A DNA stretch of 50,951 nt from Flavobacteriales bacterium. GTDB taxonomy: Bacteria; Bacteroidota; Bacteroidia; Flavobacteriales_D; Crocinitomicaceae. The translations under genes were made by a program, and so were the position numbers. Position 1 is the first letter of the stretch, and every line of letters begins with the position of its first letter. The stretch is taken from the NCBI GenBank assembly GCA_947463385.1, contig CANHSL010000007.1, forward strand, positions 1 through 50,951, given 5' to 3'. Below the pieces are notes generated by a model. It saw only the letters and a list, made by a program, of their open reading frames with translations. It made no database searches and was not told where the DNA came from. Of this stretch, positions 1-50,951 are shown in pieces.

Positions 1-278
1 ACCACCACTTTTCCGCAGACGTCATGTGGTATTCCGTATTCTTTGGCGAAGGCAACTAATTCCCTGCGTCCTTGAATGCAGTTTCGAGCCTTTAGAGAAC
101 CTGGCTTGTAATACAGTCCGGAGTGAATTACCCCGGAATTATGACCGGTTTGATGATCTGAAAGTAAATTCTCCTTTTCAAAAAGAACTAACTTTAAGGA
201 CGGATTTCTTTTCTGCAGCTTATAAAAGGTTGCTGCTCCAACAATCCCTCCACCTACAATTGCGATGTCAAAACTCAT
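1..278 (-). CDS. lhgO: L-2-hydroxyglutarate oxidase (LhgO-like), N-terminal part, cut by window edge
   Basis: Reading the minus strand from an ATG at 278 gives 92 codons that stay open to the window edge. The N-terminus has an FAD-binding Rossmann start ([16 protein letters not shown], residues about 7-22) and an acidic residue ending the second strand (LVLFEKE). It continues with [19 protein letters not shown] and ends near PHDVCGKVV, which is the pattern I know from LhgO/YgaF flavoproteins. These oxidise L-2-hydroxyglutarate to 2-oxoglutarate. Most of the protein lies outside the window. The gene diverges from the M3 peptidase, and its promoter box sits 4 bases before the ATG. A glycerol-3-phosphate-dehydrogenase-like relative of the DAO family is the main alternative. 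Confidence 0.85.
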
Positions 279-282
279 GCGA

Positions 283-312
283 CAAAGGTAGTTAGAAAAT
301 AAGTTGGTTCAA
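283..312 (-). promoter_or_regulatory. Bacteroidota-type promoter of lhgO
   Basis: On the minus strand a TTG (310-312) is followed after 19 bases by TACCTTTG (283-290), matching the Bacteroidota -33/-7 pattern (TTG, 17-23 bases, TAnnTTTG). Only 4 bases separate the box from the ATG at 278, so the transcript should have almost no leader. Confidence 0.65.
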
Positions 313-347
313 CCGATTAGAAATTTACCGCACCATGTGAGATTTAT

Positions 348-355
348 TACTTTTG
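348..355 (+). promoter_or_regulatory. -7 promoter box (TACTTTTG) of the M3 peptidase gene
   Basis: TACTTTTG matches TAnnTTTG exactly and ends 4 bases before the ATG at 360. I saw no clear -33 TTG at normal spacing. The placement predicts a leaderless or nearly leaderless mRNA. Confidence 0.5.
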
Positions 356-359
356 CATT

Positions 360-2072
360 ATGAAAAGACCCACCATACAACGAAGCTACATCGCTAAGGA
401 CATCGTGTTAAAAACGTTTGAAGACGTAGAAGGCTATTTTAAGGAACTCTTATCGCGTGAACTAAACGAGCTGGGTAGCTACAAAAAATGGTTGGCTGAT
501 GTTAGTGAATTAGAGGCCTTCTTGGAGGAAGATGGTGCGTGGCGATACATCAAAATGTCCATCGATACCACCAACCCGGCACTTACGGAATCGTACACCT
601 ATTTCGTAACAGAGATTCAACCGAAGCTTGCTCCACTGTCCAATGATTTGAATAAAAAAATGATGGAAAGTGATTTTCACAAGGAATTAAGTGAAGATCC
701 TGCCTATGCCATTTATTTTCGTTCGGTTGGCGTACAACTCGATTTATTTAGGGAAGAAAACATTGCAATAGAAGCCTATTTGAGCGAAAAGTCCCAAGAA
801 TATGGAAGCATAAGTGCTGCACAAACCATTGAACACGAAGGCAAGAACTTAACCATGCAGCAAGCATCCGTTCATTTGAAAAATCAAGATGAAGCCTTGA
901 GGTCACAGGTTTATCATAAAATTGCTTCACGTAGACGACAAGACATTGATACCTTGAATGCGTTGTATACTGATTTAATTCAAAAACGGCATGAATTAGC
1001 TGGGAATGCAGGCTTTGACAACTACCGCGACTATATGTTTCAAAGCATGGGACGATTTGACTACACCAAAGAGGCCTGTTTTGATTTTCACGAAGCGGTG
1101 GCACAGAAGGTGGTTCCATTGGTTAAAGAAATCCAACAGAAGAAACTCCAGAAGCTTGGTAAATCGAGCTTTAAGCCTTGGGATTTAGATGTGGATCCGG
1201 ATGGAAAAGAACCCTTAAAGCCGTTTAATAGTGGCAATGAAATGCTTGAAAAAACGATTGAGATTTTCAATCAAATGGACGCATACTTTGGCGACTGCTT
1301 GCATACGATGAAGGAAATGGGGCATTTAGATTTAGAATCAAAAGAAGGCAAAGCACCCGGTGGATACAACTATCCGTTATATGAGATCGGTGTACCTTTT
1401 ATTTTCATGAATTCTGTGGGTTTACATCGAGACTTGGTGACCATGGTGCATGAAGGCGGGCATGCCATTCACAGTTTTTTGAACCGTGAATTAACCTTAA
1501 CCGCATTCAAGAACATCCCTTCGGAGGCTGCAGAATTAGCCTCGATGTCGATGGAGTTACTGAGCATGAAGTATTGGGACGCCTTTTATCCGAATGCTGA
1601 AGATCTCTACAGAGCACGTGAAGAACACCTGGAGGATATTCTAAAGGTATTGCCATGGATTGCCCAAATTGATGCCTTTCAGCATTGGGTATATACCAAT
1701 CCAACGCACAGCATAGAAGAACGCAGCGCGCAATGGCTAGCGCTAAGTAAGCGCTTTGGCACTGGATTAACGGATTGGACCGGTTTTGAAGATTTACAGG
1801 CCCATTCTTGGCAGCGACAATTGCATTTGTATGAGGTACCGTTTTATTACATTGAATATGGAATTGCTCAACTGGGTGCCATTGGCGTATGGAAAAACAG
1901 CTTAGAAAGCGAAACCAAGGCTATTGAACAATACAAAGCGGGCTTATCCTTGGGCTATACGCAGAGTTTGCCGAAAATCTATGAAGCCGCGGGCGTTACC
2001 TTTGATTTGAGTCCCAAGCGCATTGGTGAGTTAATGGATTTTGTAGATTCTTACGTAAAGGACTTGGCATAA
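360..2072 (+). CDS. M3 family oligoendopeptidase (PepF-like)
   Basis: This 570-residue protein is a zinc metallopeptidase that cleaves oligopeptides, presumably in the cytoplasm because no signal peptide is visible. The catalytic motif HEGGH lies at residues 364-368, and Glu392 in SEAAELAS is the expected third zinc ligand about 25 residues on, followed by ASMSMELL typical of oligoendopeptidase F. The length fits the family (about 560-600). It is transcribed alone, diverging from lhgO, and is followed by the tRNA-Met locus. The family assignment is firm, but substrate specificity cannot be read from the sequence. Confidence 0.95.
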   Translation: MKRPTIQRSYIAKDIVLKTFEDVEGYFKELLSRELNELGSYKKWLADVSELEAFLEEDGAWRYIKMSIDTTNPALTESYTYFVTEIQPKLAPLSNDLNKKMMESDFHKELSEDPAYAIYFRSVGVQLDLFREENIAIEAYLSEKSQEYGSISAAQTIEHEGKNLTMQQASVHLKNQDEALRSQVYHKIASRRRQDIDTLNALYTDLIQKRHELAGNAGFDNYRDYMFQSMGRFDYTKEACFDFHEAVAQKVVPLVKEIQQKKLQKLGKSSFKPWDLDVDPDGKEPLKPFNSGNEMLEKTIEIFNQMDAYFGDCLHTMKEMGHLDLESKEGKAPGGYNYPLYEIGVPFIFMNSVGLHRDLVTMVHEGGHAIHSFLNRELTLTAFKNIPSEAAELASMSMELLSMKYWDAFYPNAEDLYRAREEHLEDILKVLPWIAQIDAFQHWVYTNPTHSIEERSAQWLALSKRFGTGLTDWTGFEDLQAHSWQRQLHLYEVPFYYIEYGIAQLGAIGVWKNSLESETKAIEQYKAGLSLGYTQSLPKIYEAAGVTFDLSPKRIGELMDFVDSYVKDLA

Positions 2073-2085
2073 GAAGAAAAATCTT

Positions 2086-2093
2086 TATATTTG
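2086..2093 (+). promoter_or_regulatory. -7 promoter box (TATATTTG) of the tRNA locus
   Basis: TATATTTG matches TAnnTTTG and lies 13 bases upstream of the broken tRNA 5' copy at 2107, a normal distance for a tRNA promoter. It was probably the promoter of the tRNA before the rearrangement. A weaker box (TTAATTTG, 2213-2220) lies 7 bases before the intact tRNA. Confidence 0.5.
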
Positions 2094-2104
2094 CCCTCTC
2101 AAAA

Positions 2105-2120
2105 ATGGCGAGATAGCTCA
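2105..2120 (+). pseudogene. Partial duplicate of the tRNA-Met 5' end
   Basis: The 16 bases ATGGCGAGATAGCTCA repeat exactly the sequence at 2226-2241, which covers two flanking bases and positions 1-14 of the intact tRNA. A 9-base match to the next tRNA segment (AGTTGGTTA) reappears at 2207-2215, beyond the hairpin repeats. Together these pieces look like the 5' quarter of a tRNA gene split in its D-arm by an insert of about 86 bases. Confidence 0.7.
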
Positions 2121-2201
2121 CCCACCTACGCAAAGCTACGGTGGAAAAACCCACCTACGCCAGCTACAGTGGGAAAACCCACCTACGCATAGCTACGGTG
2201 G
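2121..2201 (+). repeat. Array of three 24-base imperfect palindromes (hairpin repeats)
   Basis: Three units lie at 2121-2144, 2150-2173 and 2178-2201, separated by AAAAA and AAAA. Each starts CCCACCTACGC and ends AGCTAC-GGTGG or AGCTACA-GTGGG. Units 1 and 3 can pair CCACC with GGTGG, while unit 2 shifts to CCCAC with GTGGG, so pairing is kept while sequence changes. An inner GC/GC pair can close a short loop. The units sit inside the duplicated tRNA 5' end. I saw no other copy in this window, and the 4-5 base spacers exclude a CRISPR array. Confidence 0.75.
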
Positions 2202-2227
2202 ATTTGAGTTGGTTAATTTGATATAAT

Positions 2228-2301
2228 GGCGAGATAGCTCAGTTGGTTAGAGCGTAGGATTCATAACCCTAAGGTCCCGAGTTCAACTCTCGGTCTCGCT
2301 A
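2228..2301 (+). tRNA. tRNA-Met (anticodon CAT)
   Basis: The 74-base cloverleaf has acceptor arm GGCGAGA pairing with TCTCGCT (one G-T), D-arm GCTC/GAGC, an anticodon loop TTCATAA with CAT, and T-arm CCGAG/CTCGG with loop TTCAACT. No CCA is encoded after discriminator A2301. The anticodon stem TAGGA/CCCTA has an A-C mismatch next to the loop. It resembles elongator tRNA-Met. An Ile tRNA with lysidine-modified CAT cannot be fully excluded by eye. Confidence 0.92.
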
Positions 2302-2305
2302 CAAG

Positions 2306-2335
2306 AGCCCTGACGGTTTCGTCAGGGCTTTTTTT
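2306..2335 (+). terminator. Rho-independent terminator after tRNA-Met
   Basis: AGCCCTGACG (2306-2315) and CGTCAGGGCT (2320-2329) form a perfect 10-bp stem around a four-base loop, followed by seven T. It begins 4 bases after the tRNA. Confidence 0.92.
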
Positions 2336-2337
2336 AT

Positions 2338-2345
2338 TATTTTTA
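2338..2345 (+). promoter_or_regulatory. Near-consensus -7 box (TATTTTTA)
   Basis: TATTTTTA differs from TAnnTTTG only at the last base and ends 4 bases before the ATG at 2350, the same spacing as the exact boxes of lhgO and the M3 gene. It also overlaps the AT-rich end of the terminator, so confidence is low. Confidence 0.3.
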
Positions 2346-2349
2346 TCCA

Positions 2350-2835
2350 ATGAAATATTTCCCATTCCTACTCGCCCTTGCGTTTTTAGTATACAGTTGC
2401 AATTCAGAAGACAACACTAAAATCCCCACTCCACCCGCACCCCCTGAGGCAAAAAAACCAATCGAGGTAAAGAATAAAATCAATAAACCGGATGAGAAAC
2501 CTAACACCGTTAGAGGTAAATTTTATATTACGCATGAAACTGATTCAGAAAGTGAAATGCCACAATCTGTAATTTATGTGATTTGTCGAGCAGAAACCAC
2601 CTTAGTTGCAAAAGTTATGGGCGATGCAGCGCTCGTTGAAAAAAGTCAATTTTCCGACATGGACATTCCATCTAACGCAATCACTGCATGTGCAAGCTGG
2701 TATGCCGGGGCCGGTGATTACTTTTATTTGATTCCTGACAAACGGAATATGATTAAGGTTTTTCAAGGCTGGCAAGACGAGGGACAAGAAACGCCAGGAT
2801 ATCATTGGAAGAAAGCAAAAGAAATACATTTTTGA
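2350..2835 (+). CDS. Small lipoprotein of unknown function
   Basis: The 161-residue product begins with a lipoprotein signal ending LVYSC, with Cys17 as the likely lipidated residue. A proline- and lysine-rich linker (about residues 23-53) leads into a globular C-terminal part with no motif I recognise (Cys84, Cys114; WYAGAGDYFYLIP near residue 116). It is probably anchored in a membrane facing the periplasm or the surface. It sits alone between the tRNA terminator and the next promoter. No function can be assigned. Confidence 0.75.
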   Translation: MKYFPFLLALAFLVYSCNSEDNTKIPTPPAPPEAKKPIEVKNKINKPDEKPNTVRGKFYITHETDSESEMPQSVIYVICRAETTLVAKVMGDAALVEKSQFSDMDIPSNAITACASWYAGAGDYFYLIPDKRNMIKVFQGWQDEGQETPGYHWKKAKEIHF

Positions 2836-2924
2836 AAAAGATGTTGTATTAGCCAAGTTACGTTTATCGCAAGTTGTTTTTCCCTAGTTGGTAATTCCGC
2901 AAATCGACCAATTTAATAAATCAC

Positions 2925-2932
2925 TAATTTTG
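2925..2932 (+). promoter_or_regulatory. -7 promoter box (TAATTTTG) of the 2954 gene
   Basis: TAATTTTG matches TAnnTTTG exactly, 21 bases before the ATG at 2954. No well-spaced -33 TTG was seen. It probably serves both 2954 and 3776, which are 3 bases apart. Confidence 0.5.
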
Positions 2933-2953
2933 TAATCATCAAATTTAAATTAC

Positions 2954-3772
2954 ATGAAAACTCTTTTATCGCTCGTATTAAGCTTAACATTAACAAGCTT
3001 TTTCTTTTCACAGGATCTTATTGTCCTTAAAAACGGTACTCAAATAAACGGTAGTATTTTGGAGGTTACTCCATCCCTTGTGAAATTTAAAAAGACAAGT
3101 GACGGCCCTATTTATTCAATGAATCTGACTGATTTAAGTTCAATCACTTATAAAAATGGCACGGTCGAGAATTTTGGTCCCGCACCGATAGTTTCTAATT
3201 CAAATAAACCCAATACACCTGCAAAGCCTGACCCGAAAGAAGATGAAATGCTAATACCTACAAAACGATATGGCGGTCCACGGGTAGGATTAACTTATAT
3301 CAGTGCAGGAACCACGCGTACACGGATTGCTGAAGCGTTTGATCGAGCGGATATTACTCCGTTTGTTTCTCAGTTTGGGTGGCAATTTGAAACCCGTATT
3401 TTCACACTCGAAAGCGGTGGCGCTGGATTGGTTGAATTCATACCAATGATCGGAGGTCTTGAGCAAGGTCTGTTTTTACCTAGCGCTTCGGGAATCCTTG
3501 GTTTTCGTGCGGCGAATGGGATTGAATTTGGTGTTGGTCCGAGTGCATCGCTGGCAGGTTTTGGACTTGTAATGGCGGCTGGAGCATCGTTCAAAGTCGG
3601 TAAAATCACTTTTCCTTTCAATATTGCGTTTAGTCCAAACATTAAGAAAATCCTCCCAGATGAGCAGGTGTATAACCCAAGCACAGGGACTTACGATATC
3701 GTTCCTGGTGAAACCACTAAATCTGGATTTAGATTAAGTTTACTTGTTGGATTTAATTCAAGAAAGGGTTAA
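2954..3772 (+). CDS. Secreted protein with N-terminal KNGT-type beta domain, function unknown
   Basis: The 272-residue product has a cleavable signal peptide (residues 1 to about 19, ending FFFSQ). Residues about 20-75 contain LIVLKNGTQINGSILEV and ITYKNGTVENFG, a small domain pattern common in exported Bacteroidota proteins that I cannot tie to a function. A proline-rich linker follows. The rest (about 100-272) alternates glycine-rich hydrophobic stretches ending SGFRLSLLVGF, which suggests a small outer-membrane beta-barrel. The next gene begins 3 bases later and repeats the same N-terminal domain, so the two probably act together. Confidence 0.75.
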   Translation: MKTLLSLVLSLTLTSFFFSQDLIVLKNGTQINGSILEVTPSLVKFKKTSDGPIYSMNLTDLSSITYKNGTVENFGPAPIVSNSNKPNTPAKPDPKEDEMLIPTKRYGGPRVGLTYISAGTTRTRIAEAFDRADITPFVSQFGWQFETRIFTLESGGAGLVEFIPMIGGLEQGLFLPSASGILGFRAANGIEFGVGPSASLAGFGLVMAAGASFKVGKITFPFNIAFSPNIKKILPDEQVYNPSTGTYDIVPGETTKSGFRLSLLVGFNSRKG

Positions 3773-3775
3773 ATT

Positions 3776-4567
3776 ATGATGCGTTGTTTACTTTTCATTA
3801 TTTCACTGAGTTTCTGTTCAACTGAATTTGCTCAAATAACGCAGCATGATTCATTGGTTATTCCGACTAATTTGAATCAAGATACATTGGTTTCTAATTC
3901 CGGTGAAATAATCATAGGGAACATAGTAGAACAAGCCGATGGATATGTTTCATATCGAGTACCACTAAGTGAGGAAATAAACCTTGTTGCGGTAGACCAA
4001 TTGCTGCTTATTAAAAAAGCCAATAAACCCGCTGAAGTGTTGTACAAGAATGACACCCTAATCACTAATATTGGAATATTTATTTCGTGTAGAGTTCTTC
4101 AGGTTTCTGCTGATTCCGTTCGTCTTTTTCAGTATAATGGATTCATTGAATCTCCAAAGCAAATTGATCAAAACTCTTTACTTCTAATTAAATATGGAAA
4201 TGGGACTATAGAGGATTTCAGTACCCTTTCTTCATTGAAACCAATTTCAAAAGAGGAACTAATGGAACTTGGTGAATTGGATGCAAAGGCTTATTTCAAA
4301 ACAAATCCCGTTGTTATCGCAAGTGAAGTTCTTCTTGGTTTTACCACAATTTTCTTACTCCCCATTCCTACAGCAATTATCATTGCAAGCGTAAAACCAA
4401 GCAATCTAAAGAACCCTAAAAATCCCAACGTAACGCTCATCGATAGCGAAGCTGAATACAAATTAGCTTACACTAAACAAGCAAAAAAAATCAAAAAAAG
4501 GGATGCTTCTATTTCTTATTTCTTAGGACTTCTTGCTTCTGTTGGGGCTCTATTCCTGATGAATTAA
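3776..4567 (+). CDS. Exported or membrane protein with two copies of the KNGT-type domain
   Basis: The 263-residue protein has a signal peptide ending near FAQ (residue 20). Two related segments follow: one starts DTLVSNSGEIIIGNIV (about residue 35), the other DTLITNIGIFISCRVL (about 92) and ends LIKYGNGTIEDFS. The last resembles ITYKNGTVENFG of the upstream gene. Two hydrophobic helices lie at about 178-201 and 245-261, with a lysine-rich loop between. The first ATG (3776) and a second at 3779 are both possible starts. It is cotranscribed with the preceding gene, and the function is unknown. Confidence 0.75.
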   Translation: MMRCLLFIISLSFCSTEFAQITQHDSLVIPTNLNQDTLVSNSGEIIIGNIVEQADGYVSYRVPLSEEINLVAVDQLLLIKKANKPAEVLYKNDTLITNIGIFISCRVLQVSADSVRLFQYNGFIESPKQIDQNSLLLIKYGNGTIEDFSTLSSLKPISKEELMELGELDAKAYFKTNPVVIASEVLLGFTTIFLLPIPTAIIIASVKPSNLKNPKNPNVTLIDSEAEYKLAYTKQAKKIKKRDASISYFLGLLASVGALFLMN

Positions 4568-4618
4568 GTAATTTTAAGACCTTGTGAACTAAAGTAATAA
4601 ATCCGTGTTCAATAGGTC

Positions 4619-4999
4619 ATGACAACAGTTCAAAAAAATATCTTTGGCGAGCCTTTAATTCCATGCTGTATAAATCCAATGACAGGATTTTACAGGGATG
4701 GCTTATGCCGAACGGATGCACTCGATGAGGGACGTCATGTAGTATGCGCTCAAATGACGGAAGAATTTCTTGTCTTTTCAAAAGCAGCCGGAAATGACCT
4801 TTCAACTCCAAGACCCGAATATGATTTTCCAGGTCTGAACGCCGGTGATTTTTGGTGCCTGTGTGCACTGCGCTGGAAACAAGCATTTGATGCTGGGAAA
4901 GCGCCCAGAGTAAAACTAGAGGCCACCTCCGAAGCAGCCTTAGCCTACATAGAAATTCAAGATTTAATTGCACACGCCTACCGAACAATCGATGAATAA
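4619..4999 (+). CDS. DUF2237 family protein
   Basis: The 126-residue protein has the DUF2237 pattern: NIFGEPLIPCCINPMTGFYR at the N-terminus, CRTDALDEGRHVVCA, then FLVFSKAAGNDLSTP and GLNAGDFWCLCALRW. Conserved cysteines occur at about 15, 16, 28, 39, 81 and 83. No signal peptide is visible, so it should be cytoplasmic. The biochemical role of the family is unknown to me. Its stop codon lies inside the start of selO (overlap ATGAATAA), so the two are translationally coupled. Confidence 0.88.
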   Translation: MTTVQKNIFGEPLIPCCINPMTGFYRDGLCRTDALDEGRHVVCAQMTEEFLVFSKAAGNDLSTPRPEYDFPGLNAGDFWCLCALRWKQAFDAGKAPRVKLEATSEAALAYIEIQDLIAHAYRTIDE

Positions 5000-6440
5000 A
5001 TTGGAATACAGTTATTGTGAACTGCCCTCCGCATTTTATTCGAAGGTTAAGCCGCTGAAATTTAAAGGCGCCTCAACCTTTTTATTTAATGAAACGCTCG
5101 CAAAAAAACTCCATATTTCTGAGGATTTCATACCCAGTTTGCTCGACTCACCTTCCGAAGCTTTAACTGAAATTATCAGCCCCTTTGCTCAAGGCTATGC
5201 AGGACATCAATTCGGTCATTTCACCATGCTTGGTGATGGACGTGCGTTGGTCCTTGGCGAAGTAGTAACGAATACGCAACGCTTCGATTTACAACTCAAA
5301 GGAAGCGGTCCTACCCCCTATTCGCGTCGTGGAGATGGCCGAGCAACCTTGAAGGCGATGACTCGTGAGTATATCATAAGCGAAGCCATGGAGGCCTTGC
5401 ATATTCCGACATCAAGATCATTAGCGGTTTTGTCGACAGGCGAAAGCGTATTTCGTACGGTACCTGAACCTGGCGCTGTTCTGGCTCGGGTCATGAAAAG
5501 CCATATTAGGGTCGGAACCTTTGAATATGCACGATATTTTTTAGATGTTGAAGCGCTTCAATCCCTTTTAAGCTATGCGATTGACCGCCTCTATCCTTCA
5601 TGCAAGAACGCAAACAACCCAGCATTGGAATTCATTAAATCAGTAGCTAAAACACAATTTGAATTGGTAGCAGATTGGATGCGCGTTGGGTTTATTCATG
5701 GGGTAATGAATACAGACAATACGGCTATTAGTGGAGAATCGTTTGATTACGGTCCGTGCGCATTCATGAATCAATATGACCCCAACACGGTATTTAGTTC
5801 AATCGATACGCAGGGTCGGTATGCGTTCGCAAACCAAGGGGCCATCATTCAATGGAATTTAATACGCTTAACCGAGGCCCTTTTACCACTAATTGACCCC
5901 TCTGAAGCCCAAGCCCTAGCGATAGCAAAATCATTTATTCAAGGATTTGAACACGAATGGCATCGGATTTACCAGCACATGATGGCGCAAAAAATTGGTT
6001 TTACAGAAGCTGACCAAGAAACAGAACGCTTAGTTCATAGTTTATTGAAGCTCATGGAGGAACATGGTACAGATTACACCAATACCTTTGCAGGACTTTG
6101 TCATTCAATTCCCATCGCCCTTTCTCCTTGGGAGCATGCAGCATTTATGGAGTGGAAGAAGGAATGGAATTCCTATGCAAAAAGTAAAGAAATTACCTTG
6201 GAGGAACGGAAACAGCTAATGAGCACAAGAAATCCGGTCATTATACCACGTAACCACTTGGTAGAGTCAATACTTTCGGAGGTAGAATATTGGGGAAAGG
6301 ATACGAGCTATTCAACCAGATTTAACGAAGCACTGGCTATATGGAACAATCCATATCGCTATGACGAGTCGCTCATCCCTTGGATGACACCACCTACCGC
6401 CGAAGCGAACCAAGCGCATCAAACGTATTGCGGTACGTAA
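4992..6440 (+). CDS. selO: Protein adenylyltransferase SelO (YdiU family)
   Basis: The 482-residue pseudokinase-fold enzyme transfers AMP from ATP to Ser/Thr/Tyr of target proteins. Visible motifs are GHQFGHFTMLGDGRA (71-85), Lys103 in QLKGSGPTPYSRRGDGRAT, HGVMNTDN with Asp242/Asn243, and Asp252 in DYGP. The spacing matches the published catalytic residues of Pseudomonas SelO with a constant offset of 10. The C-terminus ends CGT, with Cys third from the end where eukaryotic SelO has selenocysteine. I start at ATG 4992 because the reading frame upstream offers only a TTG inside DUF2237. Known roles of the family relate to redox stress. Confidence 0.95.
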   Translation: MNKLEYSYCELPSAFYSKVKPLKFKGASTFLFNETLAKKLHISEDFIPSLLDSPSEALTEIISPFAQGYAGHQFGHFTMLGDGRALVLGEVVTNTQRFDLQLKGSGPTPYSRRGDGRATLKAMTREYIISEAMEALHIPTSRSLAVLSTGESVFRTVPEPGAVLARVMKSHIRVGTFEYARYFLDVEALQSLLSYAIDRLYPSCKNANNPALEFIKSVAKTQFELVADWMRVGFIHGVMNTDNTAISGESFDYGPCAFMNQYDPNTVFSSIDTQGRYAFANQGAIIQWNLIRLTEALLPLIDPSEAQALAIAKSFIQGFEHEWHRIYQHMMAQKIGFTEADQETERLVHSLLKLMEEHGTDYTNTFAGLCHSIPIALSPWEHAAFMEWKKEWNSYAKSKEITLEERKQLMSTRNPVIIPRNHLVESILSEVEYWGKDTSYSTRFNEALAIWNNPYRYDESLIPWMTPPTAEANQAHQTYCGT

Positions 6441-6468
6441 AATCTAAAAACAATTTCTCTTAAAAAAT

Positions 6469-6514
6469 GTTATTACTTTCATTTGTGATAGTAATACTAT
6501 TATTTTTGTATTAC
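6469..6514 (+). promoter_or_regulatory. Promoter with palindromic operator upstream of the tetR-efflux operon
   Basis: A -7 box TATTTTTG (6501-6508) lies 16 bases before the ATG at 6525. GTAATAC (6491-6497) and GTATTAC (6508-6514) form a perfect 7-bp inverted repeat with a 10-base spacer spanning the box. A third half-site, TATTACT (6471-6477), pairs with AGTAATA (6490-6496) across 12 bases. A dimeric repressor bound here would block RNA polymerase, fitting autoregulation by the TetR protein encoded next. Confidence 0.6.
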
Positions 6515-6524
6515 AACCGGCTTT

Positions 6525-7187
6525 ATGAACATTTCAATTCAAGTAAGTGCAACGCTATATCATAAGGACCCAACAAGTTCCGAGATTGGATTAAAAATTT
6601 TATCGGAAGGCATTCAACTAATGCAAGATTTAGGATTTGAGGCATTTACTTTTAAAAAGCTTGCTCAAAACATTCAATCTACGGAAGCTACAATTTATCG
6701 TTATTTTGAGAACAAACACTACTTCCTGTTATACCTGATTAATTGGTATTGGGGAATTATATCGTATCGCCTCTTGCTCGCAACTGCGAATGTTACCGAT
6801 GCAAGGCAACAACTCACCAATTCAATCGAAGTGCTTACCGGATTGCCCGACGCTAGTCATCCGGGTTATATGGAAGAAGAAATGCAACTTAAACAAATCG
6901 TCATTCAAGAATCAGGGAAAGCCTTGCATACTAAAATGGTAGATGATGAGAATCAAAACGGCATTTATTTGAATTATAAATCCATCGTTTCTTCCGTAGC
7001 TGAATTGGTTAAAACCATTGACCCAAGCTTTCCTTATCCGGAAATGTTGATTTCAAATCTAATTGAAAACGCCAACCATCAACGGTTTTTCAGTGTTCAT
7101 CTCCCCCGGCTGACAAATACCTCACCAGAACAAGATGCAGTGGTAGCATTTTCACACTTAATCATTCAAAAAGTACTTCAATCATGA
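6525..7187 (+). CDS. TetR/AcrR family transcriptional regulator
   Basis: The 220-residue protein has the TetR helix-turn-helix at about residues 20-65: ILSEGIQLMQDLGFEAFTFK, then LAQNIQSTEATIYRYFENK. The ligand-binding half is divergent, as usual. It heads a four-gene unit and overlaps the ABC gene by 4 bases (ATGA), so it most likely represses this efflux cassette. The inverted repeat over its own promoter supports that. The inducer is unknown. The first Met (6525) is used because promoter box and operator lie just upstream. Confidence 0.88.
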   Translation: MNISIQVSATLYHKDPTSSEIGLKILSEGIQLMQDLGFEAFTFKKLAQNIQSTEATIYRYFENKHYFLLYLINWYWGIISYRLLLATANVTDARQQLTNSIEVLTGLPDASHPGYMEEEMQLKQIVIQESGKALHTKMVDDENQNGIYLNYKSIVSSVAELVKTIDPSFPYPEMLISNLIENANHQRFFSVHLPRLTNTSPEQDAVVAFSHLIIQKVLQS

Positions 7188-8842
7188 AAGCAGAAGAAAT
7201 GACTCCATTTAAGCGGCTATTAGCGATGCTTAAACCCGATAACAGCGAAATTCGCAACGTATATATTTTCGCTGCATTCAGCGGGGTTGTTGGTTTGGGA
7301 TTACCCATTGGCATTCAGGCCATTGTGAATTTCATCCAAATGGGACGGGTGAGTACCTCTTGGATTATTTTGGTGATATTGGTGATGCTCGCGATCATTA
7401 TCTCTGGCTTTCTGAATATTGCGCAAATGCGAATTACTGAAAACTTACAACAACGGATATTTGTACGATCTGCACTCGATTTTACGGACCGAATTCCCTT
7501 AATTAATACGGAGGCACTTAACAACAAATATGCGCCGGAGCTACCTAATCGCTTCTTTGATACCATTACCATTCAAAAAGGCCTATCGAAACTCATTCTT
7601 GACTTTGCAGCTGCCTCATTACAAATTATATTTGGGTTGGTTTTACTTTCATTTTACCATAGCTTTTTCATTTTCTTCGGATTGGCGTTAATCTTATTAC
7701 TTGTAATAGTATTTCGAATAACCGCTGAACGCGGATTTCGCTCGAGCTTGAGGGAATCGAACTATAAATACAAAATTGCGCATTGGCTGCAACAAATTGC
7801 ATACACCCGATTTAGCTTTAAAATGGCAGGAACCCCCTCCTATTTGATGTATCGCACCGATCAATACTTAGTAGAATATTTGAGCAGCAGAAATGAACAT
7901 TTCAAAATTCTAAAGCAACAATATCTATATCTCATTGGATTTAAAGCCATTATCGCTATGGCGTTGCTAGTCATTGGTGGGGTTTTAGTTATTAACCAAA
8001 CCATGAATATTGGTCAATTCGTAGCTGCTGAAATCATAATACTTCTCATCTTAAGTTCGGTAGAAAAACTCATCGTGAGTCTTGAAACCGTTTACGACCT
8101 ATTCACCGCCATTGAAAAAATTGGTCAGGTTACAGACTTACCCCTTGAAGGCAAATCCGGGATGGACATTCCACACAGTGACTTTGGGTACGAAATCGAT
8201 TTTCACAACATACGCTACGAAAATGACTTGACTAGTCAGACCTTACTTGAAGGAGCGACCTTTACCATTAAACCTAATGAGCGGGCGATTTTCCGAACAG
8301 ACAATACGGTTTCATCGAATTTAATTTTTGGATTAATTGCTGGAATTTATAACCCAAAAGAAGGGAGTTTATCAATCAACAACATCCCACTGGGGAACCT
8401 CAACCGAACCTATCTTCGAAACAGAATTGGAAACATGTTAACACAAGATTTACTGGTACACGCTACTGTTCTTGAGAATATTACCCTCGGAAGAGATTAT
8501 GTAAGTTTCGGAGAAGTCCAAACCCTTTGCGATCGCTTATTGCTTTCCAAACAAATTCAACATTTAAAAGAAGGTTACGATACCTTGTTAAATCCGGAAG
8601 GCCATTTTTTAGCCAAAGATTGCATTCGAAAAATCCTTATTGCACGTGCCCTGGTAGGTTCACCAAAACTAATTTTACTCGAAGAACCGCTACAGGACAT
8701 TAAATTAGATGAGCGGGAAGAAATTCTAAACGTTATCTTTTCCGCGGAAAATACAACCATACTCATTCAATCCGACGATGAATTAGTTGTACAGCGCGCA
8801 ACCCAGTCAATAACCATTAACCAAGGGTTAATCACTCATTAA
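7184..8842 (+). CDS. ABC exporter half-transporter with a degenerate ATPase domain
   Basis: The 552-residue protein has an exporter-type membrane domain (about 25-310, hydrophobic segments near 25-50, 58-82, 142-178, 245-295) and a C-terminal nucleotide-binding domain (about 338-552). The latter keeps the overall fold and Gln421 (Q-loop) but lacks key motifs. The Walker A site reads AIFRTDNTVSSNL (368-380) with no GxxGxGKS. The signature LSGGQ is replaced by HFLAKDC (474-480). Walker B is LILLEEP (496-502) with Asp changed to Glu but catalytic Glu501 kept, and the switch His is Ser530. The gene is intact and lies in an operon with hlyD and tolC. As encoded it is unlikely to hydrolyse ATP alone and may need a second, active subunit. 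Confidence 0.85.
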   Translation: MKAEEMTPFKRLLAMLKPDNSEIRNVYIFAAFSGVVGLGLPIGIQAIVNFIQMGRVSTSWIILVILVMLAIIISGFLNIAQMRITENLQQRIFVRSALDFTDRIPLINTEALNNKYAPELPNRFFDTITIQKGLSKLILDFAAASLQIIFGLVLLSFYHSFFIFFGLALILLLVIVFRITAERGFRSSLRESNYKYKIAHWLQQIAYTRFSFKMAGTPSYLMYRTDQYLVEYLSSRNEHFKILKQQYLYLIGFKAIIAMALLVIGGVLVINQTMNIGQFVAAEIIILLILSSVEKLIVSLETVYDLFTAIEKIGQVTDLPLEGKSGMDIPHSDFGYEIDFHNIRYENDLTSQTLLEGATFTIKPNERAIFRTDNTVSSNLIFGLIAGIYNPKEGSLSINNIPLGNLNRTYLRNRIGNMLTQDLLVHATVLENITLGRDYVSFGEVQTLCDRLLLSKQIQHLKEGYDTLLNPEGHFLAKDCIRKILIARALVGSPKLILLEEPLQDIKLDEREEILNVIFSAENTTILIQSDDELVVQRATQSITINQGLITH

Positions 8843-8853
8843 TATCGTATAGT

Positions 8854-10209
8854 ATGTTGAATATTTCTCCAAATAATCGAAATGGAATTGATGAGCAACA
8901 ATTTGTTTCTTATCAAAATGTTAAGAAAGAATCTTCCAATCCAAAACTTAAGCGAACACTATATATCATCGGATCTGTAGTACTATTAATCATGTTTTTA
9001 CCATGGACACAAAACATACGTTCCAATGGGAAAATAACGACACTTCGACCAGAGCAACGTCCTCAAACGATTAATTCAATAATTGCAGGTAGAATTGAAA
9101 CCTGGTTTGTTAAAGATGGGGATTTTGTAAAAAAAGGCGATACCATTGTTGTCATTTCAGAAGTAAAAGACGGGTATTTTGACCCCCAATTAGTCAATAG
9201 AACGCAACAGCAGATAAAGAACAAAGAACTCAGCGTAGTTTCATATGAACAAAAAGTTAATGCCTTGGACCAACGGATTGATGCATTGATTGAATCGTCT
9301 AAACTCAAATTACAACAAGCAAAAATCAAATACCGTCAAGCCCGTTTAAAAATCACTGCCGATAGCATAGAATTCCAAGCATCTGAAACTAATTACGATA
9401 TCGCTAAAGATCAATATCACCGATTCGAAAAATTACTTGAAAAAGGGTTAAAATCACAAACCGAAGTTGAGACGAGGCGTATGGCTATGCAGCGTGCCCA
9501 AGCGTCGATGATTTCAGCACAGCAAAAGCTTTTACAAAGTAGAAACGACCTTATTGATGCAAAAGTAGAAGTGAGTTCAACCGAAGCAAAATATCGCGAT
9601 GAAATTGCAAAAGCAGAATCAGATAAAATGTCTGCTATGACAAGCATGTATGATGCGGAGGTAGATGTCACCAAGTTGCAAAGCCAAGCCGCTGGATATT
9701 CAATTCGTAGTGGAAACTACCTTATTTTGGCTCCTCAAGATGGATACGTTACCAAAATTTTAAGCAGTGGTATCGGAGAGACCGTTAAGGCAGGTCAAGA
9801 GTTGGCTACCATCATGCCTTTAAATTATGACCTTGCTGTGGAAATGTATGTACGTCCAATGGATTACCCATTATTGCGTAAAGGGCAGCATGTACGTATG
9901 CAATTTGATGGATGGCCCGCGATTGTTTTTTCTGGCTGGCCTAATAACAGCTACGGAACTTACGGCGGAACGGTTTTCGCCATTGATAATTTCACCTCAG
10001 ACAATGGAATGTTTCGCGTACTGATTGCACCGGATAAAAAAGACCATCCATGGCCCAAGGCCTTGCGCGTTGGGGGTGGTGTTAATTCAATGCTTCTGCT
10101 TCAGGATGTAGCTATAGGTTATGAATTATGGCGAAACATTAATGGGTTTCCTCCTGATTTCTATGTGGAAAACGAATCAAAAGATGCAAAATCCTCCAAA
10201 AAGAAATGA
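8854..10209 (+). CDS. HlyD family periplasmic adaptor (membrane fusion protein)
   Basis: The 451-residue protein has one N-terminal membrane helix (about 36-52, ending FLPW), a lipoyl-like half (RIETWFVKDGDFVKKGDTI, about 82-100), a long coiled coil (about 118-275) and the second lipoyl half (DGYVTKILSSGIGETVKAG, about 298-316). A beta-barrel-like C-terminal part follows. It should bridge the ABC protein in the inner membrane and the TolC protein in the outer membrane. It starts 11 bases after the ABC gene and overlaps tolC by 4 bases, so the three form one machine. Confidence 0.93.
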   Translation: MLNISPNNRNGIDEQQFVSYQNVKKESSNPKLKRTLYIIGSVVLLIMFLPWTQNIRSNGKITTLRPEQRPQTINSIIAGRIETWFVKDGDFVKKGDTIVVISEVKDGYFDPQLVNRTQQQIKNKELSVVSYEQKVNALDQRIDALIESSKLKLQQAKIKYRQARLKITADSIEFQASETNYDIAKDQYHRFEKLLEKGLKSQTEVETRRMAMQRAQASMISAQQKLLQSRNDLIDAKVEVSSTEAKYRDEIAKAESDKMSAMTSMYDAEVDVTKLQSQAAGYSIRSGNYLILAPQDGYVTKILSSGIGETVKAGQELATIMPLNYDLAVEMYVRPMDYPLLRKGQHVRMQFDGWPAIVFSGWPNNSYGTYGGTVFAIDNFTSDNGMFRVLIAPDKKDHPWPKALRVGGGVNSMLLLQDVAIGYELWRNINGFPPDFYVENESKDAKSSKKK

Positions 10210-11582
10210 AACACTTTACCTTAACTCTATTGGTTTTACTTGGTTCCGTTAGCTTCGCTCAACAAGCCTTGACCGAAACAGCATTTCTATCCATGGTCAA
10301 GCAGAATCATCCCTTGATAAAAATAAGTGACCTACAACCCAAATATGGAGATGCTTATTTAATCAAGGCAAAAGGTGGATTTGACCCCAAAATAGCGGGG
10401 ACTTTAAATCAAAAATATTTTGATGGTAAGCAATATTACTCGGTTGGCGATTATGGTATTAAATACCCGACATGGTACGGTCTTACCGTAAAATCTGGGG
10501 TTGAAAGTAACCGAGGAACCTATTTAGACCCTCAAGCCAAAACACCTTCAGGAGGATTGTTTTACGGGGGAATTGGCGCCAATTTAGGTCAGGGTATGCT
10601 CATTGACCAACGGCGTGCAGACTTATGGAGCGCAAAGATAAACGTGCAGTCAAGCGATGAAGAACGACGGCTACAAGTGAATAAATTACTTTACGAGACA
10701 GGATATGCATACTGGGATTGGTTTCTAGCCTTTCATGCGAGAGAAATCCTTCAGGATGCGTATGATGTAGCCTTAGAGCGATTAATTGCAGTACAACAAA
10801 CGGCAATTCTAGGCGACCGGGCATTTATTGATACCGTTGAAGCAGGACTTCAAGTACAGCAACGTTTGAGTTTATTACGCGATGCGGAAGCCAATTACAA
10901 AGAAAAATGCAATGCACAATCCACTTATTTATGGTCGGAGAAACAAGAACCCTTGGTATTGAGCGAGACAACCCAACCCACCTCACAAAACGATTGGATT
11001 GCTTCAGCAGAAATCCCTTTTCAGGCCGACTCTTTGTTGAATCAACATCCGTATTTGAAAATCACTTCCTTTAAAGTGGATATGCTTGAAATTGATCGAA
11101 AACTGAAAGCAGATCGACTAAAACCTGTAGTTCAGTTAAATTATAACATACTGAATGAACCCGTTAATTACAACCCGTTTAGTGACCTGGATATAACCGA
11201 TTATAAATGGGGATTTTCCATTGAAATGCCACTCTTTTTACGCAAGGAACGCGGAGAATTGAAGCTTGCTAGTTTAAAAATTGAAGAAACACAACTCAAT
11301 TTGGTCCAATTAAAAGCGCAATTAAATTTGAAAATAAACAATGCGCGCATAGACCTGGCAAATAGCATAGCTCAATTAGAAATTTACCAACGAAGCGTAA
11401 CAGATTCTAAGGCATTACTTGATGCCGAACGAAACATGTTTGAAAACGGAGAGAGTTCCTTGTTTCTAATCAATATGCGTGAATTAAATTACATTCAATC
11501 GCAATTAAAGTACCTTGAATGGCAGGCAAAAAATAAGCAAATTGGCTACAGTTTAGGCTTTGCTACGGCCACCTTATTTTAA
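10206..11582 (+). CDS. TolC family outer-membrane efflux protein
   Basis: The 458-residue protein has a signal peptide (1 to about 18, ending SFAQ) and long amphipathic helices in two halves, about 130-240 and 335-440. These contain the Asn/Leu-rich helical pattern of outer-membrane efflux proteins (SLFLINMRELNYIQSQL near 418). It would form the outer-membrane exit duct of the cassette. It overlaps hlyD by ATGA and is the last gene of the operon. No terminator hairpin was seen after it. The substrate is unknown. Confidence 0.9.
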   Translation: MKHFTLTLLVLLGSVSFAQQALTETAFLSMVKQNHPLIKISDLQPKYGDAYLIKAKGGFDPKIAGTLNQKYFDGKQYYSVGDYGIKYPTWYGLTVKSGVESNRGTYLDPQAKTPSGGLFYGGIGANLGQGMLIDQRRADLWSAKINVQSSDEERRLQVNKLLYETGYAYWDWFLAFHAREILQDAYDVALERLIAVQQTAILGDRAFIDTVEAGLQVQQRLSLLRDAEANYKEKCNAQSTYLWSEKQEPLVLSETTQPTSQNDWIASAEIPFQADSLLNQHPYLKITSFKVDMLEIDRKLKADRLKPVVQLNYNILNEPVNYNPFSDLDITDYKWGFSIEMPLFLRKERGELKLASLKIEETQLNLVQLKAQLNLKINNARIDLANSIAQLEIYQRSVTDSKALLDAERNMFENGESSLFLINMRELNYIQSQLKYLEWQAKNKQIGYSLGFATATLF

Positions 11583-11605
11583 GGAGTTTATATCTTCATT
11601 AGTTT

Positions 11606-11815
11606 CTAATATGTGCTTGGATTCATAGGTATTTGGAATGTATTGTCACCTTTAAAAACAAATGCATCGGGCGATTGAGCCGCAGCCTTACTTAACAAGG
11701 CAAGTTCTTTCTCATGATGCAGGCAAGAACCGAAGGCCAAACTAAATCCCTGACTGAACAGTGGGGCAGTTTGCATAAGGCAACTCAATAAAATCAATGG
11801 AATCATTTGTATCAT
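11606..11815 (-). pseudogene. Truncated PhoD-like phosphatase remnant
   Basis: From the ATG at 11815 the minus strand encodes 69 residues: a signal-peptide-like start (MIQMIPLILLSCLMQ, ending FSQ), then FSLAFGSCLHHEKELALL and DAFVFKGDN, and a stop soon after. FGSC and the xxxFxGDN block are the opening motifs of PhoD-like metallophosphatases, normally more than 300 residues long. Nothing further of such a protein follows on this strand before tolC. A near-consensus box (TAATTTTA) lies 6 bases upstream. It is most likely a 5' fragment left by a deletion. A functional short peptide is less likely. Confidence 0.55.
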
Positions 11816-11830
11816 GCGGCATAAAATTAC

Positions 11831-11838
11831 TAGTTTTG
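11831..11838 (+). promoter_or_regulatory. -7 promoter box (TAGTTTTG) of the 11844 gene
   Basis: TAGTTTTG matches TAnnTTTG exactly and ends 5 bases before the ATG at 11844. It lies downstream of an alternative in-frame ATG at 11814, which argues for the later start. Confidence 0.5.
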
Positions 11839-11843
11839 GGGAG

Positions 11844-12983
11844 ATGGCGAAACCTGGTTTAAATATCATTCATTACCTCGCGGTGCTCGGTTTGTTCGCA
11901 TTGTGTATGATCCTGATGGTATTTTACAATGGGGTAATGCCTTTACTTTGTTTGATGGGCTTATTTTTTGGCGGGAGATTAGGCATTCGTAAACTAACAG
12001 GACATTCCTCCAATGGCTTAGGTATCCTTAAAAATAGCCTCTTAGTCATCTTGTTTATTGGCGCGGGTTTTACATGTAGTGTATTACGAACCGAAACCAA
12101 TTACTATTATTTTTTAACGCGAACGAATACGCTAAAGATTAAGCAAGATGGCGAGTGGGTGTTAATTCATAATGCGACCCGGATTGATGTGGATGAAATG
12201 TATTCAAATCCGTCGGTAGTTGTTCAACGCATTGACATTAAACGAAATCAGAAGGGTATCCTAGGCCGAGCACTAAACCTCGTAGTTTCGCAAAAAGTGA
12301 ATGTCTTCACCTTCAAACCATCGAATTCCTTTTACTTAGTTGCAGATCCAAGCAATGGATTTGCTCCGCTTACCGTTAAAGAGGCAAATTCACGAAAAGA
12401 AAGTAGTTTTCTTATAAACGCGAGTTTTTATGACCCCTCAAACCGTGCGTTGGGCGAAGTAATTTACTGCAGCAAGCAATACCAAACAAAAAGCAGTTCC
12501 TCGGGGTATTTCAAAGTAATCGATGGCGTACCTCATGCGGGACCCCGTTCGGTGTTTGAGGGGTATACCAACATCCCGCAATATTCATGTCAAGCGCACC
12601 CGTCAACAATGAAAGACGGTGTTATTTTCCAATACATTCTAGATAATTCCTTTGCCAAGTGGCGTCAGCGCACGTATCGTAATTTGGTTGGAGAAAAAGC
12701 GGATGGCAGCATTGTATGTATAGCCTCAGGCAATGGCGGATTATTAGATGTTCGTGAAATTAGTCAGCTCGCCAAACTACTCGGCGTAAAACACGCCACC
12801 TTGTTTGATGCGGGAATCGCCTTACAATATGCGTTCAAGAGTCCGGGATATTCTATGGAGTTTTCTGCTTTTAATAACCTCTTGGATGCTGGATCTTTTG
12901 TGGATAAGGTAGGAATGGAACTTTTTCGCAAGAATTTCATCCAACGATCGCCTGTTTATATTGGCATTACACTAAACGAATGA
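11844..12983 (+). CDS. Membrane-anchored phosphodiester glycosidase (NAGPA-like) family protein
   Basis: The 379-residue protein begins with three hydrophobic segments (about 8-30, 31-47, 65-85) followed by a soluble domain. The segments SSFLINASFYDP, ALGEVIYCS, VIFQYIL and ATLFDAGIALQYAF follow the order of motifs in NAGPA-type phosphodiester glycosidase domains (an N-A-F-F-like strand and a late L-D-G-G-like turn). The late motif is altered here (LFDAG). The substrate is unknown. It overlaps the TPR gene by ATGA. The start was chosen at 11844 from the promoter position. The family call is moderate. Confidence 0.6.
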   Translation: MAKPGLNIIHYLAVLGLFALCMILMVFYNGVMPLLCLMGLFFGGRLGIRKLTGHSSNGLGILKNSLLVILFIGAGFTCSVLRTETNYYYFLTRTNTLKIKQDGEWVLIHNATRIDVDEMYSNPSVVVQRIDIKRNQKGILGRALNLVVSQKVNVFTFKPSNSFYLVADPSNGFAPLTVKEANSRKESSFLINASFYDPSNRALGEVIYCSKQYQTKSSSSGYFKVIDGVPHAGPRSVFEGYTNIPQYSCQAHPSTMKDGVIFQYILDNSFAKWRQRTYRNLVGEKADGSIVCIASGNGGLLDVREISQLAKLLGVKHATLFDAGIALQYAFKSPGYSMEFSAFNNLLDAGSFVDKVGMELFRKNFIQRSPVYIGITLNE

Positions 12984-13795
12984 AACAACTTATCCTCTGC
13001 TTTATTTTTATCACATCAAGCACAGCGATGTTTGCTCAAGAACGGGCGCTTGAAAAGAACCATCAAGAAGGAATTGATAAAGCAAAACAAGGCGATTACA
13101 TCGGTGCAATTGCCTCTTTTACAAAAGCAATCGAAGTATTACCCATGGATGCATACGCATGGTACAATAGAGGAATGGCAAAAAATATGATTGGTGAGTA
13201 CCTGGATGCGCTGGATGACTTTGGCACCTGCATTGGAATTAATCCAGCATATGGAAAGGTATGGTATAACAGGGGCCTTACAAGAATGTATATTGGACAA
13301 TATGACCGAGCCATTATTGATTTAACACAAGCTATTCAAATCGAGCGAGAATATGCCGGAGCGTATTATTATCGGGCATATCTATATGAACTCAAGGGAT
13401 TATTTGATTTTGCATGTACCGATTATCAGAATGCTCAAGCCAAAGGCTATCCTGTTCCGGCAGAGAAATTAGCCGCATGCAGGGATACATCGTACAATGG
13501 ATTAATAAAACACCCCCTCCTTTTCTTAACTAAAGAAAGTTCAATGCGCTGCTATGGTACAAAAAAACGAAATCCTATTCATGTTGGAAGTACGGATAAT
13601 ATGGAAATATATCTACGCTTACTAAGATCTCCAGATGGAAAATACGTTTACCACAAGGTGATTGAACAAGGCGAACTTTCTGTGGTAGAAATAACCTACA
13701 CGAAGCATGGAAAGAAGAAAATTGACCTGATTTATTTTGATTTGAGTGTGTTAGATGACCCTAAAATCATTAAAGGGTTCAAGACGTTTAAATAG
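12980..13795 (+). CDS. Exported tetratricopeptide-repeat protein
   Basis: The 271-residue protein has a signal peptide (1-19, ending MFAQ) and three to four TPR units at about 28-160, with recognisable AYAWYNRGMAKNMIGEYLDA and KVWYNRGLTRMYIGQYDRAI. The C-terminal 110 residues have no motif I recognise. TPRs mediate protein-protein contacts, probably in the periplasm here. Its start overlaps the NAGPA-like gene by 4 bases, and its end overlaps the convergent carotenoid gene by 8 bases. The specific role is unknown. Confidence 0.85.
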   Translation: MKQLILCFIFITSSTAMFAQERALEKNHQEGIDKAKQGDYIGAIASFTKAIEVLPMDAYAWYNRGMAKNMIGEYLDALDDFGTCIGINPAYGKVWYNRGLTRMYIGQYDRAIIDLTQAIQIEREYAGAYYYRAYLYELKGLFDFACTDYQNAQAKGYPVPAEKLAACRDTSYNGLIKHPLLFLTKESSMRCYGTKKRNPIHVGSTDNMEIYLRLLRSPDGKYVYHKVIEQGELSVVEITYTKHGKKKIDLIYFDLSVLDDPKIIKGFKTFK

Positions 13796-15269
13796 TCTTT
13801 GCATTAAAATCTTCTCGAACCATCCGTTCAACAATTTTTGCTCCATTGATTGCCAAGGGAATTCCCCCTCCTGGATGCACCGTTACACCTGCAAAATACA
13901 CCCCTTTTACTGAAGGTGCGTGATTCGAATGTCGATAGAAGGCCGCTAGCGCTGAATTGGAGCTGTTCCCGTAAATAGAACCTCCTTTACCGTTATACAC
14001 CTGCTGCAGTTTAAGCGGATCGTTAATGTATTCTGTTTCAATATAGGAAGCTACATCCACCCCCAACACCCGATTCAATTTATTGATTATATTACTCCGA
14101 AGTTGTTCAACGAGTGCAGCCCAGTCCTGACCAATGTTGATCGGGGCATTCACCATAACAAACCAATTTTCACAGCCAGAGGGTGCATCTGTTGGTTCAG
14201 CTTTTGAACTGATATGGATATAAATAGTTGGGTCCTCAATTAAGGTTTTTGATTCAAATATTGCATTAAATTCCCCCTTGTAATCTTCCGTAAAAAAAAT
14301 GTTATGAACCCCGAGGTTTTTGAATTCTTTGTTAATACCCCAATAGAAAACTACCGCAGAAGAGGATAATTCTTGTCTTAAAATTTTAGCAGGACGCTTT
14401 ACCTGTGGCATTAATTGCTCATAGGTGAAATGGGCGTCCGCATTACTTACAACGATCGACGCCGGATGAAATGCATCGGCAGCATAAACCCCTGTCACAC
14501 GACCATTTTCTACGTTTATGGATTGAACTGGAGTATCCAACTCAAAAGTAACGCCAAGGGAACGAGCAGCACGTGCTAAACGCTCGGTAATCGACACCAT
14601 TCCACCTTTCGGAAAATATATACCTTCATTAAATTCTAAATGACCAATAATGCTTAATAAGCCGGGCGTTTTAAATGGATCACTGCCGTTATAGGTAGCG
14701 AAGCGATTCATAAGTTGAATCGATTTGGGATGTTTAAAAAATCGTTTTGAAAATCCATTCATGCTGATCAATAACCCATAGCGAGGAATGTTTAAGATGG
14801 CAGGAATCAGGTTTTTGTTAAATAAATGAGAAAAACGATGCAATGTTGTTTCAATGAAAACAGGCTTCAACACCTCATAGTTCTTTTTCAAGCGGTTTAA
14901 ATAGGTGTGAACCTTTTGTGGATTTTCATTAAACTCCGCCACCAAGACATTCATTGTGGCCTCCATACCAGTGGGTAAGATATGACTAGTACCATCTGAG
15001 AAAAAATAACGAAATGACTCAGTTAAGGCATGATATTCAAAAGGCTCTTGATCGATTCCTAAGGCAATCAATTCACGAATTAATTCGGGTTCGGTAAAAA
15101 CCGAGGGTCCCATGTCATACCGATACCCGTTGAACTCACGCGTATGGACCTTTCCACCAATAAATGAATTCTTTTCAAAAACAGTAACCTTGTTACCCAA
15201 TTTAGCAAGTCGAATTGCTGAGGCTAAGCCGCCTACCCCACTTCCAATAACAATAACTTCTTCTTTCAT
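13788..15269 (-). CDS. Carotenoid desaturase of the phytoene desaturase (CrtI/CrtD) family
   Basis: The 493-residue FAD enzyme has the N-terminal dinucleotide fold VIVIGSGVGGLASAIRLAKL (5-24), FEKNSFIGGKV, YDMGPSVFTEPELI and the C-terminal FAD motif GVYFAGVTVHPGGGIPLA (about 460-477). It should desaturate or otherwise oxidise a C40 carotenoid backbone at the membrane. The stretch FATYNGSDPFKTPGLLS and EGIYFPKGGMVSITERL resembles, in my memory, CrtD-type 1-hydroxycarotenoid 3,4-desaturases slightly more than CrtI. No phytoene synthase or cyclase lies in the window. It is a single-gene unit diverging from HU. Confidence 0.85.
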   Translation of the reverse strand: MKEEVIVIGSGVGGLASAIRLAKLGNKVTVFEKNSFIGGKVHTREFNGYRYDMGPSVFTEPELIRELIALGIDQEPFEYHALTESFRYFFSDGTSHILPTGMEATMNVLVAEFNENPQKVHTYLNRLKKNYEVLKPVFIETTLHRFSHLFNKNLIPAILNIPRYGLLISMNGFSKRFFKHPKSIQLMNRFATYNGSDPFKTPGLLSIIGHLEFNEGIYFPKGGMVSITERLARAARSLGVTFELDTPVQSINVENGRVTGVYAADAFHPASIVVSNADAHFTYEQLMPQVKRPAKILRQELSSSAVVFYWGINKEFKNLGVHNIFFTEDYKGEFNAIFESKTLIEDPTIYIHISSKAEPTDAPSGCENWFVMVNAPINIGQDWAALVEQLRSNIINKLNRVLGVDVASYIETEYINDPLKLQQVYNGKGGSIYGNSSNSALAAFYRHSNHAPSVKGVYFAGVTVHPGGGIPLAINGAKIVERMVREDFNAKTI

Positions 15270-15327
15270 AGCAAGATTTGGAACAACAAAACAAGAAAAC
15301 AGTTCATGTTTATTGCCACGTTTTCAA

Positions 15328-15335
15328 CAAAAATA
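15328..15335 (-). promoter_or_regulatory. Possible -7 box (TATTTTTG) for the carotenoid desaturase
   Basis: On the minus strand TATTTTTG matches the consensus 58 bases upstream of the ATG at 15269, in the AT-rich region shared with the HU promoter. No good -33 element was seen, so this is tentative. Confidence 0.35.
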
Positions 15336-15398
15336 TGGTTTTTTCAACATTTTATTAGATTTTTCAAGGGCTACAGGTTTACGGGAAAGATATTCAGA

Positions 15399-15406
15399 TA
15401 TATTTG
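15399..15406 (+). promoter_or_regulatory. -7 promoter box (TATATTTG) of the HU gene
   Basis: TATATTTG matches TAnnTTTG and precedes the HU start by 41 bases, giving HU one of the longer leaders in the window. The leader ends in an A-rich stretch with no Shine-Dalgarno sequence, as is usual in Bacteroidota. Confidence 0.55.
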
Positions 15407-15447
15407 TCCCGTTAAACGTTTTTATTAACCTTTTAAAAAAATTAATT

Positions 15448-15720
15448 ATGAACAAAGCAGAATTAATTGACGCAATGGCAGCTGCTGCTAATTTGTCAAA
15501 AGCTGATGCAAAAAGAGCGCTTGATGCGTTTGTTGATGTTTCTACAGGAGCATTGAAATCAGGTGACCGTATTTCTTTAGTAGGATTTGGTTCTTTCTCT
15601 ATTTCAGATCGTAAAGAAAGAAACGGAAGAAACCCTAAAACTGGTGCAGTTATCAAAATTGCTGCTAAGAAATCAGTTCGCTTCAAAGCGGGTGCTGAAT
15701 TAAGCGGAAAAGTAAACTAA
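15448..15720 (+). CDS. hup: HU family DNA-binding protein
   Basis: The 90-residue histone-like protein bends and compacts DNA as a dimer. It starts MNKAELIDAMAAAANLSKAD, contains VGFGSFSISDRKERNGRNP (the HU/IHF signature region with the DNA-contacting arm, about 45-63) and ends in the basic strand KIAAKKSVRFKAG. Length and sequence are typical. The frame stays open far upstream, but homology, promoter position and the A-rich leader fix the start at 15448. A strong terminator follows. Confidence 0.97.
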   Translation: MNKAELIDAMAAAANLSKADAKRALDAFVDVSTGALKSGDRISLVGFGSFSISDRKERNGRNPKTGAVIKIAAKKSVRFKAGAELSGKVN

Positions 15721-15741
15721 GAAAAGATTACTTTAAAGAAA

Positions 15742-15767
15742 GGGAGCCTTCGGGTTCCCTTTTTTTG
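15742..15767 (+). terminator. Rho-independent terminator after HU
   Basis: GGGAGCC, loop TTCG and GGTTCCC form a 7-bp stem (one G-T) followed by eight T. Read on the other strand it is followed by TTTCTTT, so it may also serve the Kazal gene that ends at 15784. Confidence 0.9.
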
Positions 15768-15783
15768 TGCGTATAATGTTGTT

Positions 15784-16761
15784 TTATTCCCTAATGATAG
15801 CCTCAATCATCACCTGACCTGAGATTAAGTTCAAGTGCAGTATGTATTTCCCTGCATTCAGCATGGATACATCAATAGCCTGTGTAAAGTTCGCCTCATA
15901 TATTTTTCTTCCCTCCATGGAATAGATTTGATAGGTTTTTACCTCATTCAGTTGATTACCGTTCAGGTATATTTTATCGCTGCTTGGGTTTGGAAAGAGC
16001 AGCAACTTCATGAAATCTGCCTCATGAATTCCTACCCCCTGGCATTCTCCCGGCTGATAACTAGAAACGCCGTAGTAGTTAATTGCAATGCAAGAATTTT
16101 GATACGTCACCGAATCGCAACCACACACGGGGTCAATTACCCCTGGACAAAGCACATTTAAATTAATTAAATTCGAATCAATGCATGCTAAGGTTACTAA
16201 GGTATCATTCATACACAAGCTATTGCAGGCATACAAACTGTTGTAGAAATAGCCGCTATAATCAACTCCATTGCTACCAATCATACTACATCCTGATACG
16301 GCAAAACACGAATCATTTTGTCTAATCACGCCTAAGGCCATGGCACAGGCTCCAAAATCAACGCCCGAAGGAACTTCCATACAGGTATCTAATTCCAAAG
16401 GTTCACAAGGACCGGGAGTCCATGAGGTAACTCCTCCATAATAAAAGGCCTCACAGGAATTGTTATAGGTCATACTATCGCACCCACACACTGGATCCAC
16501 AACGGTTGGACATAATACGGAAACATCAATTTGAGAAGGGTCAATGCAATTATTTTGATTGCAGGGACCTGGAGTCCATGACGTTACGCCACCCGACGTG
16601 GTAGCAATACAGTCATTCGCATAGGTAACCCCATCGCATCCACATACCGGATTGTATACCATCGGGCAAATTGCCATAGAATCAATCAAGGCAGGGTCAA
16701 CACAGGGCTGCGCGAGCGCATTGAAACCGAGTAATAAAAATAAACCGATTAATTTTTTCAT
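15784..16761 (-). CDS. T9SS-secreted protein with Kazal-type repeats
   Basis: The 325-residue protein has a signal peptide (1-15, MKKLIGLFLLLGFNA) and three cysteine-rich repeats containing PVCGCDGVTYANDC, PVCGCDSMTYNNSC and PVCGCDSVTYQNSC, the core of Kazal-type protease inhibitor domains. A different Cys-rich module lies between the second and third. The last 75 residues (LLFPNPSSDKIYLNG ... GKYILHL) are a type A T9SS sorting domain, so the protein should be exported across the outer membrane. The start is ATG 16761, which overlaps the symporter stop (ATGA). Protease inhibition is inferred from the fold only. Confidence 0.85.
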   Translation of the reverse strand: MKKLIGLFLLLGFNALAQPCVDPALIDSMAICPMVYNPVCGCDGVTYANDCIATTSGGVTSWTPGPCNQNNCIDPSQIDVSVLCPTVVDPVCGCDSMTYNNSCEAFYYGGVTSWTPGPCEPLELDTCMEVPSGVDFGACAMALGVIRQNDSCFAVSGCSMIGSNGVDYSGYFYNSLYACNSLCMNDTLVTLACIDSNLINLNVLCPGVIDPVCGCDSVTYQNSCIAINYYGVSSYQPGECQGVGIHEADFMKLLLFPNPSSDKIYLNGNQLNEVKTYQIYSMEGRKIYEANFTQAIDVSMLNAGKYILHLNLISGQVMIEAIIRE

Positions 16762-18140
16762 GCGTTTATGTGTTCTAATTCTCCTTCGGAACGAGCAATC
16801 ACTGCGGTGGCAAGGCAATTCCCCAATACATTGACAGAAGTTCGAGCCATGTCCATCACCGCATCGATTCCTAGAATCACACTCGCCTTCTCTGGATCTA
16901 AGCCCATGGAGGCAACTGTACCTGCTAAAATCACGAACGAAGCCCCTCGAACTCCCGCAACACCTTTGCTCGTTAACATTAACACGAGGCAAATCGAAAT
17001 TTGCTCCCCAATGCTTAAATTGATTCCTGACATTTGTGCAATAAAGACAGAAGCTAATGATAAATACAAGGTGGTGCCATCCAGATTAAAACTATACCCA
17101 GTTGGAATAACGAATCCTACAATATGCTTAGGAATGCCAAATTGCTCTAAATTTTCCATTGCTTTCGGTAGGGCCGCTTCACTACTTGCCGTTGCAAAAG
17201 CTAAAGAAACAGGCTCAGATACGGCATTCAAGAATTTACGAATTGGTATTTTAGCGAGTAAGGCAATCGGTAATAAAACAAGAAGTACAAAAACTACCAA
17301 AGAAACATAAAGGGTACCGACCAATTTCATGAGCGACATCAATACGTCGACACCGGACTTAGCGACGGTAGAAGCCAAAGCTCCGAAAACTGCCAAAGGT
17401 GCCAGGTACATGACAATATCAGTAAACTTAAACATGACTTCAGCTAAACTCTCATTCATCCGAAGCATGGTCAGCTTATGCTGCTCATTTTTTACCATAC
17501 CTAAGCCGATGGCAAAAATCACAGAGAAAACAACGATTTGAAGTACTGAATTTTCGGAAATAGACTTAGCAATATTCTCCGGGAAAATCTCCACAATGTG
17601 ATCCTTATGTTCAGATCGTTGTGCTAATAATTCGGTGCTTTTTTCTTTGACTTTTTCATTTACTTCTACCTGAACCCCTTTACCAGCCTGTGTGATATTG
17701 ATAGCCATTAAACCAATAAACAAGGCCAAGGTGGTAACAATCTCAAAATATATAATACTTTTCAATCCCATACGTCCTACTTGCTTGAGGTTGCTATGCC
17801 CAGCAATGCCAACAACCAAGGTGGCGAAAATTAAGGGGGCAACTAAGGTCTTTATTAAGCGGAGGAAAATTTTTGCTAAGCGTTCCATTTCTAAAGCAAA
17901 CGCAGGAAAATCCATCCCAACCTCAATCCCTAAAACCATGGCACTAAATATCCATAGCGACATTTTTTTCCGAACGAAAGAAATTAAAAAAAGCAAGGTA
18001 ATTAAAACAAATCGAAGCGATTCAAACAAGCCACTGGGCGCATTTTTCATATAGGCCTGAGCAACAAAACCTGCCAATAAGAGACCAAAAATCACTAGAT
18101 ATGCCTTTAAGTTGGCCAACCCTTTTACTGTATTCCACAT
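16758..18140 (-). CDS. Dicarboxylate/amino acid:cation symporter (DAACS family)
   Basis: The 460-residue inner-membrane protein takes up dicarboxylates or acidic amino acids with Na+ or H+. It has about eight hydrophobic segments plus the re-entrant signatures: FATASSEAALPKAMENL (about 305-321), SFNLDGTTLY, SKGVAGVRGASFVIL and DMARTSVNVLGNCLATAV. These are the GltP/GltPh/DctA substrate and ion sites. An insert of charged residues (KVKEKSTELLAQRSEHKDH) lies in an extracytoplasmic loop near 165-185. The start is ATG 18140, since the upstream extension begins only with TTG. It is coupled to the downstream Kazal-repeat gene by a 4-base overlap. Confidence 0.95.
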   Translation of the reverse strand: MWNTVKGLANLKAYLVIFGLLLAGFVAQAYMKNAPSGLFESLRFVLITLLFLISFVRKKMSLWIFSAMVLGIEVGMDFPAFALEMERLAKIFLRLIKTLVAPLIFATLVVGIAGHSNLKQVGRMGLKSIIYFEIVTTLALFIGLMAINITQAGKGVQVEVNEKVKEKSTELLAQRSEHKDHIVEIFPENIAKSISENSVLQIVVFSVIFAIGLGMVKNEQHKLTMLRMNESLAEVMFKFTDIVMYLAPLAVFGALASTVAKSGVDVLMSLMKLVGTLYVSLVVFVLLVLLPIALLAKIPIRKFLNAVSEPVSLAFATASSEAALPKAMENLEQFGIPKHIVGFVIPTGYSFNLDGTTLYLSLASVFIAQMSGINLSIGEQISICLVLMLTSKGVAGVRGASFVILAGTVASMGLDPEKASVILGIDAVMDMARTSVNVLGNCLATAVIARSEGELEHINA

Positions 18141-18144
18141 GCCG

Positions 18145-18152
18145 TAAAGGTA
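18145..18152 (-). promoter_or_regulatory. Near-consensus -7 box (TACCTTTA) of the symporter gene
   Basis: TACCTTTA on the minus strand differs from TAnnTTTG at the last base and ends 4 bases before the ATG at 18140, the same geometry as the exact boxes elsewhere in the window. Confidence 0.35.
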
Positions 18153-18180
18153 AGGAATTCGAACTTTGATTCCCAATCCG

Positions 18181-18188
18181 TATCTTTG
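18181..18188 (+). promoter_or_regulatory. -7 promoter box (TATCTTTG) of the carboxylase gene
   Basis: TATCTTTG matches TAnnTTTG, 14 bases before the ATG at 18203. It lies in the 62-base interval between the divergent symporter and carboxylase genes. Confidence 0.5.
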
Positions 18189-18202
18189 TTAAAAAAACGC
18201 CC

Positions 18203-19846
18203 ATGGCCATTTCAAACAAGGAATTGGAATTCAATTTTAACGAAGACCGCATGCGCCTTCGAGTTAGAAATTTGGAACAAGAACTCGAAAAAATATACCT
18301 TGGAGGAGGAAAAAAGCGCATAGAAAAACTGCATGAAGCAGGTAAATTAACGGCTAGAGAACGAATTGATTTACTTCTTGACCCGAATACCGATCGCGTA
18401 GAAATTGGCGCAATCGCTGGACACGGGATGTACAAAGAGCATGGTGGATGTCCGGGTGCAGGCGTAGTCGTTTTTATTGGATATGTAGCTGGAAGGCAAT
18501 GCATCGTGGTGGCAAACGACGCTACCGTAAAGGCAGGTGCTTGGTTTCCTATTACAGGGAAAAAGAACCTTCGAGCGCAAGAAATAGCCATGGAGAATCG
18601 CTTACCCATCATATATCTTGTTGATTCAGCCGGGGTGTATTTACCCATGCAAGATGAAATATTTCCAGACAAGGAACATTTCGGACGAATATTCCGGAAT
18701 AACGCCATCATGAGCTCTGAAGGTATTGTACAAATTGCTGCCGTGATGGGAAGTTGTGTGGCGGGAGGCGCCTATTTGCCAATTATGTCGGATGAGAGTT
18801 TGATTGTCAATAAAACAGGCACCATTTTCTTAGCAGGTTCATACCTGGTAAAGGCCGCAATTGGCGAAAGCATAGATAACGAAACCTTGGGTGGAGCTAC
18901 CACGCAAACAGAAATATCAGGGGTTTGCGACTATAATGTTGATTCAGACCACGAATGCCTTGCTACCATTCGTGATTTAATGTCGCGCATCGGACAAACG
19001 GAACATGCAGGTTACGATCGAATTGCTTCGGAAGCACCTTTAGAAGCGGCCGAAAAGCTGTATGGACTCATGCCAGATGAACGATCAAAACCATACAATA
19101 CTAGAGAGATACTCAAGAGTTTGGTGGACGGCTCTACCTTCACCGAATATAAGGAGGGTTATGGCAAAACCATACTTTGTGCGTATGCGCGGATCGACGG
19201 ATGGAGTGTTGGCATCGTGGCGAATAACCGAGAAATTGTGAAATCAGCCAAGGGTGAAATGCAGATGGGGGGCGTGATTTATTCGGATTCTGCAGATAAA
19301 GCGGCACGGTTTATTATGAACTGCAACCAAAAGGCGATTCCCTTAGTGTTTTTACAAGATGTTACTGGGTTTATGGTTGGATCTAAAAGCGAGCATGGAG
19401 GGATCATCAAAGACGGGGCAAAATTAGTAAATGCGATGGCAAACAGCGTGGTTCCGAAATTCACAGTAGTCATGGGTAACTCATACGGTGCGGGCAACTA
19501 TGCGATGTGTGGAAAAGCCTATGACCCGCGATTGATTGTAGCATGGCCGACGGCAGAAATTGCGGTAATGAGTGGCGCTGCGGCAGCAAAGACCTTGTTA
19601 CAAATTGAAGTTGCTGGCTTAAAAGCCAAGGGAGAAGAAATCACACCGGAACGAGAAAACGAGTTATTTACGAAAATAAAATCTCGCTACGACGAGCAGA
19701 TTTCTCCATATTATGCAGCAAGTCGACTATGGGTTGATGCAATCATTGATCCTATAGAAACTCGTAAGGTGATTTCAATGGGAATTTCAATGGCAAACCA
19801 CGCTAAACCTACGAAACGGTATAACGTTGGTGCGATTCAGACTTAG
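18203..19846 (+). CDS. Acyl-CoA carboxylase carboxyltransferase (beta) subunit, methylcrotonoyl-CoA carboxylase-like
   Basis: The 547-residue protein is the biotin-dependent carboxyltransferase of an acyl-CoA carboxylase. It has the N- and C-half crotonase-like domains with oxyanion glycines in GSCVAGGAYLPIMSDES (about 189-205) and GNSYGAGNYAMCGKAYDPR (about 424-442). IYLVDSAGVYLPMQDEIFP and HFGRIF resemble methylcrotonoyl-CoA carboxylase beta more than propionyl-CoA carboxylase beta. That would place it in leucine breakdown. The biotin carboxylase and BCCP subunits are not in the window. It is transcribed alone, and the substrate call is moderate. Confidence 0.92.
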   Translation: MAISNKELEFNFNEDRMRLRVRNLEQELEKIYLGGGKKRIEKLHEAGKLTARERIDLLLDPNTDRVEIGAIAGHGMYKEHGGCPGAGVVVFIGYVAGRQCIVVANDATVKAGAWFPITGKKNLRAQEIAMENRLPIIYLVDSAGVYLPMQDEIFPDKEHFGRIFRNNAIMSSEGIVQIAAVMGSCVAGGAYLPIMSDESLIVNKTGTIFLAGSYLVKAAIGESIDNETLGGATTQTEISGVCDYNVDSDHECLATIRDLMSRIGQTEHAGYDRIASEAPLEAAEKLYGLMPDERSKPYNTREILKSLVDGSTFTEYKEGYGKTILCAYARIDGWSVGIVANNREIVKSAKGEMQMGGVIYSDSADKAARFIMNCNQKAIPLVFLQDVTGFMVGSKSEHGGIIKDGAKLVNAMANSVVPKFTVVMGNSYGAGNYAMCGKAYDPRLIVAWPTAEIAVMSGAAAAKTLLQIEVAGLKAKGEEITPERENELFTKIKSRYDEQISPYYAASRLWVDAIIDPIETRKVISMGISMANHAKPTKRYNVGAIQT

Positions 19847-19964
19847 TTTTGATGGGCTCTTTCTTAAAAGTTAATCAGTTAAAATTCCATTTTCTTTACA
19901 ACCTTGTAACCATTTAAGAATTAAATAGTTTTTGATTTTCTTTGCAATATTAAAACTTTAAGGC

Positions 19965-21407
19965 ATGAAGAAGTACATACTATTGGCCATACTTTTACCC
20001 GTATTAACGGTTGGTCAAGAAGACAAGAAAATCAAAGGAAATATAACTTCAAAAGACGTTAACATCAGTATTCTTGGAGTTTATCAAGACGACTTCCCGA
20101 ATGTTTCCGTGGTCTTTCGTGCCGAGAAAAGCAATGGAAACCCAGTATTTGGGCTTAAGAAAAAGGACATGACCGTTAAAGAAAATGATGAAAACTGTCA
20201 AGTTATCTCCATTCAAGAACTTTCTAAACAAAAACCGATTAATGTCGGTATTGTACTCGATCATTCGGGATCCATGCAATTTGATGAACGTCAAATAAAC
20301 CAATTAGGCTACGACATTAGTGAACTACCTGTGGATGAATATGGATATTATTCCTTTCCTAAGGGATACGTTCAGCCAATTACCCTCGCGAAAAATGCAC
20401 TATTGGAATTCGTTGAATCTTTTAATTTCGACAAAGACAATATTGGTGTTGTAGGATTTTCCTCGACCGTTGATTATCAATTGGGATTAACAAACCAATC
20501 CGGCAAAATAAAACGAAAAATTAGATCAATGAAATCGGATGGTTCAACGGCTTTTTACGATGCCATACTTGCCAGTTTAAAGCAAGTAGAAAATGCAGAC
20601 GGCGTAAATGTGGTTGTGGCCTTAACCGATGGGAATGATAATTCCTCTTACTCCAATATAAATACGGTAATAAATAAAGCAAAATCGATTGATATTCCTG
20701 TTTATATCGTAGGATTGGGGGATGTTAATCAACGTGAACTTGAGCAGCTGGCGACGGCTACTGGAGGGCAGTTTTACTTTGCGAATTCGGCCAAATCTTT
20801 ATCGCTTATTTATGAAAAAATTAGTGAAAAACTCCAATCGTTTTATGATATTGTTTACCAGTCGCCAAACTTAGAAAACAATTCAACCGAACGGTCCATT
20901 GAAATCTCCTTCCTCAATGAAGGCACTAAGGTGGTGAGTGAAGAGGAACGCTTCACCTTGGACTCAAATGCCGTGGTTTATATCACTAAAAAACAAGCAG
21001 AGGCCTTGCAAAAAGCTCAGGAAGAAGCACAAATAATTGAACAACAAAAATTAGAAGCAGAGAATCAAAATCAAATGCTAGTAAACGGGGGGATTGGTAT
21101 TATGGCCTTATTAGTTACTGGGGGCATTATATTTTATTTTGCCCGAAAAACGTCAAAAACCTCGATTCATATAGCCAAGGTTTTCCCCAATCCAAGCGCG
21201 GGCAAAGTTACAGTTGAAATTAGTAATGCGGGACAGGAGCAAGGCATATTACATGTATTTGACCTCCAAGGCAATCAGGTACACGAACAAGCCATTGGAA
21301 ACCGAGAAGAAGTTGACTTATCACATTTAGCAAACGGTACTTACATCTTGAAAGGCGAATTTGGTGATAAAGTTACCGAAGGGGTTAAAGTTATTGTTCA
21401 GAAATAA
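19965..21407 (+). CDS. Exported VWA-domain protein with a membrane helix followed by a T9SS-type sorting domain
   Basis: The 480-residue protein has a signal peptide (1-18), an Ig-like N-terminal region and a von Willebrand A domain (about 91-295). Its MIDAS residues are Asp99/Ser101/Ser103 (DHSGS), Thr195 (DGSTAFYDA) and Asp222 (LTDGNDNS), so metal-dependent ligand binding is likely. A Gln/Glu/Ala-rich coiled coil (342-372) precedes a hydrophobic helix (374-393, GIGIMALLVTGGIIFYF) and then ARKTSK. Residues 404-480 (VFPNPSAGKVTVEIS ... LANGTYILKGE) look like a type A T9SS sorting domain. Finding that domain after a membrane helix is odd. A 118-base upstream region has only weak promoter boxes. 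Confidence 0.88.
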   Translation: MKKYILLAILLPVLTVGQEDKKIKGNITSKDVNISILGVYQDDFPNVSVVFRAEKSNGNPVFGLKKKDMTVKENDENCQVISIQELSKQKPINVGIVLDHSGSMQFDERQINQLGYDISELPVDEYGYYSFPKGYVQPITLAKNALLEFVESFNFDKDNIGVVGFSSTVDYQLGLTNQSGKIKRKIRSMKSDGSTAFYDAILASLKQVENADGVNVVVALTDGNDNSSYSNINTVINKAKSIDIPVYIVGLGDVNQRELEQLATATGGQFYFANSAKSLSLIYEKISEKLQSFYDIVYQSPNLENNSTERSIEISFLNEGTKVVSEEERFTLDSNAVVYITKKQAEALQKAQEEAQIIEQQKLEAENQNQMLVNGGIGIMALLVTGGIIFYFARKTSKTSIHIAKVFPNPSAGKVTVEISNAGQEQGILHVFDLQGNQVHEQAIGNREEVDLSHLANGTYILKGEFGDKVTEGVKVIVQK

Positions 21408-21424
21408 TAGAATTTCGGCCTAGC

Positions 21425-22102
21425 CTACTCCTCGTCCCAACCCGAATTTGTACTTTTCTTACCGTTAAAATAGCGTGAATACCCGAATCCAACAATCAGG
21501 TAAGAGGAGACCTTATTCAGTTCACTGGCGGAGTACCCTAAATCAGAATTAATACCGATATCCCAAGGTTTATACCCAAAACCATAAAATGCGTATCCAA
21601 GTGTTAAGCGAAACGACGCGTTCACATCAGCCGCCAAACAAATCCCTATATTCGGTTCAATATATGCCGATTGCTTTGAATTATAGGTGATTCCCATACT
21701 CTTTAACGTATCCGTAACGAAGGCACTTTGTGCGAACCCTACCTTAACCCCTATATCCGTTGCCAAGCTTGGCGTCCAAAATTTCTCATGTCCAAATTTC
21801 AAAAAGGCTGCCGCGTTGTGCATTCCTCCGCTTATTTTCTGGTTTATGCGAAACTGATTGATGTTAAAGTAAGAATAATGCACCCCCGCGCCAAACATTA
21901 TTCCCGACCTCAAGGTATATTGATACATCGGTGAAACATATACAACTCCTTGCATGATGTTTTTAAATGGGGCGTTCACAAAACCATTCGGTAGCCCCAA
22001 TTCCAAGACAAAAGAATCGTCAAATTCCATATCCTGTGCCGTATAACTACCTTGTAGCCAAGTAAATACTACTAGTATCAGGGTATAAATTCCTTTTTTC
22101 AT
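21425..22102 (-). CDS. Probable outer-membrane beta-barrel protein
   Basis: The 225-residue product has a signal peptide (1-21, ending GSYTAQ). It then shows alternating aromatic/glycine strands (YQYTLRSGIMFGAGVHYSYF, LTLGYAFYGFGYKPWD, SYLIVGFGYSRYF) typical of small Bacteroidota outer-membrane barrels. Its C-terminal tail is short and charged (SGWDEE). No specific family is recognised. It follows the flippase gene by 11 bases on the same strand and may be cotranscribed, although a near-consensus box (TAATTTTA) lies just upstream. The function is unknown. Confidence 0.7.
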   Translation of the reverse strand: MKKGIYTLILVVFTWLQGSYTAQDMEFDDSFVLELGLPNGFVNAPFKNIMQGVVYVSPMYQYTLRSGIMFGAGVHYSYFNINQFRINQKISGGMHNAAAFLKFGHEKFWTPSLATDIGVKVGFAQSAFVTDTLKSMGITYNSKQSAYIEPNIGICLAADVNASFRLTLGYAFYGFGYKPWDIGINSDLGYSASELNKVSSYLIVGFGYSRYFNGKKSTNSGWDEE

Positions 22103-22113
22103 GCCTTATAAAA

Positions 22114-23634
22114 TTACAACTTTAAATACTTTTTCTTAATCGTCTGAATAAAACTACGTGCATATCCCGCAGTCTCTGGTTCCAAATTAAAGCGTAGAAC
22201 CGGTAAGACAAATCCACCAAGCACTAACGCTTCAATGCAGCCTATACGCAAAAGCTTATAAATCGTTGTGGATTCGGAATAAAAAGGGAAAAAATAGCTT
22301 GTTATGTAATAAATTGCCAGCACGCCCAAAAAAACCATCAAAGGCTTTGTATGACCCCAATGAAATGGATTCAGTCGGTAAGCCCAATAAATATAGATGG
22401 AACGGGCTACATTGTAAAACACAAAGATAAATCCGGTAGCAAATCCTACACCAGCTATACCATACCTAGGAATTAATAAGCGATTCAGGGCATAGATTCC
22501 TGCACATAGAAATACCGTAAAGAGTAAATCGTACTTGTACTTACGTGAAGTAGCAAAAATGATCCCGTTGAGTCCGCAATACATATCCACTACCCTACCC
22601 AAGAGTAAGAAAAACAAGACAGGGATGCCCGCATTGAATTCTGGTTTCAAGAAGGAAAACAACTCATGAACCGGCAACCATAAGCCCAAAAAGGACAATA
22701 AACCAATAAATAACCCTGCGCCGCTTGACTTTTGATAGATTTCTTGAAGCCCCTTCATGTTTTTTTCTTTCCAAAGTTTAGCCACAATGGGTGAGCTTAC
22801 ACGCGTCATGGCACGAAAGGGAATTAACATAGCGCTCGTCACTTGTACCATGGTGGTATAAATCCCGGTAGCGGCAAGCCCAATCATACCACCGATCATC
22901 ACTGCATCCATGGTCACCACAACCATAGTGGCTAAGGTGTTCACATAGGAAAAGAGGCTGAAAGAAAGAATAATCTTTCGAAATCGTTTAGGAATGGTAA
23001 TGTGTTTTAACGAATAATGTAATTCTTGGTGATAAATTAAATATCCCATTAAAACTAACGCAGGCAACATGTTGCTCACCATGAGCACCGTTAAAAATAC
23101 CTCAAACGAAATGTAATTTAACGCATATACTACAAGCAGTATCGTTGTTACAACTCGAAGCCCTATGTCCTGTAAAAAAACCGGTAGAATATTCTTAAAC
23201 ATACCACGCATATGGTTCTCAAATAGCATAAACAGCACATTGCCAACACCAACCGGAATTACCCACCAGGCATAGCGATTAAATAAGGGCGATTTATCCT
23301 GGAAATATGCGCCGATTTCAACTTTAAACAGCCAGAACAATACGGTGCAAAGCAAGATTCCAAAGCACACGATAAGCACATTAAACAACAAAAACCCATA
23401 GTGCTTTTTTGCTTCGTTTCGAAAAAATGGAAAAAAACGCCACGTGACATAGATGCTCCCGAGATTACTCAATTGAGCAAACAATAATCCGGTGGTTGTC
23501 AATAGGTTAACCAACCCAATTTCAACTGTCGTTAGAAATATAATAAACAGAAAGGCTTTGTTGATATACCCGAGAACCAATCCTGAGTAAGAGATTAGCG
23601 TTGTTCGTAAAGCATCTTTCTTTACAATCCCCAT
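22114..23634 (-). CDS. Polysaccharide flippase-like membrane protein (Wzx/MATE superfamily)
   Basis: The 506-residue protein has about 12-14 hydrophobic segments along its whole length and the general layout of oligosaccharide flippases of the MOP superfamily. It includes the paired-helix start LISYSGLVLGYINKAFLF and the central AATGIYTTMVQVTSAMLIPF region near 255-275. Such proteins flip lipid-linked sugars across the inner membrane. No glycosyltransferase genes lie nearby, so the substrate is open. Its start is one base after the carB stop, so it is translated from the carB transcript. Confidence 0.87.
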   Translation of the reverse strand: MGIVKKDALRTTLISYSGLVLGYINKAFLFIIFLTTVEIGLVNLLTTTGLLFAQLSNLGSIYVTWRFFPFFRNEAKKHYGFLLFNVLIVCFGILLCTVLFWLFKVEIGAYFQDKSPLFNRYAWWVIPVGVGNVLFMLFENHMRGMFKNILPVFLQDIGLRVVTTILLVVYALNYISFEVFLTVLMVSNMLPALVLMGYLIYHQELHYSLKHITIPKRFRKIILSFSLFSYVNTLATMVVVTMDAVMIGGMIGLAATGIYTTMVQVTSAMLIPFRAMTRVSSPIVAKLWKEKNMKGLQEIYQKSSGAGLFIGLLSFLGLWLPVHELFSFLKPEFNAGIPVLFFLLLGRVVDMYCGLNGIIFATSRKYKYDLLFTVFLCAGIYALNRLLIPRYGIAGVGFATGFIFVFYNVARSIYIYWAYRLNPFHWGHTKPLMVFLGVLAIYYITSYFFPFYSESTTIYKLLRIGCIEALVLGGFVLPVLRFNLEPETAGYARSFIQTIKKKYLKL

Positions 23635-23635
23635 G

Positions 23636-26452
23636 CTATCTGGAAAGGTGCATATTCCGCTTGGAATACACCTTAGTAAAGAACGGATCTTTCAAGTCTT
23701 TTATAAACCGAATTGCTTCACCAGTAGATTTCATTTCAGGTCCAAGTTCTTTCTTCACATCGGGGAATTTCTCATAGGAGAATACTGGAATTTTAATCGC
23801 ATACCCCTCCTTGCGTGGATTGAAGGTGAAATCCTTTACTTTCTTCTCTCCGAGCATGACCTTCGTTGCGTAGTTTACATAAGGCTCGTCATATGCTTTA
23901 GCAATAAACGGAACCGTTCTCGAAGCGCGCGGATTGGCTTCAATCACATAGACCTTATCGTCTTTGATGGCAAATTGAATATTAATCAACCCAACCGTAC
24001 GTAATTCCACGGCTATTTTCCGTGTGATGTCTTCAATTTGTGTCATCACAAAATCACCTAAATTATACGGAGGCAACACCGCATAGGAATCTCCGGAGTG
24101 AATCCCCGCAGGCTCAATGTGTTGCATGATTCCAATGATATACACATCTTCTCCATCGCAAATCGCATCTGCTTCTGCTTCAATCGCACCACCTAAGAAA
24201 TGGTCTAACAAAATCTGATTACTTCCCATCTCATTGATTATATCAACGACGTGGTGTTCAAGCTCTTCTTTGTTAATTACAATTTTCATTTTCTGTCCAC
24301 CCAACACGTAACTCGGACGAACCAACAACGGAAATCCTAATTCATCAGCTAACTCAAGCGCCTGTTCTGCACTTTCTACCACACCATATTGAGGAAACGG
24401 GATATTATGTTGTTCTAATAATTTCGAGAACCGCCCCCTATCCTCTGCTAAATCCAAGGCATCAAAGCTAGTTCCTAAAATTTTAACTCCATATCGCTGT
24501 AATTTCTCTGCTAATTTAAGCGCCGTTTGTCCACCTAACTGCACGATTACCCCTTCAGGTTTTTCATGCTGAATGATATCATAAATATGCTCCCAGAATA
24601 CCGGTTCAAAATATAGTTTATCCGCGGTATCAAAATCGGTAGAAACGGTCTCCGGATTACAGTTAATCATAATCGTTTCATACCCACATTCACGTGCTGC
24701 CAATACGCCATGAACGCAGGAATAATCGAATTCAATACCTTGTCCAATACGGTTAGGACCTGAGCCTAAAACCACCACTTTTTTGCGATCACTGACCACG
24801 CTTTCATTTTCAAACTCAAAGGTTGAATAATAGTATGGGGTTTGTGCTTCGAATTCTGCGGCGCAGGTGTCAACTAATTTATACACGCGTTGAATTCCTA
24901 GTTCCGTACGTTTAGCATATACCTCAGATTCAAGACAACGCAACAAATGCGCTACTTGGCGATCCGCATACCCTTTTTGCTTGGCTTCGAACAATAAATC
25001 TGCTGGAATATTTTCAATGGAGTTCCGTTCAATTTTGCGCTCCAATTTGATAAGGTCTTCAATTTGTCTCAAGAACCATATATCAATTTTTGTTTTCTCG
25101 ACAATGGTTTTAAAAGGAATCCCCAATTTAATGGCATCGTAAATATGAAACAAGCGGTTCCAGCTTGGTTTTTCCAAACTATTCAATATTTCATTCTGAT
25201 TGGTCAATTCCTTACCGTCTGCTCCTAGGCCATTTCTATTGATCTCTAAGGATTGACAGGCCTTTTGCAGTGCTTCTTGAAACGAGCGTCCAATGCCCAT
25301 TACCTCACCTACCGACTTCATTTGAAGGCCTAATTCACGGTTAGTTCCCGGGAATTTATTAAAGTTCCAACGCGGGATTTTTACGATTACATAGTCTAAG
25401 GTTGGTTCAAACAAGGCAGAAGTTGTCTTGGTGATTTGATTTTGAAGTTCATCCAAATGATACCCAATCGCCAGTTTAGAAGCAATTTTAGCAATCGGAT
25501 ACCCCGTAGCTTTAGAAGCCAAGGCCGAAGAGCGCGAAACTCTTGGATTTATTTCAATGGCAATAATATCTTCCTTTTCATCCGGAGATACGGCAAACTG
25601 CACGTTACATCCCCCGGCGAAATTGCCAATAGATCGCATCATTTTAATGGCCATGTCGCGCATTCTCTGAAACGTTGTATCTGATAAGGTCATTGCGGGA
25701 GCCACGGTAATTGAGTCACCCGTATGGATTCCCATGGGATCAAAATTCTCGATAGAACATATAATCACCACATTATCGTTGGCATCTCTTAGTAATTCTA
25801 GCTCATATTCCTTCCACCCAATTAAGGCTTTATCGATCATTACTTCGTGAATTGGCGATAATTCCAGCCCACGCTCCAAGAGGTTATCAAATTGGTCTGG
25901 TTTATATAAGATCGAAGCCCCTGAGCCACCCAAGGTATAACTCGGACGAATACACAAAGGAAACCCAAATTCTTGGGCAATCTCTTTCCCTTCAAGAAAA
26001 GATTTTGCAGTTTTTTGTGGCGCCATGGGCACACCAATCTCGGTCATTAAATCACGAAAAGCCTCTCGGTTTTCTGTAATTTCTATGGCTTTAATATCCA
26101 CTCCAATAATTCTCACCCCATGCTGCTCCCAAATTCCGAGTTCGTCGCATGCGATACACAAATTCAAGGCTGTTTGGCCCCCCATGGTCGGAAGTACTGC
26201 ATCTATTTTATGCTTTGATAGTATTTCAACGATACTTTCAGTTTCTAAGGGTAAGAGGTATACGTTATCCGCAACAACCTTATCGGTCATGATGGTTGCC
26301 GGGTTAGAATTTATGAGGGTTACCTCAATTCCTTCCTCCCGCAGTGAGCGAGCGGCTTGAGATCCAGAGTAATCAAATTCACAGGCCTGCCCAATCACAA
26401 TTGGACCAGAACCGATAATTAAAACAGATGAAATGGAGGTGTCTTTTGGCAT
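23636..26452 (-). CDS. carB: Carbamoyl-phosphate synthase large subunit, lacking the C-terminal regulatory domain
   Basis: The 938-residue enzyme makes carbamoyl phosphate from bicarbonate, ammonia and two ATP for arginine and pyrimidine synthesis. It has both ATP-grasp halves. Residues 1 to about 400 begin SSVLIIGSGPIVIGQACEFD, and about 550-920 begin KVVVLGSGPNRIGQGIEFDY; NPRVSRSSALASKATG and NPRASRTVPF mark the catalytic loops. It ends about 25 residues after GPEMKSTGE, where the E. coli enzyme (1073 residues) continues into the MGS-like domain that binds UMP, IMP and ornithine sites. No carA is adjacent. The flippase follows after one base. Confidence 0.97.
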   Translation of the reverse strand: MPKDTSISSVLIIGSGPIVIGQACEFDYSGSQAARSLREEGIEVTLINSNPATIMTDKVVADNVYLLPLETESIVEILSKHKIDAVLPTMGGQTALNLCIACDELGIWEQHGVRIIGVDIKAIEITENREAFRDLMTEIGVPMAPQKTAKSFLEGKEIAQEFGFPLCIRPSYTLGGSGASILYKPDQFDNLLERGLELSPIHEVMIDKALIGWKEYELELLRDANDNVVIICSIENFDPMGIHTGDSITVAPAMTLSDTTFQRMRDMAIKMMRSIGNFAGGCNVQFAVSPDEKEDIIAIEINPRVSRSSALASKATGYPIAKIASKLAIGYHLDELQNQITKTTSALFEPTLDYVIVKIPRWNFNKFPGTNRELGLQMKSVGEVMGIGRSFQEALQKACQSLEINRNGLGADGKELTNQNEILNSLEKPSWNRLFHIYDAIKLGIPFKTIVEKTKIDIWFLRQIEDLIKLERKIERNSIENIPADLLFEAKQKGYADRQVAHLLRCLESEVYAKRTELGIQRVYKLVDTCAAEFEAQTPYYYSTFEFENESVVSDRKKVVVLGSGPNRIGQGIEFDYSCVHGVLAARECGYETIMINCNPETVSTDFDTADKLYFEPVFWEHIYDIIQHEKPEGVIVQLGGQTALKLAEKLQRYGVKILGTSFDALDLAEDRGRFSKLLEQHNIPFPQYGVVESAEQALELADELGFPLLVRPSYVLGGQKMKIVINKEELEHHVVDIINEMGSNQILLDHFLGGAIEAEADAICDGEDVYIIGIMQHIEPAGIHSGDSYAVLPPYNLGDFVMTQIEDITRKIAVELRTVGLINIQFAIKDDKVYVIEANPRASRTVPFIAKAYDEPYVNYATKVMLGEKKVKDFTFNPRKEGYAIKIPVFSYEKFPDVKKELGPEMKSTGEAIRFIKDLKDPFFTKVYSKRNMHLSR

Positions 26453-26489
26453 GTTTACAATTTAAGCTTGCGACTGTATAAATTGTGGA

Positions 26490-26497
26490 CAAAATTA
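26490..26497 (-). promoter_or_regulatory. -7 promoter box (TAATTTTG) of the carB unit
   Basis: TAATTTTG on the minus strand lies 37 bases before the carB ATG at 26452 and matches TAnnTTTG exactly. No well-placed -33 TTG is visible. Confidence 0.45.
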
Positions 26498-26594
26498 GCT
26501 TAAAAACAGGCACGACGAATCATTTCATGCAAGGTAATTTTTACACAATTCCATTAAAAATGTTAATAGCGATGTTACCCTTTCAGGAAAATCC

Positions 26595-26602
26595 TATTTT
26601 TG
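26595..26602 (+). promoter_or_regulatory. -7 promoter box (TATTTTTG) of the DUF4159 gene
   Basis: TATTTTTG matches the consensus and ends 8 bases before the ATG at 26611. It lies inside the longer open frame, which supports the internal start. Confidence 0.5.
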
Positions 26603-26610
26603 TTGTAGCC

Positions 26611-27264
26611 ATGAGGACAACCATTACATTTTCCCTAATTCTGATAAGTTATTTATTGCTTGGTCAAACACAAAGCAGTTATAAGTTAGCGGTATTAAAA
26701 TACAACGGAGGGGGAGATTATTATGCGAACCCTACCGCCCTGCCGAATCTGGTTCAATTTTGTAATCAGAATATTGGAACACAAATCGCAAAAGAGGTTC
26801 CATATGTAGATGCGGGAAGCAAAGACATTTTCTTGTATCCGTTTGTGCACATGACAGGACACGGAAACGTAGTATTTTCACGTGCTGAAGTTTCTAACTT
26901 AAGGACTTATCTTTTGGGCGGAGGTTTTTTACATATTGACGACAACTATGGCATGGATGAATATGTACGAACCGAAATCAAGAAGATATTCCCAGAACAT
27001 GATTTGCAAGAGCTTCCTTCAACTCATGAAATTTTCTCTGTAAAATACAAACTGAACGGATTGCCGAAAATTCATGAACATGACGGTAAACGTCCACAGG
27101 CCTTTGGAATCTTTCATGAAGAACGTTTGGTCCTGTTGTACACCTATGAAACAGATTTGAGTGATGGTTGGGAAGACCAACGGGTACACAACGATCCCGA
27201 CGATAAACGTCAGCAAGCCTTAAAGATGGGTGCGAATATTTTGTACTATGTTTATACACGTTAG
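26611..27264 (+). CDS. Exported DUF4159 domain protein
   Basis: From ATG 26611 the 217-residue product has a clear signal peptide (1-18, ending LLLGQT). It then matches DUF4159: KLAVLKYNGGGDYYANPTAL, PFVHMTGHGNVVFS, LRTYLLGGGFLHIDDNYG and EIFSVKYKLNGLPKIHEHD. The family has a flavodoxin/GATase-like fold in my recollection, but I know of no established activity. The upstream open frame was rejected because the signal peptide and promoter box both point to 26611. It diverges from carB and has no coupled neighbour. Confidence 0.85.
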   Translation: MRTTITFSLILISYLLLGQTQSSYKLAVLKYNGGGDYYANPTALPNLVQFCNQNIGTQIAKEVPYVDAGSKDIFLYPFVHMTGHGNVVFSRAEVSNLRTYLLGGGFLHIDDNYGMDEYVRTEIKKIFPEHDLQELPSTHEIFSVKYKLNGLPKIHEHDGKRPQAFGIFHEERLVLLYTYETDLSDGWEDQRVHNDPDDKRQQALKMGANILYYVYTR

Positions 27265-27302
27265 TACAACGCCCACGCTATCGTTCAGTTCAGCTTATCA
27301 GT

Positions 27303-27332
27303 AAAAAAAAGCACCCCTCAACCGAAGGATGC
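27303..27332 (-). terminator. Rho-independent terminator after the PPIase operon
   Basis: Read on the minus strand, AGCATCC pairs with GGGTGCT around a loop of about nine bases, and eight T follow. It lies 29 bases past the stop of the cyclophilin-FKBP gene. Confidence 0.8.
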
Positions 27333-27360
27333 TTATTCTTATAAAAGTTACTTTACTTAA

Positions 27361-28473
27361 TTAGTGCTTATGATCGTGTCCATCATGGTCGTGATGTTCT
27401 TCGATTACGGGTGTTTTTTGCGGTGCCTCTAGGTTTACCATTTCAATTTCAAACACGAGGTCAGCGTATGCAGGAATTCTTGGATTCCCTTGTGCGCCGT
27501 ATGCTAAACGATACGGAATGTACAATTTGGCTTTTCCTCCTTTACCTATCAGCTTTAACCCTTCTTCAAATCCAGGAATCATCCGTTGAACTTGATAATT
27601 GAAATCCATAGGCACATTACGGTCGTAAGATGCATCAAATTTCTCGCCTGTAGCAAAGAAGGTACCTTTATAATGTAGGGACATTTTTGAGCCCATTTCT
27701 GCTTTATATGCCTCACCCGGCGTTTGAATCACATAGATCAAGCCACTGGCAGTTTGTGTAAGGCCTTCACTGATGTCTTGGGCAGAAACACGTTTTTTAA
27801 AGTCTGCGTTGTATTCAATATCAGTCATGGAAGCGATTTTAGCGTAAACTGCTTGTTTTGCTTTTTCGGCTTCTTTTAATTTCAAATACTTCCCGTCGAA
27901 CGCAGTTTGGCCATTAAACGCTTGAGCAGCTTTTCCAACGCGCATGATGGTTACTGAATTCATCACATCATTTTGCGCAATGGCATTCACCACATCCTGA
28001 CCTTGAACCACTTTACCGAATACGGTATGTTTTCCATCTAACCACGGTGTTGCTTTGTGGGTAATGAAAAACTGACTTCCGTTGGTATTGGGTCCGGAAT
28101 TAGCCATGGAAAGAATTCCTGGTGTAAAGTGTTTTAATGAGGTATCAATTTCATCGAAAAATTTATATCCCGGTCCGCCCATTCCATTACCCTGTGGATC
28201 CCCACCTTGAATCATGAAATCAGCGATTACGCGATGAAACTTCAAGCCATTGTAATATGGTTTCGTTACTTTGGTGGTATCAACGCTTAACTTACCTTCG
28301 GCTAATCCAACAAAATTACCAACGGTCATTGGAACTTTTTCATAGTACAATTGACAGATGATATCTCCTTTTGAGGTATTAAACTTCACATAAAGTCCAT
28401 CAGCCAATTTAGGTGCTTGCGCTTGTGCAAATAAGGTCAGTGCTAAAAAAGCAGCTAAAATTAATCGATTCAT
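27361..28473 (-). CDS. Exported cyclophilin-FKBP fusion peptidyl-prolyl isomerase
   Basis: The 370-residue protein catalyses proline cis-trans isomerisation, presumably in the periplasm. It has a signal peptide (1 to about 19, [10 protein letters not shown]). A cyclophilin domain follows (about 27-185: [49 protein letters not shown]). After a helical linker comes an FKBP domain (about 245-348: [38 protein letters not shown]). The C-terminus is a His/Asp-rich tail, [11 protein letters not shown]. The start is ATG 28473; the extension three codons upstream begins with TTG. It lies one base after the FKBP gene and is last in a four-gene unit. Confidence 0.95.
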
Positions 28474-28474
28474 A

Positions 28475-29167
28475 TTATTCAAAACTTAATAATTCAACTT
28501 CAAAAACTAAACAAGAATACGGAGTAATAACGGGTGTTGGAGAAGAAGATCCGTAGGCTAATTCTTGAGGAATGAAAAACTTATACTTCGCTCCTTTCGA
28601 CATTAACTGAACACCCTCTGTCCATCCTGGAATTACTTGATTCAAAGGAAACTCAATCGGTTCCCCTCGTTCCACCGAACTATCAAATACTATGCCTTCA
28701 ATCGTAGTACCGTGATAATGCACCTTAACGGTAGATTCTGCGGTTGGATGTGCTCCATCTCCCTCTTTAATCACTTGATATTGCAAACCACTTGCGGTGG
28801 TAACTATGCCTTGTTTTTTACCGTTATCAGCAAGAAACTTTTCGCCGGCCACTTTGTACACTTCGCTTTTCTTGTCTTCCTCCGCTTGTTTCATCATGGC
28901 TTTTTCTTGGAAATACATCGATAATACCATGTCCGTACTGTCTTGACAGACCAACCGTCCTTTTGCGACTGCATCTCTAAATCCTTGAATAATTAACTCA
29001 AAATTAGCCTCGCTCATTTCTTTGCCTAGGCTGTTTCCGATGTTAACTCCCATCAAGTATGACACGGAATCAATTTCATTTTTCAATACTACTTTCTTTG
29101 CTTTCTTTTGCGCAAGGGCACTAAAAGCGAACAGGACGGCACCTGTTAAAACAATCATTTTTTTCAT
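28475..29167 (-). CDS. Exported FKBP-type peptidyl-prolyl isomerase
   Basis: The 230-residue protein has a signal peptide (1 to about 19, ending SALAQ). An N-terminal dimerisation region follows (about 30-110; [16 protein letters not shown]), then an FKBP domain (about 130-230; [46 protein letters not shown]). This is the FklB/FkpA/Mip layout, a periplasmic folding catalyst. It starts 3 bases after nadK and ends one base before the cyclophilin-FKBP gene, so two isomerases are made from one transcript. Confidence 0.95.
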
Positions 29168-29170
29168 AAG

Positions 29171-30052
29171 TTAATTTCGATTATCAATTCCCCAATACAT
29201 TTTATTACGAATGGTATCTAAGAAATTCGTATGTTCAAATTTAATCACATTAATTAGAAACTCTGCCTTGGTTACGCGGATTTCTTCCCCTTGTTTAATA
29301 TTTTTTGTGACGCCATCTAAACTCACCAAGCATGTTCGGTCGCGACTCTCTAGGGTTAAATCAATCGGCATATGGTCTGGAACTACCACTGGCCGTACAT
29401 TTAAATTATGTGCCGCGATCGGAGTAATGATGTGTACTTGACATCCCGGTGTGATTATCGGACCACCGCAACTCAGGTTGTAACCGGTAGAACCTGTTGG
29501 GGTAGAAACAATTAACCCATCCGCCCAATAGGAATTCAGGTATTTACCGTCCAATTTTGCATGCACAGTAATCATGGAAGAAGTATCTTTTTTTGAAATC
29601 GTCAATTCATTTAAGGCGAAGTTCTCTAAACCAAATAACTCATCTTGGGTTCTAACCCGGATTAAGGATCGTTTCTGAAATTCGTATTTTTTGTCCTCCA
29701 ACAATTGAAACGTTTCACCAATGGCTTCTTTAGAAATATTGGATAAGAACCCTAACCTTCCCGTATTAATCCCAAGAATCGGAACGCCGGAATCACGAAC
29801 AAAGCGCACAGCGCGAAGGAATGAACCATCCCCCCCAAGACAAATCATATAGTCGATTCCTTTTTTAAAATCTTGATCGGTAACATAGGTTGTGCAGGGC
29901 AAAGAAAAATCATACTTAGATTTCAGGTGATTTAGCATATCATGCTCCATAACTACATTCCAACCCCGTTTTTGACATTCGGCATGTACTTGATGAACAT
30001 AGTCCAAGCTTTGCCGTGTAAATTTCATCCCAAAAATCGCTACATGTTTCAT
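29171..30052 (-). CDS. nadK: NAD kinase
   Basis: The 293-residue cytoplasmic enzyme phosphorylates NAD to NADP. It has the diacylglycerol-kinase-like motif CLGGDGSFLRAVR (about 72-84), NTGRLGFLSNI (about 96-106), the glycine-rich DGLIVSTPTGSTGYNLSCGG (about 177-196) and the downstream ITPIAAHNL block. The length is normal. It starts directly after the stop of the CBS gene with no gap. The downstream genes are exported isomerases with no evident metabolic link. Confidence 0.97.
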   Translation of the reverse strand: MKHVAIFGMKFTRQSLDYVHQVHAECQKRGWNVVMEHDMLNHLKSKYDFSLPCTTYVTDQDFKKGIDYMICLGGDGSFLRAVRFVRDSGVPILGINTGRLGFLSNISKEAIGETFQLLEDKKYEFQKRSLIRVRTQDELFGLENFALNELTISKKDTSSMITVHAKLDGKYLNSYWADGLIVSTPTGSTGYNLSCGGPIITPGCQVHIITPIAAHNLNVRPVVVPDHMPIDLTLESRDRTCLVSLDGVTKNIKQGEEIRVTKAEFLINVIKFEHTNFLDTIRNKMYWGIDNRN

Positions 30053-30715
30053 TTAGAATTTCATAAAGTTCATGAGGGCATCGAATCGATTGCGCAAATC
30101 CTCCTCCGCATCCTTATCTTGAAATGCGGCTTTAACCTGATAGTCATACCGTTCGAAGGTTCGAATGATGGACGATAAATTAGAGGTGTTTATTTTTAAG
30201 GTAACTTCAGTATTGGTAGATTCTTCGTTCGAAGTAATGTAAGAGCTTAAAATTTTCGCGTTGTTACTTTCAACGATCTGTGCAATTTGTGCTAAGCTAT
30301 AATCTGACTGATTCATTTCAAGCACCAAGATTCCACCATGTTCTTTCAAGCTTCCAAAATCCGAGAGCACCGACATGATGCCGTAAACAGAAATGCATCC
30401 CAAATATTCTTCATTATCGTTTAACACCGGAAGTACCGAGAGTTTTTCAGAAGACATTTTAAGTAGAATGTCGTACAAATGCGCATTTTGATTGACAAAA
30501 GGTCGCGGTAAGTGGTCAAACAAATGATCAAGATCCGATTCAAGATTTAAGTGGTCAAGAACCGCAGATTCAGATACTACGCCAACAAAATTTCCATTTT
30601 TCAATACAGGGAGGTGACTAACCTTGAATTCATCCATCCAAAGCATGACTTTTTCACCCGAATCTGTATGCAATAAGGGAGGAATTTCTTCAGAAAGGAT
30701 TTCTAGCGCACGCAT
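30053..30715 (-). CDS. CBS-pair protein with C-terminal ACT-like domain
   Basis: The 220-residue cytoplasmic protein has two CBS motifs (about 1-55 with HLPVLKNGNFVGVVSESAVL, and about 70-120 with LSVLPVLNDNEEYLGCISV) and then an ACT-like region (about 125-200, GGILVLEMNQSDYSLAQIAQ). The layout resembles AcuB-type regulators, which bind adenine nucleotides or other small ligands. It heads the unit with nadK, so nucleotide sensing is a reasonable but untested idea. A near-consensus box (TACCTTAG on the minus strand, 30725-30732) lies 9 bases upstream. Confidence 0.85.
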   Translation of the reverse strand: MRALEILSEEIPPLLHTDSGEKVMLWMDEFKVSHLPVLKNGNFVGVVSESAVLDHLNLESDLDHLFDHLPRPFVNQNAHLYDILLKMSSEKLSVLPVLNDNEEYLGCISVYGIMSVLSDFGSLKEHGGILVLEMNQSDYSLAQIAQIVESNNAKILSSYITSNEESTNTEVTLKINTSNLSSIIRTFERYDYQVKAAFQDKDAEEDLRNRFDALMNFMKF

Positions 30716-30753
30716 AACCGGATGCTAAGGTATGGAATTCCGTATAGAGTTTG

Positions 30754-30761
30754 TAATTTTG
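30754..30761 (+). promoter_or_regulatory. -7 promoter box (TAATTTTG) of pdxJ
   Basis: TAATTTTG lies 12 bases before the GTG at 30774 and downstream of the alternative ATG at 30732. A transcript starting here could not include that ATG. Confidence 0.55.
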
Positions 30762-30773
30762 AACAAAAATCAC

Positions 30774-31484
30774 GTGACGAAACTCAGCGTAAACATTAAT
30801 AAAATAGCGACAATCCGAAATGCCCGAGGGGGTCAAACCCCTAATGTAGTTCAATTTGCCATTGATTGTCAGACCTTTGGCGCGGATGGCATCACGGTAC
30901 ATCCCCGACCAGACGAACGTCACATCACGTACAAAGACACCTTAGAAATTTCTGAGATTATCACCACTGAATTTAACATCGAGGGATACCCCGATGCACG
31001 ATATTTCGAATTATTAAAAAAAACCAAACCAGCACAAGCAACCTTAGTGCCTGATAGTCCAACGGTACTTACCTCAAACGCGGGTTGGGATGTCAAAGCA
31101 AATGAAACGGCCCTGGCACGATGGATTGATGAAATTAAACGCTTGGGAATTCGATGTTCTCTATTTATGGAAACAAATCATGAGCAAATTGAGCTAGCAG
31201 CTAAACTAGGCGCCGATCGAATAGAATTCTACACGGGACCGTATGCGGAGCAATTCTCTTCCAATCCGGACTGCATAAAACCCTATGTTGATGCCTGTGC
31301 TTTTGCAGTGGAATGCGGACTAGAAATTAATGCCGGTCATGATTTAAGCCTAGAGAATTTGAGATTCTTTAAGCAGCACATGCCAAGATTAGACGAGGTT
31401 TCGATTGGACATGCGTTAATCTCAGATGCACTTTATTACGGAATAGAAAACACGATTCACCTGTACAAGCGCTGTTTAGGCTAA
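30774..31484 (+). CDS. pdxJ: Pyridoxine 5'-phosphate synthase
   Basis: The 236-residue TIM-barrel enzyme condenses 1-deoxyxylulose 5-phosphate with 3-amino-2-oxopropyl phosphate in vitamin B6 synthesis. Visible motifs are KLSVNINKIATIRNARGG at the N-terminus, GADGITVHPRPDERHI, IEGYPDARY, TLVPDSPTVLTSNAGWD, GADRIEFYTGPYA and INAGHDLSLENL. Relatives begin M-TKLSVN, so GTG at 30774 is the best start. The ATG at 30732 would add 14 unrelated residues and lies upstream of the promoter box. The last four bases overlap the convergent MscS gene. Confidence 0.95.
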   Translation: MTKLSVNINKIATIRNARGGQTPNVVQFAIDCQTFGADGITVHPRPDERHITYKDTLEISEIITTEFNIEGYPDARYFELLKKTKPAQATLVPDSPTVLTSNAGWDVKANETALARWIDEIKRLGIRCSLFMETNHEQIELAAKLGADRIEFYTGPYAEQFSSNPDCIKPYVDACAFAVECGLEINAGHDLSLENLRFFKQHMPRLDEVSIGHALISDALYYGIENTIHLYKRCLG

Positions 31485-32599
31485 GCTTTATTGATTATGG
31501 TGCGGGTAGGGTATGCAAAATGCACCTGATTTTCTCTAAAGAGTCGGTCGATTTCAAAGCGGATTTCAGACTTATAATTTCCTATATCCCAACTATTTTC
31601 TGCCCAGAAAATAAGTTCCATTTCGATGCCATTTTCGGAAAAATTCGACATTCGAACAATTACTGGTTCTTCCCTACTTACAATTGGATGTCCAAGTGCC
31701 GCGGTTTTCAATAATTCTGTTGCCAATACGGTATTGCTACCATATTCTATCAAGGCGTGAATGGTGAACATAGAAAAAGACGAGCTATGGCTCCAATTTT
31801 CTACTTGTTGTTGTGTTAAATGTGTATTTGGAATGATGAGTACATTCCCTTCTTTCGTTTGAATTTGGGTTGTTCTGAAACTGATTTTAATGATACGTGC
31901 CACAAAATTATATGCCCCTTTATGGGAATTCGTTTGAGACTTAGCATCAATTTCCACAATATCCCCCACTTTAATATTACCCTCTAAGAGTAAAACAATA
32001 CCTGCAATCGTATCTTTAAAAACATCCTGCAAGCCCAATCCAATACCGACCAAAAGTCCAACAGAACCCGTTAAGATTAACGAAATGTTCAAACCGATCA
32101 CATTAAAAGATAAAAGCACAGCAAGGGTATAGATTATATACCTTGCGATTTGTACGTAAACATATTCCACACCGGGATCATAGGCTACTTTAGCTCGATG
32201 TTTTTTTCCAATATACAGCTTGTAAACACTGGATATGATTTTAGCGGACAAGAAAATTACAGCCACTAGAATTACGTTGTAGAGTGAAATTTTTAAAGAC
32301 CCAATGCTTACTAAATTATATTTAATGAACTCCTCAAACGTAATGTCACGATTATTGAATCTAAAACTTAATACAGCAAAGTACAAGGCAATTAAATACA
32401 CACTTTGAGTAAATAACTTAAAATAGGTTTCTCTTCTTCCTTCGAGGTGAATGTTATTACTTTTAAGTTGTTTTTTGAGAAATCTTGAAAGGAGTCGACG
32501 AAGTACGAATGCAGTTAAGAATATAATGGAGAGAAACACTAAATTCCAAATACAAATATTGAATGGGCCGATTTTGAATAAGGTGGTACTTAACATCAT
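31481..32599 (-). CDS. Mechanosensitive channel of the MscS family
   Basis: The 372-residue protein has four or five membrane segments (about 13-33, 50-70, 98-118, 147-190). The pore-lining and beta-domain signature of MscS follows: TGSVGLLVGIGLGLQDVFKD (about 177-196), GIVLLLEGNIKVGDIVEID, then IQTKEGNVLIIPNTHL. It releases solutes under osmotic downshock. The start overlaps the dnaG stop (ATGA), so it is the last gene of the polyprenyl synthase-dnaG unit. Confidence 0.93.
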   Translation of the reverse strand: MMLSTTLFKIGPFNICIWNLVFLSIIFLTAFVLRRLLSRFLKKQLKSNNIHLEGRRETYFKLFTQSVYLIALYFAVLSFRFNNRDITFEEFIKYNLVSIGSLKISLYNVILVAVIFLSAKIISSVYKLYIGKKHRAKVAYDPGVEYVYVQIARYIIYTLAVLLSFNVIGLNISLILTGSVGLLVGIGLGLQDVFKDTIAGIVLLLEGNIKVGDIVEIDAKSQTNSHKGAYNFVARIIKISFRTTQIQTKEGNVLIIPNTHLTQQQVENWSHSSSFSMFTIHALIEYGSNTVLATELLKTAALGHPIVSREEPVIVRMSNFSENGIEMELIFWAENSWDIGNYKSEIRFEIDRLFRENQVHFAYPTRTIINKA

Positions 32600-34542
32600 T
32601 TTATAATAATTCTTCCCAATTTTTCTGAGAACGTTTGTTTAATTTTTTCATATGCCATTTGTTCGGCAAGAAGCTCTAATTGTTCTTGTTCACTCAGCGT
32701 TTCGGATGCCATTTGAATGCGCAAACTTTTAATGTGCTCGGTTATCTTATATTGCTTGAAATTGTAAATAGCATAAAGAACCGTACCTAACAAATCGCTA
32801 TCCTCTTGTTTAGTATAAATCCTATACTGAGAAGCCCATTTTGGACTTAATTCATCTTCAAAACCTATTAATTGTGTGGTTAACTGTAAAATTTCAGGCT
32901 TACTTGATTTCAAAAAATACTTATAGGTGTACAAAATACCTTCAGCAACACCGTCAGCGATTTCACCAAAAATATCATAACACACGGAATGTTTGAAACT
33001 TAGGTCGTCTGAATTTAATTCTTGAATAACCAGTTCATTTACGCTAACAGGAATTTTATCTCCGTTTGGATCTAACAACACCTCTTTATTTCCAAACTTA
33101 AGCATCAAGCGAATAAGTTCTTTTTCCACCAAAGCCTCATCCTGGGGAACTTCTTGAATATTAACCTTTGGAGAAATAGGTTTTGAAATAATCGCATCTT
33201 TAACCCAAGGTTCATCTACCTCCTCAGCAAATTTACCCGCACGATGTTTTGTAACCTCCTGTATAATCATTTCCTCGGTCAACTGATACGAAGAAGCGAT
33301 TTGCTTGGCAAAAATGGTTCGAGTAATTGAATCGGGGATCAACGAAATTGAATACACAATATCTTTAATCAACTTTGCTTTCTGTAGCGGATCATTTTCC
33401 GTACCCTTCAGTAATAAGCCTGCCTTAAATGAAATGAAATCTTGTCGATGAGATTCTAAGAACTCGTTTAATTCATCCGTGGTGCTTTTTTTGGCGAAGG
33501 AATCCGGGTCCTCCCCTTCTGGGAATAACACCACCTTAACATTAAGCCCTTCTTCTAGAATCAAATCTATTCCCCGGAACGACGCTTTTATTCCTGCGGC
33601 ATCTCCATCGTAAAGTATCGTAATGTTTTTAGTGTATCGCGAAACGAGCCGAATTTGCTCCCTAGTTAAGGAAGTTCCAGAGCTTGAAACCGCATGCTGA
33701 ATGCCCGCTTGGTGCATACTAATGACATCCGTATATCCTTCGCAAAGCAAACATTCATCCTTTTTAACGATTTCACCCTTGGCAAAATATAGTCCATAGA
33801 GAATTTCACTTTTATTGTAAACTGGGCTTTCTGGCGAATTAAAATACTTGGCAACTTTTTTATCAGACAACAAGGTTCGTCCACCAAAACCGAGTACACG
33901 ACCGGAAATGCTATGAATTGGAAAGATTACCCTTCCTTTGAAAAAATCAAATTGGCGACCGTCCTTTTCTTTACTTAAGCCCACCTTATCCAAGTATTCA
34001 AATTTGAATCCTTTATTTATAGCTGCTTTGGTTAAATCCGTTCCTGTGTTCTTGCAATAGCCTAATTGAAATTTAGTAATGATGTCGGCATGAAATCCAC
34101 GTTCAATAAAATAAGATAAGCCGATACTCTTACCTTCATCGGTTTCATGGAGCGTTTCCATAAAATGATTCTTCGCAAATTCATTGATAATAAATAAACT
34201 ATCCTTTTCATTGGCGGCGGCTAATTGTTCAGCGGAAAGCTCTTCCTCTTTCGGAAGTTCAATATTATACTTATCAGCTAACCATCGAAGCGCTTCTGGA
34301 TATGAAAAATGTTCCTTCTCCATCAAGAAACTCACAACGTTCCCTCCTTTACTGGTTGAAAAACACTTATAAATTTGCTTGGCTGGAGAGACGACAAAAG
34401 ACGGAGTTTTTTCGGATGTAAATGGACTTAATCCTTTAAGATTGCTTCCTGCGCGTTTCAATTGCACAAATTCACCAATAACCTCCTCAATTCGGGCCGT
34501 TTGAATAATTTGATCTACAATATGTTCTGGAATTCTACTCAT
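32596..34542 (-). CDS. dnaG: DNA primase with a degraded zinc-binding site
   Basis: The 648-residue primase makes RNA primers at the replication fork. It has the N-terminal template-binding fold, the primase core with VLGFGGRTLLSDKKVAKYFN, the Toprim motifs CEGYTDVISMHQAG and ILYDGDAAG, and a C-terminal helicase-binding region. The N-terminal zinc ribbon normally has Cys-x2-His and Cys-x2-Cys. Here these positions are Ser39, Thr42, Cys60 and Thr63 (GLSPFTSEKTPSF and YKCFSTSKGG), so only one ligand remains. The fold around them is otherwise conserved. It overlaps the upstream lipoprotein gene by 8 bases and mscS by 4. Confidence 0.96.
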   Translation of the reverse strand: MSRIPEHIVDQIIQTARIEEVIGEFVQLKRAGSNLKGLSPFTSEKTPSFVVSPAKQIYKCFSTSKGGNVVSFLMEKEHFSYPEALRWLADKYNIELPKEEELSAEQLAAANEKDSLFIINEFAKNHFMETLHETDEGKSIGLSYFIERGFHADIITKFQLGYCKNTGTDLTKAAINKGFKFEYLDKVGLSKEKDGRQFDFFKGRVIFPIHSISGRVLGFGGRTLLSDKKVAKYFNSPESPVYNKSEILYGLYFAKGEIVKKDECLLCEGYTDVISMHQAGIQHAVSSSGTSLTREQIRLVSRYTKNITILYDGDAAGIKASFRGIDLILEEGLNVKVVLFPEGEDPDSFAKKSTTDELNEFLESHRQDFISFKAGLLLKGTENDPLQKAKLIKDIVYSISLIPDSITRTIFAKQIASSYQLTEEMIIQEVTKHRAGKFAEEVDEPWVKDAIISKPISPKVNIQEVPQDEALVEKELIRLMLKFGNKEVLLDPNGDKIPVSVNELVIQELNSDDLSFKHSVCYDIFGEIADGVAEGILYTYKYFLKSSKPEILQLTTQLIGFEDELSPKWASQYRIYTKQEDSDLLGTVLYAIYNFKQYKITEHIKSLRIQMASETLSEQEQLELLAEQMAYEKIKQTFSEKLGRIIIK

Positions 34543-34936
34543 CCGGGAAGCCGTAGTCTTTTTCGCTAATTACTTTTCCTTTTTCATCGTAGGTAGTCCA
34601 AACACCCACCATTTGATCATTGCGGTATTCTCCACGGTAATGCATGGCTCCGTTCGGATATTTCACCAAACTAAATCCTTCGCGCATCCCGTGGTTATAT
34701 ACAGTGATTGATTGCTCATTCCCATTTTCAGAATAAAACACCCATTTCCCGTCTCGATTCCCTTTTTTATCAATGGAACCATGAAATTTCAACTGTTTTT
34801 TACCAGGATACCATTCGGAGTATACACCGTGTTTAACCTCAATTAAATTCTCAGATTTAACTTGTTTTTTCGTTGCCTTCTTTGTCGTGCAAGAAGCCAA
34901 AACTAAGGCAATAAATAAAGGGATAATTATTCTCAT
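34535..34936 (-). CDS. Lipoprotein with MORN-like (YwqK-type) repeats
   Basis: The 133-residue product has a lipoprotein signal ending VLASC (Cys16). It then has antitoxin-YwqK/MORN-like repeats: HGVYSEWYPGKKQLKFHG, RDGKWVFYSENGNEQSI, REGFSLVKYPNGAMHYRGEY and VGVWTTYDEKGKVISEKDY. Such repeats form small beta-hairpins and are frequent in exported Bacteroidota proteins; no toxin partner is seen. It overlaps the polyprenyl synthase by 4 bases and dnaG by 8, so it is made with essential genes. Its role is unknown. Confidence 0.85.
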   Translation of the reverse strand: MRIIIPLFIALVLASCTTKKATKKQVKSENLIEVKHGVYSEWYPGKKQLKFHGSIDKKGNRDGKWVFYSENGNEQSITVYNHGMREGFSLVKYPNGAMHYRGEYRNDQMVGVWTTYDEKGKVISEKDYGFPDE

Positions 34937-35901
34937 TTTGTTCGATTCATAGTATATTCAACAAGGCCAAGCAAGGCCATTTTAGCTTCATTGTTAGGAA
35001 ACTCATCGAGTAAGGATTTAGCCTCATTCCCCAAGGAACGCATCCGTTGCTCCGCGTATTCAATTCCCTTATTTCGCTTCACTAAATCAATTGCTTTTCG
35101 GATATGTGGTTCACTATCGTTATGATTTTTGATGATGTTTCTTAATTCAGTAGCTTCGGATGCAGGCGCATTATTCAGTGTGTAAATGATTGGGAGCGTC
35201 ATCTTTTGTTCTCGAATGTCATTCCCCGTAGGTTTTCCAATATCTGCCGCGCTACCAAAATCAAAAATATCATCCTTTAGCTGGAAGGCTAAGCCCACTT
35301 TTTCTCCAAAAAGGCGCATCTCCTCACGGTGGGCTGTCCCACCCGAAGCAAGATATCCTGCTTCACAACATGTGGCAATCAAGGATGCGGTTTTCTTACG
35401 AATCACCTCAAAATAAACATCCTCCGTGATGTCAAGTTTTCTAGCTTTTTCGATTTGAAGCAATTCACCTTCAGACATCTCACGAACCGACCGGGCAATG
35501 ATTGCTAGTAAATCCGTGTTTTGTTTTTCAATGGATAAAAGTAAAATTCTAGATAACATGTAATCGCCAACCAATACTGCAATTTTATTCTTCCAAAGGG
35601 CATTAACAGAAAAATATCCCCGACGCTCATTGGCATCATCCACGACATCATCATGCACCAAGGTTGCAGTATGTAGCAATTCAACCAAGGCAGCCGCGTC
35701 AAACGATTTAGCATTTGTTTCACTAAACATTTTGCAAGATAAAAACACAAATAAGGGACGAATCTGTTTCCCTTTCCGCTTGACAAGATAATGCGTCACT
35801 TTATCAAGCAAAGGAACATCAGATTTCATGGTTGACGAAAAAAACTGCTCAAACTCCGCGAGTTCTTTTTCTACTGGGGCAATAATTTCTTCAACACGCA
35901 T
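34933..35901 (-). CDS. Long-chain polyprenyl diphosphate synthase (IspB-like)
   Basis: The 322-residue enzyme chains isopentenyl units onto an allylic diphosphate, most likely for the menaquinone side chain. The first Asp-rich motif is DDVVDD (84-89, in LVHDDVVDDANERRG) and the second DDIFD (210-214, in LKDDIFDFG). KGKQIRP (44-50) and GNDIREQKMTLP are also present. The residues four and five places before the first motif are small (Ala79, Thr80), which fits a long-chain product. It heads the unit polyprenyl synthase - lipoprotein - dnaG - mscS. Confidence 0.95.
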   Translation of the reverse strand: MRVEEIIAPVEKELAEFEQFFSSTMKSDVPLLDKVTHYLVKRKGKQIRPLFVFLSCKMFSETNAKSFDAAALVELLHTATLVHDDVVDDANERRGYFSVNALWKNKIAVLVGDYMLSRILLLSIEKQNTDLLAIIARSVREMSEGELLQIEKARKLDITEDVYFEVIRKKTASLIATCCEAGYLASGGTAHREEMRLFGEKVGLAFQLKDDIFDFGSAADIGKPTGNDIREQKMTLPIIYTLNNAPASEATELRNIIKNHNDSEPHIRKAIDLVKRNKGIEYAEQRMRSLGNEAKSLLDEFPNNEAKMALLGLVEYTMNRTK

Positions 35902-35908
35902 AATGACA

Positions 35909-35916
35909 CAAAGGTA
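35909..35916 (-). promoter_or_regulatory. -7 promoter box (TACCTTTG) of the polyprenyl synthase-dnaG unit
   Basis: TACCTTTG on the minus strand ends 7 bases before the ATG at 35901. It lies in the 36-base gap after the DUF58 gene, so the unit probably starts here rather than reading on from DUF58. Confidence 0.5.
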
Positions 35917-35937
35917 ACAAAAGGTAAGCGGCGAATA

Positions 35938-36846
35938 TCATAACATAGATTGCCTTTTCAACAAATATCTCGTAAGCACCTCATTGTATCCATCTTCAAT
36001 TGCCAACGGAACAAAATCGACAGCCAAATCACCACATTTTAATTTTAATGCACTGAGTCCTTTTTCATATCGAGCAATGTATTGGCTTTTAAATTCATTG
36101 GGCAACATGCGCAATTCTTCACCTGTTTCCATATCAACCAAAATATATGGCCTATTTTCGAGTGTAAAATCCTGCTCAATCGTTCGGCTGTATAAGTGAA
36201 AAACGACTACCTCGTGACGTTCATGTTTCAAATGACTCAAGGCATTCATGAAATCCTCTTCATTTTCACCAGAGGACCACAAATCTGTAAAAACCATAAC
36301 CATCCCACGCTTCGGTATGCTTTGCGCAACCTCATTCAGCGCTTTTGCAATGTGTGTATCTGACGCTTTAGTCGGAGTATAAGCTGCAAAGAATTTTTCT
36401 AATTCAGCATAAACAAACCGCTGATGCATCGGTGAAGACTTAGCTGCGGTATGAAGCAGTAATGACTCATGGAACAAACTGATTCCATAGGCATCTCGTT
36501 GACGTTTTAACAATTCCATTAAACTCACCGCCGCATAAATTGCGAAGGTTAATTTGTTCTCACGTTTGTCTGATGGAAAATACATTGACGGAGAACAATC
36601 GATCACCATTTGACAACGCAAATTCGTTTCCTCCTCATACTTTTTTGTGTACAAGCGATCGGTTCGACCATAAAGTTTCCAATCAATATGTCTTGTAGAT
36701 TCTCCTTGATTGTAAATACGGTGCTCCGCAAATTCTACGGAAAACCCGTGCAAGGGACTTTTGTGCATCCCCGTAATGAATCCCTCTACCACTTGTTTTG
36801 CAAGTAACTCTAAGTTTCCAAACTCCACTAATTTCGAACGATCCAT
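35938..36846 (-). CDS. DUF58 domain protein
   Basis: The 302-residue protein has the DUF58 layout: SPLHGFSVEFAEHRIYNQGE (about 32-51), then RHIDWKLYGRTDRLYTKKYE, and a VWA-like strand with VIDCSPSMYFP (about 85-95, a partial DxSxS site). GMVMVFTDLWSSGENEED lies in the second half. Such proteins usually accompany MoxR ATPases and VWA/BatA proteins, which are not visible nearby. No signal peptide is seen. An imperfect box (TATTTTCG) lies upstream in the interval shared with the T9SS surface-protein gene. Confidence 0.92.
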   Translation of the reverse strand: MDRSKLVEFGNLELLAKQVVEGFITGMHKSPLHGFSVEFAEHRIYNQGESTRHIDWKLYGRTDRLYTKKYEEETNLRCQMVIDCSPSMYFPSDKRENKLTFAIYAAVSLMELLKRQRDAYGISLFHESLLLHTAAKSSPMHQRFVYAELEKFFAAYTPTKASDTHIAKALNEVAQSIPKRGMVMVFTDLWSSGENEEDFMNALSHLKHERHEVVVFHLYSRTIEQDFTLENRPYILVDMETGEELRMLPNEFKSQYIARYEKGLSALKLKCGDLAVDFVPLAIEDGYNEVLTRYLLKRQSML

Positions 36847-36933
36847 TGGTGATTTTAAGCGAAAATACTAAAAATAAGTGGGCTCTCTTTTGGCAAGCAA
36901 CTTATGCTTAGCTTATGGCGTCTAAAAAATTGT

Positions 36934-36941
36934 TAAATTTA
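36934..36941 (+). promoter_or_regulatory. Near-consensus -7 box (TAAATTTA) of the surface-protein gene
   Basis: TAAATTTA differs from TAnnTTTG at the last base and ends 4 bases before the ATG at 36946, the geometry repeated at other starts in this window. Confidence 0.3.
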
Positions 36942-36945
36942 TATC

Positions 36946-39414
36946 ATGAAAAAAATTCTACCCTTTTTAGTTGTTGCCTTGTGTGCATTTCAACTCAATG
37001 CTCAAACCGGATACACACTCACTGGACTTAACTTGATGCCAAATACAGTGACTACGCGATGCGACACTGCGGTTACGGTTGCTTATTATGCGCAATCCGC
37101 AGCAAATAATGCACAATCCACTCATACGCTTCCCTTCGTCCTTAGCGGAAACAACTTTGTTTCTTCTCAATTTCAATTCAGCATCAGTTGGGGGGACGGA
37201 ACAAGCAACACCTACAACGGCGGTGTTTCAAGCACTGGTACGGTCATTAATTTAAATCCTCCACCAGCACACACCTATCCAGGTCCTGGAACGTATACCC
37301 TAATCACGAATGTAATTAATTGGGCTAATCAAACGAGCGCTGTGGACACGGTTGTTCTAAACCTAGGTTCATGTGGACTTCCTGTATATTCTTTAATTCA
37401 AGTGGATTGCAATAATGATGGCGTGATAGACTCGACATTAAACAATTCTGGAATCCCATTGGTCATTACTGGCTCTGGTCAAAGCTACACGGGGATTACG
37501 CAAAACAACTATTATTTATTTACCGGGATCGAACCGGGGTTGTACACCCTAAGCATAGATCCAGCGTGGCTTGCAGCGAATAATTACACCATCGATAACA
37601 TACAAGGTCCACCATCTTTAGTTGCGGGCACAGGCGCTCAAACCATGATAATCACCCTGAATTGCGGAAATGGCGGAAATCAAACTGCGACCATGTGTGT
37701 TGGCGGACAAGTATACTGTGATCAAGACAATAACGGACAGTTTAACGCAGGTGATATTGCTATAATCAATGCACCGATTACTATCAATTACGGGTCAGGT
37801 TCTACCATTGTTTACACCAATCAACAAGGGAACTACAGCACGAACTATTTGGGTCTGATAGGTGGTATTGCGACCGTATCGCTAAATAACAACTGGTTAG
37901 TACAGCATGGATACAGTGCATCAAATTTAATGGATACCGTATTTAATACGGCATGCAATGCGGGTGCAGCTCCTTCCACGGCATCCTTTCCTGTTCAGTG
38001 TGGTCAAAACCCGGGGAATCCGAATTGTTATACGGGTTATGTGTTCTGTGATGCGAACAACAACGGCATCATGGATAACAATGAACTCCCGATGGCTTTT
38101 GCACCGGTAGTACTCTCTAATGCTCAAGGAGCAAATGCAAATACAGTTACTGTGTACACAGACTCTACAGGTTATTTCTCGTTTTGTGGTCAATTTGGAA
38201 ATGGGCAGTATGTTCTTGCTTCTATCCCATCGAATTATTTGAATTATCTAGGGTACAGTGTTAATTTCAATTTCGTTACACTCATCGTGAACCAAGCGGC
38301 AGGAATGTTGCCAGTGAATTGCGGAGGAAACGGAGGAAACGCTTGTGCTGATCTTTGGACAACAGTTACCCCGTGGATTGGGTATTACCAAAACACCACA
38401 GCGCACATCCGCTTGAATTGGGGTAATTACGGACCCTCTTCACCTGGACCATTTACACTTACATTAACCTTTCCTGCTGGGGTAACTGTTAATACGGCAT
38501 CAATTAATACCCCAGGGTACAGTATTGCTGGAAATACCATTACTTGGAATTTAAATAGCGCGTTAAGCAGTTTCTCTACCAATGATCTTATATTATTTTC
38601 AATTCCTGGTGGACTAATTAACGGGGCGAACCACTACTTCACCAGTACAATTGCACCTACTGGAAACATCCAAGATTGTAATCCTCAGAACAACAACGGT
38701 AATTTATTACAAATCCTAGGAAACAGTTATGATCCAAATGATAAAAACGTTGCCCGACCTGAAATCTATAACAGCAACATGTTTGGATCAACAGAAATTG
38801 AAACGGGTGTAGACGATATTCTAACCTATACGATTCGTTTCCAAAACACAGGAACTGCACCGGCACAAAATGTTGTCGTAGTAGATACGTTGGACTCGGA
38901 GTTAGACTTATCTACCTTTACCTTGGTTAGCAGCAGTCATGCCGTAGAATTAGTGAACATGGGTAACGGAATCATACATTTTGAATTCAATGGCATTTGG
39001 TTGCCAGATTCAACTTCGAATGAACCCTTAAGCCACGGACAATTTACCTATCGAATTAGAGAAAATGCAGGAAATGAAAATATGAGTGAAATCACAAATA
39101 CTGCCTACATCTATTTTGACTGGAATGCACCAATTATTACAAACACTACGTATAATGTAAATGTTTGGGTTGAAGGAATTGATGAGGCTTCTGATTTATT
39201 CAAGGTATTCCCGAATCCAACAACGGATGTAGTAACCATAGAAGCTAGTGAAGCATTTAATTACACAGTGTATGATTTAAATGGAAGAGCAGTGCTTCAA
39301 GGAAAAGGAAATGCTACGGAAGCAATTTCACTTTATTCATTAGTGCACGGTCAATACATCTTATCATTAAACACTGGAAATTCGACTAGAAACCTGAAGG
39401 TGACGAAGTTATAA
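36946..39414 (+). CDS. Large T9SS-sorted surface protein with PKD, SdrD-B-like and repeat domains
   Basis: The 822-residue protein has a signal peptide (1 to about 19, ending FQLNAQ). A PKD-like domain follows (about 65-140; ISWGDGTSNTYNGG, HTYPGPGTYTL), then two or three SdrD-B-like modules with acidic turns (VYCDQDNNGQFNAGDI near 260, VFCDANNNGIMDNNE near 365). A beta-rich part with YDPNDKNVARPE and LTYTIRFQNTGTAPAQNVVV (about 610-660) comes next. It ends in a type A T9SS sorting domain (about 745-822; VFPNPTTDVVTIEAS, HGQYILSL). It should be exported and surface-attached; adhesion is a guess. A bidirectional terminator follows. Confidence 0.9.
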   Translation: MKKILPFLVVALCAFQLNAQTGYTLTGLNLMPNTVTTRCDTAVTVAYYAQSAANNAQSTHTLPFVLSGNNFVSSQFQFSISWGDGTSNTYNGGVSSTGTVINLNPPPAHTYPGPGTYTLITNVINWANQTSAVDTVVLNLGSCGLPVYSLIQVDCNNDGVIDSTLNNSGIPLVITGSGQSYTGITQNNYYLFTGIEPGLYTLSIDPAWLAANNYTIDNIQGPPSLVAGTGAQTMIITLNCGNGGNQTATMCVGGQVYCDQDNNGQFNAGDIAIINAPITINYGSGSTIVYTNQQGNYSTNYLGLIGGIATVSLNNNWLVQHGYSASNLMDTVFNTACNAGAAPSTASFPVQCGQNPGNPNCYTGYVFCDANNNGIMDNNELPMAFAPVVLSNAQGANANTVTVYTDSTGYFSFCGQFGNGQYVLASIPSNYLNYLGYSVNFNFVTLIVNQAAGMLPVNCGGNGGNACADLWTTVTPWIGYYQNTTAHIRLNWGNYGPSSPGPFTLTLTFPAGVTVNTASINTPGYSIAGNTITWNLNSALSSFSTNDLILFSIPGGLINGANHYFTSTIAPTGNIQDCNPQNNNGNLLQILGNSYDPNDKNVARPEIYNSNMFGSTEIETGVDDILTYTIRFQNTGTAPAQNVVVVDTLDSELDLSTFTLVSSSHAVELVNMGNGIIHFEFNGIWLPDSTSNEPLSHGQFTYRIRENAGNENMSEITNTAYIYFDWNAPIITNTTYNVNVWVEGIDEASDLFKVFPNPTTDVVTIEASEAFNYTVYDLNGRAVLQGKGNATEAISLYSLVHGQYILSLNTGNSTRNLKVTKL

Positions 39415-39439
39415 ATCAACACCTTTCGTTTAATTCTTT

Positions 39440-39463
39440 AAAAAGGCCTTCGGGCCTTTTTTT
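39440..39463. terminator. Bidirectional rho-independent terminator between converging genes
   Basis: AAAAAGGCC, loop TTCG and GGCCTTTTTTT form a GC stem flanked by A and T runs, working in both directions. Its right edge overlaps the stop codon of the minus-strand SUI1 gene (39462-39464). Confidence 0.9.
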
Positions 39464-39812
39464 AGTTGCCGCCTTTCTGTTTTGTTTGAGAGTATCCAGC
39501 AGCTATGAGAAGGTCGTATACTTTCTGCTTTAACTTTCCTTGAATAAGGATTTCACCATCTTTAGCAGAACCTCCTACCCCACACTTTGACTTCAGCAAT
39601 TTCCCGAGTTCTTTTAAATCCTCATCCGAACCCACAAAACCTTCCACCAAGGTAACTTCCTTACCGGCGCGTTGTTTTCGATCAATAGAAACATATAAGC
39701 GCTGTTGCGGCGGAGCTAAGGTATCTACTTGCTCATCTGAAGCTTCTTGGTAATTAAAATTGGGATTTGTGGAATAAACCACATTCACGCGATTATTATT
39801 TTTTTTACTCAT
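39462..39812 (-). CDS. SUI1/eIF1-like translation factor (YciH family)
   Basis: The 116-residue protein has an N-terminal basic, disordered region and an SUI1 domain (about 45-112): LYVSIDRKQRAGKEVTLVEG, ELGKLLKSKCGVGGSAKDGE and IQGKLKQKVYDLLIAAGY. Bacterial SUI1/YciH proteins bind the small ribosomal subunit and are linked to start-codon fidelity. ATG 39812 is chosen since relatives begin there; an upstream in-frame ATG would overlap the receptor gene. It starts 4 bases after the TonB receptor stop and probably shares its transcript. Confidence 0.93.
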   Translation of the reverse strand: MSKKNNNRVNVVYSTNPNFNYQEASDEQVDTLAPPQQRLYVSIDRKQRAGKEVTLVEGFVGSDEDLKELGKLLKSKCGVGGSAKDGEILIQGKLKQKVYDLLIAAGYSQTKQKGGN

Positions 39813-39816
39813 ACCC

Positions 39817-42279
39817 TTACATATCTGATGGACCAGCATCTTGTCCTGACTTTGGTTTTGTCATTTCAAGTTTACCAAATTTATACGTCACATTAATATA
39901 AAACCTGCGAGTTAACCATTTGAATTCGATGTCTTGACTAATGGTAGGCTGACGTAAATAGGCGTAAAACCCTTGTCGATTAAGCACATCCGTAACCTTA
40001 CACCCAAGGGTCCAATGATCACCCAAGCGCTTATCAAAGGCCACATCAATCGCTCCCCTACGTTGTGCTGTTCCTAGAATGGTCACACGCGGTGCAATAT
40101 AATTCACATTAAGCTGAACGGTCGCTGTTTTTTTCCAAAAATCAACCGAAGAATTCAATTTAACATTCCCATTAAACCCGGAACGATTCCAACTTGATAC
40201 ATCCGTAATATACTTTATGAAATTCACATTGGATGATAAGGTTGAACGAAACCAGGTGGTTGGTTTGTAACTAACAACGAATTCGGTTCCCACGCTGTGC
40301 GAAGTATTTAAATTGATAAAGGTCTGCACCGAAGCATTGTTTTCACTGAATTGTCTAAACCGTGAAATCATATCCGTAGTTCGACGATAAAAAACGCTGG
40401 CTGAGAAATTCACCTTTTTAGCCTCTCTGCTGTAACTAAAATCGTATGAATCTATAAACTCCGGTTGCAAATATGGATTCCCTCGCTGTAAATTCAAGGG
40501 GTCGGCATACGAAGTAAACGGATTTAAGTCAGAACTGGATGCACGGGTAATTCTGCGGCTATAGCTTAATCCTAATTCACTACCCTGTTTGATGGTGTAG
40601 CGAATGTGAGCCGAAGGGAAAAAATTGAAATAATTATTTACAATCCGCAGGGTATCTGATAGCAGGTTGGGAATTTGATAAGCCTGTTCTAACCTAACGC
40701 CTGCTTGGTATTTAAATTTCTTGTATTGATGGGCTACGATTCCATACACGCTAAAAATTTGTTCGTCGTAGTTGTACAAGAAATTAGAAAGGGTATCCTC
40801 TTGAAATAGATTTGAAACGGAATCCATAGTTTCAGAATAGGTATCCACCACTTGATGCCGCACTATGCCTTTAGCACCAAATTCTGTCCGAATTGATTGG
40901 TCAGGCCATAGATATACCCCGTCGGCTTGGAGGGTTGAAACACGCGAAGATTCTTGATTTGAAAGTCTTTGCCTGAGGGGAGCAACCATCGATAACAAAA
41001 CCGTATCTAAGGTATATTGATACTGATCATAAAAACCCTTTATGGCATCGGTTCCAATCGAGTGCGTTGCATCTGCGGTAAGATAACCCCGGTTGCTTTT
41101 AAAATTCTGTCTGAAGTTCAAATTAAAATCGATGTTCTTTTGATTACTTGGGTCATAAGAAACACGTTGCCATAAACTGGTGGCGTACAAAGATCCAAGG
41201 GCATCTTCACTATATCTGGTATTCCATAAATCTCCCGTCCGATCTCGCTGTCCCATAGATGCCGTTGAGGAAAATGCAATACTTCGGTTATGTTTCATTG
41301 TCCAATCAAACCCCATCCTGGCGGTATGTCCAGCGTTTAAATCGGTTCCGAGTCTGTTCTGATCTAGTACGACTACAGAATCATTTGCTAAGGTTTGACG
41401 ACTATACAAATAATTGTTTCGGTAGCCATCCAAATAGCGCCCATTATATGAAGCAAACGCATTAAAGGACGCGTTACGGTAACTTAAAGAAACACTTTCA
41501 TCGGCTACGTTACCTCCGTTTAGATTTCCACTTCCAAGATTTGCTGTGATAAGTCCATTGAAGCCTTTAAGCTTATTCTTTTTAAGTACGATGTTAATTA
41601 TCCCGGAACTTCCATCTGGATCATATTTAGCAGAAGGATTGGTTACAATTTCAATCCGTTCAATCGAACCAGCAGGCAAGGCATCCAACAAGGTTTTACC
41701 ATTTGAACCGGTGAGTGAACTTGGTTTACCATCAATCAAAATATTCACCGAACCTTCACCGCGCAATAAAATCCTACCGTCTTGATCCAAATCAATAGAA
41801 GGCAAATTCTTTAACACATCATTCGCTGTGCCTCCACGCAAGGTCAAATCTTGAGCAACATTATACACCTTTTTATCGATACCGCTTCGGAGGATGTCTT
41901 GTTTTCCTTGAACTATGATCTCATCAACGATGCGCTGGTTATTAACCGTAAGGTTGGATTCACCAAGATTCACCACTCGAAGCTCCTTTGTTGGTATAAT
42001 TTGATTAATCCACAAGGTATCATACCCGGCAAAAGTAGCTTGTAACAAGAGGGGCGCAAACGGTAGGTTTTCAATGTTGAATTTTCCCTCACTGTCAGTA
42101 AACTGCCCGGAAACAAAGGAACTATCTTTGGCTAATAGCACTTTAATCTTGACATATTCTAAGGCTTTTTTTGCATTCTGATCCACGAACCTCCCCAACA
42201 CAATTCCCTCACCCTGAGTTCGTTGCGCTACAACTGCAAGCGAAAAGAAAACAAATAAAATCCCCAACCGTATTTTCAT
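39817..42279 (-). CDS. TonB-dependent receptor-type outer-membrane protein
   Basis: The 820-residue protein has a signal peptide (1 to about 18, ending LAVVAQ) and a carboxypeptidase-regulatory-like domain (about 25-110; GRFVDQNAKKALEYVKI, TDSEGKFNIENLPF). A plug domain follows (about 125-225; NDVLKNLPSIDLDQDG, GSVNILIDGKPSS, IERIEIVTNPSAKYDPDG), then a long beta-barrel ending in an aromatic strand followed by a charged tail (KPKSGQDAGPSDM). It resembles the large Bacteroidota barrel family without a SusD partner. The ligand is unknown. The start is ATG 42279, directly after a promoter box. Confidence 0.93.
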   Translation of the reverse strand: MKIRLGILFVFFSLAVVAQRTQGEGIVLGRFVDQNAKKALEYVKIKVLLAKDSSFVSGQFTDSEGKFNIENLPFAPLLLQATFAGYDTLWINQIIPTKELRVVNLGESNLTVNNQRIVDEIIVQGKQDILRSGIDKKVYNVAQDLTLRGGTANDVLKNLPSIDLDQDGRILLRGEGSVNILIDGKPSSLTGSNGKTLLDALPAGSIERIEIVTNPSAKYDPDGSSGIINIVLKKNKLKGFNGLITANLGSGNLNGGNVADESVSLSYRNASFNAFASYNGRYLDGYRNNYLYSRQTLANDSVVVLDQNRLGTDLNAGHTARMGFDWTMKHNRSIAFSSTASMGQRDRTGDLWNTRYSEDALGSLYATSLWQRVSYDPSNQKNIDFNLNFRQNFKSNRGYLTADATHSIGTDAIKGFYDQYQYTLDTVLLSMVAPLRQRLSNQESSRVSTLQADGVYLWPDQSIRTEFGAKGIVRHQVVDTYSETMDSVSNLFQEDTLSNFLYNYDEQIFSVYGIVAHQYKKFKYQAGVRLEQAYQIPNLLSDTLRIVNNYFNFFPSAHIRYTIKQGSELGLSYSRRITRASSSDLNPFTSYADPLNLQRGNPYLQPEFIDSYDFSYSREAKKVNFSASVFYRRTTDMISRFRQFSENNASVQTFINLNTSHSVGTEFVVSYKPTTWFRSTLSSNVNFIKYITDVSSWNRSGFNGNVKLNSSVDFWKKTATVQLNVNYIAPRVTILGTAQRRGAIDVAFDKRLGDHWTLGCKVTDVLNRQGFYAYLRQPTISQDIEFKWLTRRFYINVTYKFGKLEMTKPKSGQDAGPSDM

Positions 42280-42284
42280 AGGTC

Positions 42285-42292
42285 CAAAGGTA
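42285..42292 (-). promoter_or_regulatory. -7 promoter box (TACCTTTG) of the TonB receptor gene
   Basis: TACCTTTG on the minus strand ends 5 bases before the ATG at 42279 and excludes the upstream in-frame ATG at 42303 as a start. Confidence 0.5.
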
Positions 42293-42399
42293 ATACATTG
42301 CAAAAGAATTCACGGGAATTCTAAAAAAGAGTCCGAACCAATCAAAGGAATAATTTCAGGTTTTTAACATTCTTTTGTGAATGAAATCAGGGTGAACCG

Positions 42400-42430
42400 T
42401 TGCTTTTAATCGCCACTTAGTGTATTTTTG
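42400..42430 (+). promoter_or_regulatory. Bacteroidota-type promoter of the zwf-pgl-edd operon
   Basis: TTG (42400-42402), 20 bases and TATTTTTG (42423-42430) give a complete -33/-7 promoter. The leader to the ATG at 42452 is about 15-20 bases. Confidence 0.7.
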
Positions 42431-42451
42431 ACACATACCAGAATATAACCT

Positions 42452-43930
42452 ATGGGTAAAAAACAACAAGACACAGAAAAATTCAGCAAATTCAATGTAA
42501 TCGTATTTGGTGGTGACGGAGATTTAGCATTTAGAAAAATATATCCTGCCATCTTTCATCGCATGTTAGACGGGCAAATTGAGGATCAATTCAATGTGGT
42601 TGGAATCATAAGAAAAGAGGTAGATCGAACTACACTTGATGCAAAGGTTCGTCAGTTTTTGTTAACTACGGATGATCAACCTGCTACGGACGCGCAATGG
42701 GAAGCCTTTAATTCAAAATTAGCTTGGATTAAGGCGGACAAACCGGATGTAGCTTCCTATGCTGAATTAGCGGCTTTCTTAACTAGCCAAAATGAATACG
42801 ATCATATTTTCTATTTTTCAACCCCATCGGCTGCATTTGGCCCCATTTCACAAACACTTAAAGCGTGTGGACTCATTAATGAGCGAAGTAAAGTTGTTCT
42901 TGAAAAACCCTTAGGCAACAGCCTTGAATCGTCCAAACAAATCAATGAGGAGATAACACGTGCTTTTGACGAACATCAGGTATATCGAATTGATCATTAT
43001 TTAGGAAAGGAAACGGTTCAGAATTTAATGGTTCTTCGGTTTGCGAATAACCTTTTCCAACGCACCTGGGATTCCATCAGTATTGACAACATCCAAATTA
43101 CCGTGTCTGAAAGTTTAGGTGTGGAGCAGCGCGCTGATTATTACGACAAGAGCGGTGCCTTGTTGGATATGGTTCAGAATCACCTGCTACAATTACTTTG
43201 TCTTGTTGCCATGGAACCGCCTCATATTATTGAAGCCGATGAGGTTCGAAATGAAAAGCTGAAAGTACTCAAGGCCCTTCGTCCAATGACAAAGCAAGCT
43301 GCCATAACAGATACCGTAAAAGGACAATACACACGTGGTAATGTCCAAGGAGAACAGGTAAGTTCTTATCTGGAAGACATTGGTAAATACAATTCAAAAA
43401 CGGAAACCTTTGTTGCGATAAAAACTTACATTGATAATTTTCGATGGAAGAATGTGCCATTCTATTTGCGCACTGGAAAACGAATGAAAAAGCGTTATTC
43501 TGAAATTGTAATTAATTTCAAAGAAATCGCTCACAACATCTTTCCTTCTAAAGAAAAACTTAACAACAACAAGCTAATCATTCGTCTACAACCTGAAGAG
43601 CGCATTGAACTCGTTCAAATGACCAAAGTACCCGGTCCTGGAGGCTATCGATACAAGCCTATTGCACTCAAACTTGACTACATGGATTCTTTCAAAGAGC
43701 GTTTACCTGAAGCATATGAACGATTGCTCATGGACGTTATCCGAGGAAATCAAACATTATTTATGCGTCAAGATGAATTACAGGCCGCATGGCAGTGGAT
43801 AGAAACCGTGACTGACAGTTGGAAACTTAGCAATCAACCCAATGTACTTTACGAAGCAGGCACATGGGGTCCTGGCGATTTAATTCTTGAAAAAGGTGCA
43901 ACATGGATAACAAAATCATGGAAAGACTAA
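42452..43930 (+). CDS. zwf: Glucose-6-phosphate 1-dehydrogenase
   Basis: The 492-residue enzyme oxidises glucose 6-phosphate to 6-phosphogluconolactone with NAD(P)+. The cofactor loop is FGGDGDLAFRKIYPAIF (19-35), a variant of GASGDLA. The substrate and catalytic block is RIDHYLGKE (179-187), and EKPLG (151-155) and FYLRTGKRM are also present. The length is typical. It opens an operon with pgl (overlapping its end) and edd, so its product is fed into the Entner-Doudoroff pathway. Confidence 0.97.
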   Translation: MGKKQQDTEKFSKFNVIVFGGDGDLAFRKIYPAIFHRMLDGQIEDQFNVVGIIRKEVDRTTLDAKVRQFLLTTDDQPATDAQWEAFNSKLAWIKADKPDVASYAELAAFLTSQNEYDHIFYFSTPSAAFGPISQTLKACGLINERSKVVLEKPLGNSLESSKQINEEITRAFDEHQVYRIDHYLGKETVQNLMVLRFANNLFQRTWDSISIDNIQITVSESLGVEQRADYYDKSGALLDMVQNHLLQLLCLVAMEPPHIIEADEVRNEKLKVLKALRPMTKQAAITDTVKGQYTRGNVQGEQVSSYLEDIGKYNSKTETFVAIKTYIDNFRWKNVPFYLRTGKRMKKRYSEIVINFKEIAHNIFPSKEKLNNNKLIIRLQPEERIELVQMTKVPGPGGYRYKPIALKLDYMDSFKERLPEAYERLLMDVIRGNQTLFMRQDELQAAWQWIETVTDSWKLSNQPNVLYEAGTWGPGDLILEKGATWITKSWKD

Positions 43931-44580
43931 TCTCATTTGATTCGAAAGAGGAAGCATTTGATCGCCTTACTCAGCGAATTATAGCATTAATCGAAAAAGC
44001 TCAAGAGACAAAAGGAAACGCAAGAGTCTTATTGTCTGGTGGCGGCACTCCGATGCCGGTTTACGAAAAGCTATCCGATTCAAGCTTAGATTTTTCGAAG
44101 ATAGCATTTGGTTTGGTTGATGACCGCTTTGTTCCTGTTCAAGATCCCGCATCAAATGAAGGTGTAATTCGAAATATATTCAGAAATCAACCCGATTTCA
44201 CCCTCGAACCTATGGTGGAAAACCCACAGGATTATGCAGAAAGTATTTCGCAATGCAATCAGGCTTATCGTAAATTTATCAACGGCGATGTCATTTTACT
44301 AGGAATGGGTGGTGACGGTCACTTTGCCTCATTATTCCCGAATGATGAGCCCTCCGTTGAAGGGTTACACGCAACGGAATATGGATGCTTGGGAACCAAT
44401 GCGCCAAGTCATCCAACAAAACGCGTTTCCACTAATCTAGCGTTCATCGAATCTATTGAACACCGTATTTTACTAATTACGGGAAAAGACAAACTAGAGA
44501 AACTTAAGGCATCTCCAGCAGAAAAAACACCAATTTCTTATATTGTCGATAACCTGACAGAAATATATTACGCCCCATGA
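43903..44580 (+). CDS. pgl: 6-phosphogluconolactonase
   Basis: The 225-residue enzyme hydrolyses 6-phosphogluconolactone to 6-phosphogluconate. Motifs are LLSGGGTPMPVYEKL (about 43-57), VDDRFVPVQDPASNEG (about 77-92) and LLGMGGDGHFASLFPN (about 132-147). Start 43903 overlaps zwf by 28 bases and has AAAGG upstream. ATG 43918, giving a 13-base overlap, is an alternative. The stop overlaps the edd start as ATGA, so all three genes are translationally linked. Confidence 0.95.
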   Translation: MDNKIMERLISFDSKEEAFDRLTQRIIALIEKAQETKGNARVLLSGGGTPMPVYEKLSDSSLDFSKIAFGLVDDRFVPVQDPASNEGVIRNIFRNQPDFTLEPMVENPQDYAESISQCNQAYRKFINGDVILLGMGGDGHFASLFPNDEPSVEGLHATEYGCLGTNAPSHPTKRVSTNLAFIESIEHRILLITGKDKLEKLKASPAEKTPISYIVDNLTEIYYAP

Positions 44581-46376
44581 AGTTGAATTCTACCATAGAA
44601 GCAATAACCGCACGAATCACCGCAAGGAGCGCTGAAACTCGCAGCGCGTATATGAATCAGATGCAACAAGCTCGTATCGATGGAGTAGCTCGTTCGGCTA
44701 TGAGCTGTGGTAATTTAGCCCATGCTTATGCGGGTTGCAGTACGCATGAAAAAGATGCATTGGCAGAAAATGAGCTGAAGAACATTGGAATCATTACCTC
44801 CTACAATGATATGCTTTCGGCACACAAGGTGTATGAAGATTACCCTAAGCAAATCCGATCATATGCTACAACTCATCATGCAGTTGCACAAGTAGCTGGA
44901 GCTGTTCCCGCGATGTGCGATGGGGTAACCCAGGGTCAAGACGGGATGGACCTTTCCCTTTTTTCAAGGGATGTGGTTGCCATGTCTACGATTGTTGGAT
45001 TGTCACACAATGTATTTGACGCGGTACTGTGTCTTGGGATTTGCGATAAAATTGTACCCGGCTTACTTATGGGAAGTCTTCGATTTGGCCATTTGCCGGT
45101 AGTATTTGTACCGGGCGGACCAATGCCGACAGGAATTTCGAATGAAGAAAAATCAACCATTCGTCAGTTATTTGCCGAAGGAAAAATAGGTCGTGCCGAA
45201 TTGTTAAAAGGAGAGTCAGATTCATATCACTCCCCGGGAACCTGCACCTTTTATGGTACAGCAAATAGCAATCAAATGCTCATGGAGATCATGGGACTTC
45301 AATTACCCGGATCGAGTTTTGTGAATCCAGGAACAGCGTTGCGTGATCTACTAACCGAAGAGTCTGTGCGTGTGGCAGCTGAAAATGCGCGGAAAGGTTC
45401 AAATTTATTAATGGATATCGTCACAGAAAAAACCATTGTGAACGGTATCATTGGACTTTTGGCGACAGGTGGGTCAACGAATCACACCATCCATTTAATT
45501 GCCATGGCAAGAGCCGCTGGAATTATTATTAATTGGGAAGACATGTCGGATCTTTCAGCAGTGATTCCATTAATTACGCGCATGTACCCGAATGGTGCTG
45601 CAGACGTGAACCACTTCCATGCGTCCGGAGGAATGGGCTTTGTTATACACACCTTACTTACACATGGATTACTTCATGAAGATGTAACAACCATAATAGG
45701 AAAAGGACTAACAAAATTTACTCAAGAACCATATATTGTTTCCAATAAACTAGCATGGAGAGAGGGTGCCAAGGAATCGCTTAATGATTCAATAATCCGA
45801 GATGCAAGTAATCCTTTTTCTGTAGATGGCGGAATAAAAATCATCAAAGGAAATATCGGACGAAGTGTTGTTAAAACCGCAGCAGTTTCTGCGGAGCACC
45901 TTATCATTGAAGCACCTGCCATCGTATTCAACGAACAGCAGGAGTTAATTACAGCGTTCAAAAACAACGAACTAAACAAAGATTTCATCGCCGTGCTCCC
46001 GTTTCAAGGTCCTGCACATAAAGGCATGCCAGAATTACATCAATTAACTCCTACCCTAACGATTTTACAGAAGAAGGGATTTCGGGTGGCTTTGGTTACC
46101 GACGGACGCATGAGCGGAGCCTCGGGTAAAGTTCCTGCAGCAATTCACATGAGTCCAGAAGCAAGCAAAGGAGGATCCATTGGGAAAATCAAAACTGGTG
46201 ATTTACTTACGTTGAACTGTGTAGAGGGAACCTTAACATGTCATGATTCAGATTTTGCGCAACGTACTATAGTTACCAAAGAAAGTACAGATCAAGTTGG
46301 CTTAGGCCGTGAATTATTTGGAGTGTTTCGACGTCAAGTGACTGATTCTGAGGAAGGAGCCTGCACCTTATTCTAA
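44577..46376 (+). CDS. edd: Phosphogluconate dehydratase
   Basis: The 599-residue iron-sulfur enzyme dehydrates 6-phosphogluconate to 2-keto-3-deoxy-6-phosphogluconate (KDPG). It belongs to the ILVD/EDD family: IITSYNDMLSAHKVYEDYP, VPAMCDGVTQGQDGMDLSLF, LCLGICDKIVPGLLMG, and SPGTCTFYGTANSNQMLMEI supply the cluster cysteines, and VTDGRMSGASGKVPAAIH lies near 505. The phosphogluconate-specific N-terminal MSCGNLAHAYA and the operon with zwf and pgl distinguish it from dihydroxyacid dehydratase. The KDPG aldolase gene is not in the window. Confidence 0.96.
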   Translation: MKLNSTIEAITARITARSAETRSAYMNQMQQARIDGVARSAMSCGNLAHAYAGCSTHEKDALAENELKNIGIITSYNDMLSAHKVYEDYPKQIRSYATTHHAVAQVAGAVPAMCDGVTQGQDGMDLSLFSRDVVAMSTIVGLSHNVFDAVLCLGICDKIVPGLLMGSLRFGHLPVVFVPGGPMPTGISNEEKSTIRQLFAEGKIGRAELLKGESDSYHSPGTCTFYGTANSNQMLMEIMGLQLPGSSFVNPGTALRDLLTEESVRVAAENARKGSNLLMDIVTEKTIVNGIIGLLATGGSTNHTIHLIAMARAAGIIINWEDMSDLSAVIPLITRMYPNGAADVNHFHASGGMGFVIHTLLTHGLLHEDVTTIIGKGLTKFTQEPYIVSNKLAWREGAKESLNDSIIRDASNPFSVDGGIKIIKGNIGRSVVKTAAVSAEHLIIEAPAIVFNEQQELITAFKNNELNKDFIAVLPFQGPAHKGMPELHQLTPTLTILQKKGFRVALVTDGRMSGASGKVPAAIHMSPEASKGGSIGKIKTGDLLTLNCVEGTLTCHDSDFAQRTIVTKESTDQVGLGRELFGVFRRQVTDSEEGACTLF

Positions 46377-47362
46377 TCCGCAGTCCGAACAGAGATTATA
46401 ATCGAAACAAGCAAGGTACCAAGAATCACCCCAAGTGAAACGATTGTTTCTATGTGATACATGGGTGCAATCAGCATCTTAAACCCAATAAACGCTAGGA
46501 TTACCGAAATACCATATTTCAATTTCTCGAATTTATCCATTGAATTGGCTAGAAGGAAATACATGGAACGCAAACCGAAAATCGCGAAAATGTTGGACGT
46601 ATAGAGGATGAGGGGATCATCTGGCGCAATTGAAAAAATAGCAGGAATGGAATCAATCGCAAAAATCAAGTCGGTTGTCTCTACAATAAAAAGCACCATG
46701 AATAACCGTGTAAAGAATACTTTACCATTTCGTTTAATCCAAAAAGAATCGGAGGCATCTTTCGTCAATACGCGGAAGTTCTTTCGAACAAATCGGGCAC
46801 CAAACGAGTTATTAAAGTCTTGATTCGCGTCATCATCAGCAGAAAACAAAGATTTAATCCCCCCGTACAAGAGCATGATTCCAAAAATAGTCATCACGAG
46901 ATTTACCCGATGAAATCCATCCCCCCCAATATGTTCCGGTGCTAAGGTAAATTTCCAAAAGGCTGGCAAATAGGTTATTTTAATCAACCAAGTTCCCGCA
47001 AATATAAATATTGCACGCAATGCCATTGCCCCCAATATGCCCCATAGTAAAATCTTATGTTGTGCCTTTCCTGTAACCTTGAAGTATTTAAATACCATCA
47101 AAAACACAAAAAGGTTATCAACAGATAAGGACTGTTCTATCCAATAGGCCGATTGAAATTGCGAAAATTTTTCAAATCCTTTTTCATAAAATACAAAGCC
47201 ACTGAATGCCATTGCAGTCAATACCCAAATAGCTGTCCAACGTATTGAATTCTTCGTGGAGACCTCATGTTCTTTAAACTTAAAGAGTGAGCGAATATCA
47301 AACGTTAATAACAGCGTAACAACGACGGTAAATGCTACAAGAATTATTTGATTTTGATTCAT
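46373..47362 (-). CDS. TerC family integral membrane protein
   Basis: The 329-residue protein has about eight or nine membrane segments and the TerC signatures: SAYWIEQSLSVDNLFVFLMV (about 74-93), LLWGILGAMALRAIFIF and ETTDLIFAIDSIPAIFSIA. Their acidic residues are conserved. TerC/Alx proteins are associated with metal (manganese, calcium) export and, historically, tellurite resistance; no ter cluster is near. Its stop overlaps that of edd by 4 bases on the opposite strand. Confidence 0.95.
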   Translation of the reverse strand: MNQNQIILVAFTVVVTLLLTFDIRSLFKFKEHEVSTKNSIRWTAIWVLTAMAFSGFVFYEKGFEKFSQFQSAYWIEQSLSVDNLFVFLMVFKYFKVTGKAQHKILLWGILGAMALRAIFIFAGTWLIKITYLPAFWKFTLAPEHIGGDGFHRVNLVMTIFGIMLLYGGIKSLFSADDDANQDFNNSFGARFVRKNFRVLTKDASDSFWIKRNGKVFFTRLFMVLFIVETTDLIFAIDSIPAIFSIAPDDPLILYTSNIFAIFGLRSMYFLLANSMDKFEKLKYGISVILAFIGFKMLIAPMYHIETIVSLGVILGTLLVSIIISVRTAD

Positions 47363-47368
47363 CTACGG

Positions 47369-47396
47369 CAAATGTAATACGAAAAGTGCTGCTCAA
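47369..47396 (-). promoter_or_regulatory. Bacteroidota-type promoter of the TerC gene
   Basis: On the minus strand TTG (47394-47396), 17 bases and TACATTTG (47369-47376) form a -33/-7 pair. The box ends 6 bases before the ATG at 47362. Confidence 0.6.
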
Positions 47397-47409
47397 GTAA
47401 AAATCTATT

Positions 47410-47417
47410 TAAATTTG
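47410..47417 (+). promoter_or_regulatory. -7 promoter box (TAAATTTG) of elaA
   Basis: TAAATTTG matches TAnnTTTG exactly and ends 3 bases before the ATG at 47421, the closest spacing in the window. The mRNA should be leaderless or nearly so. Confidence 0.5.
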
Positions 47418-47420
47418 AGG

Positions 47421-47882
47421 ATGATCCAAAGATTTACATATCGATTTGATGAATTAACGCCTGCTCAGCTTTATCAGATATTAGCCTTACGAAGTGAGGT
47501 TTTTGTCGTGGAACAACAGTGTATTTATCAAGACCTTGACAACCTTGACCAAGAGGCTATTCATTTGCTTGGTATAGACGACTCAAACAATCTGGTTTCC
47601 TATGCCCGTATCCTCGCACCTGGTGTTGTTTATCCGGAATACGCAATCGGCCGGGTAATTGTAGCGCAATCCCACCGAGGAACGGGTGAAGGACACAAGC
47701 TCATGCGTTACTGCATGGATGTGATTGAATCATTGGCTGGAAAGGTACCAATTCGTATTTCAGCACAGGCTCATCTTGAACAATTTTATCAAACACATCG
47801 TTTTAAATTTACCGGAAAATCCTATTTAGAAGATGGTATCCCACACATAGAAATGATTTATAATCCTAATTTAGCCTCATGA
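47421..47882 (+). CDS. elaA: ElaA-type GNAT N-acetyltransferase
   Basis: The 153-residue protein matches ElaA: ELTPAQLYQILALRSEVFVV (about 11-30), EQQCIYQDLDNLD, and the acetyl-CoA loop IGRVIVAQSHRGTGEGHKLM (about 77-96), then ISAQAHLEQFYQTHRF. The acceptor substrate is unknown. I use ATG 47421; the frame two codons upstream begins with TTG within the promoter box. It overlaps the M13 peptidase gene by ATGA. Confidence 0.93.
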   Translation: MIQRFTYRFDELTPAQLYQILALRSEVFVVEQQCIYQDLDNLDQEAIHLLGIDDSNNLVSYARILAPGVVYPEYAIGRVIVAQSHRGTGEGHKLMRYCMDVIESLAGKVPIRISAQAHLEQFYQTHRFKFTGKSYLEDGIPHIEMIYNPNLAS

Positions 47883-49918
47883 AAAAAAGTATCTTTTATT
47901 TTGCGAGCATCCTGTTAATCGCAAGTTGCGCAAGCACTAAACTGACTGATAATCCGCTAGGCAACAGCTACAAAACCGTTTCCACGGAATTAATGGATAA
48001 GTCCTTAAATCCCAGCGAAGACTTTTTTATGTTTTGTAATGGAAATTGGGTAAAAAACACAGTCATTCCTGCCACTGAATCGCGATGGGGAAGCTTTAAT
48101 GAATTGGAGAAATCCAACAATGAAAAACTAACGAAAATCCTTGAAGAATGTTCAGCCCAAGCGGGTGAAGTTGGCAGCCAAAATCAAATTCTTGGTGCGT
48201 ATTACGCCAGTCTTGTGAATATGAAACAACGCGATGCTGTAGGGATCACAGCTATTCAGTCAGAACTAGCGGTAATTGACGAATTAAAACGCAAGGATTT
48301 GCTTGTTGAACTTATCGCCAGTCATCACAGCGATGGTATCGGAAGTGCATTTGGCTTTGGAGTAGGTCAAGACTTAAAAGAAGTGAACAAAAATATCAGT
48401 TACTTAGGTCAGGGTGGTATCGGTTTACCTAACCGAGATTACTACACCGAAGCGAACAAAAAAGACATTCTAAAAGCGTATCAAGTACATATTGCCAAAA
48501 TCTTTATTATGGCTGGTAATAGCGAAGAAACGGCATTAGAAGCTTCCGCAAGTGTTGTGAAATTCGAAACGAAATTAGCAGAATCTATGCTTACGCCAGC
48601 CAAAATGAGAATTCCCGAGTTGACCTACAACAAATTGTCATTTAAAGATGTAATCCAGCGTTTCGGAACCTTTGACTTTCGCTATTACTTATCTAAAATT
48701 GGGGCACAAACCCCTGACAGTATTATTGTATCTAATCCTGATTTTATTAGCACCTTGGCTAAGAGTATTGAAACCGAATCGCTACAAACGTGGAAGTATT
48801 ACCTGCAATGGAATGTATTAAATCATTATGCGGGACATCTTAATCAAGCCTTTATTGATCAAAACTTTGACTTTTATGGCAGGACCTTAAAAGGAAAGAA
48901 AGAACAAAAACCACTGAATGAATATGCCATAGACGAAATAACCAATTTAGAAATTGGTGAATTACTCGGCAAGGCATTTGTAGAGAAATACTACTCAGCA
49001 GCAGCACAGAAACGAGTAAATGAATTGGTTGATAACCTGCTCCTTGTTTTTAGAGAGCGAATCGAAAAACTCGAGTGGATGACCCCAGCTACAAAAAAAC
49101 AAGCCCGAAACAAATTGGATTCAATTGGCAGAAAACTTGGGTTCCCTGAACGATGGGAAGATTACTCATCCCTTTCTTTTAATCCTGACGATTATATCGG
49201 AAATATAAAATTAATGTCCCGTTATTCCAATCAGAAAAATCTTGCCGAATTGAATAAACCCGTAGATAAAGAAAAATGGGGAATGCCCGCACACATGGTT
49301 AATGCATATTACCACCCCCTTCTAAATGAAATCGCTTTTCCCGCAGGAATTATGCAAGCGCCATTTTTTGATGTCGAAGCTGAAGACGCCGTCAATTATG
49401 GGCGCATAGGAATGGTGATTGGGCATGAATTCACGCATGGATTTGATGATATGGGGTCGAAATTCGCAGCAGATGGGAGCTTCACCAACTGGTGGACAGA
49501 AGAAGACAGAAAGGCATTTGAGCAACGAACCGCACTTTTGGGAGAAACCTTTGCCGGTTTTTGTCCGATGGAAGGCAATTGCGTTAATGCTGAACTTACG
49601 ATGGGAGAGAACATTGCAGATTTGGGCGGGTTAACGATGGCCTATTACGCATACAAACTAACGGATGAATTTAAAATGAATGAAGTGCGTGAAGGATTTA
49701 CGCCCGCGCAGCGCTTTTTTATTGCTTACGGTCAATTATGGAAGATTAAGTATACTGATGCAGAAATGAAAAATCGCTTGGCCACTGACCCACATTCGCC
49801 AGGCATGTACCGCGTGAATGGCCCTTTGAAAAACTGTCCGGAGTTTTTTGAAGCCTTTGGAATTACCGAAGGAAAAAAGATGCGCAATCCCAAAGAAAAA
49901 GTATCTAAGATTTGGTAA
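47879..49918 (+). CDS. M13 family metallopeptidase lipoprotein (neprilysin/PepO-like)
   Basis: The 679-residue zinc peptidase has a lipoprotein signal ending LIASC (Cys17), an N-terminal M13 domain starting DFFMFCNGNWVKN (about 42-54) and the catalytic site. That site is HEFTH (516-520) with Glu577 in GENIADLGG as third ligand, preceded by NAYYHPLLNEIAFPAGI. The substrate-binding region HSPGMYRVNGPLKN lies near the C-terminus. It probably degrades peptides while anchored at the outer membrane or periplasmic face. It is cotranscribed with elaA and ends at a strong terminator. Confidence 0.95.
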   Translation: MKKSIFYFASILLIASCASTKLTDNPLGNSYKTVSTELMDKSLNPSEDFFMFCNGNWVKNTVIPATESRWGSFNELEKSNNEKLTKILEECSAQAGEVGSQNQILGAYYASLVNMKQRDAVGITAIQSELAVIDELKRKDLLVELIASHHSDGIGSAFGFGVGQDLKEVNKNISYLGQGGIGLPNRDYYTEANKKDILKAYQVHIAKIFIMAGNSEETALEASASVVKFETKLAESMLTPAKMRIPELTYNKLSFKDVIQRFGTFDFRYYLSKIGAQTPDSIIVSNPDFISTLAKSIETESLQTWKYYLQWNVLNHYAGHLNQAFIDQNFDFYGRTLKGKKEQKPLNEYAIDEITNLEIGELLGKAFVEKYYSAAAQKRVNELVDNLLLVFRERIEKLEWMTPATKKQARNKLDSIGRKLGFPERWEDYSSLSFNPDDYIGNIKLMSRYSNQKNLAELNKPVDKEKWGMPAHMVNAYYHPLLNEIAFPAGIMQAPFFDVEAEDAVNYGRIGMVIGHEFTHGFDDMGSKFAADGSFTNWWTEEDRKAFEQRTALLGETFAGFCPMEGNCVNAELTMGENIADLGGLTMAYYAYKLTDEFKMNEVREGFTPAQRFFIAYGQLWKIKYTDAEMKNRLATDPHSPGMYRVNGPLKNCPEFFEAFGITEGKKMRNPKEKVSKIW

Positions 49919-49933
49919 GCATGCACCTGCAAT

Positions 49934-49960
49934 AAAAAAGGCCGCAATAGCGGCCTTTTT
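49934..49960. terminator. Bidirectional rho-independent terminator
   Basis: AAAAAAGGCCGC, loop AATA and GCGGCCTTTTT form a near-perfect hairpin with A and T flanks, so it can end both the M13 gene and the convergent S41 gene. Confidence 0.92.
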
Positions 49961-49978
49961 AGTTTAGTTTATTCCCTG

Positions 49979-50951
49979 TTAGTCTGCAAGGTCGTATGCT
50001 TGATAGGATTTATCCTTGTAAAGCAACGTTGCTTTTTGAACTACTTCATTTAACTCGTTAAAGATTTGATACGATTCGCTATAACCGAAAAGGTCTTGGG
50101 CGATGTTTGATTTAATCCGAATGCGTATCGCCTTTCCACTGATGTCATAAGCTTGTTGGTCGAATGTTAATTTAGGATCTTCCTTCGAAACATAGCTAAA
50201 AAAGCCTTCCATGAAGGAAGCATCGGTGTTAAAATTCGCAATGAATGCTTTAACATCCGGGTACTTTTTCTTTAATTGTTCACGGTTTGTATTCACAAAT
50301 TCTAAACTATATGAATTCACATGCCCACCACGAATTAAACTGCTATAATAGTCTGTTATATCCGTAGTATCTAAAGCCACAAAAACATCAGGCATAATTC
50401 CGCCACCACCGTATACCAAGCGATTTTTAATCATGGTATAGAACTTCAAAGAATCCGGCAATTTAATAGAGTCCGCATGCTGAAATTCTCCATTTAAATA
50501 CCGTTGCGTAAGGTCTTTACGGTAGGTCTCCACGTCTTGATATGGTTTTTGAATAAATCGTCCAGTGGGCGTATAATACCGTGCAATCGTTAATCTTAAT
50601 TCACTCCCGTCTGCTAAGGGTGTTGGACGTTGAACTAGGCCTTTACCAAAGGTTCTTCTGCCAACTACCAACCCACGATCCCAATCTTGAATGGCTCCAG
50701 AAACAATTTCACTCGCTGAGGCTGTGTATTCATCGGTTAAAACAATCAAACCACCCTCTTCCCAAAGTCCTTTTTTACTTGCAGACAAGTTACTGCGAGG
50801 CTGTGCACGTCCGATGGAATAAACCAATAATTTGTTACCCGAGATAAATTCATCAGCAACTCCCCTTGCCGCATCAAGGAGCCCTCCCCCATTTCCTTGT
50901 AAATCGAAAATAAGGTTTTTCATTCCTTTTGACTTTAAATCTTTGAGTGCT
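49979..50951 (-). CDS. S41 family C-terminal processing peptidase, N-terminus cut by window edge
   Basis: The frame is open to the window edge, giving about 324 C-terminal residues. The methionine at 50923 is internal, because codons for ALKDLKSKG precede it in frame. The peptidase S41 core is visible: LIFDLQGNGGGLLDAARGVA, the Ser region DEYTASASEIVSGAIQDW and the Lys region GRRTFGKGLVQRPTPLADGS, forming the Ser-Lys dyad. The PDZ domain and signal sequence lie outside the window. The family (CtpA/Prc) trims or degrades periplasmic proteins. The region after about residue 170 of this fragment is a family-specific C-terminal extension. Confidence 0.93.
   Translation of the reverse strand, partial: ALKDLKSKGMKNLIFDLQGNGGGLLDAARGVADEFISGNKLLVYSIGRAQPRSNLSASKKGLWEEGGLIVLTDEYTASASEIVSGAIQDWDRGLVVGRRTFGKGLVQRPTPLADGSELRLTIARYYTPTGRFIQKPYQDVETYRKDLTQRYLNGEFQHADSIKLPDSLKFYTMIKNRLVYGGGGIMPDVFVALDTTDITDYYSSLIRGGHVNSYSLEFVNTNREQLKKKYPDVKAFIANFNTDASFMEGFFSYVSKEDPKLTFDQQAYDISGKAIRIRIKSNIAQDLFGYSESYQIFNELNEVVQKATLLYKDKSYQAYDLAD

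Follow-up and report, generated by a model that had tools for sequence, protein, structure and literature searches.

An ABC-exporter-like protein family with decayed ATPase domains in HlyD–TolC cassettes of Bacteroidota

What drives a tripartite pump whose inner-membrane part has the fold of an ABC exporter, once the ATPase motifs of that part are gone? The question is raised by a locus of a Flavobacteriales bacterium (contig CANHSL010000007.1 of assembly GCA_947463385.1, analyzed over a stretch of 50,951 nucleotides, hereafter the window), in which an ABC-exporter-like gene is encoded together with a regulator, a periplasmic adaptor, and an outer-membrane duct. Tripartite pumps are described as being classed by their energized inner-membrane part, ABC, RND, or MFS (PMC8277102), and an ABC-fold part without ATPase would break this link between class and energy. 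We found that the window protein belongs to a family of Bacteroidota cassettes in which the nucleotide-binding domain (NBD) has decayed to varying degrees and the transmembrane domain (TMD) is conserved.

The cassette and its ATPase-like domain

The features on which the analysis relies are the following, the motifs being placed by alignment.

6525..7187, + strand: tetR, TetR-family regulator, 220 aa (PF00440 TetR_N, 31.0 bits against a cut-off of 24)
7184..8842, + strand: ABC-exporter-like protein with pseudo-ATPase domain, 552 aa
7184..8152, + strand: TMD, residues 1–323, strongly conserved
8030..8098, + strand: TM6 stretch with E283, E294, K295, and D305, near-invariant across the family
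8153..8839, + strand: NBD remnant, residues 324–552, motifs gone, fold predicted
8294..8323, + strand: former Walker A, residues 371–380, RTDNTVSSNL
8444..8446, + strand: Q-loop Gln421, kept
8609..8623, + strand: former signature, residues 476–480, LAKDC instead of LSGGQ
8669..8689, + strand: Walker B region LILLEEP, residues 496–502
8756..8776, + strand: former H-loop TILIQSD, residues 525–531, without His
8854..10209, + strand: hlyD, HlyD-type periplasmic adaptor, 451 aa
10206..11582, + strand: tolC, TolC-type outer-membrane duct, 458 aa

The ABC frame is intact, from an ATG at 7184 to a stop ending at 8842, and the four co-directional genes overlap by 4 bases at the tetR/ABC start and at the hlyD stop/tolC junction, in agreement with the sequence-only reading, which had claimed an intact frame within a tetR-ABC-hlyD-tolC cassette. 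Both domains of the protein exceed their Pfam cut-offs (PF00664, 30.6 bits against 28 for the transmembrane region; PF00005, 28.5 bits against 25 for the NBD). The Walker A consensus GxxGxGK[ST] is nonetheless absent, with neither a Gly nor a Lys whichever of two alignments is used (371–379 or 372–380), both the Gly and the Ser of the signature are gone, and the Walker B Asp is replaced by Glu500, next to which Glu501 retains the catalytic Glu position. Alignment with relatives thereby confirms the earlier claim that Walker A, signature, and switch His are lost and that Gln421 and Glu501 are kept, with one difference: in our alignment the switch-His column falls on Asp531 rather than the adjoining Ser530, the His being lost in either case.

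A sequencing error is an unlikely source of this pattern, since a 96% identical relative (L008) shows identical motif losses and Walker A is likewise gone in the remaining same-genus orthologues aligned. Chance decay is unlikely as well, because dN/dS relative to L008 is low for both domains (0.088 for the NBD, 0.018 for the TMD), and the NBD remnant is under purifying selection. It is also predicted to be folded: the AF2 model of the window protein has a mean pLDDT of 88.5, and 17 of the 24 ten-residue blocks from residue 321 onward lie at 91–96. Judging from these motifs, the window protein very probably does not hydrolyze ATP. Slow hydrolysis through noncanonical motifs would fit a well-folded domain under purifying selection that keeps Gln421 and Glu501, but it would have to proceed without the Walker A Lys and Gly, the signature Gly and Ser, and the switch His, in a family where relatives persist without any NBD, which makes it very improbable. 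We give still less credence to a decaying pseudogene, for which the lost NBD motifs would speak: none of 24 orthologues has an internal stop, dN/dS is as low as given above, and the cassette is retained across families.

Decay of the nucleotide-binding domain across the family

The family set comprised 204 rows minus 7 duplicates and L207 (a partial frame), and NBD motifs were scored in 188 distinct examined NBD-bearing members, L048 being left out because HlyD letters occupy its NBD columns. LSGGQ was found in none of the 188. A strict Walker A is present in 141, of which 133 miss the catalytic Glu or the switch His, so the earlier statement that relatives keep GPSGSGKST is right as far as Walker A goes, but not in the sense of an otherwise intact ATPase. 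Across all 188, the catalytic column is Glu in 35 and the H-loop column is His in 12, and a plausible catalytic set is whole in only 8 (L056, L088, L090–L094, and L096), all sitting in one deep clade outside the window's class. By comparison, seven canonical paralogues all have Walker A, Gly at the fourth signature position, and the His (7/7 each). The deep clade also carries an N-terminal extension, which, as a guess, might be a degenerate C39-like domain; it gave no Pfam match above cut-off among six members scanned, and a search of PDB sequences with L091 was likewise without a match up to E 1.

The same imbalance is visible in overall divergence. Over 210 genome pairs (21 genomes), family members are 61.5% identical in the TMD and 30.5% in the NBD, the inverse of an MsbA-like exporter from the same genomes (58.7% and 68.0%); in this control the NBD is the better conserved domain in 142 of the 210 pairs, not in all, and its dN relative to L218 is higher for the NBD than for the TMD. 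Decay is a property of the whole family and not of the window protein alone. Among the genomes sampled, 134 of 299 from the order and 97 of 395 from the phylum carry family genes; carriers include the cultured species Flavobacterium aquatile (L213) and Polaribacter glomeratus (L187), neither of which is known as a pathogen. Of 100 wide loci, 97 have HlyD 3' of the ABC gene and 2 more have it fused to that gene, and a TolC-type duct is found in 97. The TetR cluster was seen in 105 of 154 wide loci, the TetR gene being absent from 35 of 100, and no conserved fifth gene, such as a substrate gene, accompanies the cassette in the 154 wide loci.

Some members have lost the NBD altogether. Six of them (L037–L042) consist of a TMD only, in frames of 334–360 aa followed by hlyD and then tolC, and one of these is located in a single-contig genome of 7.03 Mb; apparent internal stop codons in the G385 and G676 matches proved to be the ends of such TMD-only genes preceding hlyD. 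Members from another genus are TMD–HlyD fusions that lack an NBD (L048, 776 aa; L237, 768 aa), and a further fusion, L047, is interrupted by a contig end. On a tree built by a quick method from 133 rows, after thinning members above 80% TMD identity, total NBD loss corresponds to two changes, both forced by starred branches, with the fused rows and L046 on long branches of unsure placement; the root serves drawing only, and we infer that the change is a loss. From their motifs, most examined members probably do not hydrolyze ATP in the usual way, and since relatives across Bacteroidota display this loss in various degrees of progress, the pump type probably runs without ATP.

A partner ATPase, a passive conduit, or protons

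If the cassette does work, its energy could come from an active ATPase in trans, either a canonical half-exporter or a stand-alone NBD, docking on the cytoplasmic loops. We think that ICL1 (119–136) and the ICL2 core (191–204) are the putative NBD docking sites; an AF2 helix at 209–215 was considered as coupling helix 2 and set aside, as canonical sequences point to 191–204 instead. The TMD-only members keep these sites, with consensus fractions of 0.83 in ICL1 and 0.68 in the ICL2 core, against 0.80 for both in NBD-bearing members, which suggests, at the level of sequence, that coupling helices are present. In the fusions the fractions are 0.39 and 0.29, the entire TMD having drifted too. Against docking, the segment past ICL2 (207–218) is no longer recognizable in TMD-only members (consensus fraction 0.10) or in fusions (0.08), against a reference value of 0.58.

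A partner was sought in 40 genomes, the bacterium's own and those of relatives, with the genome's four other half-exporters as queries. Exporters with one degenerate site are well-known heterodimers (PMC7756269), and the own genome offers four canonical half-exporters along with two shorter ABC-ATPase frames matching weakly. However, 16 of the 40 genomes are without the family, the remainder holding 24 orthologues, and all four half-exporters are present in family-negative relatives too. An exporter resembling one of them, L002, is somewhat commoner with the family (23/24 vs 12/16 at ≥45% identity; Fisher p 0.14), but the family-positive G004 has no close L002 relative; several of the family-negative genomes in this count are incomplete assemblies. 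In 154 wide loci, the cassette has no conserved ATPase gene as a neighbor, and no relocated family NBD was found in the six TMD-only genomes, where the best match per genome reaches 27–31% identity and sits in a frame of 583–633 aa; these genomes also hold many stand-alone ABC ATPases, as weak matches. Upstream "NBD" frames of L092, L094, and L134 were rejected as tandem partners, as by their letters they resemble UvrA or oligopeptide-type ABC ATPases. Near L042, a separate ABC ATPase frame of 286 aa lies 5.2 kb downstream, past hlyD and tolC, and by its letters resembles an ordinary non-exporter ATPase. The option of an active half-transporter partner, raised by the sequence-only reading together with a genome search for a second half-transporter of the family, is therefore weakened: four others exist, but all of them also occur in family-negative relatives, the surroundings of the cassette contain no conserved partner gene, and part of the family is devoid of an NBD. 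We consider an ATPase acting in trans unlikely.

The TMD is highly conserved over most of its length, with peaks at TM3 and TM6, and TM6 carries three near-invariant acids at 11-residue spacing, E283, E294, and D305: of 196 members, 195 have Glu at position 283, 195 an acidic residue at 294, and 194 an acidic residue at 305. In two control sets, an acid at 283 occurs in 0/7 and 0/21 proteins, and 305 is Lys or Arg in 6/7 and 21/21. The deep clade with largely intact-looking ATPase motifs already carries E283 (10/10), so the TM6 charges are not specific to ATP independence.

Two readings would do without any pump activity in the TMD. A TMD dimer could be a passive or ligand-gated channel under HlyD–TolC, its substrate following its own gradient; NBD loss and HlyD fusion suit such a structural anchor or gate, and no separate energy source was found. 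Near-invariant charges on TM6 fit it poorly, as does the TetR gene beside many copies, which suggests regulated and hence usually energy-requiring efflux, and we regard this conduit as unlikely. The TMD could also act as a platform on which the HlyD–TolC tube assembles, or as a sensor for it, with the real pump elsewhere, as its fusion to HlyD makes it resemble an elaborate HlyD anchor. Its conservation exceeds what an anchor would be expected to need, and the neighborhood of the cassette contains no further conserved pump gene, so that this role appears improbable.

On balance, we favor the reading that the window protein is the ABC-exporter-derived inner-membrane part of a HlyD–TolC conduit that does not hydrolyze ATP and is perhaps proton-driven, its ATP independence being well supported. 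This is in line with the earlier suggestions that the tripartite cassette contains a pseudo-ATPase and that it may use another energy source, both of which find support. Such a protein would descend from a HlyB/PCAT-like ABC exporter that later abandoned ATP hydrolysis; its TMD, probably a homodimer, would perform transport or gating and hold the HlyD adaptor, and the NBD remnant would be a folded scaffold that some lineages dropped. The likeliest energy source would be the proton motive force, acting through E283, E294, and D305 (with K295) by analogy with SbmA-like transporters and with LmrA stripped of its NBD; if ATP hydrolysis is absent, we give proton coupling an even chance. We infer, besides the direction of change, the homodimer, the assembly with HlyD and TolC, export as the direction, and control by TetR; a transported substrate and its coupling to protons are likewise presumed. 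Several observations run counter to this reading: the TM6 charges occur already in the deep clade, the window protein still has Gln421 and Glu501, TMD-only members conserve ICL1 and the ICL2 core fairly well, in contrast to SLiPTs (see below), weakly matching stand-alone ABC ATPases are abundant in TMD-only genomes, and 35 of 100 wide loci have no TetR gene.

Significance and comparison with known systems

A more ambitious reading, plausible but somewhat short of an even bet, is that the family represents a second natural conversion of an ABC exporter into a gradient-driven transporter, independent of SbmA and with many intermediate stages. As tentatively, these would lead from the near-intact deep clade through Walker-A-only and motif-less members to TMD-only proteins and TMD–HlyD fusions, and might have yielded a tripartite pump of ABC fold that works without ATP and is widespread in Bacteroidota. 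An ABC part that sheds its ATPase would show stepwise how a primary pump turns into something else, and this graded natural series allows a direct test of what the TMD of an ABC protein achieves when ATP is not used.

Among known structures, the best VIA structural match is HlyB (8dck_B; Z 30.3, 544 aligned, rmsd 2.4), and PCAT1 (8voz_A) matches with Z 29.5. The fold is thus shared with HlyB-HlyD-TolC and PCAT1 over nearly the whole chain, and adaptor and duct are encoded with the window gene. Unlike type 1 secretion and PCAT proteins, however, the window protein lacks the ATPase motifs and an N-terminal peptidase-like domain, its TMD starting near residue 8. NCBIfam type I secretion cut-offs are not reached (TIGR01846, 90.1 vs 725.55; TIGR01843, 85.0 vs 208.65; TIGR01844, 24.6 vs 225.15), and no substrate gene is conserved by the cassette in 154 wide loci; type 1 secretion substrates may be encoded away from the cassette.

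SbmA-like transporters (SLiPT) are described as an ABC-exporter TMD functioning without an NBD, with conserved acids, descended from a full ABC transporter and having lost the coupling helices (PMC13316013). The family resembles them in its conserved acids and NBD-less members (L037–L042, L048, and L237), but in this family the cytoplasmic loops mostly persist, most members including the window protein carry an NBD, and the HlyD–TolC cassette points to export rather than import; no SbmA_BacA Pfam match to the window protein was listed up to E 1, HMMER filters dropping most matches above 0.1. A proton-carrying glutamate ladder is a further SLiPT trait, with which the evenly spaced TM6 acids may be compared. 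In LmrA-MD, the TMD alone is reported to transport by ion coupling, pH-driven transport requiring E314 of TM6 (PMC2704374). LmrA-MD is an engineered NBD-less protein, whereas the NBD-less genes found here are natural; E314 is a putative counterpart of the TM6 acids.

The fold is also shared with heterodimeric ABC exporters that have one degenerate site (TM287/288, TmrAB, and CydDC). In exporters of this kind, the motifs of one site are described as altered and those of the other are not (PMC7756269). They keep one canonical site through their partner, whereas a homodimer of the window protein would have both sites dead, and no partner was found. The literature searched contained no description of a Bacteroidota ABC cassette with a dead or missing NBD, which is weak evidence of absence. 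As gradient-powered adaptor–TolC pumps, EmrAB-TolC-like systems, which are proton-driven and have an MFS protein as inner-membrane part, offer the closing comparison: in the window, that part has the ABC exporter fold instead.

The cassette and its ATPase-domain remnant

The ABC-exporter-like gene of the window belongs to a cassette of four tightly packed genes, with 4-base overlaps at the tetR/ABC and hlyD/tolC junctions, and lies among the following features:

4968-6440, same strand, directly upstream of the cassette: SelO-family protein (PF02696, 365.8 bits), a family of protein adenylyltransferases
6525-7187, 5' of the ABC-like gene: tetR (Pfam TetR_N)
7184-8842, plus strand: ABC-like gene, a single open frame of 552 aa
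8854-10209, 3' of the ABC-like gene: hlyD (Pfam HlyD domains)
10206-11582, last of the four genes: tolC (Pfam OEP)
11814-12983, after tolC: phosphodiester glycosidase (NAGPA)-like protein (PF09992, 28.1 bits)
15784-16917, minus strand: repeated Kazal-type protease-inhibitor domains and a Por secretion tail, by its domains likely a secreted protease inhibitor

Pfam recognizes in the ABC-like protein an ABC transmembrane region and a weak match to the ABC ATPase. In the alignment, the ATPase-domain remnant (NBD, residues 324-552) that follows the transmembrane domain (TMD) reads RTDNTVSSN at the Walker A site and LAKDC where the LSGGQ signature is expected, lacks the switch His and keeps Gln421 and Glu501. 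These losses and retentions are those claimed by the sequence-only reading, but the switch-His column falls at Asp531 rather than at Ser530.

The gene is one of a family: of 40 genomes, comprising that of the window and related ones, 24 have an orthologue (E <= 7e-115, next match 9e-20). A profile of the 24 orthologues detected members in 134/299 genomes of the order and 97/395 of the phylum (E <= 1e-60 in both samples, which share some genomes), and a scan of named genomes confirmed at least 583 stretches, the best 80 of which include Salegentibacter, Olleya, Tenacibaculum, Polaribacter, Maribacter, Flavobacterium, Algoriphagus, and Lewinella. The examined set (n = 204) joins the 24 orthologues, 100 members chosen from the order and phylum samples, and these best 80; 197 are distinct, namely 188 with an NBD region, six TMD-only members (L037-L042), two TMD-HlyD fusions (L047 and L048), and one partial frame (L207).

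Across the 188 NBD-bearing members, a strict Walker A is kept in 141 and its Lys in 152, LSGGQ is found in none, and 32 have Gly at the fourth signature position, 31 the Walker B Asp, 35 a catalytic Glu, and 12 His at the H-loop column. Of the 141 Walker A keepers, 133 lack the catalytic Glu or His, so that the relatives said in the sequence-only reading to keep GPSGSGKST are mostly disabled at other sites. Walker A, fourth-position Gly, Asp, Glu, and His occur together in eight members only (L056, L088, L090-L094, and L096); none of their genomes belongs to the class of the window genome, and the eight fall within a single deep clade of ten rows. As a control, seven canonical paralogues retain Walker A (7/7), LSGGQ (5/7), fourth-position Gly (7/7), catalytic Glu (6/7), and His (7/7).

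Signatures nearer to the canonical one (LSGGI, LSTGI, LSTGV, and LSGGA) appear in L110 and L131-L133, where the catalytic Glu is lost, which makes these members useful intermediates with regard to ATP binding. Separately, in deep-clade and some other members (L056, L088, and L090-L095; L044, L075, and L080-L083), the frame has an additional N-terminal stretch of about 150-250 residues; no Pfam match above cut-off was obtained for it in L091, L092, L093, L056, L081, and L044, nor any PDB sequence match in L091.

Selection on both domains and members without an NBD

Between the window protein and its 96%-identical relative, dN/dS is 0.018 over the TMD (dS 0.51) and 0.088 over the NBD (dS 0.39). 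Over 210 pairs from 21 genomes, family identity is 61.5% in the TMD and 30.5% in the NBD, which is the better conserved domain in 0/210 pairs; the corresponding values for an MsbA-like exporter encoded in these 21 genomes are 58.7% and 68.0%, with the NBD ahead in 142/210 pairs.

The six TMD-only frames (334-360 aa) end just past TM6, and hlyD overlaps the ABC-gene stop or starts at most about 70 bases away, followed by tolC. In another genus, the TMD is continuous with HlyD as a single protein (L048, 776 aa; L237, 768 aa; L047, interrupted by a contig end), and a Pfam scan of L048 gave HlyD_3 and Biotin_lipoyl_2 and no match to ABC_tran. On a tree of the TMD columns (133 rows, quick method, fused rows on long branches), total NBD loss requires two changes, both forced by starred branches, and absence of the Walker A GK seven, at least three of them forced; the window protein sits within a well-supported Walker-A-less clade of 12 rows. 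Genus g49 (L046, itself a long branch) is sister to the fusions, and its NBD remnant is strongly divergent (L046 scored without Walker A, L238-L240 judged by eye); it is possibly a stage preceding the fusion.

Possible energy sources: a partner ATPase or proton coupling

HlyD lies downstream in 97 of 100 wide loci (L037-L136), is fused in two and absent in one; TolC occurs in 97 of these loci, TetR in 65. Over 154 wide loci, only ABC, TolC, HlyD, and TetR (105 loci) recur, with no fifth recurrent neighbour and a next-largest cluster of 13 loci, under single-linkage clustering that joined some HlyD frames to ABC via fusion; no SelO was recognizable among the 14 largest clusters. Five loci (L058, L076, L079, L120, and L123) have some 200-450 bases more ahead of tolC than most, possibly an additional small gene.

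The suggested half-transporter partner encoded elsewhere finds four candidates in the window genome, but these half-exporters also occur in relatives without the family: L003-like and L005-like genes in 40/40 genomes (at least 41% identity), L004-like genes in 38/40 (one at 32% only), and L002-like genes (at least 45%) in 23/24 family-positive versus 12/16 family-negative genomes (Fisher p 0.14). The window genome also holds two shorter ATPase frames (L006 and L007). In the six TMD-only genomes, the best-scoring hits of a family NBD are frames of 583-633 aa at 27-31% identity, which argues that the NBD was not simply moved elsewhere; the matches listed also include many weak ones to shorter ABC ATPase frames. 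In the query's source genome, the NBD retrieves itself, then a match at 32%. That an ATPase acting in trans drives the window protein is improbable, and it stays the main energetic rival because conservation is mixed: ICL1 (119-136) and ICL2 (191-204) are still conserved in TMD-only members (0.83 and 0.68 of consensus), but the stretch 207-218 is erased there (0.10 vs 0.58). In the two aligned fusions, all three have drifted (0.39, 0.29, and 0.08).

With regard to TM6 (n = 196, L207 excluded), position 283 is Glu in 195 members, positions 294 and 305 are acidic in 195 and 194, and K295 and K312 are kept in 194 and 196. The three acidic positions, spaced by 11 residues, therefore share a helix face. 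An acid at 283 occurs in 0/7 canonical paralogues and 0/21 MsbA-like controls, in which position 305 is Lys or Arg (6/7 and 21/21). E283 aligns with Phe 331 of mouse P-glycoprotein (6ujw_A), a residue of the drug pocket.

SbmA, an ABC-TMD transporter with a proposed origin by NBD loss, is proton-driven via a glutamate ladder (PMC13316013), and NBD-less LmrA performs ion-coupled transport, the pH-driven part of which is blocked by E314A in TM6 (PMC2704374). Given these precedents and the near-invariant TM6 charges, we prefer a reading in which the window protein would work by proton coupling through those charges. The deep clade bears the same charges with largely intact ATPase motifs, so they may instead predate the decay and serve substrate binding.

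Relation to known exporters

The AlphaFold2 model of the window protein (59 rows) has a mean pLDDT of 88.5; from residue 321 on, 17 of 24 ten-residue blocks score 91-96 and the others 69-88. Its top Foldseek PDB match is PCAT1 (8voz_A, E 3.9e-27) and its top VIA-align match is HlyB in the HlyB/D complex (8dck_B, Z 30.3, rmsd 2.4, 544 aligned), level with TmrAB (6rai_B, Z 30.2). A section of PMC7756269 treats a degenerate ABC-exporter site as one member of a pair; where the tripartite-pump review PMC8277102 treats "degenerate", TmrAB is named with its degenerate TmrB site and no pump with a dead homodimer is described. No report of the family was found in the literature searched, which covered few subscription papers. 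The window protein combines a HlyB/PCAT fold with a T1SS-like cassette that probably lacks a working ATPase.
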